64,000 bases of DNA from Parabacteroides sp. AM08-6 (lineage in GTDB: Bacteria; Bacteroidota; Bacteroidia; Bacteroidales; Tannerellaceae). Location of the stretch: positions 4,661 to 68,660 of the forward strand of contig NZ_QRMP01000016.1 of the NCBI RefSeq assembly GCF_003473295.1. The letters run 5' to 3'. Under the pieces are notes generated by a model that did no database searches, had not been told where the DNA came from, and saw nothing but the letters and a program-made list of their open reading frames with translations. Position numbers and translations under genes: made by a program. Numbering within the stretch: the stretch's first letter is position 1; each line of letters opens with the position of its first letter. Shown here piece after piece: positions 1-64,000 of the stretch.

Positions 1-317
1 AAGAAAACCGTTTTCATCCGTTTCAATTTCAGGGTATAATTCAGCATCCACATAAGAACAACGATATTCTATTCCTGAATATGGTAAAATTCCATTTAGA
101 GAATCTGCTCCATTATAAGAAACAGGAGTACCAGCCCTTTCTCCAACTACAAGCCCAACCTTTTGTCTACGAAAAAGTGCCACAAAATTAATCGCTGCTG
201 AATAAGTATATCTACTTTGAATAACAAATACCTTACCAGCAAATCCTTTTGTATTTTTAGAGTAAGCCTGCCCGTTCGTTCAAGTATTTTTGCTTCTTTA
301 TCTGGCCACATAGACAT
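1..317 (-). pseudogene. C-terminal remnant of an S41-family protease (runs off the left edge)
   Basis: The reverse strand reads as the C-terminal third of the same protein as the intact S41 protease at 7770-9140. Shared stretches are NTKGFxGKVFV, the Ser-containing SAA block, LVVGExAG and ETDENGF. The copy has no proper start. Homology begins near 317, with a Trp aligned to residue 342 of the intact gene's longest frame. Around 255-262 the frame breaks: LTLK lies in one frame and NTKGF in the next, consistent with a loss of about 16 bases. A stop codon lies upstream in the second frame. This is therefore dead DNA, the tail of a gene whose head is at 1858-1992. Confidence 0.8.
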
Positions 318-328
318 TTTTCCTTATA

Positions 329-1141
329 TCACTTCTTTTCTGACAATAATTTTACCTCAGTTTCTGTACGAGAAGGAAATTCTTTACCAAAAGCTTCCAC
401 TTCTTCAGCTACAACTTTCTTTAATTCTTCCTGGGGAACAATCAGTTGGTAATCTGCCACGCCGATGGGTTTACCCATATCTTCTAATGCTAGTTCCACT
501 TCTACACGGTCTTTCTCGGCACATAGAATGATACCGATAGAACGATTCTCATCTTCTCTTCGTTCCAAACGGTCAAGCAACGACAGGTAGTAGTTCATTT
601 TACCTGCATATTCCGGCTTAAACTCACCAATCTTTAAGTCGACAGCAACAAGACAATGTAACCCACGATGAAAAAAAAGCATATCCACCTTACTCCGCTT
701 TCCATTGTATTCAAGCATATACTGATTTCCTATATAGGTGAAACCCTTGCCTAGTTCCAGAAGAAATTGCTTTACCTTCTCTACTAGTCGAGCTTCAAGT
801 TCTGTTTCCAATATAGGATCTTTAACACCAAGGAATCCAAGATTATAACCGTTTCTGAACACTTCATTGGCAAACATTGCTTGTGCAGCAGGCAGAGTCT
901 GCTCAAAATTATTACCAGAAGGCTCGTCCTTCCTCATGTGCATTTTCAGAGAGATGGCACTGGATAGAAGTTCACGATTCCAACCTTTTGATGTGGTTTC
1001 CTGTGCATAGTATAAAATAGCATTGTCATCTTCACCGAACTTGCGCATCAAGGTCAGTATATGTCCCCATGGTATAACTGCGACAGCCTGTCGCAGAATT
1101 GCGTCATACTCTGATTCTTGGATTTGCGTAATATCTGTCAT
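329..1141 (-). CDS. DUF1016/YhcG-family PDDEXK nuclease, short N-terminus
   Basis: A 270-residue protein of the DUF1016 (YhcG) family, predicted to carry a PD-(D/E)XK nuclease fold. The core is clear: D153 in KVDMLFFHR, then D168-x-K170 in VAVDLKIG, followed by the hallmark FKPEYAGKMNYYL. The family motif around PWGHI (residues 24-28) is present, but the protein starts only about 20 residues before it. Usual members are some 60 or more residues longer at this end, so the N-terminal domain looks incomplete. The XRE gene ends 4 bp upstream, so the two are co-transcribed. The pair sits between two halves of a broken S41 gene. The target, and whether it acts in defence, are unknown. Confidence 0.85.
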   Translation of the reverse strand: MTDITQIQESEYDAILRQAVAVIPWGHILTLMRKFGEDDNAILYYAQETTSKGWNRELLSSAISLKMHMRKDEPSGNNFEQTLPAAQAMFANEVFRNGYNLGFLGVKDPILETELEARLVEKVKQFLLELGKGFTYIGNQYMLEYNGKRSKVDMLFFHRGLHCLVAVDLKIGEFKPEYAGKMNYYLSLLDRLERREDENRSIGIILCAEKDRVEVELALEDMGKPIGVADYQLIVPQEELKKVVAEEVEAFGKEFPSRTETEVKLLSEKK

Positions 1142-1145
1142 GGCC

Positions 1146-1352
1146 TCAATCTTTCCCTGTTATAAGTTCTCGCTTGTCAATATCAAGCAACGTTGCAATC
1201 CTGTCTAATGTGTATAGGTCAGGCTGGGACACATTAGTACACCACTTGCTTACAGTAGCAGGATTCTTCCCTAATTCTTCGGCAAGCCATTTAGCCGTTC
1301 GCTTCTTTTCAACAAGCACAACTTTAATGCGATTTAAATCTTCCATTTGCAA
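1146..1352 (-). CDS. XRE-family helix-turn-helix regulator
   Basis: A 68-residue protein that is essentially one Cro/C1-type HTH domain. The helices span roughly residues 16-60 and include AKWLAEELGKNPATVSKW. There is no sensing or dimerisation domain. It directly precedes the DUF1016 nuclease gene, so it probably represses or tunes that pair. A Bacteroides-type -7 box lies about 20 bp upstream, which predicts a very short leader. Function is inferred from the domain and position only. Confidence 0.85.
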   Translation of the reverse strand: MQMEDLNRIKVVLVEKKRTAKWLAEELGKNPATVSKWCTNVSQPDLYTLDRIATLLDIDKRELITGKD

Positions 1353-1857
1353 ATCTATTTAATTTGAACGCAAAGATATATAAAACAATTGGCAATAAAT
1401 GGATTTTTACTTAGGAAGTTCATTTATGCATTCGTTTTTCATAATTATTGAATCTCTATAGAAATGATTGTCCAAGTTAGGTGTGATTAACTAATTCATG
1501 TTACACCTTAAGAATGAGTTCGCTGATTCGCTTTACAGTTTCTGCTTGGTAGACTAAACCTGTTTACGAACAGTCCACTTGGAACTATTCAGCTCTACAG
1601 TGATTGTTGCAGAATGATTAAAAGAGACATTGAGTTATCGGAATTTTTGATTACCCTTGTCGTCAGCTAATCATTTCACTTCTATTTGAAGCAAGACGAG
1701 GAAAATAGTACGTTACAAATCCATTACCTATGCCTATTTAATGGTTTTGTAAATCTTTGAAAGATAGGGATGTATATTCAGGCAAAAGAATTGTTGCCAA
1801 CTCATTACCTCTATTTCTCAAATAATTCGCTAAAAGTCTATTTCTCAAACGTTTGTA
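1353..1857. other. Gene-free stretch with broken reading frames
   Basis: About 500 bases without an intact gene. The minus strand around 1500-1640 has short open pieces in two frames, one ending in ETVKRISELILKV, separated by stops. This looks like decayed coding DNA, but I cannot assign a family. A 12-base direct repeat, CTATTTCTCAAA, occurs at about 1811 and 1838, next to the point where S41 homology ends. No tRNA, integrase or transposase remnant was recognised. Confidence 0.4.
1371..1378 (-). promoter_or_regulatory. Bacteroidota -7 element for the XRE-DUF1016 pair
   Basis: The minus strand reads TATCTTTG, an exact match to the TAnnTTTG -7 consensus of Bacteroides primary-sigma promoters. 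No good -33 TTTG is seen at the usual spacing. The predicted transcript would start about 10 bases before the XRE start codon. Confidence 0.5.
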
Positions 1858-1992
1858 TCAAACCGTCAAAAATCTAAAATAATAATCAATATCAGACCTC
1901 ATCTCTTCCGGAGACAATTTCTGTGCAGAAGAAAGATGGACGCTAAATATAAATATCAAAACAATCAAATATTTCATATATGCAAAATTCAT
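1858..1992 (-). pseudogene. N-terminal remnant of an S41-family protease
   Basis: The minus strand encodes a signal peptide and the start of an S41 protease: MKYLIVLIFIFSVHLSSAQ, then KLSPEEMRSDIDYYFRFL, then a stop. The intact protease at 9140 begins with a close match (MKYVVSFLF...YAQ, then DLSPNEMKIDVNYYFEML). Homology stops at that point. The remnant starts 3 or 18 bases after the glycosyltransferase stop at 1996, so it was the last gene of the peptide operon. Its tail lies at 1-317. The middle, about 280 codons, has been lost and replaced by the XRE-DUF1016 segment. Confidence 0.8.
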
Positions 1993-1995
1993 CGT

Positions 1996-2865
1996 TTATA
2001 GAAATCCCATTATCTGATTTTTAAGAACACTCCGAATTTCCGAATCGACAACATCATCAAATTTCCGGGCAAACAAACATTCAGACTTCAGGAGTAACGA
2101 TAAATCATCTATTCTCAATAGTCTCGGATATTCCGGACCTTTTACCCAATCAATATACCTGAGATTACTATTTACCAAAGATGGCTGAAATATAGAATTT
2201 TGTAAAATGGTCTGAAATATCATTTCATCAGGACATAATGTATTTTTATAAAAATCATACAGCTCATTTCCAAAAGCACAATTATTTGCCAAGAAACTAA
2301 CACATTCATACGTTAAAGACCACCATTGAGAACCACCATAGAATTTTATTCCTAAAGGACAATTCCGTTTCATATTCTTTTGTTTCTGATATTCAACAAG
2401 AAAATAAGCGCGTTCTATACCTGTTTCATCAATCAACCATTTATACGTTAGGCGATCTAATCCACCATTACCACTCCAATTCTTATACGGCAAAGGGAAA
2501 AATTCTATAAAATTCAAACCGTTATTTCGCACAAAATAGTTATCAATTTCAACATTTGATTTCAAAGGAAAATCTTGACCACTCAAAAGATGTACATAAT
2601 CAACCTGAATCCCTGTTTCAATCAATGCCTGTATCAAGCACATAGTTGCTTTCACTTGGCTAAAACCAGCCCAATTCACAGATATCCTTCTTTCTAAGAA
2701 AAAGATTCGTTCCGGCATTTTATAATTCTCTCTTAAGAAAAGCGAAAGTTCCGACTTTTCGTCTATATGTACAAAAAAATAATTATCCTCATCTTGTAAT
2801 ACATTAATCAAATCACAAAGCTGAGATGGATTTTTATGCGCTTGTATCAGATATGCAAATTTCAT
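1996..2865 (-). CDS. GT14-type glycosyltransferase (core-2/I-branching family)
   Basis: A 289-residue protein of glycosyltransferase family 14, the core-2/I-branching beta-1,6-N-acetylglucosaminyltransferase family. Typical blocks are FAYLIQAHKNP at the N-terminus, YFFVHIDEKS, the VNWAGFSQVKA stretch, YVHLLSGQDFPLKS, GSQWWSLT and the acidic CPDEMIFQTIL motif near the C-terminal third, which holds the likely catalytic acid. No signal peptide or membrane segment is seen, so it should act in the cytoplasm. It is the last intact gene of the peptide operon, 14 bp after the HlyD gene. In animals this family branches mucin O-glycans. Here it may extend a glycan on the exported peptide, which is inference. 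Confidence 0.85.
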   Translation of the reverse strand: MKFAYLIQAHKNPSQLCDLINVLQDEDNYFFVHIDEKSELSLFLRENYKMPERIFFLERRISVNWAGFSQVKATMCLIQALIETGIQVDYVHLLSGQDFPLKSNVEIDNYFVRNNGLNFIEFFPLPYKNWSGNGGLDRLTYKWLIDETGIERAYFLVEYQKQKNMKRNCPLGIKFYGGSQWWSLTYECVSFLANNCAFGNELYDFYKNTLCPDEMIFQTILQNSIFQPSLVNSNLRYIDWVKGPEYPRLLRIDDLSLLLKSECLFARKFDDVVDSEIRSVLKNQIMGFL

Positions 2866-2879
2866 ATTTATCAGAACAT

Positions 2880-4199
2880 TTATTTGTTTGCAGAAACTGT
2901 ACCACTATTCTTAATCAAGGACTTCATCGGGAAAAATAATCTTTGCAATATATTGTAATCATCTGTGATAATTTCTGCTTCACCCGTCATTTCTGGGGAA
3001 AAGGGTAATTCTATTCCATAGCTTGTTCGCACCGCGTTCGGTAATTCAACCTCTACTTTATAATTTTCCTTTCCGGGTATATCAGATATGGAACGTATCA
3101 CACCTCTCAATATGCCAAATTCCATATAAGGATAATTGTCCAATTTTATATTCACAACCTGTCCTTCTTCTACTTTTCCTGATTTAAGCAATGGCAACTC
3201 CAATTTTCCTATAAAAAAACCTTTTTTAAATGGTATCACATTTGTAAATATATCACCTTGCTCTATATATTGATTTTTACTCCAAAAAGCGGGGAATGAC
3301 AGTTGTCCTTCATAAGGAGAACGGAACACATACCTTTTATCCCACTGTTCCGTCTGATCCTGTAATGCATCCAACTTCTGACGGATATTATTCAGATGTT
3401 CCTGTTTTTGTTTCTGATAATCCAATTCTAGTTCCAATAACTGTTGTTTTAATTGTGATAATTGGGTTCTTGTATTTGCCAAAGAAGCCATATTACCTTC
3501 CCATGTAATTTTCTTTTGTAGGAGAGCACTTTTCGTTTGCTCTAATTCTGCTGAGAAAACAACTTGTTTCTCAAATAATAACGAATCTCTTTTATAGGCT
3601 ATTACAGACAATTCTATTTCTTCTTCTAACAATTTATTTTGTCTTTCAAAATGAGATACATTATCTGATGTATACAGGATTTGTTCTTCCAAAACCTTTC
3701 TATTCCGGGTATGGTAATCTAAGTCTTGAAATTTTTTATAATCTTTCAAAGCAGACTTCAAGTCCAGAAAATAAGGCATAATCTCTCCTAACTGTTGTTC
3801 TTTGACGAAAACGCTGTCTTTCAAACTTATTATTTCCGGTTCATTATTTTGATTCAACCAAGCTTTTAAACTCAACATATCATTCAAAGAAGATGGACTT
3901 TCAATCACCCCCAATACTTGATTAACACCAACCTCCGCTTTATCACTGACTTTTATATCAACTATCCGCCCCGATACTTTTGCGACTAAAGAAACAGAAG
4001 GGAACTCGGTTGAAATCGTAATTTTTGCATTGACAACATCCGGATAACTAAAAAAAGAACTTCCTATTAATAAAATCAGAAAAAAAAGAAACAAAACAAA
4101 GATACCCATTCTCATCAACCAGTTAGGCGTCCTTCCAAGAATGGCTTCTATTTCATCACTACGGATATTCAATTTTACGGGTTTCTTTTCCTTCTCCAT
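2880..4199 (-). CDS. HlyD-family periplasmic adaptor of the peptide exporter
   Basis: A 439-residue membrane-fusion protein. After a cytoplasmic tail come one membrane helix (residues about 30-50), a lipoyl-like half (about 70-105), a long Gln/Leu-rich coiled-coil hairpin (about 150-290), and a C-terminal beta-barrel with the second lipoyl half. Its stop and the ABC gene leave one base between them, so translation is likely coupled. Such adaptors connect C39-type ABC exporters to an outer-membrane tunnel. No TolC-like gene is present in this operon, so the outer-membrane partner must be encoded elsewhere. Confidence 0.9.
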   Translation of the reverse strand: MEKEKKPVKLNIRSDEIEAILGRTPNWLMRMGIFVLFLFFLILLIGSSFFSYPDVVNAKITISTEFPSVSLVAKVSGRIVDIKVSDKAEVGVNQVLGVIESPSSLNDMLSLKAWLNQNNEPEIISLKDSVFVKEQQLGEIMPYFLDLKSALKDYKKFQDLDYHTRNRKVLEEQILYTSDNVSHFERQNKLLEEEIELSVIAYKRDSLLFEKQVVFSAELEQTKSALLQKKITWEGNMASLANTRTQLSQLKQQLLELELDYQKQKQEHLNNIRQKLDALQDQTEQWDKRYVFRSPYEGQLSFPAFWSKNQYIEQGDIFTNVIPFKKGFFIGKLELPLLKSGKVEEGQVVNIKLDNYPYMEFGILRGVIRSISDIPGKENYKVEVELPNAVRTSYGIELPFSPEMTGEAEIITDDYNILQRLFFPMKSLIKNSGTVSANK

Positions 4200-4200
4200 G

Positions 4201-6423
4201 TCAATTCACCATTTCCAATTGATTCTTAACTAATTCATAATAATATCCCCGCTCTGCTACCAACTGTTCATGAGTTCCTTCCGACACAATTTTTCCATGA
4301 TCCAAAACCACAATTTTATCAGCATTCCTTACCGTACTAAGACGATGTGCCACTACAATCACAGTTCGTCCCTGATAAAAATCGTGCAAATTATCATTGA
4401 TGGCACGTTCATTGTTCGCATCCAAAGCATTGGTAGCCTCATCCAAAAAAATGTATTGCGGATTCTTGTATACAGCCCGTGCTATCAAGATACGTTGCTT
4501 TTGTCCCTGGCTCAAACCACTTCCCTCCTGGCCTATCTTTGTATTATATCCGGAAGGCAATTCCTCTATAAACTCATGAATATTGGCAATCTGGGCAGCA
4601 ACATAAAGTCGTTCTATATCTATTTGTTCTTCTCCCACTGCTATATTTTCAGCAATCGTATCAGAAAAGATAAAACCATCTTGCATCACAACACCACAAA
4701 TAGAACGCCAGTAATTAGTATCGATGTTTTTCAGATTCGTTACGCCTATATTAATACATCCGGACAGAGGTTCATAATATCCCAGCAGCATTTTCAGTAT
4801 GGTAGTTTTCCCACTTCCACTTTCACCGACAATAGCCGTCACTTTATTATGAGGAAATACTAAATTCAAATGATCCAACACCGGCAAAGAAGAAGCACCC
4901 AAGTAACTGAATGTTAAATCCTTCAAAACCAAATCCCGATTTCCCGGCGACAATGCCTTTTGCCGGATTTCATTCATTTGGTCCTCATCCTCCCGAAAAT
5001 GTACTTCACCCAATCTTTCCAAGCTGATTTTTGCATCCTGATAAGAATGTACAAAACCGATAAAATTCTCTACCGGTCCTTTTAGTTGTCCTAATATATA
5101 GGATAAGGACATCATCATACCTAATGTAATCTCACCTTTTATCACCAAATAAGCAGAGAATACCGACATTCCTATGTTCAATGCATTCGAAATAAAGAAA
5201 GCGCCGATACTCTGGATTTGACTGACAGTAAGACCTTTTATACTCACATCGAATAATTCAGCCTGTATATTTTCCCACTTCCAACGAACTTTTCGTTCGC
5301 ATCCGTTCAATTTTATCTCTTCCGCCCCGGAAATCAACTGGATTATACTGGATTGATTACGTGCCGCTTTCTCAAACCGTTTAAAATCCAATTCACGACG
5401 TATTCCCAAAAAGAGCATGACCCATCCCACATAAATAGCATGTCCAATCACAAAACAAACCAACATCCAATAATTATAATATCCCAATACGATTGCAAAC
5501 ACAAAGAAATTTAAAAAGGAAAACAGTGTACCTAAAGAGGTTCCGGTAAAAAATTCCTGAATACGGGAATGATCGCCTATACGCTGCATAATGTCCCCTG
5601 TTTTTTTCGATTCGAAAAAATTGATTGGCAGTTTCAGCATCTTTGTTATGAAGTCTGAAATCAAGGCTACATTAATACGGGTCGTAACATGAAGCAAAAT
5701 CCAACTTTGAACAAATCCGACCGATAACTGGCTAAGAGAAAGGATAAACTGTGCAACCAAAACAAGTATGATAAAATTCAAATTGTTGCCCAAAACACCA
5801 AAATCCACCATCGACTGGGTTATAAAAGGAAACAACAACTGAATAAGCATTCCCATCAACATCCCTAACATCACCTGAAAAAACAGCTTCTTATGCGGAC
5901 GTATATAAGAAAAGAAATGAATCAAGCTATACTTTTTCGATTCATTCAAATCATCATCCGGATGATAGAAAGCTAATGTCGGAGACAACATCAAAACCAT
6001 TCCTTTTTGTATTTCATCTTCAACCGTACTGAGCCATCCATCCAGAAATTCGGAAACACTGTAAGTCAACAATCCAAAAGCAGGATCTGCTACATATATT
6101 TTTCCCATCCAGTGCTCCCCCTTTTTCCTGACCTTTATCTTATAAACGACAGCAAAATGGTCCTGCCTCCAATGAATAATACAAGGTAAAATCACATCTT
6201 TCTGTAATCGGTCGAAACTCGTACGTATTCCCATTGTTCGAAAACCAACTTTCTCGGCAGCATCGCTAATACCCAACATTGTCACGCCATTTCTGTTTGC
6301 AAAACACAAATCGCGTAATCTATATAACTCCATTCTTCTTCCGTAATGGGCCGAAATCATTCGTAAACAACTCGGACCACAATCGGAAGAATCATGTTGA
6401 CGAAAAAAGGGGAATTTTCTCAT
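4201..6423 (-). CDS. C39-peptidase ABC exporter (leader-cleaving, PCAT type)
   Basis: A 740-residue bacteriocin-type transporter that cuts double-glycine leaders while exporting the peptide. The N-terminal C39 peptidase keeps its machinery: Q9, catalytic C15 in DCGPSC, H89 in RQDHFAVV and D113 in VADPAFG. A six-helix membrane domain spans about 165-460. The nucleotide-binding domain has Walker A GESGSGKTT near 531, signature LSQGQKQR, Walker B FLDEATNALD and H-loop VAHRLSTV, so it should be active. It follows the radical SAM gene by 14 bp. The obvious substrate is the precursor at 9269-9610, which ends its leader in Gly-Gly. Confidence 0.95.
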   Translation of the reverse strand: MRKFPFFRQHDSSDCGPSCLRMISAHYGRRMELYRLRDLCFANRNGVTMLGISDAAEKVGFRTMGIRTSFDRLQKDVILPCIIHWRQDHFAVVYKIKVRKKGEHWMGKIYVADPAFGLLTYSVSEFLDGWLSTVEDEIQKGMVLMLSPTLAFYHPDDDLNESKKYSLIHFFSYIRPHKKLFFQVMLGMLMGMLIQLLFPFITQSMVDFGVLGNNLNFIILVLVAQFILSLSQLSVGFVQSWILLHVTTRINVALISDFITKMLKLPINFFESKKTGDIMQRIGDHSRIQEFFTGTSLGTLFSFLNFFVFAIVLGYYNYWMLVCFVIGHAIYVGWVMLFLGIRRELDFKRFEKAARNQSSIIQLISGAEEIKLNGCERKVRWKWENIQAELFDVSIKGLTVSQIQSIGAFFISNALNIGMSVFSAYLVIKGEITLGMMMSLSYILGQLKGPVENFIGFVHSYQDAKISLERLGEVHFREDEDQMNEIRQKALSPGNRDLVLKDLTFSYLGASSLPVLDHLNLVFPHNKVTAIVGESGSGKTTILKMLLGYYEPLSGCINIGVTNLKNIDTNYWRSICGVVMQDGFIFSDTIAENIAVGEEQIDIERLYVAAQIANIHEFIEELPSGYNTKIGQEGSGLSQGQKQRILIARAVYKNPQYIFLDEATNALDANNERAINDNLHDFYQGRTVIVVAHRLSTVRNADKIVVLDHGKIVSEGTHEQLVAERGYYYELVKNQLEMVN

Positions 6424-6437
6424 TACAATATATCGTG

Positions 6438-7763
6438 TTAATTTTCTTCTAAAAACTTCATCTTATTTTTATAATACTCTACAATTACTGTTTCCGGTGG
6501 AATTTCTGAATATTTTAAACTACAAATAGAAGACAGGTATTCCTTGGGGGTTTCCATGATTTTTTGTGAACATGGTCCCATACATAGAGGCAAATATTTA
6601 CATTTAATACACATCTCATTCTCGAATGTAGCTTTTGCGTAACGTTTTGCAACCTTTTGTTCATGCCAACGTATAGTTCCATCATCGTTTAATACTCCGA
6701 CCTCATATTCTTCTGTAAAAGTTCTTGCAGTACAAAAGTACAGTTTGCCATCATAATTTATTTCCAAATGGTTAAAACAATCTACATAACATTTGAAATA
6801 TGCACCTATCTGAAGAATATTCGCAGGTTCATTCACTTTAAAACCAATATCCCTACAATAATTATACAAATCCAAACGCCTTTCATTTTTGAGAGATCCC
6901 TCTTTTACTGTTTGCCACACTCTTTGAAAATTCGGTAATATTTTTGCTCTATATTCAACTGGTATAATAGAAAAAATCTCTTTCATTTGAACATCTTTCA
7001 ATGTTTTATCATCATAATTAATACGTAACGTTATATGAACATCCTCTATATACTTACACAAATCATTAACATTTTTCATTATCCTATCATAACTCGGTAA
7101 TCCATTCTCATTCCGTATTTTATCATGCCTCTTCTTTGCCCCATCCAATGTAATTTGAAAATGCTTCATATCAATTTCTTTCATCTTGGTTATCATCTCT
7201 TTATCAATCCTATACGCGTTTGTCGTAACAGAGACATTAAATGGCACATTATGGGAAGCACAGATTTTCTTTGCAAAAAGAGAAAGCGGATAGACCACTT
7301 CATTAAAATATAACAATGGTTCTCCACCAAACCAAGATATATGAACAGAAGAAACATGTTCTTTTATAACTTTATGTTCTATATATTTTTGAATTTTATC
7401 AACGGTATCCTGATTCATAACACCTTTAGGATGTTCTTCGTAGCAGTACCAACAATTAAAATTACATTCTAAAGTTGGATTAATCACTAAATTTAGTGCT
7501 TTATTTCCTATCGTAGCAAGCTTATTTCTATACCTAACGATATCTAATTCATCAACATCTTCTTCTATCACAAATCCCCAATCTATAAACTTTTTAAACA
7601 CTGAATTATAATTAATCTCAAAAGAAATTAAATCATAAAGTAATCGTTGTATATTTTCATGTTCATTTTCAGACAAAGAGAACACATGATTCGTAATACC
7701 ATTAAAATAGACATAACGATTATTTTCCTTCACAAAATAATTATAAGAACTCAACTTATACAT
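6438..7763 (-). CDS. Radical SAM/SPASM peptide maturase
   Basis: A 441-residue enzyme. Residues 1-85 form a possible peptide-recognition region with no clear family match. The radical SAM cluster motif is C100-x3-C104-x2-C107. The C-terminal SPASM domain is complete: C329-x9-G-x4-C344, then C385-x2-C388-x5-C394-x3-C398, then C414, enough for auxiliary Fe-S clusters. Such enzymes make thioether, C-C or similar crosslinks in ribosomal peptides. It lies 6 bp after the S41 gene and ahead of the exporter, and resembles the maturases of the predicted GG-Bacteroidales peptide systems. The natural substrate is very probably the cysteine-rich precursor three genes up; the bond formed cannot be told from sequence. 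Confidence 0.92.
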   Translation of the reverse strand: MYKLSSYNYFVKENNRYVYFNGITNHVFSLSENEHENIQRLLYDLISFEINYNSVFKKFIDWGFVIEEDVDELDIVRYRNKLATIGNKALNLVINPTLECNFNCWYCYEEHPKGVMNQDTVDKIQKYIEHKVIKEHVSSVHISWFGGEPLLYFNEVVYPLSLFAKKICASHNVPFNVSVTTNAYRIDKEMITKMKEIDMKHFQITLDGAKKRHDKIRNENGLPSYDRIMKNVNDLCKYIEDVHITLRINYDDKTLKDVQMKEIFSIIPVEYRAKILPNFQRVWQTVKEGSLKNERRLDLYNYCRDIGFKVNEPANILQIGAYFKCYVDCFNHLEINYDGKLYFCTARTFTEEYEVGVLNDDGTIRWHEQKVAKRYAKATFENEMCIKCKYLPLCMGPCSQKIMETPKEYLSSICSLKYSEIPPETVIVEYYKNKMKFLEEN

Positions 7764-7769
7764 AATTAA

Positions 7770-9140
7770 TTATTTTAAATTATTACTCATATCTATTATC
7801 TTCAAATAATCTTCTATGCCCAATTCACGATTATAAACATCATATGGTATATCTGGAATAATAAAACCATTTTCATCTGTTTCCATTTTAGGATAATTTA
7901 TCTCTTCAACTAAAGAATATCGAATTTTTATTTTTGAATATGGCAAAATATCCTCCCGTGGATTTCCACTGAAACAAATAGGTTCACCGGCCTGCTCTCC
8001 AACTACAAGACCCATATTTTGCCTACGAAAATATTCAACCAAACTTATCGCTGCAGAAAAAGTCTCTCGTCCTTGAAGAACAAAGACTTTACCATCAAAA
8101 CCCTTCGTATTACCAGGCATAGAGATTTTCAATGTTCCAGTTCCTGTTTTTAAGAAATTTTTTTTCGCTCTTTCTAGTTTCCAAATAAAATATCTAATTT
8201 TTAACCTCTTCATAAATGTTGTTCCTTGACTTGCAAGATATTTTCTATTTTCTTTTACATCTTGCTCCATAAGCTCTTTTACGCATTTTTTATTAATGCG
8301 CTTTACTATTTTAATAGTAACTTTTTTCGCATTAAGATGTTTGAAAATATATTTTTGATATTCATCACTACCTCCTCCATTTTTAGTCACATCAATAAAC
8401 AAGTATTTTATGTGGTCGTTTTTCATTTTTCTAAATGCTTCTATTAATACGTGTTCAAAAAATTCTTCATCTTTTCCTAAATAACATGTATTATAATGAA
8501 GTACAGCAATTGAATATTCTTCAAAAAATTCAAAATTAAATTTAGATTCGTTATTATACACCTGTTTAACAAGCTTCAAGGTATCTTTCTTCATTTCCCC
8601 TGTTTTCAAATTTTTAAAAGAGGCTATATAGGGAGGTTTTATTCCATAAAATTTAGCAGCAAACAAAAGAAAATCATCATTAATGCTTTTTTCTTTTAAC
8701 AACGAACTATATTCCCAACTATACATATTAGAAAGTTCTTGTACTATTTCTTTCGTGCTTACATCATTAATAAATACAATCAAATTATCATTCAACAATA
8801 AAGAATCTTCTCGTACTTGAAAATATGGAAATTTGGTCTGTACATTCCATTTAGTAATCTTATTTATATTAACATTAGTATGGCCATCTGTATAAGCATT
8901 AACTCTTAACATCAAACGATTAAAATCTCTACAACTCATTGTATCTTTTATATTTAATAGAATACTTTGTCGCAATGAATCAAACTGAATAGCCGTATAT
9001 TTCTTATAAAGATTTGGATGATATTTGTTCAACATCTCAAAATAATAATTAACATCAATCTTCATTTCATTAGGAGATAAATCCTGAGCATAAGAGACAC
9101 AAATACTCATTAGAAATAAAAAAGAGACAACATATTTCAT
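7770..9140 (-). CDS. S41-family protease of the peptide operon
   Basis: A secreted S41 (C-terminal-processing/tricorn-type) protease of about 456 residues. The frame opens at 9206, but I take the Met at 9140, because a signal peptide ending in SYAQ follows it and the decayed paralogue begins at the same place. The nucleophile region reads GRETFSAAISLVEYF, with Ser at about residue 362 from this start. No PDZ domain is obvious, and the classical GK lysine is not evident after VVGEQAGE. It sits between precursor and maturase genes. It could trim the exported peptide, degrade it, or give immunity; none of these is shown. Confidence 0.85.
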   Translation of the reverse strand: MKYVVSFLFLMSICVSYAQDLSPNEMKIDVNYYFEMLNKYHPNLYKKYTAIQFDSLRQSILLNIKDTMSCRDFNRLMLRVNAYTDGHTNVNINKITKWNVQTKFPYFQVREDSLLLNDNLIVFINDVSTKEIVQELSNMYSWEYSSLLKEKSINDDFLLFAAKFYGIKPPYIASFKNLKTGEMKKDTLKLVKQVYNNESKFNFEFFEEYSIAVLHYNTCYLGKDEEFFEHVLIEAFRKMKNDHIKYLFIDVTKNGGGSDEYQKYIFKHLNAKKVTIKIVKRINKKCVKELMEQDVKENRKYLASQGTTFMKRLKIRYFIWKLERAKKNFLKTGTGTLKISMPGNTKGFDGKVFVLQGRETFSAAISLVEYFRRQNMGLVVGEQAGEPICFSGNPREDILPYSKIKIRYSLVEEINYPKMETDENGFIIPDIPYDVYNRELGIEDYLKIIDMSNNLK

Positions 9141-9268
9141 TACATTAATATTTATTTGTATCACAAAAATGTATCTGTCATTAATGTTATAACGAATTTC
9201 ATTCAAAACTTATTCATAAAGAAAAACATTTCTACTTATAATGACAGATACTCTAATATCAAACCCTA

Positions 9269-9610
9269 TCAGGGCTTAGGGATTGAAGGTTGAGCAAGAG
9301 TTACTTCTGGTACAGCAAGTGTTGGCACGGGAACTGTAGGCAATTCTACCGAAGCTAAAATACAAATAGCTGCTTTTGGATTAGTACAAGGTTTATTATC
9401 CTGAGGACAATTACATTTTGAAAAATTAATACAAATACCATTCTTAGCACCTGGACAATAACCATTGTCATCCAAAAGATTGCCTCCCACAACTTTCCCC
9501 ATCCTCATCGTATTCAGGGATTCTTCACTAAACAGCTCTACTGCTTCATCAAATACAATGTTCAGTTCAAGAGCCATTCTTTCTTTGTTTTTTAATTCTT
9601 GGTCGTTCAT
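9269..9610 (-). CDS. Double-glycine-leader RiPP precursor with Cys block and Pro/Thr tail
   Basis: A 113-residue precursor peptide. Residues 1-43 form an acidic, helical leader ending MGKVVGG, the cleavage site expected for C39 exporters. The core has two parts. Residues 44-83 carry six cysteines (52, 60, 66, 68, 75, 83) with Asn, Gly and Lys. Residues 88-113 are Pro-rich (91, 94, 96, 101, 108, 111, 113) with T92, T97, T104 and S109; T92 and S109 each have Pro at -1 and +2. A strong AAGGAGG ribosome site, rare in Bacteroidota, lies 5 bases before the ATG. Its neighbours are two glycosyltransferases upstream and the protease, radical SAM and exporter genes downstream. A GG-Bacteroidales-type natural-product precursor is the best fit; the modified form is unknown. 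Confidence 0.88.
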   Translation of the reverse strand: MNDQELKNKERMALELNIVFDEAVELFSEESLNTMRMGKVVGGNLLDDNGYCPGAKNGICINFSKCNCPQDNKPCTNPKAAICILASVELPTVPVPTLAVPEVTLAQPSIPKP

Positions 9611-9615
9611 ACAAA

Positions 9616-9622
9616 CCTCCTT
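9616..9622 (-). promoter_or_regulatory. Strong Shine-Dalgarno site of the precursor gene
   Basis: The minus strand reads AAGGAGG five bases before the precursor ATG, inside the 14-base gap after the glycosyltransferase stop. Bacteroidota genes usually lack such sites, and the other genes in this operon show none as good. It probably raises precursor output over that of the enzymes. Confidence 0.7.
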
Positions 9623-9624
9623 CT

Positions 9625-10575
9625 TTAAAAATTAGACATATATTTATGGATTTCTCCATTTGCTAACAGAAATTTATCTATTGAATGGTTGAATATTGTT
9701 TGATAATAAGAGGATTGTTCTTTAATAAACGACCTGTCTTCAACCATTTTACTTATAGCTTGCCTATATAATACCGGAATTTGTTTTTCCCAATATTTAA
9801 ACAACATATACTTCTCCGGCTGTGGTAAGAATAATTCTGCTACATAGAACTTATTGTAAAGAATATCTATATCTGCCGTTTTATAAGGAAAGTTAGTTCG
9901 ATATATATGTCCGGCTCCGACGGACTTTAATAATTTGCATTTTCCACCCTCCATCCATACTTTCATTGAAATGAGCTGTTCATCCAATCCATAAGAACGC
10001 AATCCTTTTAATCCTCCCAAATATTTCCAGTAAGATTTATTGCAAGCATAAGCTGCTCCTAATACGCAAACAATATCTACAACATTTTCCTCCGGATTCG
10101 GATCTTTTGTATTCCACTTAGCCCGCATATCACCATTCTCTGAAAGGTCTATATAGGCACCATATGTTGTAACCTTGTCTGTTTCAATCACATCGTATCC
10201 ATCTGTGTCTTTTTTAAAGGAAATTGATTGACAACAAAGTAACGCCCGTCCATCTTTATACAATTCTTGAACTATTAACTCGACCCAATCATTCTGAAAA
10301 AAACGCATATGTCCATCCAGAAGTAAAAAGAACTCCGTAGGACAATTCTCTACTGCTTCATCTCTTGAAGCAGCAACCCCTTTTCTTTCCGAATGACAAA
10401 TATAAGCTGCATCAAACTTATCCGCCACAGCCTTATAATCATATCCATCTTCCGACGCATCATTTATCAACATGATATTGATTTTATCACTTGCCGTATC
10501 CCGAAGATTTTTTACTGTATTATATACTTCTTCTCCTTCGTTCAAAAATGGTATAATCACTGTCAACTCTTTCAT
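9625..10575 (-). CDS. Glycosyltransferase resembling polypeptide GalNAc-transferases (GT2/GT27-like)
   Basis: A 316-residue GT-A enzyme. The N-terminal half has TVIIPFLNEGEE, LINDASEDG and the metal motif D87-G88-H89 in LLLDGHMRF. A D-x-H motif marks polypeptide GalNAc-transferases (GT27) rather than ordinary GT2 enzymes, which use DxD. Residues 196-211 (GLDEQLISMKVWMEGG) and 220-226 (GAGHIYR) match the layout of the GT27 Gal/GalNAc motif, WGGExxELSFRVWxCGG then VGHVFR. There is no lectin domain, membrane anchor or signal, so it would work in the cytoplasm. It stops 14 bp before the precursor gene. It is therefore the best candidate to put the first sugar on Thr/Ser of the Pro-rich tail (inference). 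Confidence 0.85.
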   Translation of the reverse strand: MKELTVIIPFLNEGEEVYNTVKNLRDTASDKINIMLINDASEDGYDYKAVADKFDAAYICHSERKGVAASRDEAVENCPTEFFLLLDGHMRFFQNDWVELIVQELYKDGRALLCCQSISFKKDTDGYDVIETDKVTTYGAYIDLSENGDMRAKWNTKDPNPEENVVDIVCVLGAAYACNKSYWKYLGGLKGLRSYGLDEQLISMKVWMEGGKCKLLKSVGAGHIYRTNFPYKTADIDILYNKFYVAELFLPQPEKYMLFKYWEKQIPVLYRQAISKMVEDRSFIKEQSSYYQTIFNHSIDKFLLANGEIHKYMSNF

Positions 10576-10581
10576 AGCATA

Positions 10582-11409
10582 TCAAATTTTCATTAAATAG
10601 GACACCAATTGACAATAATCCTTTATAGTCAAAACATTACGAATATAAAGGTCATATAACAAATCACAAACTGGCACAACATTATTATACTTTACATTAT
10701 CACGCTTCAACAAATATCGGATAATCTCTTGACGGATAACAAATGAATTTTCAATCATTTGCATATTATTCACCGTGCTAATCTGCTGTTCATGAATACG
10801 ATAATAATTCAAAACTCGTGGTAGATTCGACAATTTACCGCCAGCTAACACGATATCAACCCAAAGTTTATAATCTTCTGCATAAATATATTCCTGTTTA
10901 TAACGAATTTGATAAAAATCTAAAAAGTCTTTTCTCATCATCCCCACTGCAAAGCAATTATAATCTATAAAACCATTTTCTATTTCATCGGAATCCAATA
11001 ATTGAGGCATATATTTTCCACTTCCATATCCAAACCGCTCAAACCCGGCACCACAAGCCGCTATATCTTCATTATTTTCTAAATAATTATACTGGACCAA
11101 TAATCTATCCTTATGCATCTTATCATCGGCGTCCATTCTGATAACATATTTACCGACAGCCTGCTCCAAGCCGATATTCAAAGTTTGAATAAAATCATGA
11201 TGATTGTCAATCACACGTATACGTTCATCCGAAAAACCTTGAGCGATTTGCAGACTTTTATCAGTGGAGCCGTCATTAATCAGAATCAATTCAAAATCTC
11301 GAAAAGACTGTTCCAAAACACTTTGTATCGATTCCGAAAGATAGGACTCAACATTATAAAAAGGTATATACACGGATATAGAAAGTTTCTTTTCCATAAG
11401 TAAAGACAA
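10582..11409 (-). CDS. GT2-family glycosyltransferase, first gene of the peptide operon
   Basis: A 275-residue family-2 glycosyltransferase with the usual GT-A blocks: SVYIPFYNVESYL, LILINDGSTDKS, the nucleotide-sugar motif D93-A94-D95 in IRMDADDKMHKD, and the acceptor-side acidic block YAEDYKLWVDI. A Met at residue 5 is an equally good start. It is soluble. It is followed after 6 bp by the GalNAc-transferase-like gene, so it most likely adds a further sugar to the same acceptor, although a surface-polysaccharide role cannot be excluded from sequence. I found no clean TAnnTTTG promoter in the region upstream. Confidence 0.88.
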   Translation of the reverse strand: MSLLMEKKLSISVYIPFYNVESYLSESIQSVLEQSFRDFELILINDGSTDKSLQIAQGFSDERIRVIDNHHDFIQTLNIGLEQAVGKYVIRMDADDKMHKDRLLVQYNYLENNEDIAACGAGFERFGYGSGKYMPQLLDSDEIENGFIDYNCFAVGMMRKDFLDFYQIRYKQEYIYAEDYKLWVDIVLAGGKLSNLPRVLNYYRIHEQQISTVNNMQMIENSFVIRQEIIRYLLKRDNVKYNNVVPVCDLLYDLYIRNVLTIKDYCQLVSYLMKI

Positions 11410-11731
11410 TAGATTAGGTTATCATTCTTCACAAAATCAACAAATCAATCCTTATTTTTCATCGCCTGTAAATGTAACGCTTATATTGTATACAACAAAA
11501 AAAGAATCCTTGATTTTCATATATAAAACATTATTTAACACCATCATTCTCGAATCCCCTATTTTTGTAATCTGTATATTGCAAAAACCCAATCGTTACG
11601 ACTCCATCACAATGTACACCCCTTGATATAAAACCTCACAAATCAAATTTTCCATTCATTTCTTTATCAAAGGCAATCGGCAAAAACAGCAAATAATCAA
11701 GGTGAAATGAACAATTTGCCTCTTTCTGTTG
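11410..11731. other. AT-rich intergenic region between divergent operons
   Basis: About 320 bases separate the peptide operon (minus) from the HU-lnb operon (plus). The left part is very AT-rich, like the peptide locus. No exact TAnnTTTG element was found facing the minus-strand operon, so its promoter is unrecognised or regulated by a different factor. No RNA gene was recognised. Confidence 0.4.
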
Positions 11732-11739
11732 TATCTTTG
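11732..11739 (+). promoter_or_regulatory. Bacteroidota -7 element before the HU-family operon
   Basis: TATCTTTG matches the TAnnTTTG -7 consensus. The nearest TTTG upstream (11715) is only 13 bases away, short for a -33 element. If used, the transcript carries a leader of about 190 bases that contains the whole 22-bp repeat array. Confidence 0.45.
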
Positions 11740-11755
11740 CAGCCGTTCGATTTGC

Positions 11756-11842
11756 CTTTCGATAATTGTCGTAAGGCCTTACGACGGTTATCGAAAGGTC
11801 TTACCACAATTGTCAAAAGGCCTTACGACAATTATCGAAAGA
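11756..11842. repeat. 22-bp repeat array, one inverted and three direct copies
   Basis: Three head-to-tail 22-base units (11777-11798, 11799-11820, 11821-11842) follow the pattern YCTTACSACRRTTRTCRAAAGR. A fourth copy at 11756-11776 is in the opposite orientation, so units one and two also form a near-perfect hairpin. The 22-base period equals about two helical turns. The array lies between a promoter-like box and the HU-family gene, in the likely 5' leader. It could be protein binding sites, an RNA structure, or an interspersed repeat. Confidence 0.8.
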
Positions 11843-11937
11843 CGATTAGCCGGGCAACAAAATCCGAATACATCCCGGCTAAGGCGAATAAGCTTGCATC
11901 TATTTTAAAATTATTCAGGTAACAAACATTAGTATAT

Positions 11938-12528
11938 ATGGCTATAAAATTCAGCGTACACCAGACTCCGCAACCGAAAGACCGCAAAGAGGAAGCACTC
12001 TGCCACGCACGCGCAATTCCTAACGGAACAAAGAGAATGGATGACATTTGCGCACTCATCTGCGAACGGGGGTCTATTTCGTCGGCCGACGTAAAGGCGG
12101 TGTTGGACTCGCTGGTATGGGTAATCAGGCTGTCACTGGAATACGGGGACCATGTGGAACTGGAAGAGTTAGGGCATTTCTCGCCTTCGCTCCGCAGCCG
12201 GAAGTTGCCGAACGGGAAATTTACCGTGTCGGTGGACGGCGTGAACTTCCGCTGCTCGGAAAAACTGAAAAATCAGCTCAAATATGTAAAACTTGAAAAA
12301 GGAAAAGAGACGGCCGGTTATTTGCCGAAAGAACGGAAAAACCGGATGGTGGATTACCTGAAACGTAACGAGACGATTACGACTCCGATTTATGCCGCAT
12401 TGAATGCTTGTTCCCATTACAGGGCCAAGGCCGACCTCGACCAATATATCAAAGAAAACGTGATTGTACGTGTCGGGAGCAGCACGCATGTGAGTTATTT
12501 ATTGACTGAAAATGTAAACAGAGAATAA
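11938..12528 (+). CDS. HU-family DNA-binding protein (HU-HIG type)
   Basis: A 196-residue protein. Residues about 1-130 have the HU/IHF-like fold of the Bacteroidota HU-HIG family, with SADVKAVLDSLVWVIRLSLEYGDHVELEELGHFSPSLRS as the helix-plus-arm region and FRCSEKLKNQLKYVKLEK. Residues about 130-196 form a winged-helix-like tail (RMVDYLKRNETITTPIYAALN...ADLDQYIKENVIVRVG). It should bind DNA, either as a nucleoid protein or as a local regulator. It precedes the lnb-like gene by 3 bp and so heads that operon. A 22-bp repeat array lies just upstream and might be its own target, which is untested inference. Confidence 0.85.
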   Translation: MAIKFSVHQTPQPKDRKEEALCHARAIPNGTKRMDDICALICERGSISSADVKAVLDSLVWVIRLSLEYGDHVELEELGHFSPSLRSRKLPNGKFTVSVDGVNFRCSEKLKNQLKYVKLEKGKETAGYLPKERKNRMVDYLKRNETITTPIYAALNACSHYRAKADLDQYIKENVIVRVGSSTHVSYLLTENVNRE

Positions 12529-12531
12529 TCA

Positions 12532-13740
12532 ATGAAAAAAAGCATCTTCCTTTTCCTCCTGTTATTCACGCTCCCTGCGCTCCGGGCGGAAATCATCCGG
12601 ATGAGCAATAATGCCCAAATCAGTTTACTGACGGCGGGCGCATCCGAGGAAGCGGTATTCACAGTCTACGGGCACACGGCTATCCGGGTGAGAGATACGG
12701 TATTGATTCGGGATTCGTTGCAGAAGATAGATGTTGTCTTCAATTACGGAGTTTTCGATTTCTCGAAACCGAACTTTATTTACCGTTTTGCCAAAGGAGA
12801 TACGGATTATATGTTGGGAGTACGGGATTTCCGGGATTTCATACTCGAATATGCAATGCGGGGCAGCGAGGTGACCGAACAGGTGCTGAACCTCGACTCG
12901 ATTGAAAAGAACAAGGTCTGGGAGGCGCTCGTCATCAATAGTCTCCCCCAAAACCGGGTGTACCGGTATAATTTCTTCTTCGATAATTGCGCGACGCGAC
13001 CGGCTGCGGTTTTCGAGAAAAGCACAAACGGACAAATCCATTATCAACCGCCTTATCAGGAACAGACCTTCCGTGAGCTGATAAATTATGCCATGCGCAA
13101 CAAACCCTGGCTTATCTTCGGATGCGACCTGGCACTGGGCAGCCCGACAGACCGGACGGCTACCACACGCGAAATGATGTTTCTGCCGACTTACCTGAAA
13201 GAGGCGTTCGGGACGGCTACCATTATCGGACCGGATGGAAGTTCGCGGAAGTTGGTTGCTTCCACTCACCTGTTGACGGAAGAAATCGAAGAGGATGACA
13301 CGGCGACATGGGGCGACTTTTTTAGCCCGTTACTCTGTTGTTGGGCATTTTTCTTTCTTGTGCTGGCCATTACTTTCAGTGAATGGCGCCGGAAAACATA
13401 CTTCCGGATTGTGGACTGTTTATTGTTTTTCATCGCCGGAATCGGAGGCGTAGTCTTGTTTTTCCTCTGTTTCGTCTCCACTCATCCGAGTATCTGGCCG
13501 AACTGGTCGGTGGTGTGGTTGCAACCTTTCGATTTGGTCGCTGTTATTTTGTTTGCAGTAAAAAAGTTCAGAAAGGCTGCATATTGCTATCATTTTATTA
13601 ACTTTGCGGCGCTTACGCTCATGCTGATAGGCTGGCATTTCATTCCACAGCACTTAAATCCGGCATTTATCCCGCTGGTAATGAGCCTTTGGCTGCGTTC
13701 GGGATATGGCGTATATAGAAAAATATGGAACATCGGGTAA
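12532..13740 (+). CDS. lnb: Lnb/DUF4105-family membrane protein, likely lipoprotein N-acyltransferase
   Basis: A 402-residue protein: signal peptide (1-19), a periplasmic DUF4105 domain (about 20-260) and about five membrane helices (265-400). This family includes Lnb, reported as the N-acyltransferase that finishes triacylated lipoproteins in Bacteroides, which lack Lnt. Candidate catalytic residues are H48 in VYGHTAIRV and C153 in NFFFDNCATRP, both family hallmarks. The last 16 bases overlap the following gene in another frame, so the two products are translationally linked. The downstream secA fits an envelope-biogenesis cluster. The assignment rests on family recall, not on a search. Confidence 0.8.
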   Translation: MKKSIFLFLLLFTLPALRAEIIRMSNNAQISLLTAGASEEAVFTVYGHTAIRVRDTVLIRDSLQKIDVVFNYGVFDFSKPNFIYRFAKGDTDYMLGVRDFRDFILEYAMRGSEVTEQVLNLDSIEKNKVWEALVINSLPQNRVYRYNFFFDNCATRPAAVFEKSTNGQIHYQPPYQEQTFRELINYAMRNKPWLIFGCDLALGSPTDRTATTREMMFLPTYLKEAFGTATIIGPDGSSRKLVASTHLLTEEIEEDDTATWGDFFSPLLCCWAFFFLVLAITFSEWRRKTYFRIVDCLLFFIAGIGGVVLFFLCFVSTHPSIWPNWSVVWLQPFDLVAVILFAVKKFRKAAYCYHFINFAALTLMLIGWHFIPQHLNPAFIPLVMSLWLRSGYGVYRKIWNIG

Positions 13741-15326
13741 GAAAAATATTATCATCACTCATCGCAATTCTGGTTGTCACCAACTTAGAGGCACAGCAAC
13801 ACACCCCTAAATTAGTGGTTTGCATCACTGTGGACCAGTTGAGGGGCGATTATATCGAATACTTTTACAACACGTTCGGCGAACGTGGTTTCAAACGGTT
13901 GATGAATGAAGGATTGGTGTACAGCAACATCCGGTTCGAATTTTCCGACATCGACCAGGCAAGCGCTTTCGCCACCCTGTTTACCGGGAGCAATCCCAAC
14001 TATAACGGTATTTCAGGAAAGAAAACGTATGATTTCGAGAAAGATCAGGAAGTTTCCATCCTGAACGACCCGGAATATCTGGGTAATTACACGAAGGAAC
14101 ATTATTCCCCGCGAAAGCTGTTCAGCTCGACTATCGGGGACGAACTGAAAATCGCCTCCAACGGCAGAAGTGACGTGTATTCCATCGCTCCCGACCCTGA
14201 AAGTGCCATTCTTTCGGCAGGCCATGCGGCAAATGGGGCTTTCTGGATGGACGATTACAATGGGAAGTGGGCTACCACGACTTTCTACAAAGGCATCCCT
14301 TGGTATGTGGACCGCTATAACAATGGTCCCGAATCGCTTTCGACACGTCTGGAGCAGATGGTGTGGACTCCTTCGCTTCCACTCGACAAATTCAACGCGT
14401 TTCCTTATGTGCTGGATGACGTGTCCTATAAATATACGTTTAAGGAAAACACAAAAGAGTGTTTCTTCAATCTGAAAACATCCCCTTTTATCAATAAGGA
14501 AATCAACCGGTTGGCACTCCAGTTCCTTGAATACGGGGCTTTCGGCACACGAAGTTGTCCGGATATGCTTTCCATCACATACTACGCCGGCAACTACCGG
14601 GGGAACATGAGTAAGGAATATACGCGTGAAATACAGGATACGTACTATCAGTTGGACAAAGACCTTGAACAGTTGTTAGATAAAATAGACAAAAAGGTGG
14701 GTCTTGCCAATACATTGATTGTACTCACCGGTTCGGGGTATTACAAGAGCGAAGAACAATATCCCGACGGATTGTTCCTGACAAACGGTGAATTTTATCC
14801 GAAACGTTGTCTCGCCTTGCTGAATATGTATCTGATGGCCATCTACGGACAGCAGACGAATTGGGTTACAGGTTTCTACAACAACCAGATATTCCTGAAC
14901 CGGAAAGCGATAGAAGAGGCTAAGCTGGAACTGGCAGCCGTACAGGACAAAGCGGCTGAATTCCTTCGCGAATTCAGTGGCGTGCAGCATGTTGTAACGG
15001 AGAATGTTCTGCGTTCCGGGACTTGGAACGAACAGACTTCCGACTATTTGCAAGGAACACATCTTTCTACACGGGGTGATTTGATTATCGAATTGCAACC
15101 GGGTTGGCTGATTAACAACGAGAACTCGAAAGAAAAAGTCAAATTAATACGAAACAACGCAGTTATTACCCCACTGGTATTTATGGGCAACGGCATCAAA
15201 CCGGAACGTATTTACCGTGAAGTGAAAGCCACAGAGGTAGCCCCCACGGTAACCCATGTGCTGAGAATCAGGCCGCCGAATGCGTCTACCAGCCTGCCGT
15301 TAAGGGAACTGACCGTCAACAAATGA
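13725..15326 (+). CDS. Alkaline-phosphatase-fold protein lacking most metal ligands
   Basis: A 533-residue secreted protein of the alkaline phosphatase/nucleotide pyrophosphatase superfamily (PafA-like). The fold is visible: VVCITVDQLRGDYIEYF with the first metal Asp (residue 37), the RLMNEG turn, and FTGSNPNYNGISG where the family has YTGxxPxxHGI. The catalytic positions are gone. The nucleophile Thr aligns with Gln78, the DxxGH block reads YYAGNYRG, and the TDHG block reads LTGSGYY. Only one ligand remains, so hydrolysis by the standard two-metal mechanism is unlikely. It overlaps the Lnb-like gene by 16 bases. A binding or assembly role near the inner membrane is a guess. Confidence 0.85.
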   Translation: MEHRVRKILSSLIAILVVTNLEAQQHTPKLVVCITVDQLRGDYIEYFYNTFGERGFKRLMNEGLVYSNIRFEFSDIDQASAFATLFTGSNPNYNGISGKKTYDFEKDQEVSILNDPEYLGNYTKEHYSPRKLFSSTIGDELKIASNGRSDVYSIAPDPESAILSAGHAANGAFWMDDYNGKWATTTFYKGIPWYVDRYNNGPESLSTRLEQMVWTPSLPLDKFNAFPYVLDDVSYKYTFKENTKECFFNLKTSPFINKEINRLALQFLEYGAFGTRSCPDMLSITYYAGNYRGNMSKEYTREIQDTYYQLDKDLEQLLDKIDKKVGLANTLIVLTGSGYYKSEEQYPDGLFLTNGEFYPKRCLALLNMYLMAIYGQQTNWVTGFYNNQIFLNRKAIEEAKLELAAVQDKAAEFLREFSGVQHVVTENVLRSGTWNEQTSDYLQGTHLSTRGDLIIELQPGWLINNENSKEKVKLIRNNAVITPLVFMGNGIKPERIYREVKATEVAPTVTHVLRIRPPNASTSLPLRELTVNK

Positions 15327-15411
15327 CAATTGACAGTCAGTCATGCGTAGGTTATATATAAAGCCACGCATCCATACTCTTTCTATCTAATAAAATTAAA
15401 ACAAATATATC

Positions 15412-18747
<3,336 letters not shown>

Positions 18748-18772
18748 AACCTTTCCGGCTTACAATAAGACA

Positions 18773-18809
18773 AAAGGCGACCCGGCAGACAGGTCGCCTT
18801 TGTTATTTT
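18773..18809 (+). terminator. Intrinsic terminator after secA
   Basis: A perfect 10-bp stem, AAAGGCGACC with GGTCGCCTTT, a 9-base loop and a T-rich tail, 25 bases after the secA stop. Confidence 0.85.
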
Positions 18810-18902
18810 AACACCTCTTATTTGCAAAAACAGCCCTTTTCGATAACAATTTATCAGATTATTCGTATATTGTAGGCCAATAATCATCTAAAAACTACCA
18901 CT

Positions 18903-19016
18903 ATGATAATCGGAATTCCCAAAGAGATTAAGAACAACGAGAACCACGTGGCACTTACTCCCGCCGGTACAAAAGGTATCCGCTTGTTTTATGAAATAAG
19001 CACCTTTTTCATGTAA
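18903..19016 (+). pseudogene. ald: 5' stub of alanine dehydrogenase
   Basis: The frame reads MIIGIPKEIKNNENHVALTP, then AGTKG, an unmistakable start of alanine dehydrogenase (family: MIIGxPKEIKNNENRVALTPAG). After about 24 residues the sequence becomes unrelated and stops at residue 37. The normal gene is about 370 codons, so nearly all has been deleted. The hairpin at 19077-19117 is probably the terminator that once followed the full gene. The stub is small but could still be transcribed. Confidence 0.85.
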
Positions 19017-19076
19017 ATAGGATTAAAGGCTATTAATTGTATTCAACAGATATTAAGTAAAAATCCTGTGAAATAG

Positions 19077-19117
19077 AAAAGAGGTAAAAGGTTCAAATAC
19101 TCCGCACCTCTTTTTTT
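19077..19117 (+). terminator. Terminator-like hairpin left behind the ald stub
   Basis: AAAAGAGGT pairs with ACCTCTTTT across a 20-base loop, followed by a run of T. It lies 60 bases after the ald stub and probably ended the original ald transcript. Confidence 0.6.
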
Positions 19118-19226
19118 ACAATGTTTCCGTTTTCTTTATAAATCTAAAAAAAAGCAAAAAGCTATTGTTTCTATCGGGACACTTACTACCTTAGTGCGCA
19201 TTAATACAAAATTACATTTAATCACC

Positions 19227-19961
19227 ATGAAGAAAATTGTTTTATTATTGGCTTTCTGCCTGAGTATCGGTAATTTATTTGCACAAGATGCAAACGCAGA
19301 CAAATTGCGTGAAGAAGGAGATGCAGCCATGCAAGCTAAAAATTACGAAGAAGCTGCAACAAAGTACAGCGAGTATTTAAAACTTACCAACTATGAGGAT
19401 GCGGACCGTATATTCAATTGTGGGTTTGCAGCATTCAATGCTAAAAAGTATGATGATGCTGTAAAATTCTACGATATGTCCATCCAGAAAAAAAACAATG
19501 TGGATAATGCCTATGTCGGCAAAGCAATGTCACTCCGCAACCTGGATAAAGCGGAAGAATTCTGTTCAACCGTGGAAGCCGGCTTAGCTGTAAACCCTAA
19601 AAACGTTAATCTGGAAAAAATACTTTACGGATATTGCATGAAACAAGGACAGGCTGCCCAAAAAGCAGGTAAACTGGATAAAGCAGAAGAATTGTTTAAG
19701 GATGTACTGGTTGTAAACGACGTAAAATATAAAGGTAATGCGCTTTATAGCCTTGGCGTTATGTTCTACAACGACGGAGCTAAAATCCTGGCAAGTGCGA
19801 CTCCTCTCGCAACTTCAGATGCAGACAAATACAGCAAAGAAAAAGCGAAAGCAGATGCACAGATGGCTAAAGCAAAAGGATACTTGGAACAAGCCCTCAA
19901 ACTTAATCCGGAAGATGCTAATTCCAAAAAAATTCTGGATGCAATCAATGCAGCAAAATAA
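19227..19961 (+). CDS. Secreted tetratricopeptide-repeat protein
   Basis: A 244-residue protein. The frame opens at 19194, but the Met at 19227 is preferred because MKKIVLLLAFCLSIGNLFAQ is a complete signal peptide. The mature part is built from TPR helix pairs: ADKLREEGDAAMQAKNYEEA (about 24-43), DRIFNCGFAAFNAKKYDDAV, NAYVGKAMSLRNLDKAEEF, a pair around GQAAQKAGKLDKAEELF, and a C-terminal AKGYLEQALKLNPEDANSK. It is probably a periplasmic scaffold with no enzymatic signature. It is monocistronic, with a terminator after it. Confidence 0.9.
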   Translation: MKKIVLLLAFCLSIGNLFAQDANADKLREEGDAAMQAKNYEEAATKYSEYLKLTNYEDADRIFNCGFAAFNAKKYDDAVKFYDMSIQKKNNVDNAYVGKAMSLRNLDKAEEFCSTVEAGLAVNPKNVNLEKILYGYCMKQGQAAQKAGKLDKAEELFKDVLVVNDVKYKGNALYSLGVMFYNDGAKILASATPLATSDADKYSKEKAKADAQMAKAKGYLEQALKLNPEDANSKKILDAINAAK

Positions 19962-19980
19962 AACAAAAGACATCCAAAAT

Positions 19981-20016
19981 AAAAAAGAGGACCCGAAAAG
20001 GCCCTCTTTTTTATTT
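19981..20016. terminator. Bidirectional terminator between the TPR gene and rseP
   Basis: AAAAAAGAGG pairs exactly with CCTCTTTTTT across a 12-base loop, giving A- and T-runs on both sides. It sits between two converging genes and can end both transcripts. Confidence 0.85.
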
Positions 20017-20035
20017 CCTACACCAAAGAAATCTC

Positions 20036-21364
20036 CTATTTAAAGAAGAAACGAACCAAGTCGTTTCCATTTGCATAAATCAATAAAGCAAACAAAAGGA
20101 ACATTCCTGTGATTTGAGCATATTCAAGAAATTTGTCGCTTGGCTTACGACGAGCAATTACCTCATAAAGCAAGAACATCACATGTCCGCCATCCAATGC
20201 CGGAATAGGTAAGATGTTCATAAAGGCCAAGATAATGGAAAGAAATGCCGTACGCTGCCAAAATATTTTCCAATCCCATTGCGAAGGAAACAAACCGCCG
20301 ATAGTCCCGAATCCACCCAGATTGGAGGCACCTTCTTTCGTAAAGACATATTTCATGTCATTTACATAGCCCTTCAGCGTGTTTACCCCTAATTGAATAC
20401 CCGCAGGGAAGGATTCGAAGAAACCATACTTACGGGTAACCGTTTGATACAATTCACCCGGCAACATGGCATATACGCCCATTTTACCAGCCGTATCGGT
20501 ACGTAAACTCAGGGAAGCCGGCATACCATCCCGATAATAACCAATTGTTATCTCAGTGTCCTTATTTTTGGCCAGAATAGCCGAAACATCATCAAATGTA
20601 GGGGTTATCACTCCATTGATGGAAACGATGCTGTCTTTGGGCTGTAAACCGGCTAAAGCGGCCGGAGAACTGTTCCCGTCCACTTCGCGTACGACCATTG
20701 GGAAACGGAACGGATCGGCAAAGCCTTTTTTATCGCGCATCACGCGCTGCATCATATCGCCCGGCATAGAAATAACCGTTTCCACTCCATCACGTAGAAC
20801 AGTCACTGTTTTTGCTTCAACAACCTGACGAAAACTTTCTTCCCCAAAACGTTCTAATTCGACATCATCAGCTTTCAAAAGAATATCTCCGTCATGAAAA
20901 CCGACTTCTTGGAAAGTTTCGCTGTAATTCATACCAGCCTTCATATTCTTCAAAGGCAGATACGTGTCTCCCCAAGCATAAAGAATCATCGAATAAATAA
21001 ACAATGCCAACAGGAAATTGAATACAACCCCTGCAACCATAATCATCAATCGCTGTCCGGCAGGTTTCGAGCGAAATTCATAAGGCTGGGGCGGCTGTGC
21101 CATTTGCTCCTTGTCCATACTTTCGTCTATCATACCTGATATCTTGCAATAACCACCTAAAGGCAGCCAGCCGATACCATATTCAGTATCGCTATTTTTC
21201 GGTTTAAACTTAAAAAGTGAAAACCACGGGTCGAAAAAAAGGTAGAATTTCTCCACCCGCACTTTAAAAATACGGGCGAAAATAAAATGCCCGAACTCGT
21301 GGACCAGCACTAAAATTGACAAACTCAAAATAAGTTGTAGTGCCTTAATTAAAAATGTTTCCAT
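20036..21364 (-). CDS. rseP: RseP-type site-2 membrane metalloprotease
   Basis: A 442-residue intramembrane zinc protease of family M50B. The zinc motif HEFGH is in the first helix (LVLVHEFGHFIFARIF), two PDZ domains span about 130-300 (GFHDGDILLKADD and LQPKDSIVSINGV), and the third zinc ligand is in NILPIPALDGGHVMF. In other bacteria it releases sigma factors by cutting anti-sigma proteins and clears signal peptides. It is the last gene of the minus-strand operon with dxr and the cell-wall genes, ending at a shared terminator. Confidence 0.95.
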   Translation of the reverse strand: METFLIKALQLILSLSILVLVHEFGHFIFARIFKVRVEKFYLFFDPWFSLFKFKPKNSDTEYGIGWLPLGGYCKISGMIDESMDKEQMAQPPQPYEFRSKPAGQRLMIMVAGVVFNFLLALFIYSMILYAWGDTYLPLKNMKAGMNYSETFQEVGFHDGDILLKADDVELERFGEESFRQVVEAKTVTVLRDGVETVISMPGDMMQRVMRDKKGFADPFRFPMVVREVDGNSSPAALAGLQPKDSIVSINGVITPTFDDVSAILAKNKDTEITIGYYRDGMPASLSLRTDTAGKMGVYAMLPGELYQTVTRKYGFFESFPAGIQLGVNTLKGYVNDMKYVFTKEGASNLGGFGTIGGLFPSQWDWKIFWQRTAFLSIILAFMNILPIPALDGGHVMFLLYEVIARRKPSDKFLEYAQITGMFLLFALLIYANGNDLVRFFFK

Positions 21365-21431
21365 TTATTGTTTCTAATTTATTTTACTGTTAAAACATTT
21401 TGGCTACCGGATACCGGCAGTCCGTTTACAA

Positions 21432-22580
21432 CTAAAAAAAGGTTGCGGCTATCCGCCTGGCTTCCGCATCCGTCTCCACATAATCTTCATAAGCAGGAGT
21501 TGTAATGAAAGATGCCTTTTCCATTGTTTTTTCTATTACCTCACTCATTTGCAGGAAACCAATCTTATCCTGCAGGAAAGCAGCAACTACCACTTCGTTG
21601 GCTGCATTCAGAATACAAGGCATATTTCCTCCCTTGCGAACAGCTTCGAAAGCAAACGCCAGATTACGGAAACGTTCCATATCCGGTTCCTCAAAAGTGA
21701 GAGTCGAATATTGCCCGAAATCCAAACGGGGTGCTTTACTCTGCAAACGCTTCGGATAAGAAAAAGCATAGCTGATAGGCAATTTCATATCCGGAATACC
21801 CAATTGAGCGATTACGGCACCATCCTCAAACTGAACCATGGAATGAATAACCGACTGCGGATGCACGACAACTTGTATCTGTCCGGGTGTAACTCCAAAC
21901 AGCCATTTAGCTTCAATCATTTCAAATCCTTTATTCATCATGGAAGCAGAATCAATTGTAATTTTAGCTCCCATCTGCCAATTCGGATGCTTCAAAGCCT
22001 GTACTTTTGTCACTTGTGCCAGTTCATCCTTTGTTTTCGTCCGGAAAGGACCGCCCGATGCCGTAAGCAGTATCTTTTCCACAGAATTCTCCCATTCTCC
22101 GGCTAAACACTGAAAAATAGCAGAATGTTCAGAATCGACCGGAAGGATAGGAACTTTATATTCAGCAGCTAAGGCTGTAACCAACTCACCGGCAACAACC
22201 AAAGTCTCTTTATTGGCCAAAGCAATAGCTTTACCCGCTTTAATAGCAGAAATGGTAGGCCTAAGACCGGCATAACCGACCATGGCTGTCAATACCATAT
22301 CAATCGGCTCCGATTGCACCACTTGAGCTATTGCTTCCGAACCTGCCCAAACCTTGATAGGAAGGTCTTCCAACGCCTCCTTCAGTTCCGGATATTTCTG
22401 TTCATTGGCAATAACAACCACTTCGGGCATATATTTACGTGCCTGATTAATCAATAAATCAACCTGATTGTTGGCTGTCAACGCATATACTTCAAAAAGG
22501 TCAGGATGTTCGCTTACCACTTCCAGCGCCTGTGTTCCGATAGAGCCTGTCGAGCCCAATATGGCTAAATTTCTTTTCAT
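21432..22580 (-). CDS. dxr: 1-deoxy-D-xylulose 5-phosphate reductoisomerase
   Basis: This enzyme commits carbon to isoprenoids by the MEP pathway, converting DXP to MEP with NADPH and a divalent metal. At 382 residues it is normal length. The N-terminal dinucleotide motif is LGSTGSIGTQAL. ALANKETLVVAG, PVDSEHSAIFQCL (metal Asp/Glu) and TASGGPFR are intact family signatures. Isoprenoids supply undecaprenyl carriers, which fits the neighbouring murA. The gap to the M23 gene is 5 bp. Confidence 0.97.
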   Translation of the reverse strand: MKRNLAILGSTGSIGTQALEVVSEHPDLFEVYALTANNQVDLLINQARKYMPEVVVIANEQKYPELKEALEDLPIKVWAGSEAIAQVVQSEPIDMVLTAMVGYAGLRPTISAIKAGKAIALANKETLVVAGELVTALAAEYKVPILPVDSEHSAIFQCLAGEWENSVEKILLTASGGPFRTKTKDELAQVTKVQALKHPNWQMGAKITIDSASMMNKGFEMIEAKWLFGVTPGQIQVVVHPQSVIHSMVQFEDGAVIAQLGIPDMKLPISYAFSYPKRLQSKAPRLDFGQYSTLTFEEPDMERFRNLAFAFEAVRKGGNMPCILNAANEVVVAAFLQDKIGFLQMSEVIEKTMEKASFITTPAYEDYVETDAEARRIAATFF

Positions 22581-22585
22581 GAATA

Positions 22586-23458
22586 TTAAAAAGCTATATA
22601 TTCTTCGGGATTGACCGGATTACCTTTATACCACAACTCGAAATGAAGGTGCGGACCGGTCGATAATTTCCCTGTATTACCTACTAAAGCAATAGCTTCT
22701 CCGGCAACCACACGGTCTCCGATTTCCTTCAGTAATAGTTCGTTATGTTTATAAATAGATAAGAAGCCATTTTTATGCTGAACCTGGATAACATTGCCGG
22801 AATTCGGGTCGAAACCGGCAAAAGTAACAGTACCATCCAGTGTTGCAAGCACACTCTCTTTAGGTGCTGCGACCAAATCTACACCAAAATGGCGTGCATC
22901 CGCCTCATAATGAGAAGAGACTATCCCATTTACAGGTTTATAGAAAAAAACACCGTCTGTCGGAACCGGATTAGGGTCCAATACAGCCAAATTATATTTT
23001 TCAGCTTCTTCAAATTCCTTTACATATTCCGCTTCCTGTTTACTGCGAGGTATCTCAAAATCCGCCTGCGTACGAGCCAAAGAATCTATATTACGGATGG
23101 AATCGACCGACATTGTCCCGGAAAGAATACCGGCAACATTATCCAGATACAATTTATGGATTTGCAACATTCGTTCCAGCGAGTCGGCTCGAAGGGTATT
23201 TTGCATAATCTCTTTACGCACTTCCACATCCAGGTATCCCGGCAAATAGTTTCGTATCGGGGTTTTAATAATAATCAAAGCTGTAAAAGCTATCAGAAGA
23301 AAAGCGAACAGTGCCAGCATGGCAAATGCGGACAGTCGTGACAAACGGAACGACCAGACTTCTTCCAATGTACCTTCATTAAAAAAGGACAGCTTATATT
23401 TGAAGCGAATCCGATGCCAGAATGACTTTTTATTTGTACTTCGTTGCTTTTTTGCCAT
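22586..23458 (-). CDS. M23 family membrane-anchored peptidase
   Basis: A 290-residue protein with one membrane helix (about 36-56), a helical linker (60-165) and a C-terminal LytM domain. Zinc ligands are seen in HFGVDLVAAP and in GPHLHFELWYKG, so the enzyme looks active rather than a degenerate activator. It would cut peptidoglycan stem peptides in the periplasm, or control division amidases. Its position between rimM and dxr is a conserved Bacteroidota arrangement. Confidence 0.92.
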   Translation of the reverse strand: MAKKQRSTNKKSFWHRIRFKYKLSFFNEGTLEEVWSFRLSRLSAFAMLALFAFLLIAFTALIIIKTPIRNYLPGYLDVEVRKEIMQNTLRADSLERMLQIHKLYLDNVAGILSGTMSVDSIRNIDSLARTQADFEIPRSKQEAEYVKEFEEAEKYNLAVLDPNPVPTDGVFFYKPVNGIVSSHYEADARHFGVDLVAAPKESVLATLDGTVTFAGFDPNSGNVIQVQHKNGFLSIYKHNELLLKEIGDRVVAGEAIALVGNTGKLSTGPHLHFELWYKGNPVNPEEYIAF

Positions 23459-23474
23459 GTGTTTTTTATCAATT

Positions 23475-23996
23475 TCATAAATCCAGCAAACCTTCCGGTA
23501 CGGAAACGGTCAGCTTTTTATTTTCATGATCTGCCGAAAGAATCAGTTCCTCGGCAGCCGGCAATAAAATATCTTCTCCTTGGTGAGAAATCTGAAGAAG
23601 AACATTAATTGTCGACTCATCGACATCAGTTATTGTTCCTAACTCACCGTATTTATCGTCTACGACTATATAACCGATAAAGCTATCCCAAGTCATATTC
23701 CCCATCAGGTCATCTTCATCCATTTCATCCAGCGGGTAAAAAACTTCACGACCTGCAAATTCACGGGCAGCCCGTTCGTCATCTACATTTTTAAGTTTCA
23801 GCAAAATAACCGTATCTGTTTTATAACGATAATCTTCAACAAAGAAAGGGACTAAAATACCCTCTATCTCACACACGATATAAGCATCGTCGGAATCCTC
23901 AAAAACGTCACTGTTCGTCACGAGTGCAATTTCCCCTTTTATGCCATGAGGCTTGGCGAACTGTCCTATTTTGAATACATCTTCTTTTCTTATCAT
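23475..23996 (-). CDS. rimM: Ribosome maturation factor RimM
   Basis: A 173-residue protein that helps assemble the 30S head and 16S processing. The N-terminal barrel has FKIGQFAKPHGIKGEIAL, and the C-terminal PRC barrel has LMGNMTWDSFIGYIVVDDKY, then DILLPAAEELI. Length and motifs are standard. It lies 11 bp after murA and before the M23 gene. Confidence 0.96.
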   Translation of the reverse strand: MIRKEDVFKIGQFAKPHGIKGEIALVTNSDVFEDSDDAYIVCEIEGILVPFFVEDYRYKTDTVILLKLKNVDDERAAREFAGREVFYPLDEMDEDDLMGNMTWDSFIGYIVVDDKYGELGTITDVDESTINVLLQISHQGEDILLPAAEELILSADHENKKLTVSVPEGLLDL

Positions 23997-24007
23997 CGCA
24001 TGAATAT

Positions 24008-25312
24008 TTACAGACGGGTTATACGTGCTCCGATACTATTCAATCGTTTGTCAATATTTTGATACCCACGGTCTATCTGGTCAATATTATGAATATGACT
24101 GATACCATCCGCACTCATAGCTGCTATCAGCAATGCAATACCGGCGCGGATATCAGGCGATACCATATTGGAACCACGTAAACGAAAGCGATTCCCCAAT
24201 CCAATCACCGTAGCCCGGTGCGGGTCACAAAGGATAATCTGCGCTCCCATATCTATCAGTTTATCAACAAAAAACAGACGGCTTTCAAACATTTTCTGAT
24301 GAATCAAGACACTGCCAACGGCCTGAGTTGCCACAACCAGAAAAACACTCAACAAATCCGGAGTCAGTCCCGGCCACGGTGCATCGGCAATTGTCATGAT
24401 TGAACCATCGATAAAAGTATCTATCTGATACGAATCATGCGTAGGAATATGAATATCATCCCCAACCTGCTCCACTGTAATACCGAGCCGGCGAAACGAT
24501 TCCGGAATAATCCCCAGCATATCGTAACCTGTATTTTTTATTGTAATATCCGAACCAGTCATGGCAGCCATACCGATAAAACTGCCGACTTCAATCATAT
24601 CCGGCAAAATCGTATGCGTCGTACCGCCCAGACATTCCACACCTTCGATTGTCAGAAGATTGGAACCAACTCCCGAAATACGGGCCCCCATCCGGTTCAA
24701 CATAGAGGAAAGTTGTTGCAAATAAGGTTCACAAGCTGCGTTATAGATAGTCGTTTTACCTTCAGCTAACACGGCTGCCATCAAAATATTGGCTGTACCT
24801 GTCACTGAAGCCTCATCCAATAGCATATAAGTACCTTTCAAGCGTTTCGCCTCAATTTCGTACAATTGACGTTCGGCATCATAGCCAAAACAAGCTCCCA
24901 ATTTCTGGATACCTACAAAATGTGTATCCAAACGACGACGGCCAATCTTGTCTCCTCCCGGCTTCGGTATCAACGCCTTGCCGAAACGGGCAACCAGCGG
25001 TCCCACAATCATCACCGAGCCACGAAGTGAACCGCTTTTACGGATAAAATCTTCGGTTTGCAAATAATTAAGGTCGATATCGTCAGCTTGAAAAGTATAA
25101 GTATCAGCAGACGGATGTTCCACCTTTACACACATATCGCGCAAAAGCTGTATCAGGTTGTTCACATCCAAAATATCAGGTACATTATGAATAGTCACCT
25201 TTTCCGGAGTAAGCAGTGTCGCACAAATAACCTGCAAGGCCTCATTTTTAGCACCTTGAGGAATAATCTCTCCGGACAATCTGCAACCTCCTTCTATGAC
25301 AAAAGAACTCAT
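24008..25312 (-). CDS. murA: UDP-GlcNAc 1-carboxyvinyltransferase with Asp in place of the catalytic Cys
   Basis: The first committed step of peptidoglycan synthesis: it moves enolpyruvate from PEP to UDP-GlcNAc. At 434 residues it is full length, with EPSP-synthase-like repeats, GAKNEALQVI near the N-terminus and RGSVMIVGPLVARFG. In the loop that holds Cys115 in E. coli (PGGCxIGxRPVDLH) this protein reads PGGDKIGRRRLDTH, with Asp121. That change is known from mycobacteria and others to keep activity while removing the fosfomycin target. Its start overlaps the DUF4290 stop by 4 bases. Confidence 0.96.
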   Translation of the reverse strand: MSSFVIEGGCRLSGEIIPQGAKNEALQVICATLLTPEKVTIHNVPDILDVNNLIQLLRDMCVKVEHPSADTYTFQADDIDLNYLQTEDFIRKSGSLRGSVMIVGPLVARFGKALIPKPGGDKIGRRRLDTHFVGIQKLGACFGYDAERQLYEIEAKRLKGTYMLLDEASVTGTANILMAAVLAEGKTTIYNAACEPYLQQLSSMLNRMGARISGVGSNLLTIEGVECLGGTTHTILPDMIEVGSFIGMAAMTGSDITIKNTGYDMLGIIPESFRRLGITVEQVGDDIHIPTHDSYQIDTFIDGSIMTIADAPWPGLTPDLLSVFLVVATQAVGSVLIHQKMFESRLFFVDKLIDMGAQIILCDPHRATVIGLGNRFRLRGSNMVSPDIRAGIALLIAAMSADGISHIHNIDQIDRGYQNIDKRLNSIGARITRL

Positions 25313-25917
25313 CTGCCTTTACGCGTATAATTTTTCTTATTGTTATTATTGTTGTTGTTACGAGCCAGAATATCACGGCTTTCCGCCAGTTTATGCACTT
25401 CTTCATCCAGTACAATCTGTCCATCGGAAAGTTCATCCAAATCTTTAAATATTTTACGGTCGTCGACAGACTCCTTATTCCAAGTCAGGAACGACTTCTT
25501 CATCTGAGTGGCAAGTAGTTTAATCAATAAATCCTTCTCTGCTCCGGGTTCAAATTCCGTAGCCTTACGTATCATCAGTTCAAGTGTTTTTCCATAATGC
25601 CGATAACGGATACGGGAATTATTATACGGTAAACGTGGCGGACGGGAATACAAATCTTCTTTCTTTATAATTTCATACGGATAATCGATATCCAATTTGA
25701 AATCTGCCATAATAGCGAGGTGATCCCACAATATATGCTTAAAATCATTTACATCACGCAAATGAGGGAACATATTACCCATGATGTTTATAATAGAGTC
25801 GGCACAGCGTTTACGTTCTTCTCTGTCCTGAATAGTCACGCAATAGTCTACCATATTCTGAATATTACGTCCGTATTCGGGCATAACCAATTTTTTTTCT
25901 TCTGTATTATATTTCAT
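25309..25917 (-). CDS. DUF4290 protein, first gene of the murA operon
   Basis: A protein of about 202 residues, in a family found in Bacteroidota and of unknown function. The frame opens at 26040, but the Met at 25917 (MKYNTEEKKLVMPEYGRNIQ) is chosen because a promoter lies 21-51 bases upstream of it and the longer N-terminus has no support. Helical motifs are MVDYCVTIQDREERKRCAD and FKHILWDHLAIM. The C-terminus is an Asn run and Lys-rich (NNNNNNKKNYTRKGR). It overlaps murA by 4 bases, which suggests coupling with cell-wall synthesis. Confidence 0.85.
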   Translation of the reverse strand: MKYNTEEKKLVMPEYGRNIQNMVDYCVTIQDREERKRCADSIINIMGNMFPHLRDVNDFKHILWDHLAIMADFKLDIDYPYEIIKKEDLYSRPPRLPYNNSRIRYRHYGKTLELMIRKATEFEPGAEKDLLIKLLATQMKKSFLTWNKESVDDRKIFKDLDELSDGQIVLDEEVHKLAESRDILARNNNNNNNKKNYTRKGR

Positions 25918-25937
25918 TATTTCTTCTGTTAGTCCGG

Positions 25938-25968
25938 CAAAGTTACAGATTATAATTGACTTAAACAA
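25938..25968 (-). promoter_or_regulatory. Promoter of the DUF4290-murA-rimM-M23-dxr-rseP operon
   Basis: On the minus strand a TTG (-33) is followed after 20 bases by TAACTTTG, a match to TAnnTTTG. The start codon at 25917 is about 20 bases further on. This is the best-formed housekeeping promoter in the left half of the window. Confidence 0.7.
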
Positions 25969-26028
25969 TATAAGCGTTTGAAGGCATCCGGCAATATGTC
26001 CGCGTTTAAGAATATTTGATAAAGAAAC

Positions 26029-26067
26029 GAGGTTGTTCAAAGTTATATAACTTTTTTGAACAACCTC
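26029..26067 (-). terminator. Long hairpin downstream of the GH2 operon
   Basis: A perfect 13-base inverted repeat (GAGGTTGTTCAAA with TTTGAACAACCTC) encloses the palindrome GTTATATAAC. It lies between the end of the GH2 gene and the murA-operon promoter. It probably ends the carbohydrate operon transcript, although the T-tract is weak. Confidence 0.5.
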
Positions 26068-26140
26068 ATTTCCATAAGATGCAAGCTTTCGCCGGCATAA
26101 TCTATTCTCTTTTCGCTCTATGTCGCGAATGTTTCAGCTA

Positions 26141-27997
26141 TTACTCCGTTCCCGGTTGTTTACTGAAAATCGCATGAATACGCTTCATGTCGAACTTTGG
26201 TTTACGGTCATAATAATAAATACCGTTTTGTTCCTGTTCCACATCTGTCAGCTGTGTATAACAATAGCCCCAAACATCCTGGGATAGAGACAGGACCGCA
26301 TTCACCTGGCCTTCCAGACGCGCATAAAATTCATCGAGGGAACGAGGCGGTTCACCATATCCCCAAGAAGTATTCTGAGCACTCTGCATCTGTTGCGACG
26401 GGTTCCATTTTATTCCACCGAATTCATCTAACAGATAAGGCATATCTTTCTTATACTCAGGGAATACGTACTGGTCGGTATATTTCAGCCCGTTAAAGCC
26501 TATATTCTTCGGCATCAGCTGGATTTCCCATCTGGGCGTTCCGGACATATTGCCATTGTTGTACACCTGCTCTTTCAGCTTGACCGGATCTTGTTCGTAA
26601 TTATGGCTTGTCCAGATATCCGTAGCGACGTGTACCCCTCCACTTGCTCCGTGGAACGGACGAGTGGGGTCTATCAGCTTGGTAATATTATACAAATCGT
26701 GCATCAGGCGCGGATATTGAATACGATCCGGCCAAAATTCCTCATTTGTAGGTGTCCATATCAAAAGAGACGGATGATTACGGTCGCGTTGAACAATTTC
26801 AGTCCACTCGGCAATAAAATTACGAGCCACTTCAATGTCATTGCAATCCATTCCCCAACTGGAAGCTTCCCCCCAAGTCAGATACCCCATCTTATCCGCC
26901 CAATAGTAGAAACGTTCTTCGAAAACTTTCTGATGCAAACGCGCTCCGTTGAAACCGGCTTCCATCGACAATTCGATATCACGTTTCAGTGCCTCATCGC
27001 TCGGAGCAGTCCAGATTCCATCAGGATAAAAACCCTGATCCAACACCAAACGCTGATAATACGGCTTGTTGTTCAGATAAATCTTATTCCCCTCGATATG
27101 GACTTTACGCATGCCAACATAGGCATTTACCACATCCACAACATGACCATTCTTATCCAGTACTTTGTATTCAACATCATACAGGAACGGACTTTCAGGA
27201 CTCCAAGTTTTCATCTTCTTCACCGGAAGGACTGCCGTCGACAAAGAGCTGGCGGTAACAGTCTGAGTAGAAACCGTTTTACCGTTATCTTTCAACGTCA
27301 CCTGCAGTTTACCACCCAATTCCTTGTAGAAACGGGGACGTACCACCAGTTGTTGCTGGTCGATATCCGTCACGACCTGTACAGACTGTAAACCTTCCGG
27401 ATGTACGGCCTCCATCCAAACCGTCTGCCAAATACCAGTTGTACGAGTATAGTTGCAGGCATAGGACTCGAATTGCAAGTTTTGTTTACCACCCGGTTGT
27501 TTAGTACTGCGTACATCGCTTTCCACATATACAACCAAACTATGTGTCTGCCCCGGTTTTACCAACGAAGTAATATCAACGGAGAACGAAGAAGTTCCAC
27601 CAAAATGGCGGGCGGCAAATACGCCGTCCACATAAATTTCCGATTTATAGAAAACTGCTCCGAAATTCAGCAAGATATTCTTTCCGGTCCATTCCTGCGG
27701 AATCGTAATAGTACGCTGATACCAAAAATGATTGATAAAATCCTTATATCCCACTCCGGATAATTCGCTTTCCGGACAGAAAGGGACAATAATCTTTTTA
27801 TCAAAACCTTTCGATTTATAGAACTCGCGTTCCAAGCCGGAACCGCTGAAATCGAACGAACAAGTCCATTCGCCGTTCAAATTAACCCAATCGGCACGTT
27901 CGAACTGAGGACGTGGATATTCAGAACGCGGAACAGCCCATAAAGCGGTTATGCAACAAAACAACAAAAAAGAAGCAATGCTCAGTATTCGTTTCAT
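26141..27997 (-). CDS. GH2-family glycoside hydrolase (exported)
   Basis: A 618-residue enzyme with a signal peptide (to about 20), a sugar-binding jelly-roll (PRSEYPRPQFERADWVNLNG onward), an immunoglobulin-like domain (about 200-290) and a TIM barrel. The acid/base Glu is in IWTPTNEEFWP, and the nucleophile Glu is in LLDEFGGIKW. The family covers beta-galactosidase, glucuronidase, mannosidase and others; no residue here fixes the sugar. It is the last gene of a four-gene minus-strand operon, 19 bp after a second GH2. The two enzymes differ enough to have separate substrates. Confidence 0.92.
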   Translation of the reverse strand: MKRILSIASFLLFCCITALWAVPRSEYPRPQFERADWVNLNGEWTCSFDFSGSGLEREFYKSKGFDKKIIVPFCPESELSGVGYKDFINHFWYQRTITIPQEWTGKNILLNFGAVFYKSEIYVDGVFAARHFGGTSSFSVDITSLVKPGQTHSLVVYVESDVRSTKQPGGKQNLQFESYACNYTRTTGIWQTVWMEAVHPEGLQSVQVVTDIDQQQLVVRPRFYKELGGKLQVTLKDNGKTVSTQTVTASSLSTAVLPVKKMKTWSPESPFLYDVEYKVLDKNGHVVDVVNAYVGMRKVHIEGNKIYLNNKPYYQRLVLDQGFYPDGIWTAPSDEALKRDIELSMEAGFNGARLHQKVFEERFYYWADKMGYLTWGEASSWGMDCNDIEVARNFIAEWTEIVQRDRNHPSLLIWTPTNEEFWPDRIQYPRLMHDLYNITKLIDPTRPFHGASGGVHVATDIWTSHNYEQDPVKLKEQVYNNGNMSGTPRWEIQLMPKNIGFNGLKYTDQYVFPEYKKDMPYLLDEFGGIKWNPSQQMQSAQNTSWGYGEPPRSLDEFYARLEGQVNAVLSLSQDVWGYCYTQLTDVEQEQNGIYYYDRKPKFDMKRIHAIFSKQPGTE

Positions 27998-28016
27998 GAT
28001 TGGATTATACTAAATG

Positions 28017-29831
28017 CTATTTAGACATTTCATTTATAACAGCCTGATTGGCTTTCTTCACGGCATCCTCATTAATCTTAATAACCTTACGGTCATATGT
28101 CATAAGGCCGTTTACTTCGCCTTCAACATCGGTTGTCTGCGTATATACAGCAGCAGAGAAACCACGCTTAACCAAGTCTTTCAGATGATTGGCATATTTA
28201 ACATATTCGGCAGTTACCTCATCACCATTCTTGAACTGTATATAGCCCCAGTTACGTTTATTATTCCACCACAAATGGTTTTCCAAAGGTAAACCGATAC
28301 CGCCATATTCACCTAAAACAGTTACGCGCTGCGCATCAAACAGGAACATATCGGGACCCGGATAATTATGCAAGTCCAAAATATCGCCGCAAGCACGATG
28401 GTTACCACCACTTGCCGGATTTATCAGACGAGAAGGATCGTAAGATTTTGTCCACGCCACAACTTTTTCCGTATCGAACTGTCCCCATGCTTCGTTGAAA
28501 GGAACCCAAGTTACCACACTCGGATTAGACATACAGAAATCCATGATTTCTTTCCATTCCTGATAATAATTAGCTATAGACTCCGGAGTACGTTCCTTAT
28601 CCGTACCACCTCCATAAACATGAGGCTGCCAATTATTGCCCATATCTCCGCTCGGCATATCCTGCCATACCAAAATACCTTCTTTATCGCAATGATAATA
28701 CCAACGGGCCGGTTCAACCTTTACGTGTTTACGAATCATATTGAAACCCCAATCCTTAGTCTTCTGAATATCATACAGCAAAGCCTCATCTGTCGGTGCA
28801 GTATACAGACCGTCAGGCCACCAACCTTGATCCAGCGGACCATATTGGAAGAGCGGCTTGTTGTTCAAGCACATACGCATAATTCCATCTTTGTCGCGTG
28901 CCGCAGAAATCTTACGGAATGCAGTATAAGATTTTACTTCATCCAAAATCTTACCGTCTTTTGACAGAGAAACCTTCATATCATATAGATAAGGGTCAGA
29001 CGGACTCCATAAATTCGGGTTCTGAACTACCAAACGTAATTCTTTACCACTAATACCTTTAGCTGAAGCAACTACCTGGCCTTTATCCAGCAACTTTACC
29101 TCTACGATACCGGACGGGCAATTGCAAGAAGTGCCGACCGTCACATTCATTATATTGGTATCGATATTCGGAATCGCTTTGATAGACGTAATATGACCGG
29201 CAGCAACAGGTTCCAACCATACAGTCTGCCAAATACCGGTTACCGGAGTATACCAGATACCTTCCGGGCGAGAAGTTTGTTTTCCGCGCGGTTGGTAACC
29301 TCTATCACTCGGGTCCCAAACACGAACTACCAGCTTCTGATTGCTTTTCCCGTTCAGATAGGGAGTAATATTGAAAGAGAACGGAGTAAAACCGCCCTGA
29401 TGCGAACCGATTAAAATATCATTGACAAAAACATCAGTCTTCCAGTCTACAGCACCGAAGTTCAAAATAACATCTTTGTTTTTCCAGTTAGAAGGGACAG
29501 AGAATGTACGTTTATACCACAATTCATTCTTGTCGCCAACTTCCTTCTGCACACCCGAAAGAGAAGATTCCACAGCAAAAGGGACCAAGATATTCCCATC
29601 AAACGTAGCCGGTTCAGCCTGTCCTACCGGCTTGATGGCATATTCCCATTCGCCATTCAGGTTCATCCAGTCCGCACGTTCCATCAAAGGACGCGGATAC
29701 TCAGGCAATACATTCTTCGGATTAATCTGTTCCGCCCACTGTGTCTTAATCTTATCACCGGCAGGCTTCCACTGTGCTTGTGCACTCAACGTCAAAGCCA
29801 ATGCACAACATGCCAATAAGGTCTTTTTCAT
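28017..29831 (-). CDS. GH2-family glycoside hydrolase (exported), second copy
   Basis: A 604-residue enzyme with a signal peptide (MKKTLLACCALALTLSAQAQ). It has the same layout as its neighbour: jelly-roll, Ig-like domain and TIM barrel. The acid/base Glu is in WVPFNEAWGQFD, the nucleophile in VLGEYGGIGLP, and the signature SAAVYTQTTDVEGEVNGLM is near the C-terminus. The last stretch is also seen, decayed, at 37777-37893. The sugar is not determined; Bacteroides homologues of this length are often annotated beta-galactosidase. Confidence 0.92.
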   Translation of the reverse strand: MKKTLLACCALALTLSAQAQWKPAGDKIKTQWAEQINPKNVLPEYPRPLMERADWMNLNGEWEYAIKPVGQAEPATFDGNILVPFAVESSLSGVQKEVGDKNELWYKRTFSVPSNWKNKDVILNFGAVDWKTDVFVNDILIGSHQGGFTPFSFNITPYLNGKSNQKLVVRVWDPSDRGYQPRGKQTSRPEGIWYTPVTGIWQTVWLEPVAAGHITSIKAIPNIDTNIMNVTVGTSCNCPSGIVEVKLLDKGQVVASAKGISGKELRLVVQNPNLWSPSDPYLYDMKVSLSKDGKILDEVKSYTAFRKISAARDKDGIMRMCLNNKPLFQYGPLDQGWWPDGLYTAPTDEALLYDIQKTKDWGFNMIRKHVKVEPARWYYHCDKEGILVWQDMPSGDMGNNWQPHVYGGGTDKERTPESIANYYQEWKEIMDFCMSNPSVVTWVPFNEAWGQFDTEKVVAWTKSYDPSRLINPASGGNHRACGDILDLHNYPGPDMFLFDAQRVTVLGEYGGIGLPLENHLWWNNKRNWGYIQFKNGDEVTAEYVKYANHLKDLVKRGFSAAVYTQTTDVEGEVNGLMTYDRKVIKINEDAVKKANQAVINEMSK

Positions 29832-29870
29832 GATAACTTAATTTATTATTTATACTTAGTAAATTTCTAT

Positions 29871-30884
29871 TCAGAAAACAGGTGCTTCCGCTTCCAATGA
29901 AGGAGACGTTCCCGTTACAACCGGCCAACCGTTCTGCCAACGAACTTGGTCCATCATCAAAACACGCCCGGTCGGGTTAGCTTTGCTGACCGCATGATAG
30001 AATATCCAGTCATTCCCCTTTGCATCCTCTACTATTTCCGAATTATGACCGGTTCCGACAAATGCGTCATTTCCATGAATAAGGACTTCATGATGATTTT
30101 CCAACATCGGATTACCCTGCTTGTCCGTGTACGGGCCGAACAGGTTTTTGGAACGACCGACAACCGTAGTATAGGTACTCTTTAATCCATCACAACAACT
30201 CCCGATAGAGGCAAATAAATAATAATAGCCCCCTTTTTTATGGATATAAGTACCCTCATAGGCTGTTCCGGCAACCTGCTTCTTCTCGGCCCCTTCACGA
30301 ACAGACAAACCGTCATCCGACAGTTCTATGCCATATATACCGTGGAAACTACCCCAAAAAAGGTACTTTTTCCCGTTATCTTCAATATAATATTGGTCTA
30401 TCGAATTTTGAACATTTATCGTATTGCTGCGGAACATAGGTCCCCGGTCCGTAAACGGTCCCTCCGGTTTATCAGCCGTAGCAACCCCGATACCGCAAGT
30501 CCATTCGCCCCCCCAGACAGACATGGAATAATACAACACATACTGTCCGTTGATAAAATTAATATCCGGAGCCCACAACCCACCTTTCGGTTCAAATGTA
30601 GGACGAGTCTCTTTTGTAAAAGCTGTACCTATCTCTTCCCAATCCACCAAGTTTTTAGACCTATGGATGGGAAGATTACGAATATCTTCGGTGGCATACA
30701 GATAAAAATAGCCGTCATTCGCTTTTATGATTGTCGGGTCCGGCAAACTATAGTTTATAACCGGATTCTTATATGTTTTTTTTGATTCCCCCGGAGCATC
30801 TCCATCTCCGGCATGACAATATGTAATACAGCTGCAAAACAAAACCGATGCAAGCAAAATATTCCAGTTTTTCATGTTCATCAA
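29871..30884 (-). CDS. GH43-family glycosidase (single domain)
   Basis: A 337-residue five-bladed propeller. The N-terminus MKNWNILLASVLFCSCITYC looks like an export signal, with a lipobox possible. The catalytic base Asp is in NYSLPDPTIIKA, an IDQYY block holds the third acidic residue, and the acid Glu is in YEGTYIHKKGGYYYLFAS. GH43 enzymes mostly release alpha-L-arabinofuranose or beta-xylose. With GH127 and a triple GH43 nearby, arabinose is the more likely sugar. It lies 14 bp after the glutaminase-A-like gene. Confidence 0.9.
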   Translation of the reverse strand: MMNMKNWNILLASVLFCSCITYCHAGDGDAPGESKKTYKNPVINYSLPDPTIIKANDGYFYLYATEDIRNLPIHRSKNLVDWEEIGTAFTKETRPTFEPKGGLWAPDINFINGQYVLYYSMSVWGGEWTCGIGVATADKPEGPFTDRGPMFRSNTINVQNSIDQYYIEDNGKKYLFWGSFHGIYGIELSDDGLSVREGAEKKQVAGTAYEGTYIHKKGGYYYLFASIGSCCDGLKSTYTTVVGRSKNLFGPYTDKQGNPMLENHHEVLIHGNDAFVGTGHNSEIVEDAKGNDWIFYHAVSKANPTGRVLMMDQVRWQNGWPVVTGTSPSLEAEAPVF

Positions 30885-30898
30885 GTTATTTTAATGAA

Positions 30899-33424
30899 TT
30901 AATTTGAAGCTTGTGCTCCGAGCATCTCTTGTTCCAACAACTTCATAAAATACCCCGCCACAACCGAACGGGCACGGAAGCCAACCGATTTGCCATCCGT
31001 TGTCTCATGCCAGTCGCTCAAAGGCATACGAGTAGTCGTTTCATTTGCATATTTATAAACCGGTGAAATCAATTGATGGAAATCACTCATATTCCCGGTC
31101 AGGCAAGCCGTCCACATAATCCAATCAGATTTCGTATACGTTTTCCTGCTATCCAACGGTAATCCGTAAGGATTCTGCTTTTTCAGATAATAAGCCATTT
31201 CAGTTGTCGCAATAGACGGGTCAAAAATATTCAATCCCAACAATCTATCCCAGACTAAATTATATTTCTGGCTCCAAGTACCCGGCTGGTCAAATGTTAA
31301 TTTATAATGATCGCCGTCTATAGCCATTTCTTTCCATTTCGCAGCCATCTCTTTAGCAGCTGCCATATACTTTTCCGCCGTTTCTTTATCACCCAACATT
31401 TCCGCCAGCTTTCCATATCCGGCAATCCCCATAATCGCTTTGATAGAGAGATTGGCATTATGGGCAAAATGGCCGGCAAAGTCGTCCGTACAAAGCTGGT
31501 TTTCAGGGTCCAGACCTTCTTTCAGCAAATAGTTAGCCCAAGTTGTCAGAACTTCCCAATGCTTCTTCGCATAATCGGCATTTCCTTCACGCATAGCGAT
31601 TGCGGTTATCAATATCAACATATTGCCACTCTCTTCCACTGGCATATCCCCTCCATATGTTTGTCCGTTAGCCTGCGGATAAGTACCCACATCATGGGCA
31701 GCGAACGGTTTGTTCCACTTGCCGCTTTCGCTGAAATATAATATCGGAGTCAGCATTCCTTTCAATAATTCCGGATTGTAAACCAAGAAGAGAGGAGCAG
31801 ACGGATACGACAAATCGACCGTACCGACAGAACCGTTACTAAAGTTCTCTTTTGAAAGGAATATCAGGTTCCCTTCCTTATCTTCCACCAACTTATGGGC
31901 AGCAATCGATTGGCGATAAACAACGGCGCAAAGTTCGGCATACTCTTTTCCTCCGGCTTTTTCCGTAGCATCCATCATCTGTGTATCAAACTGACGGCAA
32001 CGCTCCATCACAGCAGCATAATCCGTACTCGCCTTTTCCAAAGCCTGCTGCATATCCACCTTACCATTATGTTTCCAGTAAGCCATGCGGTTATCCTTAA
32101 AATACTGAATAGCATATAAATCATCATATCCAATCATCATAAAACCGGTAGCCGGAGCTGAAACTTTACCCAAATCATCAGAGAAACAAAGAACACTCAG
32201 GGCAGCAGGAGTATTATCATTGGGAACCCCTACAATAGAAGCCGTACCATCTTCTACAAAACGTTTTTTCATCTGACGGTAAGAACCCGTTCCTATATTC
32301 ACATTTTCCTTCTTAGGTGCAGCCAAATAGAAATATCCCCAATCAATACGGACATCATCCCCTTTCTTCTGAAGGATAGGTTGTTCCGTCGTCCCTGCCT
32401 TCGCATAAATAAGTTTATCACCTCCCAAAGAAGCACTTATCTCTACCGGCTGGCCAGGAGTATTAATCGCCCATTCCGGAGTAGCATCCATATAAATCTG
32501 TACATCATGCTCTTTTCCATCCAATGATTTTACCTGATAAGACAGATAGTTCACAGGCCTAGTCATCAAATCCAAATCATCCATCAATACAGGTGAAGTA
32601 AAAATCAAATCCAACTGTACAGGTCCGCATTCAAAGACATAGAATGTCTGTGTCGGCAACACATTTACAGATTTTTGTGTGGCAGCCTGTTCAAAGAACG
32701 TAGCATTCTGCTCTTTTGTATATAAACCAAAATCAACATAAGCGCCCCCGATACGGTTATGGCAATGAGCCGCAATCACATTTTTACCGGGTTTCAAGGT
32801 AGCCTTTACTTCGGCCGGAAGTTCTTTCATCACATTACTTTTCCAGGAATAATCCGTTGCGACAACTTCTATACCATTTATATAAAGCTCGAATATATCA
32901 TCATGCGAATACTCCAAAATCACCTCATCGGCAGAACAATCCTTCGACAAATCGAATGTACGGCGCACCCAGATATCTTTGCTTTCCCAAAGAGTAGAAA
33001 GATGCGGTTGCTCGGAAGTTCCGAAAGCGGCTTTCCCCTTTGTCCAGGATGTATCATTAAAATCATCGGATATCCAGTTCTTAGCCGGTTCCTTTTCCGT
33101 ATATACGGCATCCCATTTTTCTACGGCAGCCGTAGGCAGAATCGCATTTAACGGCATTTTCTCCACCCCCATAAAACGATAGACCTGGCCATCCACACGC
33201 AAGGCACCGACTAACGGATGTTCACGTCCTGTCCAATGACGCGTTGCGTCCTCATTTAGCTTATCGGTAAACGACCAAGTACTTGTATACGGGTCAATTG
33301 TTACCAATGGATAAGAAGGTGCACGAAGCGAATTTTGTTTTTGCGGTTCGAAATAATCGGAAGAACCGCTGCATGCACTCAGTAAACACGAAAATAAAAC
33401 ACAAATCAAAGATACATTTCTCAT
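30899..33424 (-). CDS. DUF4965/DUF5127 glutaminase-A-like lipoprotein
   Basis: An 841-residue lipoprotein (CLLSACSGSS lipobox) with the domain set of fungal-type glutaminase GtaA: an N-terminal DUF4964-like part, a DUF5127 beta domain, and a C-terminal (alpha/alpha)6 barrel of DUF4965/DUF1793 type (QLCTDDFAGHFAHNANLSIK, WDRLLGLNIF, SDWIMWTACL). In Bacteroides such genes accompany glycosidases in polysaccharide clusters, so its real substrate may be a glycan rather than glutamine. It is the first gene of the minus operon, with a -7 element about 32 bases upstream. Confidence 0.85.
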   Translation of the reverse strand: MRNVSLICVLFSCLLSACSGSSDYFEPQKQNSLRAPSYPLVTIDPYTSTWSFTDKLNEDATRHWTGREHPLVGALRVDGQVYRFMGVEKMPLNAILPTAAVEKWDAVYTEKEPAKNWISDDFNDTSWTKGKAAFGTSEQPHLSTLWESKDIWVRRTFDLSKDCSADEVILEYSHDDIFELYINGIEVVATDYSWKSNVMKELPAEVKATLKPGKNVIAAHCHNRIGGAYVDFGLYTKEQNATFFEQAATQKSVNVLPTQTFYVFECGPVQLDLIFTSPVLMDDLDLMTRPVNYLSYQVKSLDGKEHDVQIYMDATPEWAINTPGQPVEISASLGGDKLIYAKAGTTEQPILQKKGDDVRIDWGYFYLAAPKKENVNIGTGSYRQMKKRFVEDGTASIVGVPNDNTPAALSVLCFSDDLGKVSAPATGFMMIGYDDLYAIQYFKDNRMAYWKHNGKVDMQQALEKASTDYAAVMERCRQFDTQMMDATEKAGGKEYAELCAVVYRQSIAAHKLVEDKEGNLIFLSKENFSNGSVGTVDLSYPSAPLFLVYNPELLKGMLTPILYFSESGKWNKPFAAHDVGTYPQANGQTYGGDMPVEESGNMLILITAIAMREGNADYAKKHWEVLTTWANYLLKEGLDPENQLCTDDFAGHFAHNANLSIKAIMGIAGYGKLAEMLGDKETAEKYMAAAKEMAAKWKEMAIDGDHYKLTFDQPGTWSQKYNLVWDRLLGLNIFDPSIATTEMAYYLKKQNPYGLPLDSRKTYTKSDWIMWTACLTGNMSDFHQLISPVYKYANETTTRMPLSDWHETTDGKSVGFRARSVVAGYFMKLLEQEMLGAQASN

Positions 33425-33455
33425 GATATTAGATTTTTTCCATTTTTATCAGAGA

Positions 33456-33463
33456 CAAAGATA
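33456..33463 (-). promoter_or_regulatory. Bacteroidota -7 element of the glycosidase operon
   Basis: The minus strand reads TATCTTTG, 32 bases before the start of the glutaminase-A-like gene. The -33 region is weak, as expected for a promoter that needs the nearby hybrid two-component activator. Confidence 0.5.
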
Positions 33464-33522
33464 CCAAATTCTTTTCCGGTTGTACTTAAACATTCGGTCA
33501 AAAGCTTTCAAATTTCAATCAA

Positions 33523-33645
33523 TCAATCGTTCATTTTCTCATCACATGCGGATTTTAAAGGCATCTCAAGACTGAATAGCACTTTTCTCCTATCCTGCAG
33601 ATTGACAAAATGTTCTCCTTTTGAATGTTTTACTACCATATCCAT
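33523..33645 (-). pseudogene. Possible C-terminal remnant of a histidine kinase
   Basis: A 40-codon minus-strand frame reads MDMVVKHSKGEHFV, then a short variable stretch, then LFSLEMPLK. The pattern VKHSxGExxV...FxLExPL is that of the very end of the ATPase domain of sensor kinases. It lies alone between divergent genes, without an upstream body or promoter. The match is short, so chance similarity is possible. Confidence 0.4.
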
Positions 33646-33818
33646 ATATTAAAAAGAGTTACATGTGCGGGTAATTCATTTTACCCGCCATATTAATCCG
33701 ATTTAGCTGCGGTAATAGTGACATTTTGATAATCGGGAGTATCTACCGCCAAACAAAGATTCCTCATATAAATATATTTTATTAATTTCGTCCCGTTGAA
33801 CACAGACTGTACATTTAT
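33646..33818. other. Regulatory gap before the hybrid two-component gene
   Basis: This is the rest of the 394-base gene-free stretch between the divergent glycosidase operon and the regulator. It holds GCGGGTAATTCATTTTACCCGC, a hairpin with 7-bp arms at about 33667-33688, and no exact TAnnTTTG element for the regulator. Binding sites for the regulator are likely here but cannot be singled out. Confidence 0.4.
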
Positions 33819-36800
33819 ATGAAAATACAATTCTATCTGTTTCTATTATTATTCTTGTTGCCGGGGCTACAAACGGTCAAAGGAGAGAATCTGTATTTTC
33901 GACATTACAATAACAAACAAGGATTGTCCCATAATACGGTTTATTGTTCCCTACAAGACAAAAGAGGTTTTATGTGGTTTGGGACCGACGACGGGTTAAA
34001 CCGGTTCGACGGACATACATTTAAAGTTTACCGCCATAACTCCTATCAACCGGAAAGCCTTCCTAACGACCACATCATCAGTCTTTTTGAAGATTCGGAA
34101 GAAAAAATATGGGTGTGTACAAACCGGGGAACCTGCTATTATGATTATCATACGGATGCTTTTCACCCTTTGCAACTTGCGAATGAGGAAAATACTCCGG
34201 AATATTTCATTTCCGTCCGGGAAGATAAGCAGGGTAATTTATGGTTTCTCGATTATAACCGAATCGTACGTTACTCTCCATCTGACCGGACTACCCGAAG
34301 CTATCCGGGCAGTACACACGTCTATTCAACTCTGGCTATTTCCGATGAAGGATTACCGATTGTGGCAGACTACTACGATTTTTATCAGTACAACCCGCAA
34401 GCGGATAACTTTTTCAAAATTCCGGCTTTAGGAGAAGCCGATATAAAAAGCCAAAACCATATTTCTACAATTTGCCCGGTACCCGATGTCGGTATTTTGA
34501 TTGGTACGGAAAAAGGAGGACTGATGTTGTATAATAATTACGACAAAAATACGACGACACTCATTCCTGCCATTCAGGTTCGTTCTATTATACCTTTCAA
34601 TAAAAACACGTATTGGATAGCCTCTGAATCGGGTATACACATCTATAACATTCTGACCCGTTCTATCCGGCAATTAACAAAATCATTGACAAACGAATAT
34701 ACGATTGCCGACAATGCCGTTTACTCACTAACCAAAGATAAAGAAGGAGGAATATGGGTCGGTTCCTTTTTCGGAGGTATCAGTTATCTCCCTAAGGAAT
34801 ATACCGGCTTTAACCACTTCATCGGAGGAAAGACACATCCGCAAATGTTGGGCAATGCCGTACGGGAAATCTGCCCGGACCAATATGGGAATCTGTGGTT
34901 GGGTACGGAAGATAACGGTATTAACCAATATAACCTGAAGACAGGTAAAATCACCAACTATTCCTATAATAACACACAACATCCCTTATCCGCTACCAAT
35001 ATACATGGTTTATTCGCCGACAAAAATAAACTTTGGGTAGGAACTTTCAACAAGGGCATCGACCTACTGGATATTCCTTCGGGCAAAATCATCAAACGTT
35101 ACAATCAGGCTAACACAGGAAATAACCTGGGGTCCGACTTTGTTCTTTGCTTTGAAAAAACACAGCAAAATGAGTTCCTTATCGGAACATCCAACGGCAT
35201 TTTCCTATACAATGAGGAAAAAGATGATTTCAACCGTTGGAAAGACATTTACGCCCTTATCCGGCAAATTTATGAAGACACAGATGGAAATATCTGGGTG
35301 GCCTCCACCAATGGTATATACTGTTATCACCAAACGGATGGCACAATGACACATTTCACCTCCGATATGAATCGCTCACAAAGTATCGGCAGCAACAATA
35401 CTACTTCCATTTTCGAAGATTCTCACGGACGTATTTGGGTTACTACCGTCAATGGGTTCTCTTTATATAATGAGAAAACCGGACTATTTAACCATATTAG
35501 CGTGGAAAACGGACTTCCCAGCAATATTATTTACCGAATCGTAGAAGATAATAATGGCTTTTTCTGGATTTCGACAGCAAACGGACTGGTACATTTTAAT
35601 CCTGAAACCTACGCAATGCGTACCTTTACCTACAAAGATGGTCTGCACGAGGCCCAATTCAACTACAGTTCGTCCTACAAAGCTCCGGATGGAACCATCT
35701 ACATGGGGACTATCAACGGGATGATTTCATTTAATCCCCAATCGTTTAAAGAAGATACATTTTCTCCTCCCATCTATATCACACGTATTCATCTGCCGGG
35801 AGAAGAAAAGAAAAAATATAATATCGAAACACCTTTCACCGGAGATACAAAAAAACTGGAATTACCTTACAATGCCTCTACTTTTACCTTGTCGTATGTA
35901 GCTCTCAGCTATACTTCGCCGGAAGCTATCCGATATGCCTATATGCTGGACGGAGTAGACAAAGACTGGATTTATATGAACCAGAATCAGGAAGTAACCT
36001 TTGCCAATCTATCACCGGGAAAATATACCTTTCGGGTAAAGTCTACGAACAGTAGCGGCATCTGGCAAAATAACGAACAGGCATTGTCTATCATCATCAC
36101 CCCTCCTTTCTGGGCTACCAATTGGGCTTTCATGGCTTATGCCTTGTCCGTTTGTTTCCTGATTTTCTTATTCTACAAATATAAGAAAACAAAGCTGGAA
36201 GAAAAGCTCCGAATCAACCGCCAGATTTTCGAGAACAAAAAGGAAAAAGAGCTTTCTGATGCCAAAATCCAATTTTTCACTTTTATCACACATGAAATAC
36301 GGACTCCGCTGACATTAATTAATGCCCCATTGGAAAAAATAATCAAGTCCGGTGATGGAAATACCGAAACAAAAAGAAACCTGCATATTATCGAAAAGAA
36401 CACACAGCGTTTACTGAACCTCAGCAATCAGCTTCTCGACTTCCGAAAAACAGAAAGCAGAGGCTTCCGCCTGAATTATGTAAAAACAGACGTAACGCTT
36501 TGGCTGAATACCATTCTGCAACCTTATCTGCCACTCATGGAAAAAGAGCATAAAATATTTAAAACAGATATTCCAGAAAAACATCTTTACGCAGATATTG
36601 ACAGGGAAGCATTTTCTAAAATAATGGATAATCTGCTAACAAATGCCATCAAATATTCGGACAAATTTATCCATTTACATGTAAATTCAGAACAGACGGA
36701 CAATTTCTCTATTACAATAATAAACGATGGTTTCCTTATACCGGAAAATGAACGGGAAAAGATATTCTCACCTTTCTACCGGTTGAAAGAAACTGAGAAT

Positions 36801-37787
36801 AAACAGGGTAGCGGCATCGGTTTATCTTTAGCTTTATCCTTAGCTGAATTCCACAAAGGAACAATCCTCTATAATCAGGCTGAAGGAGGAATGAACCTGT
36901 TCACTCTGACATTACCCTATAATCAGAAAGAGGGTTATCAAATACTTACAATGGATGATGAACAAGAAAGCATCACACCTGTACCTTCCGTTCAGGATAC
37001 GGGAAAACCTGTTATCCTCATAGTTGAAGACCAAAGCGATATGCGGCAATTTATCGCGCGCGAATTATCTGATAATTACGCTGTTTTGGAAGCCGAAAAC
37101 GGAAAAATAGCAATCCAAATATTAAAGAACAATGTAATTCACTTAATCATCAGCGATGTGATGATGCCGGTAATGGATGGCTTCGAGTTCTGCAACCAAG
37201 TCAAAAATGATATTAATTTCAGCCATATTCCGTTCATCTTGCTGACAGCGCAACATAACCTACAATCCCGTCTGAAAGGATTAAACACCGGAGCGGACGC
37301 TTATATGGAAAAACCTTTTTCCACAGAACTTTTATTGGCTCAAGTTGAAAACCTGTTAAAAAACCGCGAATTATTGAATAAAGCTTATTTTGAAAAACCA
37401 CTTATCCCTGTAAGTAGTTTATCCGCCTCACCGGTCGATGATATTTTTCTCAAGAAACTCAACGCATTCATGGATGAACAGATTAGCAATGAATCACTCA
37501 GTGTAGAAATGGTAGCCCAGGAGATGGGTATGAGTACTTCCAGCTTATATAGAAAAGTGAAAGGCCTTTCCGGCCTCTCCCCTGTTGATTTCATAAAAGT
37601 AAGCCGTCTAAAAAAAGCCGTCCAACTGATGCAAAACGGAGAAGAACGCATCAATACAATAGCTTTCCAGGTCGGCTTCTCTTCCCCCGCCTACTTTTCG
37701 ACCTGCTTTCTGAAGCAGTATGGAAAAACGCCAACGGAATTTATGAGAGATATCCAACCTGGAAATTCAAAATATATCACGGACTGA
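33819..37787 (+). CDS. Hybrid two-component system regulator (HTCS)
   Basis: A 1322-residue one-protein signalling system. A signal peptide is followed by two seven-bladed propellers of Reg_prop repeats (about 25-670), a Y_Y_Y domain (about 680-760), one membrane helix (about 768-790), and a histidine kinase with phospho-His in THEIRTPL (about 823), N-box NLLTNAIKYS and G-box GSGIGLSLA. A receiver domain follows (about 1063-1180, phospho-Asp in IISDVMMPVMDG) and an AraC HTH (about 1215-1320). These proteins bind a released oligosaccharide in the periplasm and switch on the adjacent degradation genes. It sits between the two minus-strand glycosidase operons and probably controls both. Confidence 0.96.
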   Translation: MKIQFYLFLLLFLLPGLQTVKGENLYFRHYNNKQGLSHNTVYCSLQDKRGFMWFGTDDGLNRFDGHTFKVYRHNSYQPESLPNDHIISLFEDSEEKIWVCTNRGTCYYDYHTDAFHPLQLANEENTPEYFISVREDKQGNLWFLDYNRIVRYSPSDRTTRSYPGSTHVYSTLAISDEGLPIVADYYDFYQYNPQADNFFKIPALGEADIKSQNHISTICPVPDVGILIGTEKGGLMLYNNYDKNTTTLIPAIQVRSIIPFNKNTYWIASESGIHIYNILTRSIRQLTKSLTNEYTIADNAVYSLTKDKEGGIWVGSFFGGISYLPKEYTGFNHFIGGKTHPQMLGNAVREICPDQYGNLWLGTEDNGINQYNLKTGKITNYSYNNTQHPLSATNIHGLFADKNKLWVGTFNKGIDLLDIPSGKIIKRYNQANTGNNLGSDFVLCFEKTQQNEFLIGTSNGIFLYNEEKDDFNRWKDIYALIRQIYEDTDGNIWVASTNGIYCYHQTDGTMTHFTSDMNRSQSIGSNNTTSIFEDSHGRIWVTTVNGFSLYNEKTGLFNHISVENGLPSNIIYRIVEDNNGFFWISTANGLVHFNPETYAMRTFTYKDGLHEAQFNYSSSYKAPDGTIYMGTINGMISFNPQSFKEDTFSPPIYITRIHLPGEEKKKYNIETPFTGDTKKLELPYNASTFTLSYVALSYTSPEAIRYAYMLDGVDKDWIYMNQNQEVTFANLSPGKYTFRVKSTNSSGIWQNNEQALSIIITPPFWATNWAFMAYALSVCFLIFLFYKYKKTKLEEKLRINRQIFENKKEKELSDAKIQFFTFITHEIRTPLTLINAPLEKIIKSGDGNTETKRNLHIIEKNTQRLLNLSNQLLDFRKTESRGFRLNYVKTDVTLWLNTILQPYLPLMEKEHKIFKTDIPEKHLYADIDREAFSKIMDNLLTNAIKYSDKFIHLHVNSEQTDNFSITIINDGFLIPENEREKIFSPFYRLKETENKQGSGIGLSLALSLAEFHKGTILYNQAEGGMNLFTLTLPYNQKEGYQILTMDDEQESITPVPSVQDTGKPVILIVEDQSDMRQFIARELSDNYAVLEAENGKIAIQILKNNVIHLIISDVMMPVMDGFEFCNQVKNDINFSHIPFILLTAQHNLQSRLKGLNTGADAYMEKPFSTELLLAQVENLLKNRELLNKAYFEKPLIPVSSLSASPVDDIFLKKLNAFMDEQISNESLSVEMVAQEMGMSTSSLYRKVKGLSGLSPVDFIKVSRLKKAVQLMQNGEERINTIAFQVGFSSPAYFSTCFLKQYGKTPTEFMRDIQPGNSKYITD

Positions 37788-37893
37788 CAATAGTAACCAA
37801 ATCATTTATCTCGTGCTCAACGTCCGTTGTTTGTATGTAAATAGCCGTACTCAAGCCAAAATATTTAACTATTTGGTCCGATTCATTAAGCAT
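37777..37893 (-). pseudogene. C-terminal remnant of a GH2 enzyme
   Basis: The minus strand encodes GLSTAIYIQTTDVEHEINDL, which matches the GH2 signature GFSAAVYTQTTDVEGEVNGL of the intact neighbour at 28017. The frame is only 38 codons (IVKY before it, VTIVSP after it) and overlaps the last codons of the regulator gene. Everything else of the enzyme is gone. It records an earlier GH2 gene at this place. Confidence 0.7.
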
Positions 37894-37955
37894 TAGCACG
37901 TAGGCATCCTATTCAACTTCATTTCATAAGCATCATTACGTACAGGCCATAAATG

Positions 37956-39977
37956 TTATTCAGTAGTCGGGAATGAAGCTATTCTCAAACGTGCGGCTCC
38001 CATTGGAACTAATGTTATTTCATCCAATGTTTCCGATTTTCGGGCATTTTCATACGGAAGGACACCACACAACCCATATTCATCAATTTTCCATTCCGGG
38101 ATTAAACGACCTTTTGCTTTAAACTCCAAAGGAACATTTGCTAAAGTAAACGGATTATTATCAGAAGGCCATTCCCTACGCTGGATAGTAATTGGCGTGT
38201 TGACCTGCAAAGCATAATTCCAAGGACTTGCCGGATAAATTTCATAAGTCGGCCAAGCTGAAGCATCAGCTCCTTCCTGCCATTTAGAATCACCGATTGC
38301 AGTTTCACGACTATCCTTCTGCCGATAATCTTCATTTATCTTTAAAGACAATGTTAGAGGCCCATAATCCACGCTGACACTATTTTTATTGACCTGCCAT
38401 TGACGATAATTGAAATTCATCGGAACAGAAAGTACTACTTCATCGCTATCCGCCCATTCGCGTGTGATTTTAGCGTACTTACCTGCAATCAAATCCACAT
38501 TAAAAGGCTGCCCGTTTACAGAAACCAAAGCATTTTCACACCATGAAGGAATACGTAAATAAAGAGGGAATGTAACATTTTTAGAAGTTGTAAGAGTAAA
38601 ACGTATTGTCTCCTCAAAAGGATAATTCGTTTGTTCCTGCAAAGTTACTTCTGTTCCGTCCCCAACCTTCACCTTTGCCTTGCAAGCATTGTATAAAACA
38701 GCAGCAACCCCATTGTCAGGTGTAGCATAAATCAAATTTTCTACATAATAAGGCCAACCGAAACCATGATTATGCTGACAACAACGACTACTAAAAGGAT
38801 TCATAGATAGGAACGGACCGCTATTGTCAATGCCTGGATGATGGTTCTTTGAATCACTTACCACATGATTCGGACTTGTTATATAACGAAGTGCTTTATA
38901 ATCAGGCATTAAAGCAGCAGGATAACTATTAAATGCCACATCTTCACAATTCTCTGCCCAATAAGGGTCGCCACTTATCTGGAGCATGATTTCATCCGAT
39001 GCCATTTGCTCAACAAAACCACAAGTTTCCGTACCCTGACGCGGATCAAAGTATCCGATACGTGCATTTTCGTCTGCACCGAACATTCCGCCCGGAACTT
39101 GTCCGAACGCCCGGCGAACCAAACTTTGCACATTGTAACTGGCAGACAACATCGCAGAATCCTTTGTAAACAAGAAATAAGTAGCCGGTTCACGAAAACA
39201 CTGGGCCACATTTACATTATGCCAGTTAGGTAACTGGGTAGATTTTGTCCAATTAGCTGTATTTTTATGTATTTTTTCACCTAAAGCCAACAACTTCTTA
39301 TCTCCTGTATGATTATATAGCCAAACAACACTCCACAGATTATCACCCCCTCGGCTATTTTCCCAATAACTGGACAGGAAATTTTCATCCGGAACGGTAA
39401 GCAGATAATTGCAATACTTTGTCATAAAATCAATAACCCGTTCATCGTTTGAATATTCATAATAGGATTGCATAATCCACAAGACAATCATGTTCGGCCA
39501 AAAATCCTGTTTACCGTTATTCAAATGGACCGGACCGAAATTGCCGTCTTCCCGCTGACTTTTCAGGATACTATCAATCCAGAACTTTGCTTCTTTCAGC
39601 ATCGCATCATCCTGAACAATATAAGCAAGATTCGCATATCCGCGCAACCAATAAGGAACTTCTTCCCATCCCCATTGTCCGCCAGTTTCCAGCCAGGCAT
39701 TATCTTTCTTTTGCAACCAAGCACTAATCTCTCTCAAATGTCCGTTCAATCCGTTTTTCTGCAATTCCAATTGTTGCTTCAGCCATCCTTCCGGTTGAAT
39801 AGTACCAGCCGGAAGTTTTATAAACTGCTGTGGTTGCAGAGGAGCACGGTTACTCACGTAAAAATCATTCCGTGTAGTTGTCGACAGTCGGTCAACCTGC
39901 TCTAACAACGTGTTCTGAGGGCTTGAACAGGATACACAAATCAAAGAAAGAAATAATATACTTTTTTTCATAATCAA
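37956..39977 (-). CDS. GH127-family beta-L-arabinofuranosidase-like lipoprotein
   Basis: A 673-residue enzyme of the DUF1680/GH127 group. A lipoprotein signal (SLICVSCSSP) is followed by an (alpha/alpha)6 barrel and beta-sandwich domains. The catalytic pair of the family is recognisable: Glu in TETCGFVEQMASDE, and the thiolate Cys within SRCCQHNHGFGWP. Known members release beta-L-arabinofuranose from plant glycoproteins or arabinan side chains using a zinc-bound Cys. It lies 7 bp after the triple GH43 gene, in the same operon. The exact linkage is not fixed by sequence. Confidence 0.9.
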   Translation of the reverse strand: MIMKKSILFLSLICVSCSSPQNTLLEQVDRLSTTTRNDFYVSNRAPLQPQQFIKLPAGTIQPEGWLKQQLELQKNGLNGHLREISAWLQKKDNAWLETGGQWGWEEVPYWLRGYANLAYIVQDDAMLKEAKFWIDSILKSQREDGNFGPVHLNNGKQDFWPNMIVLWIMQSYYEYSNDERVIDFMTKYCNYLLTVPDENFLSSYWENSRGGDNLWSVVWLYNHTGDKKLLALGEKIHKNTANWTKSTQLPNWHNVNVAQCFREPATYFLFTKDSAMLSASYNVQSLVRRAFGQVPGGMFGADENARIGYFDPRQGTETCGFVEQMASDEIMLQISGDPYWAENCEDVAFNSYPAALMPDYKALRYITSPNHVVSDSKNHHPGIDNSGPFLSMNPFSSRCCQHNHGFGWPYYVENLIYATPDNGVAAVLYNACKAKVKVGDGTEVTLQEQTNYPFEETIRFTLTTSKNVTFPLYLRIPSWCENALVSVNGQPFNVDLIAGKYAKITREWADSDEVVLSVPMNFNYRQWQVNKNSVSVDYGPLTLSLKINEDYRQKDSRETAIGDSKWQEGADASAWPTYEIYPASPWNYALQVNTPITIQRREWPSDNNPFTLANVPLEFKAKGRLIPEWKIDEYGLCGVLPYENARKSETLDEITLVPMGAARLRIASFPTTE

Positions 39978-39984
39978 ACTATTT

Positions 39985-42918
39985 TTATTTTCGAGTAGAT
40001 ATTGTACCAGAAGGTTTATTCAGAATCATCGCATTCGGAAAAGGCTTTCCAAAAACAGGGAAACCATTTTTCCAAGTAATTTTTTGTGCACGTGGAGCAC
40101 GTGTATCTCCTTCTCCCGGAGGATCTGTTTCCGTATTACGTCCATGATACAAAATCCAGTCTTCCGTTCCGTCCGGAGATTTAAAGAAACTATTATGCCC
40201 TGTTCCATACACATGATTCTCTGGAGCCTGAGAAAATACCGATTGAGGCGATTTGGTCCAGCTGGCCGGGTCTAATAAATCGGCATCGGCATCAGCATAA
40301 AGCATTCCCAATTGATAATGAGGAGTCCAACATCCACTTGCCGAATAGATTAGAAATATTTTATCACCTTCCGGATTTTTCAGAGGTTGAGGTCCTTCGT
40401 TTACATAAATGATATATGAAGGTGTCCATCCATTCGGATTTTTATAGATACGTTCCCAGTCCAGTTCCGGCTCAGAAATCTTCACTCTTTCGGATTTTAA
40501 AGTCCAAGGATTTTCCATTTCTGCAATCCAGATACATTGAGTTTCCGTACTTACCCGGCGAGTTTTCCAACCGGACCAAAACATATATAGTTTTCCATTA
40601 TGCTCCAGATAAGTCCCATCAATCGCCCAATTATTATCTTTATCCGTACTGATGCGCCCTTTCATCTTAAATTCACCCTTGAAAGGATCTGCTGACGTGT
40701 TTTCCACACAATAAAGCTGATGGTTATCCGTATTTCCATCATCTGCAGCAAAAAGCAAATACCATTTACCATTCAGAAAATGAATTTCAGGCGCCCAGAC
40801 ATCCTTTGCATAAGACGGATGATCCGGAATCCAGACTGTTTTACTTTCGGCATTACGTAAATCCGTAATATCTTTTGTTCGCTTCAGGATAATACAGTCC
40901 TGGGCAGTATTCACATAATAATAACAGGAATCATGCCATAAGGCCCAAGGATCAGGCCCGGAACTCAATAACGGATTACGAAAGGTATTTTTATCCGTAA
41001 TAACAGGGGCTGCAGCCGGTCCAAAAGAAGGCGTCATCTTTACCGGCCATCCACCTTTCCAATCCAATTTATCAATCAAAAACTCCCGTTGCGTATAAGT
41101 ATCTTTTCCTGCCGAAGCCTTTTTTTTCGCATCAATAGCATGATACAAAATCCAATCATCTCCGGCATCATCCCGGATTATTGAATTATGCCCCGGAGCC
41201 AGCCAGTGTTCGTTCGCTTCCAAAATCACACTGCTCTCCGTTTCTGTAGCCTTTGCCATTGGAATAAAAGGGCCTTCCGGAGAATCTGCTTTTGCTACCA
41301 TTACAGCATAATGAGCACGCTCCCCACAACAATTATCTCCAGAATAGAACATATAATACTTACCATATTTCTCAATCAGCCAAGGACCTTCCAATAATGT
41401 TTCATAAGGTTTTGATGAAGGGAACAAAATATCTTTCTGTTTGCTTCCTTTTTTAAAAGTCAGCAAATCATCGGCCATTTCCCGTACCTTCAGAGGCTTA
41501 AAAGCTGAACCCCAATATAAATACTTCCGTTCCGTACGAGAATCGATAAACAACATCGGGTCGATGTTCTCAAAACTTTCCCCTCTGACTATCTCTTTCT
41601 TTTCCGGTATAAACGGACCTGCAGGAGAATCTGCGACAGCCACTCCAATCCCCATTCCTTTCTTATCATTATGAGTAGCCGAGAAATAAAGATAATAACG
41701 ACCTTTATAATATTGTACGTGAGGAGCCCAGTATGTATCAGTTTCACTTGCCCAAGCCGCCTTCTGAGGTAAAGCATCTCCCATCGGTTCCCAATTCACC
41801 AAATCAGGCGATTTCAACACTCGGATATTGCAAAATTCACCTTTCTGTTTGCCATTCGTGGCATACGCATAATACGTTCCGTCTTTTACTCGAATAATAG
41901 CCGGATCCGGAAAATCTTCCGACCAGACCGGGTTCTTAAAGGCTTGCCCGTAATCATTCACATTTGGTAAGTAGATTTGTGGGAAAAAGAAAGTTTCCGG
42001 TAAAATACCAAAAACGGGCTCTCCGTTCCGTTTATCCTTTTTCAGCGTAACAATAGCCGTTTGTCTGGGTGAAACAAGCGTATCGGAATGATGTGTATGG
42101 AACACATAGCGCAATTGCCCTTTATCGTCCTTAAAGATATCGCCATGTCCTGTACCGTTATGTTTCAACAACCGGCGACTGATAATCGGATTACCTTCGT
42201 ACTTTTTCCAAGGACCATAAGGTGACTTCGACGTTGCATAACCAACAGCATAATCAATATTCCTGAAATCATTGGTTGAATAGAAAAAGTAATACACGCC
42301 ATCCTCCTTGAGGATAGTCGGACCTTCCGATACCGGCCATTCTGCTTGTTGGGTATTCTCCCAGTTTTCAGTAGCCGAAATACATTCCTTCAGTGTTCCT
42401 TCCTTAATCGCTGTCAAATCCTTATTCAATTCCGCTACAAACAAACGATTTCCTTCCGTTAACCGGACATGATACAAATAAATTTTGCCATCATCATCAA
42501 AAAAGACATACGGGTCAATCTGTTTGATTTCAGCCGGCAACTTTTCTATCTTATGCTGGCGAAAAGGGCCTAACGGACTATCGGAGGAAGCTATTGCTAT
42601 AAATTCGTCGGCCGTATAAGCCATATAATATTTTCCGTTATAACGAAAAACCTGCGGAGCCCAGAAGCCTTTTGTTCCGAAAGAATCCCCCTTTTTCAAT
42701 GCGTATCCATTCGAAGCCCCTTTCGGTCCTTCCCAGCTTTTCAGGTCTTTTGAGGTATAAACCTGAAAACCGAAATTAGAATCACCACCTGTTCCATACA
42801 AGTAATAAGTTCCGTTTTCATAAAAGATAGTTGGATCTGCCAAATAAATATGCTGTCCGGAAGCAAAAACAAGACCGGACAGAAACAATACAAAAAGAAG
42901 TAATAAGGACTTTTTCAT
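39985..42918 (-). CDS. Three GH43 domains in one polypeptide
   Basis: A 977-residue exported protein (signal ending FASGQ) built of three successive GH43 propellers, about residues 22-310, 325-640 and 650-965. Each keeps three acidic residues: base Asp in YLADPTIFY, SEDFPDPAIIRV and SSGPDPWALW; middle Asp in QIDPYVFFDDDG, NIDPMLFIDS and AIDGTYLEHNG; acid Glu in SEGPTILKEDG, LEGPWLIEKYG and NEGPQPLKNPEG. Dividing identity between the blades suggests old duplication followed by divergence, so three activities on one arabinose- or xylose-bearing glycan are likely. It is the first gene of the operon with GH127; a -7 box lies about 70 bases upstream. Confidence 0.92.
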   Translation of the reverse strand: MKKSLLLLFVLFLSGLVFASGQHIYLADPTIFYENGTYYLYGTGGDSNFGFQVYTSKDLKSWEGPKGASNGYALKKGDSFGTKGFWAPQVFRYNGKYYMAYTADEFIAIASSDSPLGPFRQHKIEKLPAEIKQIDPYVFFDDDGKIYLYHVRLTEGNRLFVAELNKDLTAIKEGTLKECISATENWENTQQAEWPVSEGPTILKEDGVYYFFYSTNDFRNIDYAVGYATSKSPYGPWKKYEGNPIISRRLLKHNGTGHGDIFKDDKGQLRYVFHTHHSDTLVSPRQTAIVTLKKDKRNGEPVFGILPETFFFPQIYLPNVNDYGQAFKNPVWSEDFPDPAIIRVKDGTYYAYATNGKQKGEFCNIRVLKSPDLVNWEPMGDALPQKAAWASETDTYWAPHVQYYKGRYYLYFSATHNDKKGMGIGVAVADSPAGPFIPEKKEIVRGESFENIDPMLFIDSRTERKYLYWGSAFKPLKVREMADDLLTFKKGSKQKDILFPSSKPYETLLEGPWLIEKYGKYYMFYSGDNCCGERAHYAVMVAKADSPEGPFIPMAKATETESSVILEANEHWLAPGHNSIIRDDAGDDWILYHAIDAKKKASAGKDTYTQREFLIDKLDWKGGWPVKMTPSFGPAAAPVITDKNTFRNPLLSSGPDPWALWHDSCYYYVNTAQDCIILKRTKDITDLRNAESKTVWIPDHPSYAKDVWAPEIHFLNGKWYLLFAADDGNTDNHQLYCVENTSADPFKGEFKMKGRISTDKDNNWAIDGTYLEHNGKLYMFWSGWKTRRVSTETQCIWIAEMENPWTLKSERVKISEPELDWERIYKNPNGWTPSYIIYVNEGPQPLKNPEGDKIFLIYSASGCWTPHYQLGMLYADADADLLDPASWTKSPQSVFSQAPENHVYGTGHNSFFKSPDGTEDWILYHGRNTETDPPGEGDTRAPRAQKITWKNGFPVFGKPFPNAMILNKPSGTISTRK

Positions 42919-42986
42919 GGTATTGAGAATTATAAAAATAAGCTTTCACATGCTTGAATGATTGGAGTGAACTCTCCCTTCAACGG

Positions 42987-42994
42987 CAAAGATA
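42987..42994 (-). promoter_or_regulatory. Bacteroidota -7 element of the GH43-GH127 operon
   Basis: The minus strand reads TATCTTTG, about 70 bases before the triple GH43 start. The region at the -33 distance is T-rich without a clear TTTG. The inverted and direct repeat array at 43062-43141 lies directly upstream. Confidence 0.5.
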
Positions 42995-43061
42995 CATAAA
43001 GATTTCATATAAAAATGTCGATTGCAATCAAGAAAAAAGGTTTCACAAAAGGGGATTTTTA

Positions 43062-43141
43062 TTTCATTCGAAAGAAATAAAATTTCATTCGAATAAAACT
43101 CTTGTTCCTTCCGAATGAAATTTTTGTTCCTTTCGGATGAA
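43062..43141. repeat. Four-copy TTTCATTCGAA array, two direct and two inverted
   Basis: Two direct copies of TTTCATTCGAA (43062, 43083) are followed by two copies in the opposite sense, TTCCGAATGAAA (43109) and TTTCGGATGAA (43131), with steps of 21-26 bases. The array lies upstream of the GH43-GH127 promoter and downstream of the ApbE-operon terminator. The placement fits operator sites; a repeat element is the alternative. Confidence 0.7.
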
Positions 43142-43154
43142 TTTTACGTCCTAC

Positions 43155-43186
43155 AAAAAAAGGTGGGACAAGCATTTTGTTCCACC
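43155..43186 (-). terminator. Intrinsic terminator of the apbE operon
   Basis: On the minus strand a stem of 10 pairs with one mismatch (GGTGGAACAA with TTGTCCCACC) has a 5-base loop and a following run of T. It lies 24-55 bases after the stop of the small membrane protein gene. Confidence 0.8.
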
Positions 43187-43209
43187 CGGTAAAGCTATGT
43201 TATACTGTT

Positions 43210-43452
43210 TTACTTTTTAGCAATCAAATACCGAAAACCGAACAACAACAATCGTAAAACAATCGACAGGCCATAAAACGCACATGAGAGAAGCAACATC
43301 CAAAGGGATTGTGTCCACAATTCAGACCACTCCGTATTATATATCAGAATGGAGGTTATATTCAACAAATATGCCAATACAATGCAGGAGCAGAATATTT
43401 TAATCTCCGTTTTTTGTCTTTTTACCGATAATAGGATATCTTTCATAATCAT
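43210..43452 (-). CDS. Small two-helix membrane protein
   Basis: An 80-residue protein with two hydrophobic helices (about 18-38 and 48-72), a short Trp-containing loop (TEWSELWTQSLW) and Lys/Arg-rich ends. I recognise no family. Its start overlaps the stop of the oxidoreductase gene by 4 bases, so it is translated with it, and a terminator follows, so it is a real operon member. No flavinylation motif for ApbE is visible in it. Confidence 0.7.
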   Translation of the reverse strand: MIMKDILLSVKRQKTEIKIFCSCIVLAYLLNITSILIYNTEWSELWTQSLWMLLLSCAFYGLSIVLRLLLFGFRYLIAKK

Positions 43453-44771
43453 GCAAAATTTAGATACGGTATTTTATATTCGTCCGGGAAAGTAATTACC
43501 CGTTTTTCATCCATCGCCTGTAAGCCAAGTAGAGCTAACACTGATGAGTAGTAGGCTTCTTCTACCAGATTCGGAGCCGGTTTACCCGTGATGGCAGCTT
43601 CCAGAAAAGCAGTTACCAGTTCGACGGAACCGTCACCGGCCGCACCGACAGAAGACTGTCCGCTAATGGTAGTCACCTTATCCATTATCATTTCTCCTTT
43701 ATTGATAGATGCTGTTTCGGGAACCCAGCTCGGACCGGCGAATGACACATTATCAAAGATACTGTGCTCGATTTGATTTATCATCTGCATAATACCGGGA
43801 GCGGGCTTTGCTTCTTCAAAATAATATTTTCCTTTCTCCGGTTCCATGGTTCCTTTACTTCCCAGGATTTCTTCCTCCAAACCATAAAACTTATTCGAAA
43901 TAATGGATTCATAATTCATCTTTACACCATTGGAATAGCGGTAAATCAGGCTGACATTATCATAAACTTCACGACCATCTTTCCAATAGACAATATCGCC
44001 CATGCCGGTCACCGTTTCCGGTATCATTTTCAATGCCCAGTTTCCGACCTGCAACTGGTGTGTAGCAAGTTCCGTCATTAGACCACAAGAATATTCCTTA
44101 TACAAACGCCAATTGATTTTGCGCTCTAAATCGGGAGAAGGAACCGGACGGCGCCAATCATTATTTCTGAACCAGTAGGCTCGGATACCTCCGATTTCAC
44201 CCAACACACCGGAATGAATCATTTCCATTGCCCTGACATATTTAGGGTCGTACAAACGTTGTTGCCCGATAAATAAGACTTGTCCGGATTGCTTGAATGC
44301 ATTGTACATATCCAGGCAACTTTGAGGAGTCATTGCCATTGATTTTTCACAAAAGACCTGTTTCCCGGCTTGTAAAGCATCAATTGTCAGTTGTGCGTGC
44401 TCATAAAGCGGCACAGCAATCATGACAGCCTGAACCTCCTTCGATTCAAGGACTTTGCGATAGTCATCATACGTTTTTGCTTGAGGGAAAATCTCGGAAG
44501 CAGCCTTCAGATTAGGCGGGTAATTGTCGCATAAAGCCACGACATCCGCCATTGGCATATCTTTCAAATTATTCAGGTGATACTGTCCGCGTGAACCTGT
44601 CCCGATAAAGCCTAATCGAACTTTTTCTTTAGCTATTTTAGCCTTATCGTCCGGACTGCAGGATTGCAACCAGGGAAAAGCCGAAAGGAGCATTCCTCCT
44701 CCTCCAATCATGCCGACTTCTTTAAAAAAATCCCGTCGGCTTAAACTGACTGAATTATCTTCATTTTTCAT
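43449..44771 (-). CDS. Gfo/Idh/MocA-family oxidoreductase, exported
   Basis: A 440-residue NAD(P)-dependent oxidoreductase-like protein. The N-terminus carries a twin-arginine-type signal (SLSRRDFFKEV), then a hydrophobic stretch ending in WLQSCSPD, which could also be lipidated. The Rossmann motif is GFIGTGSRGQYHL, and the family signature CEKSMAMTPQ holds the EK pair. In Bacteroides such proteins act on sugars and sometimes carry tightly bound NAD(H). It overlaps apbE by 4 bases upstream and the small membrane gene downstream. The sugar substrate is unknown. Confidence 0.9.
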   Translation of the reverse strand: MKNEDNSVSLSRRDFFKEVGMIGGGGMLLSAFPWLQSCSPDDKAKIAKEKVRLGFIGTGSRGQYHLNNLKDMPMADVVALCDNYPPNLKAASEIFPQAKTYDDYRKVLESKEVQAVMIAVPLYEHAQLTIDALQAGKQVFCEKSMAMTPQSCLDMYNAFKQSGQVLFIGQQRLYDPKYVRAMEMIHSGVLGEIGGIRAYWFRNNDWRRPVPSPDLERKINWRLYKEYSCGLMTELATHQLQVGNWALKMIPETVTGMGDIVYWKDGREVYDNVSLIYRYSNGVKMNYESIISNKFYGLEEEILGSKGTMEPEKGKYYFEEAKPAPGIMQMINQIEHSIFDNVSFAGPSWVPETASINKGEMIMDKVTTISGQSSVGAAGDGSVELVTAFLEAAITGKPAPNLVEEAYYSSVLALLGLQAMDEKRVITFPDEYKIPYLNFA

Positions 44772-45574
44772 AACTTATATAGATGTTTTTCATAAATATC
44801 AAACTTATCGGAAATGGTCTGAACCTGTTCATCGCCGGCAACCATCAGAGCTGTCGTCAGTATTTCCGCTATCACAGAATCTTTTGCTATCACGGAAACC
44901 ATCTTGCGCCCTTCTGCATATTTCCCGGTATGAGGATTCACAATATGTTGCGGATGCGAAGGCATATTGCCGGATGTCGATAAAGAATTATCCCGAAGTT
45001 TAAGCTCTGCGACCCGCTCTTTTGTATAAGGATTGTCCAACCCGACCGGCCAGTATTCTCCACAAGGATGACTGCCTACAGCCAGCACCGAACTATTCCC
45101 GAAATTAACGAGCGCTTTGCTTATATTGTTTCGCACTAAAATTTCTTTTATTTTAGACAATGCATATCCTTTTCCATATCCGCCTAAATCCATATACATC
45201 GTTTCGGAAAAGAAAAAAATACTTTGTTCCGTCTCATTAAAAAGGATTTGGTTAAAGTGCTGTATCGTAATATCAAAATATCCTTCCGTATCTTCATAAT
45301 AACGCCGGCAGTCCAGCAATATTTTCCACAATTCATCATTCACTGTCACAGGAAAATGGCCGGCTTCCCGGTTTATTTGTGAAACTTCACTTTCAGAATC
45401 AAATCGGCTCAGCATCTTGTCCAACCGCTTCACTTCTATTTCAATCTCATTCCAAATTTCAGCAAGCAACCGGGGTTCTCCTCCAATCATCAACACGTCC
45501 AACTGTGTCCCCATAACAGACGACATAGAACCGTGAAAAAGCTGAGACGCAGCATAGTAATTAGAATAAGACAT
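44768..45574 (-). CDS. apbE: FAD:protein FMN transferase (ApbE family), no signal peptide
   Basis: A 268-residue enzyme of the ApbE family, which attaches FMN to Thr/Ser of redox proteins. Seen here are SVMGTQLDVLMIG at the start of the fold, MLSRFDSESEVSQIN, DLGGYGKGYALSKIKEIL, LVNFGNSSVLAVG and HPQHIVNPHTG. Family members are usually near 330 residues with a lipoprotein signal; this one starts close to the domain, so it may work in the cytoplasm. The metal-binding C-terminal acidic residue region is changed or short. No obvious target motif is seen in its two operon partners. Confidence 0.85.
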   Translation of the reverse strand: MSYSNYYAASQLFHGSMSSVMGTQLDVLMIGGEPRLLAEIWNEIEIEVKRLDKMLSRFDSESEVSQINREAGHFPVTVNDELWKILLDCRRYYEDTEGYFDITIQHFNQILFNETEQSIFFFSETMYMDLGGYGKGYALSKIKEILVRNNISKALVNFGNSSVLAVGSHPCGEYWPVGLDNPYTKERVAELKLRDNSLSTSGNMPSHPQHIVNPHTGKYAEGRKMVSVIAKDSVIAEILTTALMVAGDEQVQTISDKFDIYEKHLYKL

Positions 45575-45646
45575 AAGTTGTTCTCTTTTATACCGTTAGA
45601 CAGGTGTGCGCACACAGAATGTCGGATTTTAAATTGCTATTGCATG

Positions 45647-45675
45647 CAAATATAGTGGAATAAACGGTTTTACAA
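45647..45675 (-). promoter_or_regulatory. Promoter of the apbE operon
   Basis: On the minus strand a TTG is followed after 18 bases by TATATTTG, an exact TAnnTTTG. The start codon lies about 70 bases further on. The leader includes GTGTGCGCACAC, a 12-base palindrome at 45604-45615. Confidence 0.6.
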
Positions 45676-45759
45676 GCACATCAGCCCTAATTTTTAAATA
45701 ATTTCACCAATCATTTTTATTTTATGCCACATTCTTCGGCTCAAACATGAATTTGTCAT

Positions 45760-45767
45760 TATCTTTG
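45760..45767 (+). promoter_or_regulatory. Bacteroidota -7 element of the first GH92 gene
   Basis: TATCTTTG, an exact match to TAnnTTTG, lies 66 bases before the GH92 start. The -33 region (TTCGG) is a poor match. Confidence 0.5.
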
Positions 45768-45832
45768 TATTCGTTTAAAAAAAATTGTGTCCTATTAGTT
45801 CAATGTATTAAAATCGTAATCATTTATATATC

Positions 45833-48109
45833 ATGAAGATAAAAAAACATGTATGGATGCCGGGAATGACTATATGCCTGGCTTTGTTTGCTTTTTCCTG
45901 TAATATGTCGAAAAAGACAACCGCAAAAAGCAGTGCGGATTATGTGTCGTATGTAGATCCGTATATCGGTTCGGGAGAGCACGGCCATGTATTTGTTGGT
46001 GCCAATGTTCCGTTCGGTACGATACAGGCCGGACCACAGAACATTCATAAAGGATGGGATTGGTGCTCCGGATATCACTATTCCGACAGCATCATTATCG
46101 GCTTCAGCCACACGCACCTGAGTGGAACGGGATGTGCCGATTTAGGAGACATTTTAGTGATGCCGTTTACCGGAGAAGTACGTACATCACGTGGAGAGCA
46201 AGATAATATAGAAGGAAGCTGCTCTTCGTATTATTCACACAAAAACGAAGCAGTTTCTCCCGGTTATTATTCATTATTAATGGATAACGGAGTAAAAGCG
46301 GAACTGACTACGACCGAGCGCGTAGCCATGCATCGTTACCATTATCCTGAAAATCAGCAGGCTCGTCTGCTTATCAACCTGAAAGAGGGAAATGGCGACA
46401 GTTCTTATGACACTTACCTGAAGAAAACAGATGATTATACAATCGAAGGATACCGCTTCTCCCACGGATGGAGTCCGCAGCACAAAGTCTTTTTTGTACT
46501 GAAATCTGACAAGCCCATCAACTCTCTGGCCGTTTTCAACAATGACGAAGCAGCCGGAAATGACGAGATAACCGGAAAAGAGGTGAAAGGCGTATTATCT
46601 TTTAAGGATAATCCTCAGGATATAAACATCAAAATCGCAATCTCTTCCGTCAGCTGTGCCAATGCACTGGCGAATATGAACGCAGAACTTCCGGGTTGGG
46701 ACTTTGAACGTGTACACCAAGATGCTATAGCCAAATGGAATAAGCAACTGGCTTGCGTTCGTATCGAAACGCAGGATGAACGTGCCAAAAAGATATTTTA
46801 TACAGCCCTGTATCATGCTTTTATCGCACCAACATTATATTGTGATGCAAATGGAGAATTCCGCGGACAAGATGATAAGATTTATTCCAACAATACCTGG
46901 ACTAATTATTCCACCTTCTCCTTATGGGATACATACCGTACATTAAATCCGCTTTATACCATCATCGTACCGGAAAAAGTAGACGATATTGTAAACTCAT
47001 ATCTCAGCATCTACGACCAACAGGGGAAACTTCCTATCTGGCATCTTTTAGGCGGCGAAACGAACTGTATGCCGGGCTACAGTTCCGTTCCTATCATTGC
47101 TGATGCTTATTTGAAAGGTTTCAAAGGTTTCGATGCCGAGCGGGCTTTCCAGGCCATGACTTCAACCGCGACAAACGATAAACAAAACGGAGTCACCTAT
47201 GTAAAGGAAAAAGGATATATTCCTTGCGATAAAATACATGAAGCCACCTCAATCGCGATGGAATATGCAGCAGACGATTGGGGCACGGCTCTGATGGCTA
47301 AAAAAATGGGTAAGACAGATGATTACCAGACTTATCTGAAACGCGGTAAATATTACACACAATATTTCGATAAAGACATCAACTTTATTCGTCCGAAAAT
47401 GTACGACGGCAGCTGGCGTACTCCTTACAACCCGTTCCGCTCTATTCACGGAGTCGGAGATTTCACGGAAGGAACCGGCTGGCAATATACATTCTTTGTT
47501 CCGCAGCATCCGGAAGGACTGATTGAATTGTTCGGGGGCGACAAAACTTTTGTGGCCAAGCTAGATTCACTCTTTATCGTGGAAGGAGACATGGGAGAGG
47601 GCGCATCCAGCGATATCAGCGGTTTAATCGGACAATATGCGCATGGCAACGAGCCCAGCCATCATATCGCATATCTTTACCCATATGCCGGAGAACAATG
47701 GAAAACAGCGGAAAAAGTTCGTTACATCCAAGATGTATTCTATACCGACCAACCGGAAGGCATCATCGGAAACGAAGATTGCGGACAGATGTCGGCTTGG
47801 CATATCATGTCAGCTTTGGGTTTCTATCAGGTAAATCCGTCGAACGGAGTATTCGTATTCGGCAGTCCTTTATTCGAAAAAGCAACCATCCGCCTGCCGG
47901 AAGGAAAAAGCTTTGAAATAACAGCACAGGACAATAATAAGGAGAATATCTATATCCAGTCGGTTACCCTGAACGGACAACCGTACGATAAATCCTATAT
48001 TTTATACGAAGACATTATGAAAGGCGGCAACCTGACTTTCATAATGGGTAATACACCTAATAAACAATTCGGGGCGGCACCGGAAAGTCGTCCGAAAACA
48101 GCGGATTGA
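45833..48109 (+). CDS. GH92-family alpha-mannosidase, lipoprotein
   Basis: A 758-residue calcium-dependent exo-alpha-mannosidase. A lipobox (FAFSCNMSK) places it on a membrane, probably the cell surface or periplasm. The N-terminal beta-sandwich begins YVDPYIGSGEHGHVFVGANV, a family hallmark, and the (alpha/alpha)6 barrel has YSTFSLWDTYRTLNPLY, GNEPSHHIAYLY and GNEDCGQMSAW, which contain the acid and base residues. Family members act mostly on alpha-1,2 linkages but also on 1,3, 1,4 and 1,6. It is monocistronic, followed by a large hairpin repeat. Confidence 0.95.
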   Translation: MKIKKHVWMPGMTICLALFAFSCNMSKKTTAKSSADYVSYVDPYIGSGEHGHVFVGANVPFGTIQAGPQNIHKGWDWCSGYHYSDSIIIGFSHTHLSGTGCADLGDILVMPFTGEVRTSRGEQDNIEGSCSSYYSHKNEAVSPGYYSLLMDNGVKAELTTTERVAMHRYHYPENQQARLLINLKEGNGDSSYDTYLKKTDDYTIEGYRFSHGWSPQHKVFFVLKSDKPINSLAVFNNDEAAGNDEITGKEVKGVLSFKDNPQDINIKIAISSVSCANALANMNAELPGWDFERVHQDAIAKWNKQLACVRIETQDERAKKIFYTALYHAFIAPTLYCDANGEFRGQDDKIYSNNTWTNYSTFSLWDTYRTLNPLYTIIVPEKVDDIVNSYLSIYDQQGKLPIWHLLGGETNCMPGYSSVPIIADAYLKGFKGFDAERAFQAMTSTATNDKQNGVTYVKEKGYIPCDKIHEATSIAMEYAADDWGTALMAKKMGKTDDYQTYLKRGKYYTQYFDKDINFIRPKMYDGSWRTPYNPFRSIHGVGDFTEGTGWQYTFFVPQHPEGLIELFGGDKTFVAKLDSLFIVEGDMGEGASSDISGLIGQYAHGNEPSHHIAYLYPYAGEQWKTAEKVRYIQDVFYTDQPEGIIGNEDCGQMSAWHIMSALGFYQVNPSNGVFVFGSPLFEKATIRLPEGKSFEITAQDNNKENIYIQSVTLNGQPYDKSYILYEDIMKGGNLTFIMGNTPNKQFGAAPESRPKTAD

Positions 48110-48130
48110 TTATTACTTTCAGCTTTCTCC

Positions 48131-48202
48131 AAAAGTAGCCAAAAAGTTAAGGTCGCACCTGCTTCGCAACTCCGGTGAGACCTTAAACTTTTGGTTACTT
48201 TT
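48131..48202. repeat. 24-base inverted-repeat hairpin
   Basis: The 24-base arms at 48131-48154 and 48179-48202 pair at about 22 positions, from AAAAGTAGCC on the left to GGTTACTTTT on the right. The 24-base loop has its own small hairpin. It follows the GH92 stop by 21 bases and could act as a terminator. The form recalls palindromic elements scattered through Bacteroides genomes; its copy number is not visible here. Confidence 0.75.
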
Positions 48203-48251
48203 CTTTCAAGAGAAAAATAATATTCCATTCGTTTATTCAAAGATTATCCCG

Positions 48252-48259
48252 TACATTTG
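48252..48259 (+). promoter_or_regulatory. Bacteroidota -7 element of the DUF3298 gene
   Basis: TACATTTG matches TAnnTTTG and lies 32 bases before the start of the lipoprotein gene. A TTTA sits about 16 bases upstream as a weak -33. Confidence 0.5.
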
Positions 48260-48290
48260 CAACCGAATGTAAAATTAAATCAGAATCCAG

Positions 48291-49142
48291 ATGAGTACAC
48301 AATTGTGCAAAAGTCTCGCAGCTTTTTTCCTTTTAGGACTATTCGTCACGAGTTGTCATACCGGTACGAAACGATTTGCGGAAAACGATATCAAGATTGA
48401 TTCCATCAACGTAGAGAAAACTTATCATTTACTGGAAAATCCGGAAAATCCGAATTGTACTCTGCAGATAAATTTTGTTTATCCTGTCAAATACGCTGAT
48501 AAAGAAGTACTGAAAAAAGTACAAAAACAGTTTGTCTTCTCCTATTTCGGTGAAAACTATGAGGACTTATCGCCTGAAGAAGCCGTAGCCAAATATACGG
48601 AAGACTATCTGAATGCTTACAAAGACTTGGAAACGGAATTCAAAAAAGAATTGGCCCAACAAGACGAAACACCACTCGGAGCATGGTTTTCCTATTATGA
48701 AATGTCATCGGACGATATTGTTTACAATCAAAACAACATCTTGAGCTATACGGTTAATTTTGAAAATTATACCGGTGGTGCACACGGTGCACACTCATTC
48801 AACAATTACGTAATCAACCTGAAAAACGGTAATCTGATTACGGAAGAAGATATATTCGTGGATAACTATCAGGATGAACTCGCTAAAATCCTGATTGACC
48901 ATATCGCGAAACAAAATAGTGCGGAAAATCCGAAGGACCTTGAAAACATCGGTTTCTTCAGCGTGGAAGAAATTTTCCCGAACGGTAATTTCCTAATTGA
49001 TGAAAAGGGTATTACATATACCTTCAACGAATATGAAATTGCCGCCTATGTAGTCGGCGCCACCAATGTATTCCTTCCTTACGAAGAAATACAGCTTTTA
49101 TTGAAAAAAGACAGCCCGATTTCAAAATTAATTGACAATTGA
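48291..49142 (+). CDS. DUF3298/DUF4163 (RsiV-like) lipoprotein
   Basis: A 283-residue lipoprotein (LLGLFVTSCHTG). The mature part has a DUF4163-like segment (about 45-145) and a C-terminal DUF3298 domain with the typical NYTGGAHGAHSFNNYVINL, then DIFVDNYQDELAKIL. The domain is shared with the sensor region of Bacillus RsiV, which binds lysozyme. Here there is no anti-sigma or membrane-spanning part, so a binding role at the envelope is likely but unproven. It lies 39 bp before rsmG. Confidence 0.85.
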   Translation: MSTQLCKSLAAFFLLGLFVTSCHTGTKRFAENDIKIDSINVEKTYHLLENPENPNCTLQINFVYPVKYADKEVLKKVQKQFVFSYFGENYEDLSPEEAVAKYTEDYLNAYKDLETEFKKELAQQDETPLGAWFSYYEMSSDDIVYNQNNILSYTVNFENYTGGAHGAHSFNNYVINLKNGNLITEEDIFVDNYQDELAKILIDHIAKQNSAENPKDLENIGFFSVEEIFPNGNFLIDEKGITYTFNEYEIAAYVVGATNVFLPYEEIQLLLKKDSPISKLIDN

Positions 49143-49181
49143 ATAAAGCCAATTGCCAATTAAAACCTCCAAAAGAATTTT

Positions 49182-49850
49182 ATGGAAGAAAAAGATACAA
49201 TAAACGATTTGGCGCTTGTTCATCGACAACTGGCAATTCTAAAAGACTATTTTCCGGAATTGACGGAAACACAACAGAGTCAACTGGATGCGCTCTTTCC
49301 CTTGTATGCCGACTGGAATGCTAAAATCAACGTAATCTCCCGCAAAGACATAGACAACCTATATCTGCATCACGTATTACACTCGCTTGGGATTATGAAG
49401 ATGCTTCGGTTTAAGGAAGGTTCGACAGTTATGGACATCGGCACAGGAGGCGGATTTCCGGGCATTCCTTTGGCTATCTTGTTTCCTGAAGTACAATTCC
49501 ACTTAGTCGACAGCATCGGGAAAAAGATAAAAGTCGGACAAGCTGTAGCCGAGGCCATCAGACTAAAAAACGTCAGCTTCCGCCATTGTCGTGCGGAAGA
49601 AGAAAAACAGCTTTTCGACTTCGTGGTAAGCCGCGCCGTCATGCCGCTTGCAGACCTTGTGAAAATTGCCCGCAAAAACATAAAAAAAGAACAACAGAAT
49701 GCACTTCCTAACGGTTTAATCTGTTTGAAGGGTGGAGAGCTACAGCATGAAATACTGCCGTTCCGCAATCAAGCTGTTAGTCTTAACCTGAGTGATTTTT
49801 TCAAAGAAGAATTTTTTCAAACTAAAAAAGTGGTGTACGTACCGTTATGA
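49182..49850 (+). CDS. rsmG: 16S rRNA (guanine-527-N7) methyltransferase
   Basis: A 222-residue SAM-dependent enzyme that methylates G527 in the 530 loop of 16S rRNA; loss gives low-level streptomycin resistance in other bacteria. The SAM motif is VMDIGTGGGFPGIPLAI, followed by FHLVDSIGKKI and the VVSRAVMPL block. It is of normal length. Its stop overlaps the start of the MBL hydrolase by 4 bases. Confidence 0.96.
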   Translation: MEEKDTINDLALVHRQLAILKDYFPELTETQQSQLDALFPLYADWNAKINVISRKDIDNLYLHHVLHSLGIMKMLRFKEGSTVMDIGTGGGFPGIPLAILFPEVQFHLVDSIGKKIKVGQAVAEAIRLKNVSFRHCRAEEEKQLFDFVVSRAVMPLADLVKIARKNIKKEQQNALPNGLICLKGGELQHEILPFRNQAVSLNLSDFFKEEFFQTKKVVYVPL

Positions 49851-50485
49851 TTACAATTAAAGCATTCGAATTTAATTATTTCCAGGAAAACACATTCCTG
49901 TTGTATGACGAGACAGGGGAAGCCGTTCTGATAGACTGCGGTTGTTGCCGCAAGGAAGAAGAAAAGGAGTTGAGTGATTTTATCACAGCAAACAAGCTGA
50001 CTCTGAAATACCTTCTTTGTACCCACCTGCATCTCGACCATATATTCGGGAATCCTTATATATATAAAAACTATGCTCTGAAGCCTTGGGCGCATAAACT
50101 GGATACTGAGAAATTGCCGTCACCCGGCGAACAGGCAAAACTGTTTGGTCTTCCCGGACGAATGGAGAATATTCCGGTCGGAAAATTTATCGTAGGCAAC
50201 GAAATCATCAAATTCGGGGAATCCGAATTGCAGGTGATTACCGTTCCCGGACATTCGCCCGGCAGCGTGGCTTTCTACTGTAAAAAAGACGGTTTCGTTA
50301 TTGTTGGCGATGCCTTGTTTTCCGGTAGTATCGGACGCACGGACCTTTGGGGAGGAAATCAGGAAGTACTGATTGCCGCCATCAACGACAAACTGATGAC
50401 ATTGCCGGACGAAACAGTCGTTTATCCCGGCCATGGCCCCGAAACACGCATTATCGACGAAAAATTAAATAACCCCTATTTATAA
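49847..50485 (+). CDS. MBL-fold metallo-hydrolase (glyoxalase II-like)
   Basis: A 212-residue zinc hydrolase. The metal motif is THLHLDHIFG, with further ligands in VPGHSPGSVAF, IVGDALFSGSIGRTDLWGG and VYPGHGPETRI. The last is the glyoxalase II-like hallmark, so a small thioester or similar is the likely substrate. It has no signal peptide and is cytoplasmic. It is coupled to rsmG by a 4-base overlap and ends 11 bp before gcvP. Confidence 0.92.
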   Translation: MITIKAFEFNYFQENTFLLYDETGEAVLIDCGCCRKEEEKELSDFITANKLTLKYLLCTHLHLDHIFGNPYIYKNYALKPWAHKLDTEKLPSPGEQAKLFGLPGRMENIPVGKFIVGNEIIKFGESELQVITVPGHSPGSVAFYCKKDGFVIVGDALFSGSIGRTDLWGGNQEVLIAAINDKLMTLPDETVVYPGHGPETRIIDEKLNNPYL

Positions 50486-50496
50486 ACTTCACTACT

Positions 50497-53349
50497 ATGG
50501 ACACAAATAAATTTGTAAATCGCCACGTAGGTATCTCAACAAAAGACATTCCATCCATGCTGCAAGCTATCGGTGTGAAGTCGGTTGACGAATTAATCGA
50601 ACAGACAATCCCGGCCAATATCCGCCTAAAGGAGCCGTTGAACCTTCCCGAGCCAATGACTGAACGCGAATTTGCCGAACACATTGCCGAGCTGGCTTCC
50701 AAGAATGAAGTATTCACTTCCTACATCGGCATGGGCTGGTACGACACCGTTTGTCCCGCTCCCATCCAGCGAAACGTATTCGAGAACCCGGTATGGTACA
50801 CCTCTTATACCCCGTATCAGGCAGAGGTTTCACAGGGTCGTCTGGAAGCCTTGCTGAATTTCCAGACAGTTGTCTGCGAACTGAGCGGACTGCCACTGGC
50901 CAACTGCTCATTGCTGGATGAAGCAACTGCCGCAGCCGAAGCCGCCACGATGTTCCACGGAAGCCGCAGCCGTGCACAGGTGAAGGCAGGAGCCGACACC
51001 TTGTTTGTCGACGAAAACGTGTTTGCTTCCACACTGGCAGTTATCCAAACCCGCATGATTCCGCAAGGCATCCGGGTTGTGACGGGCAATTACAAGACAT
51101 TCCAATTCACCCCGGAAGTATTCGGCGCTATTGTTCAATACCCGAATGCAGACGGTTCGATTGAAGACTATAAAGAATTTATCGCACGTGCCAATGCGAA
51201 CGAAACACGCGTTGCCGTTGCCGCCGACCTGATGAGCCTCGTCCTGTTGACACCTCCGGGCGAATGGGGCGCCGACGTTGTATTCGGAAGCAGCCAGCGC
51301 TTCGGTATCCCGATGTTCTACGGAGGCCCGTCCGCCGCTTATTTTGCCACGAAAGACGAATACAAACGCGCTATCCCGGGACGTATCATCGGTATTTCGA
51401 AAGACGCCTACGGCCATGCCGCCTTCCGTCTGGCCCTCCAGACACGCGAGCAGCACATCAAACGCGAAAAAGCGACTTCCAATATCTGTACCGCCCAGGC
51501 ATTGCTCGCCACGATGGCCGGCTTTTATGCCGTTTACCACGGAGCCGAAGGACTGAAAAACATCGCAGGCCGCATCCACGCCTCTGCCGGTTTCTTGGCC
51601 GCCGAACTGGAAAAACTGGGATATAAGCAATTGAACAAGGATTATTTCGACACATTGAAAATCGAATTGCCTGAAAACGTCTCCATCAACGCCTTGCGCG
51701 AAATCGCCCTGGAATGCAAAGTCAACCTCCGTTATTTCGAAAGCGGACATGTCGGCATCAGCGTGGACGAGACAACCCTGCCGACCGACATAGGCGTCTT
51801 GCTGTACATCTTCGCCGGTGCAGCCGGAAAAGATTATATGCTGAAAGAAGCCGTTCCCGAAAAGACCTATTTCGACCCGAAATTCGCCCGCACATCCGAT
51901 TTTCTTCAAGAAGAAGTCTTCCAAAAATATCATACGGAAACCGAACTGATGCGCTACATCACCCGCTTGGGACGTAAAGACGTCTCACTAGCACAATCCA
52001 TGATTTCGCTCGGTTCGTGCACCATGAAGCTGAATGCAGCCTCGGAAATGCTTCCGCTCAGCCGCCCGGAATTCCAGAACATCCATCCATACGCCCCCGA
52101 AGAACAAGTGGAAGGCTACAAGGAACTGATTGAGAACCTCTGCAGCTACCTGGCCGAAATCACCGGTTTCAAAGGCGTCACGCTGCAACCCAACTCAGGA
52201 GCTGCCGGCGAATATACCGGTCTACGTGTCATCCGCGCCTATCTGGAAAGCATCGGACAGGGACATCGCAACATCGTCCTCCTCCCCGCTTCCGCCCACG
52301 GGACAAATCCCGCCAGCGCCATCCAGTGCGGTTATCAGACCGTCACCGTCAAATGCGACGAAAACGGCAACATCGACCTCGAGGATTTCCGTGCAAAAGC
52401 GGAAGCCAACAAGGACAACCTGGCTGCCAGCATGATTACATATCCGTCCACCCACGGTATCTTCGAAGTGGACATCAAAGAAATGTGCGACATCGTTCAC
52501 GCTTGCGGCGGACAACTCTATATGGACGGAGCCAACATGAACGCCCAGGTAGGCCTGACCAATCCGGGTACAATCGGTGCCGACGTCTGCCACCTCAACC
52601 TGCATAAGACATTTGCCTCGCCTCACGGCGGCGGCGGTCCCGGCGTAGGTCCGATTTGCGTGGCCGGGCACCTGATTCCCTTCCTGCCCTCCCATCCGGT
52701 ATTATGGGGAAATAGCTTGAATACGGTTTCCGCCGCACCTTACGGCAGTGCCGGTATCCTGCCGATTACATACGCCTACATCCGCATGCTGGGAAGCGAA
52801 GGACTGGAAACTGTGACCAAGACAGCTATCCTCAACGCCAACTACCTGGCCGCCCGCCTGAAAGACACCTACGGTATCGTCTACACCGGCGCAACCGGCC
52901 GCGTAGGGCACGAACTCATCCTCGAATGCCGCACCGTGAAAGAACGCTCCGGCATAGATGAAGGCGACATAGCCAAACGTCTGATGGATTTCGGCTACCA
53001 TGCCCCGACGCTCTCCTTCCCCGTCCACGGGACACTGATGGTAGAGCCGACCGAAAGCGAAAGCCTGGCCGAACTGGACCGCTTCGCCGAAGTCATGCAG
53101 TGCATCTACAACGAAATCCGTGAAGTGGAAGAAGGAAAAGCCGACAAAACGGACAACGTCCTGAAAAACGCGCCTCATCCCGAATACGAAGTGACTGCCG
53201 ATGAATGGAAGCACTCTTATCCGCGCAGCAAAGCCGCCTTCCCGCTGGAATGGCTGCACGACAGCAAATTCTGGATTAACGTAGCCCGCGTAGACAACGC
53301 TTACGGCGACCGCAACTTAATCCCGACCCTCTGCGCCTGCGAAATTTAA
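50497..53349 (+). CDS. gcvP: Glycine dehydrogenase (decarboxylating), P-protein
   Basis: The PLP-dependent P-protein of the glycine cleavage system, 950 residues, full-length single-chain form. It decarboxylates glycine and passes the aminomethyl group to the H-protein. Each half has an aminotransferase fold. The PLP Lys is in HLNLHKTFASPHGGGGPG (about residue 702), and the Gly-rich loop is GAAGEYTGLRVI. The genes for the H- and T-proteins are not in this window. Codon use is GC-richer than in the left part of the window. Confidence 0.97.
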   Translation: MDTNKFVNRHVGISTKDIPSMLQAIGVKSVDELIEQTIPANIRLKEPLNLPEPMTEREFAEHIAELASKNEVFTSYIGMGWYDTVCPAPIQRNVFENPVWYTSYTPYQAEVSQGRLEALLNFQTVVCELSGLPLANCSLLDEATAAAEAATMFHGSRSRAQVKAGADTLFVDENVFASTLAVIQTRMIPQGIRVVTGNYKTFQFTPEVFGAIVQYPNADGSIEDYKEFIARANANETRVAVAADLMSLVLLTPPGEWGADVVFGSSQRFGIPMFYGGPSAAYFATKDEYKRAIPGRIIGISKDAYGHAAFRLALQTREQHIKREKATSNICTAQALLATMAGFYAVYHGAEGLKNIAGRIHASAGFLAAELEKLGYKQLNKDYFDTLKIELPENVSINALREIALECKVNLRYFESGHVGISVDETTLPTDIGVLLYIFAGAAGKDYMLKEAVPEKTYFDPKFARTSDFLQEEVFQKYHTETELMRYITRLGRKDVSLAQSMISLGSCTMKLNAASEMLPLSRPEFQNIHPYAPEEQVEGYKELIENLCSYLAEITGFKGVTLQPNSGAAGEYTGLRVIRAYLESIGQGHRNIVLLPASAHGTNPASAIQCGYQTVTVKCDENGNIDLEDFRAKAEANKDNLAASMITYPSTHGIFEVDIKEMCDIVHACGGQLYMDGANMNAQVGLTNPGTIGADVCHLNLHKTFASPHGGGGPGVGPICVAGHLIPFLPSHPVLWGNSLNTVSAAPYGSAGILPITYAYIRMLGSEGLETVTKTAILNANYLAARLKDTYGIVYTGATGRVGHELILECRTVKERSGIDEGDIAKRLMDFGYHAPTLSFPVHGTLMVEPTESESLAELDRFAEVMQCIYNEIREVEEGKADKTDNVLKNAPHPEYEVTADEWKHSYPRSKAAFPLEWLHDSKFWINVARVDNAYGDRNLIPTLCACEI

Positions 53350-53368
53350 TATTTCCGGCCGGAAATAT
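53349..53368. repeat. Perfect 20-bp palindrome at the gcvP stop
   Basis: ATATTTCCGGCCGGAAATAT reads the same on both strands and begins on the last base of the gcvP stop codon. It may act as part of a terminator or as a binding site; there is no T-tract. Confidence 0.7.
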
Positions 53369-53391
53369 ACTTAGGAAAGGGTAAATCCATC

Positions 53392-53552
53392 CGTAGATTA
53401 GACCTCGCTAACTTCGAGGTCTAATCTACGATAAAAGATTTGACCCGGACAAGAGCGAGGTCTAAACCACGGTCAAGGATTAGACCCGCTCAAGTTCGAG
53501 GTCTAATCAAAGGCCTAAGATTTGACCCCGAAGTCAGCGAGGTCTAATCCAA
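53392..53552. repeat. Four tandem 41-bp units, each a dyad (TTAGACC...GAGGTCTAAT)
   Basis: Right half-sites GAGGTCTAA start at about 53416, 53457, 53498 and 53539, a period of 41 bases. Each is paired with an upstream TTAGACC or TTTGACC. The first unit is a perfect 16-base inverted repeat (53392-53407 with 53415-53430). The array fills the gap before the small HTH gene. Four helical turns per unit would put all dyads on one face of the DNA. Confidence 0.85.
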
Positions 53553-53582
53553 GAAAACATCAACCTCCAAATCCAATCATTT

Positions 53583-54062
53583 ATGGAAGAAAAATACAAA
53601 CAAATCATTCCCGAAGACGTTTTCATCACCACTGCCGACCGGAAACCCACCGAAGAAGAACGTTGGCTGGGCGTCACCGACGATTTCAACGGGAACCGGC
53701 CTACGGGCAACAACTTCGTCGACCTTTTCGCCTATCTTATCCGGAAATACGGACGCAAGGACACCTGCTTTTACGCCCGCATCATGGGTGTGAAAACCGA
53801 AGACCTGAACATGGCCATCCGCGCCATGAGCGGAATATCGGGCTGGGAATGGCGCAATCGCTATCTCCTGCTCGAAGCCAAAGAATTACTGGAAGAATCA
53901 AATATGCAAATCAACGACATATCCGCGAAACTGGGATTTTCCCAGCCCTCCGTTTTCACCAAATTCTTCCAGGCAAACACCCATTCGCAGCCCTGGGAAT
54001 GGCGCATCAACAAAAAGGAGCCGGGCAAAAACTGGAAAAAGACATATCACTGGGGAGAATGA
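53583..54062 (+). CDS. Small AraC-type helix-turn-helix protein
   Basis: A 159-residue protein. Residues 1-95 are an uncharacterised alpha-rich region (EERWLGVTDDFNGNRPTGNN and DLFAYLIRKYGRKD). Residues about 95-150 look like the second AraC-family HTH (LLEESNMQINDISAKLGFSQ, then SVFTKFFQ). There is no ligand domain of the usual AraC kind. The longer overlapping frame from 53522 is rejected because this frame has the HTH match. The 41-bp dyad array ends about 30 bases upstream, so self-regulation is plausible. Confidence 0.8.
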   Translation: MEEKYKQIIPEDVFITTADRKPTEEERWLGVTDDFNGNRPTGNNFVDLFAYLIRKYGRKDTCFYARIMGVKTEDLNMAIRAMSGISGWEWRNRYLLLEAKELLEESNMQINDISAKLGFSQPSVFTKFFQANTHSQPWEWRINKKEPGKNWKKTYHWGE

Positions 54063-54115
54063 CAGCTCACAATGCTCAAAAGGCAATCAAGTGTGCAATT
54101 TCCCCTCTAAAGTTC

Positions 54116-54145
54116 TTTGATTTAAAGAATGTTTGATTATTTTTG
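54116..54145 (+). promoter_or_regulatory. Promoter of the etfBA-acyl-CoA dehydrogenase operon
   Basis: TTTG at 54116 and TATTTTTG at 54138, 18 bases apart, match the Bacteroidota -33 and -7 elements. The etfB start lies 66 bases downstream. Confidence 0.7.
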
Positions 54146-54210
54146 CAAGCTGGAAATCAGAAAACAAATCGATTAAACTGCTAAATATAGCAATCTAACA
54201 GTCCTATAAT

Positions 54211-55095
54211 ATGAGTTTAAAAATTATTGTATTAGCGAAACAGGTTCCGGACACGCGTAATGTGGGAAAGGATGCGATGAAAGAAGACGGAACAATCAAC
54301 CGTGCCGCCCTCCCCGCCATCTTTAACCCGGAAGACCTGAATGCATTGGAACAGGCACTGCGCCTGAAAGATGCCTACCCCGGAACTACAGTTACGCTGT
54401 TGACGATGGGCCCGGGACGCGCCGCCGAAATCATCCGTGAAGGTCTATACCGCGGAGCCGACGGCGGCTATCTGTTGACCGACCGCGCCTTCGCCGGAGC
54501 CGACACGCTGGCAACCTCTTACGCGCTTGCCACGGCCATCAAGAAAATAAAAGATTACGACATCATCATCGGCGGACGCCAAGCCATTGACGGCGATACC
54601 GCCCAAGTAGGCCCGCAGGTTGCCGAGAAACTGGGATTGACGCAAATCACATACGCGGAAGAAATCCTGAACGTCGACGAAAAGACACGCCGCATCACGG
54701 TGAAACGCCACATCGACGGCGGTGTCGAAACCGTAGAAGGCCCGCTGCCTATCGTAATCACCGTAAACGGCTCGGCCGCCCCTTGCCGTCCACGCAATGC
54801 CAAATTGGTGCAAAAGTATAAACGCGCACTCGGAGCGCAGGAAAAAGCCGCCCTCGGCGACGCCCTCACGCACACCGAAATGTACGAAAGCCGCCCTTAC
54901 CTGAACATCACGGAATGGAGCGTTGCCGATGTAAACGGCGATACCGCTCAATGCGGCCTGTCCGGTTCACCGACAAAGGTGAAAACAATTCAGAACATCG
55001 TATTCCAGGCAAAGGAAAGCAAAACGCTGACCAGCTCGGATAAAGATATAGAAGACATGATTGTTGAACTGTTAGCCAATCATACAATTGGCTAA
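54211..55095 (+). CDS. etfB: Electron transfer flavoprotein, beta subunit
   Basis: A 294-residue beta subunit that binds AMP or FAD and takes electrons from an acyl-CoA dehydrogenase. Family marks are IVLAKQVPDTRNV at the start, AINPEDL-like FNPEDLNALEQALRL, IIGGRQAIDGDTAQVGPQVAE (the nucleotide loop) and SAAPCRPRNAKLV. The order etfB-etfA-dehydrogenase is kept from many anaerobes. It overlaps neither neighbour in the chosen starts; etfA begins 13 bp after its stop. Confidence 0.95.
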   Translation: MSLKIIVLAKQVPDTRNVGKDAMKEDGTINRAALPAIFNPEDLNALEQALRLKDAYPGTTVTLLTMGPGRAAEIIREGLYRGADGGYLLTDRAFAGADTLATSYALATAIKKIKDYDIIIGGRQAIDGDTAQVGPQVAEKLGLTQITYAEEILNVDEKTRRITVKRHIDGGVETVEGPLPIVITVNGSAAPCRPRNAKLVQKYKRALGAQEKAALGDALTHTEMYESRPYLNITEWSVADVNGDTAQCGLSGSPTKVKTIQNIVFQAKESKTLTSSDKDIEDMIVELLANHTIG

Positions 55096-55108
55096 GGAGA
55101 CAAAAGAT

Positions 55109-56128
55109 ATGAACAACGTATACGTATATTGCGAACTTGAAGGTACGACAGTTGCCGATGTAAGTCTCGAACTTCTGACCAAAGGCCGGAAGTTAGCCAA
55201 TCAGCTGGGTTGCCAGCTCGAAGCCGTTGCAGCCGGAACCGGCCTGAACGGGGTGGAAAAACAAATAATCCCTTACGGCGTCGACAAAGTACATCTATTC
55301 GATGCACCGGGACTGTTCCCCTACACTTCACTGCCCCACTCGTCTATCCTTATCAATCTTTTCAAGGAAGAAAAACCGCAGATTTGCCTGATGGGAGCAA
55401 CCGTTATCGGCCGTGACCTCGGCCCACGCGTATCTTCCGCCCTGACCAGCGGTCTGACAGCCGATTGTACTTCATTGGAAATCGGTTCGCACGAAGATAA
55501 AAAAGCCGGCAAGACGTTCGAAAACCTGCTGTACCAAATCCGTCCCGCTTTCGGTGGAAACATTGTGGCTACCATCATCAACCCGGAACATCGCCCTCAG
55601 ATGGCGACTGTCCGCGAAGGTGTGATGAAAAAAGAAATCCTGGACGAGAACTATAAAGGCGAAGTGGTGAACCACAATGTCGCCCAATATGTTCCACAGA
55701 CAGACTATGTGATAAACGTCATCGACCGCCATGTGGAAAAAGCGCAACACAACCTGAAAGGTGCTCCAATCGTAGTGGCAGGCGGTTATGGCGTAGGTTC
55801 CAAAGAAAACTTCAACCTGCTATTCGATCTGGCAAAAGAACTTCATGCCGAAGTGGGTGCCAGCCGCGCAGCAGTGGATGCCGGTTTTTGCGACCACGAC
55901 CGTCAGATAGGCCAGACCGGTCTTACGGTTCGTCCGAAACTCTATATCGCATGCGGTATCTCCGGACAAATCCAACACATTGCCGGCATGCAGGATGCAG
56001 GTATCATCATCTCTATCAACAATGACGAGAATGCACCAATCAACACCATCGCCGACTACGTCATCAACGGCTCCGTCGAAGAAGTGCTTCCAAAGATGAT
56101 TAAGTATTACAAACAAAACACGAAGTAA
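55109..56128 (+). CDS. etfA: Electron transfer flavoprotein, alpha subunit
   Basis: A 339-residue alpha subunit. The frame opens earlier (55088), but the Met at 55109 is preferred: AAGGAG lies 9 bases upstream and MNNVYVYCELEGTTVADV begins the domain. The C-terminal FAD domain is clear: VVAGGYGVGSKENFNLL, then GASRAAVDAGF, GQTGLTVRPKLYIACGISG and HIAGMQDAG. It pairs with EtfB to bridge the acyl-CoA dehydrogenase and the electron transport chain, or to bifurcate electrons. Confidence 0.95.
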   Translation: MNNVYVYCELEGTTVADVSLELLTKGRKLANQLGCQLEAVAAGTGLNGVEKQIIPYGVDKVHLFDAPGLFPYTSLPHSSILINLFKEEKPQICLMGATVIGRDLGPRVSSALTSGLTADCTSLEIGSHEDKKAGKTFENLLYQIRPAFGGNIVATIINPEHRPQMATVREGVMKKEILDENYKGEVVNHNVAQYVPQTDYVINVIDRHVEKAQHNLKGAPIVVAGGYGVGSKENFNLLFDLAKELHAEVGASRAAVDAGFCDHDRQIGQTGLTVRPKLYIACGISGQIQHIAGMQDAGIIISINNDENAPINTIADYVINGSVEEVLPKMIKYYKQNTK

Positions 56129-56132
56129 GAGT

Positions 56133-57836
56133 ATGGCTAATTTTTATTTAGATAATCCCAGCATGAAGCACCATCTTCATCACCCGTTGATGAAGCGCAT
56201 CGTGGAACTGAAGGAACGTGACTTTGCCGACAAGGATAAGTATGACTATGCTCCTCAGGATTTCGAGGATGCAATGGACAGTTACGAAAAAGTACTGGAA
56301 ATAGTCGGCGAAATCTGCGGTGAAATCATCGCACCCAATGCCGAAGATGTCGACCACGAAGGACCGTCTGTTGCCAACGGACGTGTCACATACGCAAAAG
56401 GTACACAGGAAAATCTGGATGCCGTACGGAAAGCCGGGTTGATGGGTATCGCAATGCCCCGGCGGTACAACGGGCTGAATTTCCCGATTGTCCCTTATAT
56501 CATGGCTGCCGACTTGGTATCGCGTGCCGATGCAGGTTTCGAAAACCTATGGGGCTTGCAGGATTGTGCCGAGACTTTATATGAGTTCGGTAACGATGAC
56601 CAGCGTGAACGCTACATTCCGCGCGTTTGCAACGGCGAAACCATGTCGATGGACCTGACAGAGCCGGATGCCGGCTCCGACCTCCAATCGGTCATGCTGA
56701 AAGCTACTTACAGCGAAAAGGACAACTGCTGGTACTTGAACGGTGTAAAACGTTTCATTACAAACGGTGACGCGGACATTCACCTCGTACTGGCCCGTTC
56801 GGAAGAGGGAACAAAAGACGGCCGCGGCCTTTCCATGTTTATCTACGACAAACGTAACGGAGGCGTGAACGTACGCCGCATCGAGAATAAGATGGGTATC
56901 AAAGGTTCTCCGACCTGCGAGTTAGTATTCAAGAATGCGAAAGCTGAACTTTGCGGAGACCGTAAATTAGGCCTTATCAAATACGTAATGGCCCTGATGA
57001 ACGGTGCCCGCCTGGGTATCATGGCACAGGCTGTAGGTCTGAGTGAAGCCGCTTACCGCGAAGGTTACGCCTATGCTACGGAACGTAAGCAGTTTGGTAA
57101 AGCGATTATCGAATTCCCGGCTATCTACGAAATGGTATCCCTGATGCGTGCAAAAGCAGACGCTTCCCGCTCCATGTTGTACGAAACAGCCCGCTTCGTC
57201 GATGTATACAAGGCATTGGACGACATCTCCAAAGAGCGCAAGCTGACTCCCGAAGAACGGACCGAAATGAAAAAGTACAGCAAGCTGGCAGACGCTTTCA
57301 CTCCGATGGGTAAAGGGATGACTACGGAATATGCCAATCAGAATGCTTACGATGCCATTCAGATACACGGAGGTTCCGGTTTCATGAAAGACTATGCCTG
57401 CGAACGCCTGTACCGCGACGCCCGTATCACGAATATCTACGAAGGAACGACTCAGTTGCAGGTAGTAGCAGCTATCCGCCACGTCACCACCGGCACTTAC
57501 CTGAATCAAATCCGCGAATACGAAGCTATCGAATACAAACCGGAATTGGCAGGCTTGCAAAACAAGTTGAAAGCAATGACGGACAAGTACGAAAAGCTGG
57601 TAGCTATGGTTACGGAAACGAAAGACAACGAATATATCGATTTCCAAGCCCGCCGCATGGTAGAGGCTGCCGCTCATTGCGTATTAGGTTATCTGTTGCT
57701 TCAGGATGCTAACAAAGACGATAGTTTCCGCCGCTCTGCCGAAGTGTATGTGAATTACGGCCAGGCTGAAGTGGAGAAAATCAGCTCGTTCATCAGCAAC
57801 TTCAACCGCGAAGATTTGACTTATTACAGACAATAA
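56133..57836 (+). CDS. Acyl-CoA dehydrogenase with C-terminal extension
   Basis: A 567-residue flavoenzyme. It has the three-domain fold (helical, beta and helical: about 1-430), with TEPDAGSDLQS and ITNGDADIHLVLARS as FAD/substrate loops, AYATERKQFGKAI in the C-terminal helices and IQIHGGSGFMKDY. The catalytic Glu is expected in NIYEGTTQLQ (about 435). About 130 residues follow as a helical extension, as in the long Bacteroidota forms. The chain length of its substrate is unknown. The operon ends at a strong terminator 14 bp later. Confidence 0.93.
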   Translation: MANFYLDNPSMKHHLHHPLMKRIVELKERDFADKDKYDYAPQDFEDAMDSYEKVLEIVGEICGEIIAPNAEDVDHEGPSVANGRVTYAKGTQENLDAVRKAGLMGIAMPRRYNGLNFPIVPYIMAADLVSRADAGFENLWGLQDCAETLYEFGNDDQRERYIPRVCNGETMSMDLTEPDAGSDLQSVMLKATYSEKDNCWYLNGVKRFITNGDADIHLVLARSEEGTKDGRGLSMFIYDKRNGGVNVRRIENKMGIKGSPTCELVFKNAKAELCGDRKLGLIKYVMALMNGARLGIMAQAVGLSEAAYREGYAYATERKQFGKAIIEFPAIYEMVSLMRAKADASRSMLYETARFVDVYKALDDISKERKLTPEERTEMKKYSKLADAFTPMGKGMTTEYANQNAYDAIQIHGGSGFMKDYACERLYRDARITNIYEGTTQLQVVAAIRHVTTGTYLNQIREYEAIEYKPELAGLQNKLKAMTDKYEKLVAMVTETKDNEYIDFQARRMVEAAAHCVLGYLLLQDANKDDSFRRSAEVYVNYGQAEVEKISSFISNFNREDLTYYRQ

Positions 57837-57850
57837 CAAAATATCCGGAT

Positions 57851-57887
57851 AAGAAGGGGCTGCCGCAAAAGCAGTCCCTTCTTTTGT
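57851..57887 (+). terminator. Intrinsic terminator after the acyl-CoA dehydrogenase gene
   Basis: A 13-base stem (AAGAAGGGGCTGC with GCAGTCCCTTCTT, one G-U pair) encloses a 7-base loop and is followed by T-rich sequence. Confidence 0.85.
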
Positions 57888-57936
57888 GTTTTAAATTCTC
57901 CGAAGCAGAATGCTTCTTTTTCTAATTCTTTACCAA

Positions 57937-60285
57937 ATGAATAATATGCGATTTATACTTTCAAAAACAATCCTGGTTGCAGGAGCCATCGGACTATTGC
58001 TCCCCGCTTCCACACAAGCCTCGACAACCGACACGGATAAAAAACTGACGGAATATGTCCGTCCTTTAGTGGGTACGGACGGATTCGGGAATGTATACCC
58101 CGGTTCACAAGTGCCTTTCGGAGGTATCCAGATTAGTCCGGATACGGATTTCGACTATTATGATGCCGCTTCCGGCTACAAGTACAAACACACAACCCTG
58201 CTGGGTTTCAGCCTGTCGCATCTCAGCGGAACAGGCATTCCGGACCTCGGAGATTTCCTCTTCATGCCCGGAACCGGTAAAATCCGACTGACACCCGGCA
58301 CGCACGAAAACCCGGATGTCGGCTACCGCTCCCGCTACAGCCACGACCAGGAATGGGCTTCCCCCAACTATTACGGCGTACATTTACAAGACTACAACGT
58401 AAAGGCCGAAATGACTTCCGGCGTGAGAAGCGGCATGTTCCGTTTCACTTATCCCCAATCGGACAGTTCTTTCATCCTGTTAGACCTGAAACACACGCTT
58501 TGGCAGAAATGCAAATGGGCGAATATACGGATGCTGAACGACTCTACTTTAACCGGATACAAGCTGGTGAAAGGATGGGGACCGGAACGGCACATATACT
58601 TCACCGCCGTATTCTCCAAACCGTTGACGGATTTTGGTTTCGTACAAGACAGCATCCCCGTCCTCTACAACACCTCCCGTTTCCGCAGCACGATGGAAGC
58701 TTGGGGCGAAGATATCAAATGCTGGATACGTTTCAAGACAAAAGCAAATGAAGAAGTGTACGTCAAAACCGCTATCTCCGCCGTAAGCACGGACGGAGCC
58801 TGCATGAACCTGAAGGAACTGGACGGTCTGACGTTCGATGCCTTAAAAACACTCGGAGAAAAGAAATGGGAAGAAGAACTTTCCCGCTTTTCCATCGAAG
58901 GAAACCCAAAACAAAAAGAGACATTCTATACTTCCGTCTACCATTCATTCCTGCATCCTTTCATCTTCCAGGATGCTGACGGACAGTTCCGCGGGTTGGA
59001 CAAAAACATTGAAAAAGCAGAAGGCTTCACCAACTATACCGTATTCTCCCTGTGGGATACCTATCGTGCTTTCCATCCATTGTTGAACCTGGTTCACTCG
59101 GATGTAAACGCGGATATTGCCAACTCCATGCTTGCCCATTACGACAAAAGCGTGGAGAAGATGCTTCCTATCTGGTCGTTCTACGGAAATGAGACCTGGT
59201 GCATGATAGGTTATCATGCCGTTTCCGTTTTAGCAGATATGATTGTCAAAGAAATCCCCGGTTTCGATTACGAACGGGCATACGAAGCAATGAGAACAAC
59301 GGCCATGAACCCGCATTACGACTGCCTTCCCGAATATAATCAATTAGGATGGGTTCCTTACGACAAAGAAAAAGAATCCGTATCCAAGACCCTCGAATAT
59401 GCTTTCGACGACTATTGTATCGCCCAGGCAGCCCGCAAACTGGGAAAAACAGACGACTACCATTATTTCCTGAACCGCTCCCTCTCTTATCAGAACCTGA
59501 TAGACCCGGAAACAAAGTACATGCGCGGACGCGACAGCAAAGGCAACTGGCGTACGCCTTTCGCTCCTATTGCCTACCAGGGACCGGGGTCGGTCAACGG
59601 CTGGGGAGATATTACAGAAGGCTTTACCATGCAATATACTTGGTATGTTCCCCAAGACGTACAGGGATACATCAATGCCATGGGGAAAAAACTGTTCGAG
59701 GCCCGTTTGGACTCCATGTTTACTATCGAACTGCCGGACGATATTCCCGGTGCGCACGATATACAAGGCCGCATCGGAGCCTATTGGCACGGGAACGAGC
59801 CTTGCCATCAAATTATCTACCTGTACAATTACCTGAAACAGCCTTGGAAATGCCAGAAATGGATACGCCAAGTGTCCGATTCTTTCTACGGGAACGAACC
59901 GGGCTCATTAAGTGGGAACGATGACTGCGGCCAAATGTCTGCCTGGTATATCTTCAATACGATGGGCTTCTACCCCACCGCACCTTCCAGCAACATATAC
60001 AACATCGGTTCACCCACCTTGCCCGCGGTAGACATGCGAATGACAAACGGGAAACATATCCGGGTAACCACCGAAAACTGGTCGCCCCAGAATGTCTACA
60101 TCCGCAAAATGTATCTGAACGGCAAAGAGTACGATAAATCCTACCTCACTTACGAAGATATTCGCAACGGAGCCGACATTAAATTCGTAATGAGCCGAAC
60201 CCCGAACAAAAAACGGGCCGTTTCAGCAGGAAGCATTCCTCCGTCCCTGTCCGCACCGAACAAGACGATGGAATATAAGAAATAA
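57937..60285 (+). CDS. GH92-family alpha-mannosidase, secreted
   Basis: A 782-residue exo-alpha-mannosidase. The frame opens at 57910; I choose the Met at 57937 (MNNMRFILSKT) because a clean signal peptide ending in STQAS follows (57946 is also possible). The hallmark start VRPLVGTDGFGNVYPGSQVP begins the beta-sandwich domain, and the barrel has YTVFSLWDTYRAFHPLL, GNEPCHQIIYLY and GNDDCGQMSAW. Compared with the first GH92, the motif NEDCGQ is NDDCGQ. It has a signal-peptidase-I type signal rather than a lipobox, so the two enzymes may sit in different places. Confidence 0.93.
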   Translation: MNNMRFILSKTILVAGAIGLLLPASTQASTTDTDKKLTEYVRPLVGTDGFGNVYPGSQVPFGGIQISPDTDFDYYDAASGYKYKHTTLLGFSLSHLSGTGIPDLGDFLFMPGTGKIRLTPGTHENPDVGYRSRYSHDQEWASPNYYGVHLQDYNVKAEMTSGVRSGMFRFTYPQSDSSFILLDLKHTLWQKCKWANIRMLNDSTLTGYKLVKGWGPERHIYFTAVFSKPLTDFGFVQDSIPVLYNTSRFRSTMEAWGEDIKCWIRFKTKANEEVYVKTAISAVSTDGACMNLKELDGLTFDALKTLGEKKWEEELSRFSIEGNPKQKETFYTSVYHSFLHPFIFQDADGQFRGLDKNIEKAEGFTNYTVFSLWDTYRAFHPLLNLVHSDVNADIANSMLAHYDKSVEKMLPIWSFYGNETWCMIGYHAVSVLADMIVKEIPGFDYERAYEAMRTTAMNPHYDCLPEYNQLGWVPYDKEKESVSKTLEYAFDDYCIAQAARKLGKTDDYHYFLNRSLSYQNLIDPETKYMRGRDSKGNWRTPFAPIAYQGPGSVNGWGDITEGFTMQYTWYVPQDVQGYINAMGKKLFEARLDSMFTIELPDDIPGAHDIQGRIGAYWHGNEPCHQIIYLYNYLKQPWKCQKWIRQVSDSFYGNEPGSLSGNDDCGQMSAWYIFNTMGFYPTAPSSNIYNIGSPTLPAVDMRMTNGKHIRVTTENWSPQNVYIRKMYLNGKEYDKSYLTYEDIRNGADIKFVMSRTPNKKRAVSAGSIPPSLSAPNKTMEYKK

Positions 60286-60295
60286 ACAACCTTTT

Positions 60296-61600
60296 TCATG
60301 GAGCCGGCCTATCACCTTTTGAGAACCGGCTCCACAATTTCGTTTGTACGATTCCACGTAAAGACAAATAGACGAGGAAAGCCATCCAAAGCGCATGATT
60401 TCCCATCTCTCCTTCAAAAAGATAATAAACAAGGAAGAAACACCCTGAAGCGACCAACATCGCCCACAGCATCTGACGGGTAGCCGTAGCCCCTATCAAA
60501 ATGCCATCCCAAAGGAAAGCTGCAAAACCAGCCAACGGGACGGCCAATACCCAATAAAAATAACTCCCGGCCTCGTGAATAACTGAAACATCATTCGTCA
60601 GCAGTCCCAAAAAACCCTTTCCCCCCGCCGCATACAAAACGGTAAAGAACAAAGATAGCCCGACACCCCAACCGAACAACAACCGTATCATCCTGTTCAA
60701 TGCCTGCTTGTTGCGAGCACCGATATACCGCCCTGCCAAAGCTTCCCCTGCATAAGCAAAACCATCCATAATGTAAGAAAACAACGTAAACAACTGCATT
60801 AACAGCGTGTTCACCGCCAGCACGACATCCCCCTGCCTGGCTCCTGTCGAAGTAAAAAAGGTTGTGACAGCCACTAAGCATAAAGTCCGGAAAAAGATAT
60901 CGCTATTCAACGAAAAGAAACGGCGCATAGCCGCCTTCTCTCCTATTTCTCTCCAACGAACATTCACCTTCAACCGCCCATAATACCGGAACCAGAGCAA
61001 AACAGCCATCAGCAGGCCGCCATACTGGGCAAGCAACGTGCCCAAAGCAACCCCTTCCACCTTCATTCCCAATAAAAAGACAAAACTCAGGCTGGCTACG
61101 ATATTGACAACATTCTGCGTAATGGCAATAAACATCGGGAAACGGGAATTTTGCATCCCGATATACCAACCGGCAAAGCCATATAATCCCAACACTGCCG
61201 GAGCTCCCCAAATACATATATTAAAATAAACCGTTGCCAGCCGCTCCACTTCCGGCGTCGTTTCAATCAGGGCAAAAGCCAATTTCCGTATCGGATACTG
61301 CAACAGCAACAAACAAAGAGAGATACACACACCGACACTGACAGCACGAAGCAACACACGAACCACCTCACGTAAATCCCGGCTACCGAAAGCCTGCGAA
61401 GTCATACCGCTCGTTCCCATCCTGAGAAAGCCGAAAACCCAATAAATAATCGTAAACAACATTCCCCCTACGGCAATAGCCCCAATATAAGAAGCCGCTC
61501 CCAAATGCCCGACAATAGCCACATCAATCAATCCCAGCAAAGGAACAGTGATATTGGAAATGATGGAAGGAATAGCCAATTGAAGTATCTTTTTGTTCAT
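60296..61600 (-). CDS. MATE-family efflux transporter
   Basis: A protein of about 434 residues with 12 predicted membrane helices. It starts at Met 61600 (MNKKILQLAIPSIISNITVP); the frame extends upstream to 61627, but those residues are polar. Family blocks are GLIDVAIVGHLGAASYIGAI in helix 2 and GMTSQAFGSRD at the start of the loop. It exports cationic drugs or metabolites in exchange for Na+ or H+. It is monocistronic, converging with the GH92 gene with 10 bp between the stops. Confidence 0.93.
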   Translation of the reverse strand: MNKKILQLAIPSIISNITVPLLGLIDVAIVGHLGAASYIGAIAVGGMLFTIIYWVFGFLRMGTSGMTSQAFGSRDLREVVRVLLRAVSVGVCISLCLLLLQYPIRKLAFALIETTPEVERLATVYFNICIWGAPAVLGLYGFAGWYIGMQNSRFPMFIAITQNVVNIVASLSFVFLLGMKVEGVALGTLLAQYGGLLMAVLLWFRYYGRLKVNVRWREIGEKAAMRRFFSLNSDIFFRTLCLVAVTTFFTSTGARQGDVVLAVNTLLMQLFTLFSYIMDGFAYAGEALAGRYIGARNKQALNRMIRLLFGWGVGLSLFFTVLYAAGGKGFLGLLTNDVSVIHEAGSYFYWVLAVPLAGFAAFLWDGILIGATATRQMLWAMLVASGCFFLVYYLFEGEMGNHALWMAFLVYLSLRGIVQTKLWSRFSKGDRPAP

Positions 61601-61663
61601 GTACGCACAATCTGAATTGGAAGCCAAAGATAGTTATAAAACCGATTATCCGCAGCATTGCTT

Positions 61664-63808
61664 TCATATTCCCGTGCCAAAACGCGATGCATCAACTTCT
61701 TTTCTTTCCTTTTCTTTATAACCGCCAAAGCTATACCGGAATACAACTGTCACATTACGGGTATCCTGCCACAGTTTCATACGGCTTCTCTGTCCCTGTT
61801 CATCCACACGTGTCACAGGCGAACTACCTTCAAACAAATCATTCCCCCGTACCGTCAGGCGCATCTTATCTTTGGCAAATGTCCAAACCAAGCCGGCAGA
61901 AACATTGTGTATCCGTTCTATGTCATATAAGCCCTGAATAACAGGAGAGATGCAATAACCACTCAATTCCAGCGAAAAGTCCCGTTTCGCCGTCAGGAAA
62001 AAAGTATTTGTCAGCTCCGCCCTTCCGAACAGTTTTTTCCGCTCAAAAGAGATATCATATAAAGTCCCTTTATTGTGGATAGCACATCCCATCAACGTCA
62101 ACCGGGAACTCATAAAACCACCTACCTTAAAAGGCAACACAGCCACCATTCCGTACATATTATAAATATCCATATTGATTGTCTGAAAAACAGCACGCAG
62201 TTCATCGTGGCGTTGATAAGTCATTTGTTGTATCTTATCCGGCAGGATATTCGCGAACAATCCGAACACATATTTACTTTTCAGGATATAATTCAGTTGA
62301 AACGAATACGAAAGTTGCGGTTTCAAATCCGGGTTGCCAATCACGGAACTGTAGACATTCATATAATAGGTATTAGGCGTTGTCATCCAATAAGACGGAT
62401 ACGACTTATCACTTGATATAGAAAGTACAAACATGCCGGTAGGAATTACTTTATATGTAAATGTCAGCTGCGGGAAAGGAGATACTTGTTCCCACAATAT
62501 CTTTTTCTTTCCGGCAGAATCGACGGAAGCTTTATAATATTGAAGGGAAAAAGAAGCCTTCAGCGAAATGTTTTCCCCAAACTGTTTGCTAAATCCGACA
62601 AAGCCTCCGAGCGAATAATCTTTTTGTCTTAACCGGAAAGTCCCTTCCGCTGCTTCCGTATCATCAATAGACAAGTCGGATTCATTACGGGTATCCGACA
62701 AAGAAGCATCTGCCCCATAATCCAACACCCACTCTTTTTCAAACTTGCGACTATCGTTTATGTAGAAGTTTCCACGATGAACCTGTTGGCGGGAAAATGT
62801 CTCAATCGTCTGGACATCCTCCTTTTCAAACGTGTTATCCAGATACTGGATATCGTCATTCTTATAAAAAGTATAATCCAGGCCGGCATCAAATCCATTA
62901 TGGCCGGCATAACCAATCCTTGCATTATGCAAATCGGAACCACCTTTAAGTTCCAACCCCGTTTCAACTTTCTGGATACCGACAAAATCCGTCAAAGCTC
63001 CCCTTCGGGAAATCATATTCGGATTGTAAAAACGACCGGTATAAGAAAACGATAACTTATCTTCATTTCTCAAGTCGAAATCGAAAGCCCCCCTTATATT
63101 ATGTGATAAGTCCGAATAATTATTCCAATCCTGTTGGCGGATATCATATGATTTACCGTCCACGGCAGGCTGTGCCGTCATCTCCTCTTCCTGCCGTCCA
63201 TGTCCATAAGAAGCCGAATAAGAGACATCCGCCGAATAACTTTTCCCGACATACGACAAACCGACCCGTCCGGAAGGGGAAAAGAAATGACCTTGCGTAC
63301 CGGTCAGGGAGACCTCACCTTTCAATATATCCCGGAAATTCTTATCATTTTCCATCACAACGTCGATAGCTCCCCCTCTCACCCCATACCGGGGTGGCGC
63401 GCTGTACATGACATCAATCCGCCTCACTTTGGAAGAAGAAGTAGACTTCAGCAATTCGACCAATTGTTCCACCGTCATGGAGCTTTTGCGGCCGTTAAGC
63501 AAAATTGTCGTAGCAGGAGCCCCGATAATCGTTATGTTATCGCCCTCTTTCCGTATGCCCGGCAATTCGCCTATCACGTCAAAAGCATTATCCACCGGTT
63601 TGTTCCTGACTAAATTCGGAATGTCGTATTGCAATTTGCCCCCCGACACCTTTACCAACGGACGTTCCCCTTTCACAAACACAGCCGGCAAATCGATTGT
63701 CATACTATCATTTACCAGAATATGTTCATCCTTGTCCGTACTTTGTGCCGAAACAGACATCTGGCCGAAAAAAAGCCCTGCGCATAAATAATAACAAACA
63801 GATTTCAT
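61664..63808 (-). CDS. Outer-membrane beta-barrel (TonB-dependent receptor-like) protein
   Basis: A protein of about 714 residues. The start at 63808 gives a signal peptide ending in VSAQS; the frame extends to 63889 without support. There is a plug-like domain (about 35-160: IDLPAVFVKGERPLV, DNITIIGAPATTILLNGRKS, RRIDVMYSAPPRYGVRGGAIDVV), then a long aromatic-rich barrel to the C-terminus. It lacks the N-terminal carboxypeptidase-like domain found in SusC proteins and fits the outer-membrane beta-barrel family of Bacteroidota. The ligand is unknown. The upstream gap to a divergent gene holds inverted repeats. Confidence 0.85.
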   Translation of the reverse strand: MKSVCYYLCAGLFFGQMSVSAQSTDKDEHILVNDSMTIDLPAVFVKGERPLVKVSGGKLQYDIPNLVRNKPVDNAFDVIGELPGIRKEGDNITIIGAPATTILLNGRKSSMTVEQLVELLKSTSSSKVRRIDVMYSAPPRYGVRGGAIDVVMENDKNFRDILKGEVSLTGTQGHFFSPSGRVGLSYVGKSYSADVSYSASYGHGRQEEEMTAQPAVDGKSYDIRQQDWNNYSDLSHNIRGAFDFDLRNEDKLSFSYTGRFYNPNMISRRGALTDFVGIQKVETGLELKGGSDLHNARIGYAGHNGFDAGLDYTFYKNDDIQYLDNTFEKEDVQTIETFSRQQVHRGNFYINDSRKFEKEWVLDYGADASLSDTRNESDLSIDDTEAAEGTFRLRQKDYSLGGFVGFSKQFGENISLKASFSLQYYKASVDSAGKKKILWEQVSPFPQLTFTYKVIPTGMFVLSISSDKSYPSYWMTTPNTYYMNVYSSVIGNPDLKPQLSYSFQLNYILKSKYVFGLFANILPDKIQQMTYQRHDELRAVFQTINMDIYNMYGMVAVLPFKVGGFMSSRLTLMGCAIHNKGTLYDISFERKKLFGRAELTNTFFLTAKRDFSLELSGYCISPVIQGLYDIERIHNVSAGLVWTFAKDKMRLTVRGNDLFEGSSPVTRVDEQGQRSRMKLWQDTRNVTVVFRYSFGGYKEKERKEVDASRFGTGI

Positions 63809-63872
63809 GGTATTCGTTTTTCTTGTAAAGTTTATATTTGGCAGCGACAGTTCCAAATATTCCTTTCCTTTA

Positions 63873-63932
63873 GTAAGACTATATAACAACTCCCGGCATG
63901 AATGTTATTTAGTCTTACCAAATAAGCCGGGA
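63873..63932. promoter_or_regulatory. Two interleaved inverted repeats in a divergent promoter region
   Basis: A 16-base inverted repeat with one mismatch (63873-63888 with 63903-63918, GTAAGACTATATAACA and its partner) is interleaved with TCCCGGC/GCCGGGA (63891-63897 with 63926-63932). They lie between the barrel gene and a divergent gene, where operator sites are expected. Confidence 0.6.
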
Positions 63933-63947
63933 TAAGCAAACTTTCCC

Positions 63948-63955
63948 TACATTTG
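63948..63955 (+). promoter_or_regulatory. Bacteroidota -7 element abutting the last gene
   Basis: TACATTTG matches TAnnTTTG and ends 5 bases before the ATG at 63961. If used, the transcript would have almost no leader. Confidence 0.45.
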
Positions 63956-63960
63956 TTTAC

Positions 63961-64000
63961 ATGAAGACTTCATTCAAATACATGATAATACTGGTTATTC
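63961..64000 (+). CDS. Start of a divergent gene, cut by the window edge
   Basis: The last 40 bases read MKTSFKYMIILVI, a lysine-containing start followed by a hydrophobic run, as in a signal peptide or the first membrane helix of a sensor kinase. It is too short to classify. It is supported by the -7 element directly upstream and the inverted repeats in the shared intergenic region. Confidence 0.4.
   Translation, partial: MKTSFKYMIILVI

What the first reader, a model, noticed from the sequence alone, without database searches (positions are those of the whole stretch)
1996..11409. Candidate glycosylated radical-SAM peptide system with mucin-type glycosyltransferase logic
One minus-strand operon encodes a double-glycine-leader precursor, a complete radical SAM/SPASM enzyme, a C39 leader-cutting exporter with HlyD adaptor, an S41 protease and three glycosyltransferases. 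One glycosyltransferase looks like polypeptide GalNAc-transferases, another belongs to the core-2 branching family (GT14), and the third is a plain GT2. This is the same family logic as starting, extending and branching mucin O-glycans, beside a precursor with a Pro/Thr tail. GG-Bacteroidales radical SAM systems with a glycosyltransferase have been predicted before, but a sugar-bearing, crosslinked secreted peptide with this enzyme set would be new to my knowledge. That the glycosyltransferases act on the peptide is inference.
Basis: partly seen in the sequence, partly recalled or inferred. Interest (0 to 1): 0.93.

Follow-up and report, generated by a model that had tools for sequence, protein, structure and literature searches.

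The report
Bacterial mucin-style peptide glycosylation operon
A Bacteroidales bacterium carries one operon for a small exported peptide together with three predicted sugar-adding enzymes, one of them predicted to fold like the animal enzymes that start mucin sugar chains, so it likely makes a crosslinked peptide bearing sugars, which would bring mucin-style chemistry to bacterial peptides.

The parts
10582..11397 (-). GT2 glycosyltransferase (271 aa; P0008 from its ATG), predicted cytosolic
   Evidence: PF00535 1.7e-30; 60% identical copy in P. faecis; no 19-residue stretch with mean hydropathy above 1.24
9625..10575 (-). GalNAc-transferase-like (GT27-like) glycosyltransferase, 316 aa, P0007
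9269..9610 (-). RiPP precursor, 113 aa: leader FDEAVELFSEESLNTM..GG, six-Cys core, 30-residue Pro/Thr tail
   Evidence: homologues; tail PT..PT..P kept in 8 of 8 close relatives, with S for the first T in one
9171..9251 (-). 13-base perfect inverted repeat between precursor and S41 genes, predicted RNA hairpin
   Evidence: fold z -2.63, 4 of 200 shuffles as good
7770..9140 (-). S41 peptidase with N-terminal signal-like stretch (456 aa from ATG)
   Evidence: PF03572 2.1e-12; N-terminal hydrophobic stretch
6438..7763 (-). radical SAM/SPASM protein, predicted peptide maturase, 441 aa
   Evidence: PF04055, TIGR04085 over cut-off; C100, C104, C107 and C325, C344, C385, C388, C394, C398, C414 invariant in 6 of 6; model (pLDDT 72.3) matches RiPP maturases TigE, CteB, SuiB best
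4201..6423 (-). C39-peptidase ABC exporter (PCAT), 740 aa
   Evidence: PF03412, PF00664, PF00005; 84% copy in P. faecis
2880..4199 (-). HlyD-type periplasmic adaptor, 439 aa
   Evidence: PF13437 7.1e-07; TIGR01843 2.2e-22, below its cut-off
1996..2865 (-). GT14 glycosyltransferase, 289 aa, predicted cytosolic
   Evidence: PF02485 7e-30; PDB: xylosyltransferase 1 5.5e-15, core-2 enzyme 6.3e-13; 65% copy in P. faecis
1858..1992 (-). first 44 codons of a second S41 gene, broken off
   Evidence: matches residues 31-65 of the second P. faecis S41; a stretch matching its residues 369-457 resumes at 267-1

Best explanation
This operon encodes a double-glycine-leader peptide with a Cys-rich core and a Pro/Thr tail beside a radical SAM/SPASM protein, a C39 exporter and three glycosyltransferase-family proteins, one of them predicted to fold as a polypeptide GalNAc-transferase, and it likely makes an exported peptide that is both crosslinked and O-glycosylated. 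Proposed order (inferred): in the cytoplasm the radical SAM enzyme binds the leader through an RRE-like N-terminal domain and links Cys residues in the core; the GalNAc-T-like enzyme puts the first sugar on Thr/Ser of the peptide, most likely in the tail; the GT2 and GT14 enzymes lengthen or branch that sugar; the C39 exporter cuts behind GG and, with HlyD and an outer-membrane channel encoded elsewhere, exports the peptide; the periplasmic S41 enzyme trims it or protects the cell. Shown by sequence and models: the gene set, its conservation in P. faecis, the predicted fold and metal-site residues of the GalNAc-T-like enzyme, and its pairing with double-glycine precursors in every locus seen. 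Not shown: any sugar on the peptide, which sugar, the site, the crosslink and the biological role.
Against: No product was measured. The window's own tail is only weakly mucin-like: 7 Ser/Thr/Pro in its best 15 residues, against up to 8 in six precursors of radical SAM relatives with no glycosyltransferase found in the DNA held. The L014 precursor has no tail after its last Cys, only a Ser/Thr patch before it; precursors in L015, L016 and L019 have no Pro/Thr tail. 61 of 93 family precursors do not meet the tail criterion, and for 89 of the 93 no genome context was seen. GT14 was found in 3 of 8 loci and a P0008-like GT2 in 5 of 8, so the three-enzyme set is not constant. The GalNAc-T signature WGGEN reads YGLDE and there is no lectin domain, so sugar and acceptor may differ. 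0 of 38 genomes of the genus closest among those scored have the enzyme.
Confidence: 0.72

Rival explanations
1. The peptide is glycosylated, but on Ser/Thr or Cys of the core (as in glycocins), and the tail is only a spacer, a secretion handle or a follower that the S41 enzyme removes.
For: L014, L015, L016 and L019 precursors lack a Pro/Thr tail yet sit beside the enzyme; six Cys in the core; S41-like genes recur in radical SAM loci with and without glycosyltransferases.
Against: The tail's PT..PT..P positions are kept in 8 of 8 close relatives (several near-identical to each other) while the core varies apart from three Cys; several family members end in almost pure Thr/Ser/Pro.
Confidence: 0.2
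2. The glycosyltransferases build an unrelated surface glycan and the operon merely puts the two products under one promoter.
For: GT2 and GT14 enzymes are common in bacterial surface-glycan loci (recalled); no test of the acceptor was possible.
Against: Enzyme near a double-glycine precursor in 6 of 6 genomes with differing crosslinking enzymes; no flippase, polymerase or initiating sugar-phosphate transferase among the eight operon genes; the predicted fold is that of peptide-acting enzymes.
Confidence: 0.06
3. The operon is decaying and makes nothing: the second S41 gene is broken and the family is rare.
For: Second S41 lacks about residues 66-368 in P. faecis numbering.
Against: All eight upstream genes are open with short gaps and intact motifs; the first S41 is open.
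Confidence: 0.06

Closest known systems
GG-Bacteroidales radical SAM peptide systems (NCBIfam TIGR04148/TIGR04149/TIGR04150/TIGR04157)
   Same: Double-glycine precursor, radical SAM/SPASM maturase, C39 exporter and HlyD; some carry glycosyltransferases. L019 is such a system and also holds the GalNAc-T-like enzyme and two GT14-GT2 fusions.
   Different: The window's precursor, S41 and GT14 hit no NCBIfam model at 0.01, and its radical SAM reaches no family cut-off among the 25 of 50 models shown except the generic SPASM domain TIGR04085; no pseudo-radical SAM and no TIGR04157 hit among the operon proteins; other leader motif.
Animal and Toxoplasma polypeptide GalNAc-transferases (CAZy GT27)
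   Different: 16-21% identity in the structural alignments, no lectin domain, no membrane anchor, YGLDE instead of WGGEN; donor and acceptor untested.
Glycocins (Ser/Thr/Cys-glycosylated bacteriocins)
   Same: Small double-glycine peptide, dedicated GT-A glycosyltransferase and C39 exporter (recalled; PMC12457901 and PMC12139839 seen only in search listings).
   Different: No radical SAM enzyme or GT14 in glycocins as recalled; here a GalNAc-T-type enzyme and a separate tail.
Bacteroidales radical SAM + LanC + peptide S-glycosyltransferase areas (PMC10352776, Table 1)
   Same: Radical SAM, LanC-like and GlyS calls side by side in Bacteroidales: 41 areas with all three, 7 with radical SAM + GlyS.
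   Different: Predictions only; the passages and section read name no GalNAc-T or GT14 relation and no Thr/Pro-tailed precursor family.
Xylosyltransferase 1 and core-2 GlcNAc-transferase (GT14)
   Same: Sequence match 5.5e-15 and 6.3e-13 to P0001; PDE stretch like the SPDE motif listed for C2GnT in PMC4202792 (passages).
   Different: No membrane anchor by hydropathy; acceptor unknown; could add a first or a later sugar.

Membership tests
GT27 polypeptide GalNAc-transferase | Catalytic-domain fold of GalNAc-Ts | tested here: met
   pLDDT 95.8; the 50 Foldseek rows shown and the 29 best VIA-align entries are GalNAc-Ts
GT27 polypeptide GalNAc-transferase | D-x-H and distal His at the metal site (roles recalled) | tested here: met
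   D87, H89, H223 invariant in 60 of 60 aligned sequences, aligned to GalNAc-T10 and T2
GT27 polypeptide GalNAc-transferase | WGGEN-type donor-site stretch (recalled) | tested here: not met
   YGLDE at the aligned place
GT27 polypeptide GalNAc-transferase | C-terminal ricin-type lectin domain (PMC4202792, passage) | tested here: not met
   316-aa protein, only PF00535 in Pfam
GT27 polypeptide GalNAc-transferase | UDP-GalNAc donor, Ser/Thr of a polypeptide as acceptor | not testable with these tools
   needs enzyme assay
GT14 (Core-2/I-branching) | PF02485 above its cut-off | tested here: met
   104.8 bits against 23.4
GT14 core-2 branching enzyme proper | beta-1,6-GlcNAc branching of an O-glycan core | not testable with these tools
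   nearest solved protein is xylosyltransferase 1, not C2GnT
GG-Bacteroidales radical SAM system | TIGR04149 precursor | tested here: not met
   no NCBIfam hit for P0006 at 0.01
GG-Bacteroidales radical SAM system | TIGR04148 radical SAM above its cut-off | tested here: inconclusive
   best models for P0004 are CefB (163 of 600 bits) and TIGR04463 (155 of 525); TIGR04148 not among the 25 of 50 shown
Radical SAM RiPP maturase (SPASM) | CX3CX2C and SPASM cysteines | tested here: met
   Cys invariant in 6 of 6; TIGR04085 42.9 over 27; best fold hits are RiPP maturases
Radical SAM RiPP maturase (SPASM) | RRE-like N-terminal domain | tested here: inconclusive
   strands 2-4, 8-13, 16-21, 27-31 then three helices in a model of pLDDT 72.3; topology only, no RRE search
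C39 peptidase-containing exporter system | C39 domain fused to ABC exporter plus a double-glycine leader | tested here: met
   PF03412 100.9 over 22; GG at 42-43 kept in the 5 and 8 precursors aligned
Glycocin | Sugar on Ser, Thr or Cys of the mature peptide | not testable with these tools
   needs mass spectrometry

The most novel reading that the evidence does not exclude
Bacteroidota have a cytosolic, lipid-free counterpart of mucin-type O-glycosylation: a GalNAc-transferase homologue starts sugars on the Thr/Ser/Pro tails of crosslinked, secreted peptides, GT2 and GT14 partners lengthen and branch them, and this enzyme clan is a shared tailoring module that moves between radical SAM and lanthipeptide systems, giving exported mini-mucins.
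Probability: 0.35. Interest if true: 0.93.

Novelty: new variant of a known kind. Interest (0 to 1): 0.8.

Why it matters
Among the solved structures listed here, enzymes of the GalNAc-T fold come only from animals and Toxoplasma. A bacterial relative tied to secreted peptides would be a tool for putting defined sugars on peptides in the cytosol, a new class of doubly modified RiPP, and, in host-associated bacteria, a possible mimic of mucin glycans. It also bears on where GalNAc-transferases came from. It is testable with one purified enzyme and one synthetic tail peptide.

Tried and rejected
Own genome: none is held, so copy number and sugar-nucleotide genes could not be checked. Plasmids: P0006 no match; P0007 one 24% match over 78% in a Cytobacillus record, not followed. 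Viral contigs: no relative with P0007 and none with the precursor alignment. The leader profile over 395 genomes of the phylum gave only two matches, inside frames of 396 and 737 aa, and one of the two hits in the 101-genome family sits in a 38-aa frame with a stop; these three were judged chance and dropped. L007, a 23% radical SAM match over 156 residues, was dropped from the comparison, and two further G465 radical SAM matches were not fetched. Rfam: 0 matches in 1-12500 at gathering threshold. The promoter scan found 55 sites against 48.7 (sd 7.1) in shuffles. A Ser/Thr/Pro density count does not separate the window's own tail from precursors of radical SAM relatives without a glycosyltransferase in the DNA held, so that argument rests on the wider family and on conserved positions. 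The general Bacteroidetes O-glycosylation motif D(S/T)(A/I/L/V/M/T) (recalled) is absent from the window's core and tail and present in 12 of 93 family cores. The radical SAM model is of middling quality and no product class was assigned from it.

Literature: in the rows shown by searches, judged by title and start of abstract, I saw no paper that joins a GalNAc-T-like or GT14 enzyme to a radical SAM peptide. They cover open PMC papers only, and most searches had more papers than rows shown. Read in passages: PMC10352776 (also its section 13), PMC4573289, PMC4202792; all others only as search listings.

Full report
What is there. On the minus strand from 11397 to 1996 lie, in order, a GT2, a GalNAc-transferase-like GT, a 113-aa double-glycine precursor, an S41 peptidase, a radical SAM/SPASM protein, a C39-peptidase ABC exporter, an HlyD adaptor and a GT14 enzyme. 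The gaps are 6, 14, 128, 6, 14, 1 and 14 bases. The one long gap, after the precursor, holds a 13-base perfect inverted repeat; the gap folds better than all but 4 of 200 shuffles. Such a hairpin may let the precursor be made in excess (inference). A second S41 gene starts 3 bases on at 1992 but is broken.

Is the set real? Parabacteroides faecis (L005, named record) has the same genes in one run: an extra GT2 (41%), GT14 65%, GT2 60%, GalNAc-T-like 76%, precursor 45%, S41 34%, radical SAM 60%, exporter 84%, HlyD 63%, second S41 47%. There GT14 lies upstream of the precursor instead of last, so the set is kept while the layout moves. The window's secA DNA is at best 85% identical to a genome of the Bacteroidales group searched (105 of 393 genomes were not scored there).

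Does it belong to the peptide? I searched whole genomes with P0007: 0 of 5 genomes that hold a P0004 relative (E 1e-10), 3 of 393 (E 1e-30), 1 of 12 (already counted), 4 of 101 (one already counted), 0 of 38 (E 1e-20) and 0 of 4; the sets overlap in part. Six distinct genomes have it, and I fetched all six loci. In 6 of 6 a double-glycine precursor lies within 3 kb: 34 bases away in L014, 29 in L018, about 1.4 kb in L015, 1.9 kb in L017, 2.9 kb in L016 and L019. L019 and L015 are over the TIGR04149 cut-off of 25 bits in both scans (46 and 33); L017 is over it in the genome scan (33.1) but not on the shorter frame (22.1); L016 is below it in both (21.2, 21.7). TIGR04149 gives 1-3 matches per genome, 9 in all six at E 0.05; in G028, G423 and G138 the only match is the one near the enzyme, and in G465 the best of three is. 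In G342 and G432 the TIGR04149 matches lie elsewhere; their loci L018 and L014 carry instead the window's precursor family. The G342 match is the only one of that family in 393 genomes at 0.001.

What crosslinks the peptide varies: an NCBIfam-unassigned radical SAM (window, P. faecis), the known TIGR04148 + TIGR04150 pair with a TIGR04157 glycosyltransferase and two GT14-GT2 fusions (L019), a radical SAM protein (L016), and LanB (L015). In L014 the radical SAM homologue has lost two of three CX3CX2C cysteines. L017 shows no P0004-like hit in the 12 kb held, and G342 has no copy at 1e-30, though the L018 locus starts at a contig end. Conversely, radical SAM relatives in L001-L004, L006, L025, L027 and L028 have no P0001-, P0007- or P0008-like gene in the DNA held, which is as short as 3.2 kb in some. 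The enzyme tracks the peptide rather than the radical SAM protein. This is the strongest argument that it acts on the peptide.

The precursor family. A profile search found 92 proteins at E up to 10, 14 of them weaker than 0.001; with P0131 that makes the 93 used in counts. They share a leader with FSEETLxSM before GG, a Cys-rich core, and often a tail. Ser+Thr+Pro is 11.5% of leaders, 20.2% of cores and 52% of the residues after the last Cys. Of 93, 45 have 12 or more residues after the last Cys, and 32 of these are at least half Ser/Thr/Pro; some are close to pure Thr-Pro or poly-Ser. Context was seen for four of them only. In eight relatives that I chose as closest, several near-identical to one another, P91, T/S92, P96, T97 and P101 hold while the core varies apart from three Cys. 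Against: the window's own tail has at most 7 such residues in 15, no more than six controls that reach 8, and the L014 precursor has no tail.

GT14 and GT2. P0001 is a clear GT14 by Pfam. Its nearest solved relatives are xylosyltransferase 1, which acts on Ser of core proteins (recalled), and then the core-2 enzyme. So GT14 might start or branch a chain. GT14 was seen in 3 of 8 loci (window, L005, L019) and a P0008-like GT2 in 5 of 8 (those and L016, L018); hits of P0008 that fall on the GalNAc-T-like gene itself were not counted.

The radical SAM enzyme. C100, C104, C107 and seven C-terminal cysteines are invariant in 6 of 6. The model (pLDDT 72.3) begins with a short and three longer strands followed by three helices, which resembles an RRE (recalled), and its best fold matches are the RiPP maturases TigE, CteB and SuiB. 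A Cys crosslink is therefore likely; its type is open.

Relation to print. PMC10352776 reports Bacteroidales areas with radical SAM + LanC + peptide S-glycosyltransferase (41) and radical SAM + S-glycosyltransferase (7) as predictions, and glycosyltransferases in two of nine chosen clusters (passages and section 13). PMC4573289 describes TIGR04149 clusters in Bacteroides (passages). So glycosyltransferases near such peptides are known as predictions; what I did not see in the rows of nine searches is the GalNAc-T identity, the GT14 partner, and the Thr/Ser/Pro-tailed family.

Verdict. A real, conserved, rare operon; peptide glycosylation by a GalNAc-T-like enzyme is the best reading (0.72); the full start-extend-branch scheme is possible but unproven (0.35).

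Noticed in passing
window 1-1992: A second S41 gene downstream is broken: its first 44 codons and a C-terminal stretch (from about residue 369 in P. faecis numbering) remain, and about 1.6 kb between them holds a short HTH-like frame (1146-1352, by eye) and a YhcG-type PDDEXK protein (329-1141, PF06250 7.4e-55).
   Followed up: partly
L014 10812-12089: Radical SAM homologue in a genome whose contig matches Dysgonomonas alginatilytica lacks two of three CX3CX2C cysteines but keeps C-terminal ones: a pseudo-radical SAM beside an intact GalNAc-T-like gene.
   Followed up: partly
L015 9529-17971: GalNAc-T-like gene in a LanB lanthipeptide cluster with split dehydratase (PF04738, PF14028), TIGR04149-type leader and a TIGR04157-like glycosyltransferase (366 bits, under its cut-off of 400).
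   Followed up: partly
L016 9489-11177; proteins P0109, P0116, P0125: GalNAc-T-like domain fused to a LanC-like domain (PF05147) in one chain.
   Followed up: partly
L019 6874-8658 and 14348-16117: Two GT14-GT2 fusion proteins flank a classic GG-Bacteroidales radical SAM cluster.
   Followed up: partly
window 9171-9251: 13-base perfect inverted repeat between precursor and S41 genes; P. faecis also has (imperfect) inverted repeats in the same gap, with a weaker fold score (z -1.69).
   Followed up: partly
proteins P0142, P0143, P0156; P0010, P0141; P0158, P0180, P0194: Sets of precursors whose listed longest contig has the same length (21538, 16172, 3002), suggesting several precursors per cluster.
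   Followed up: no
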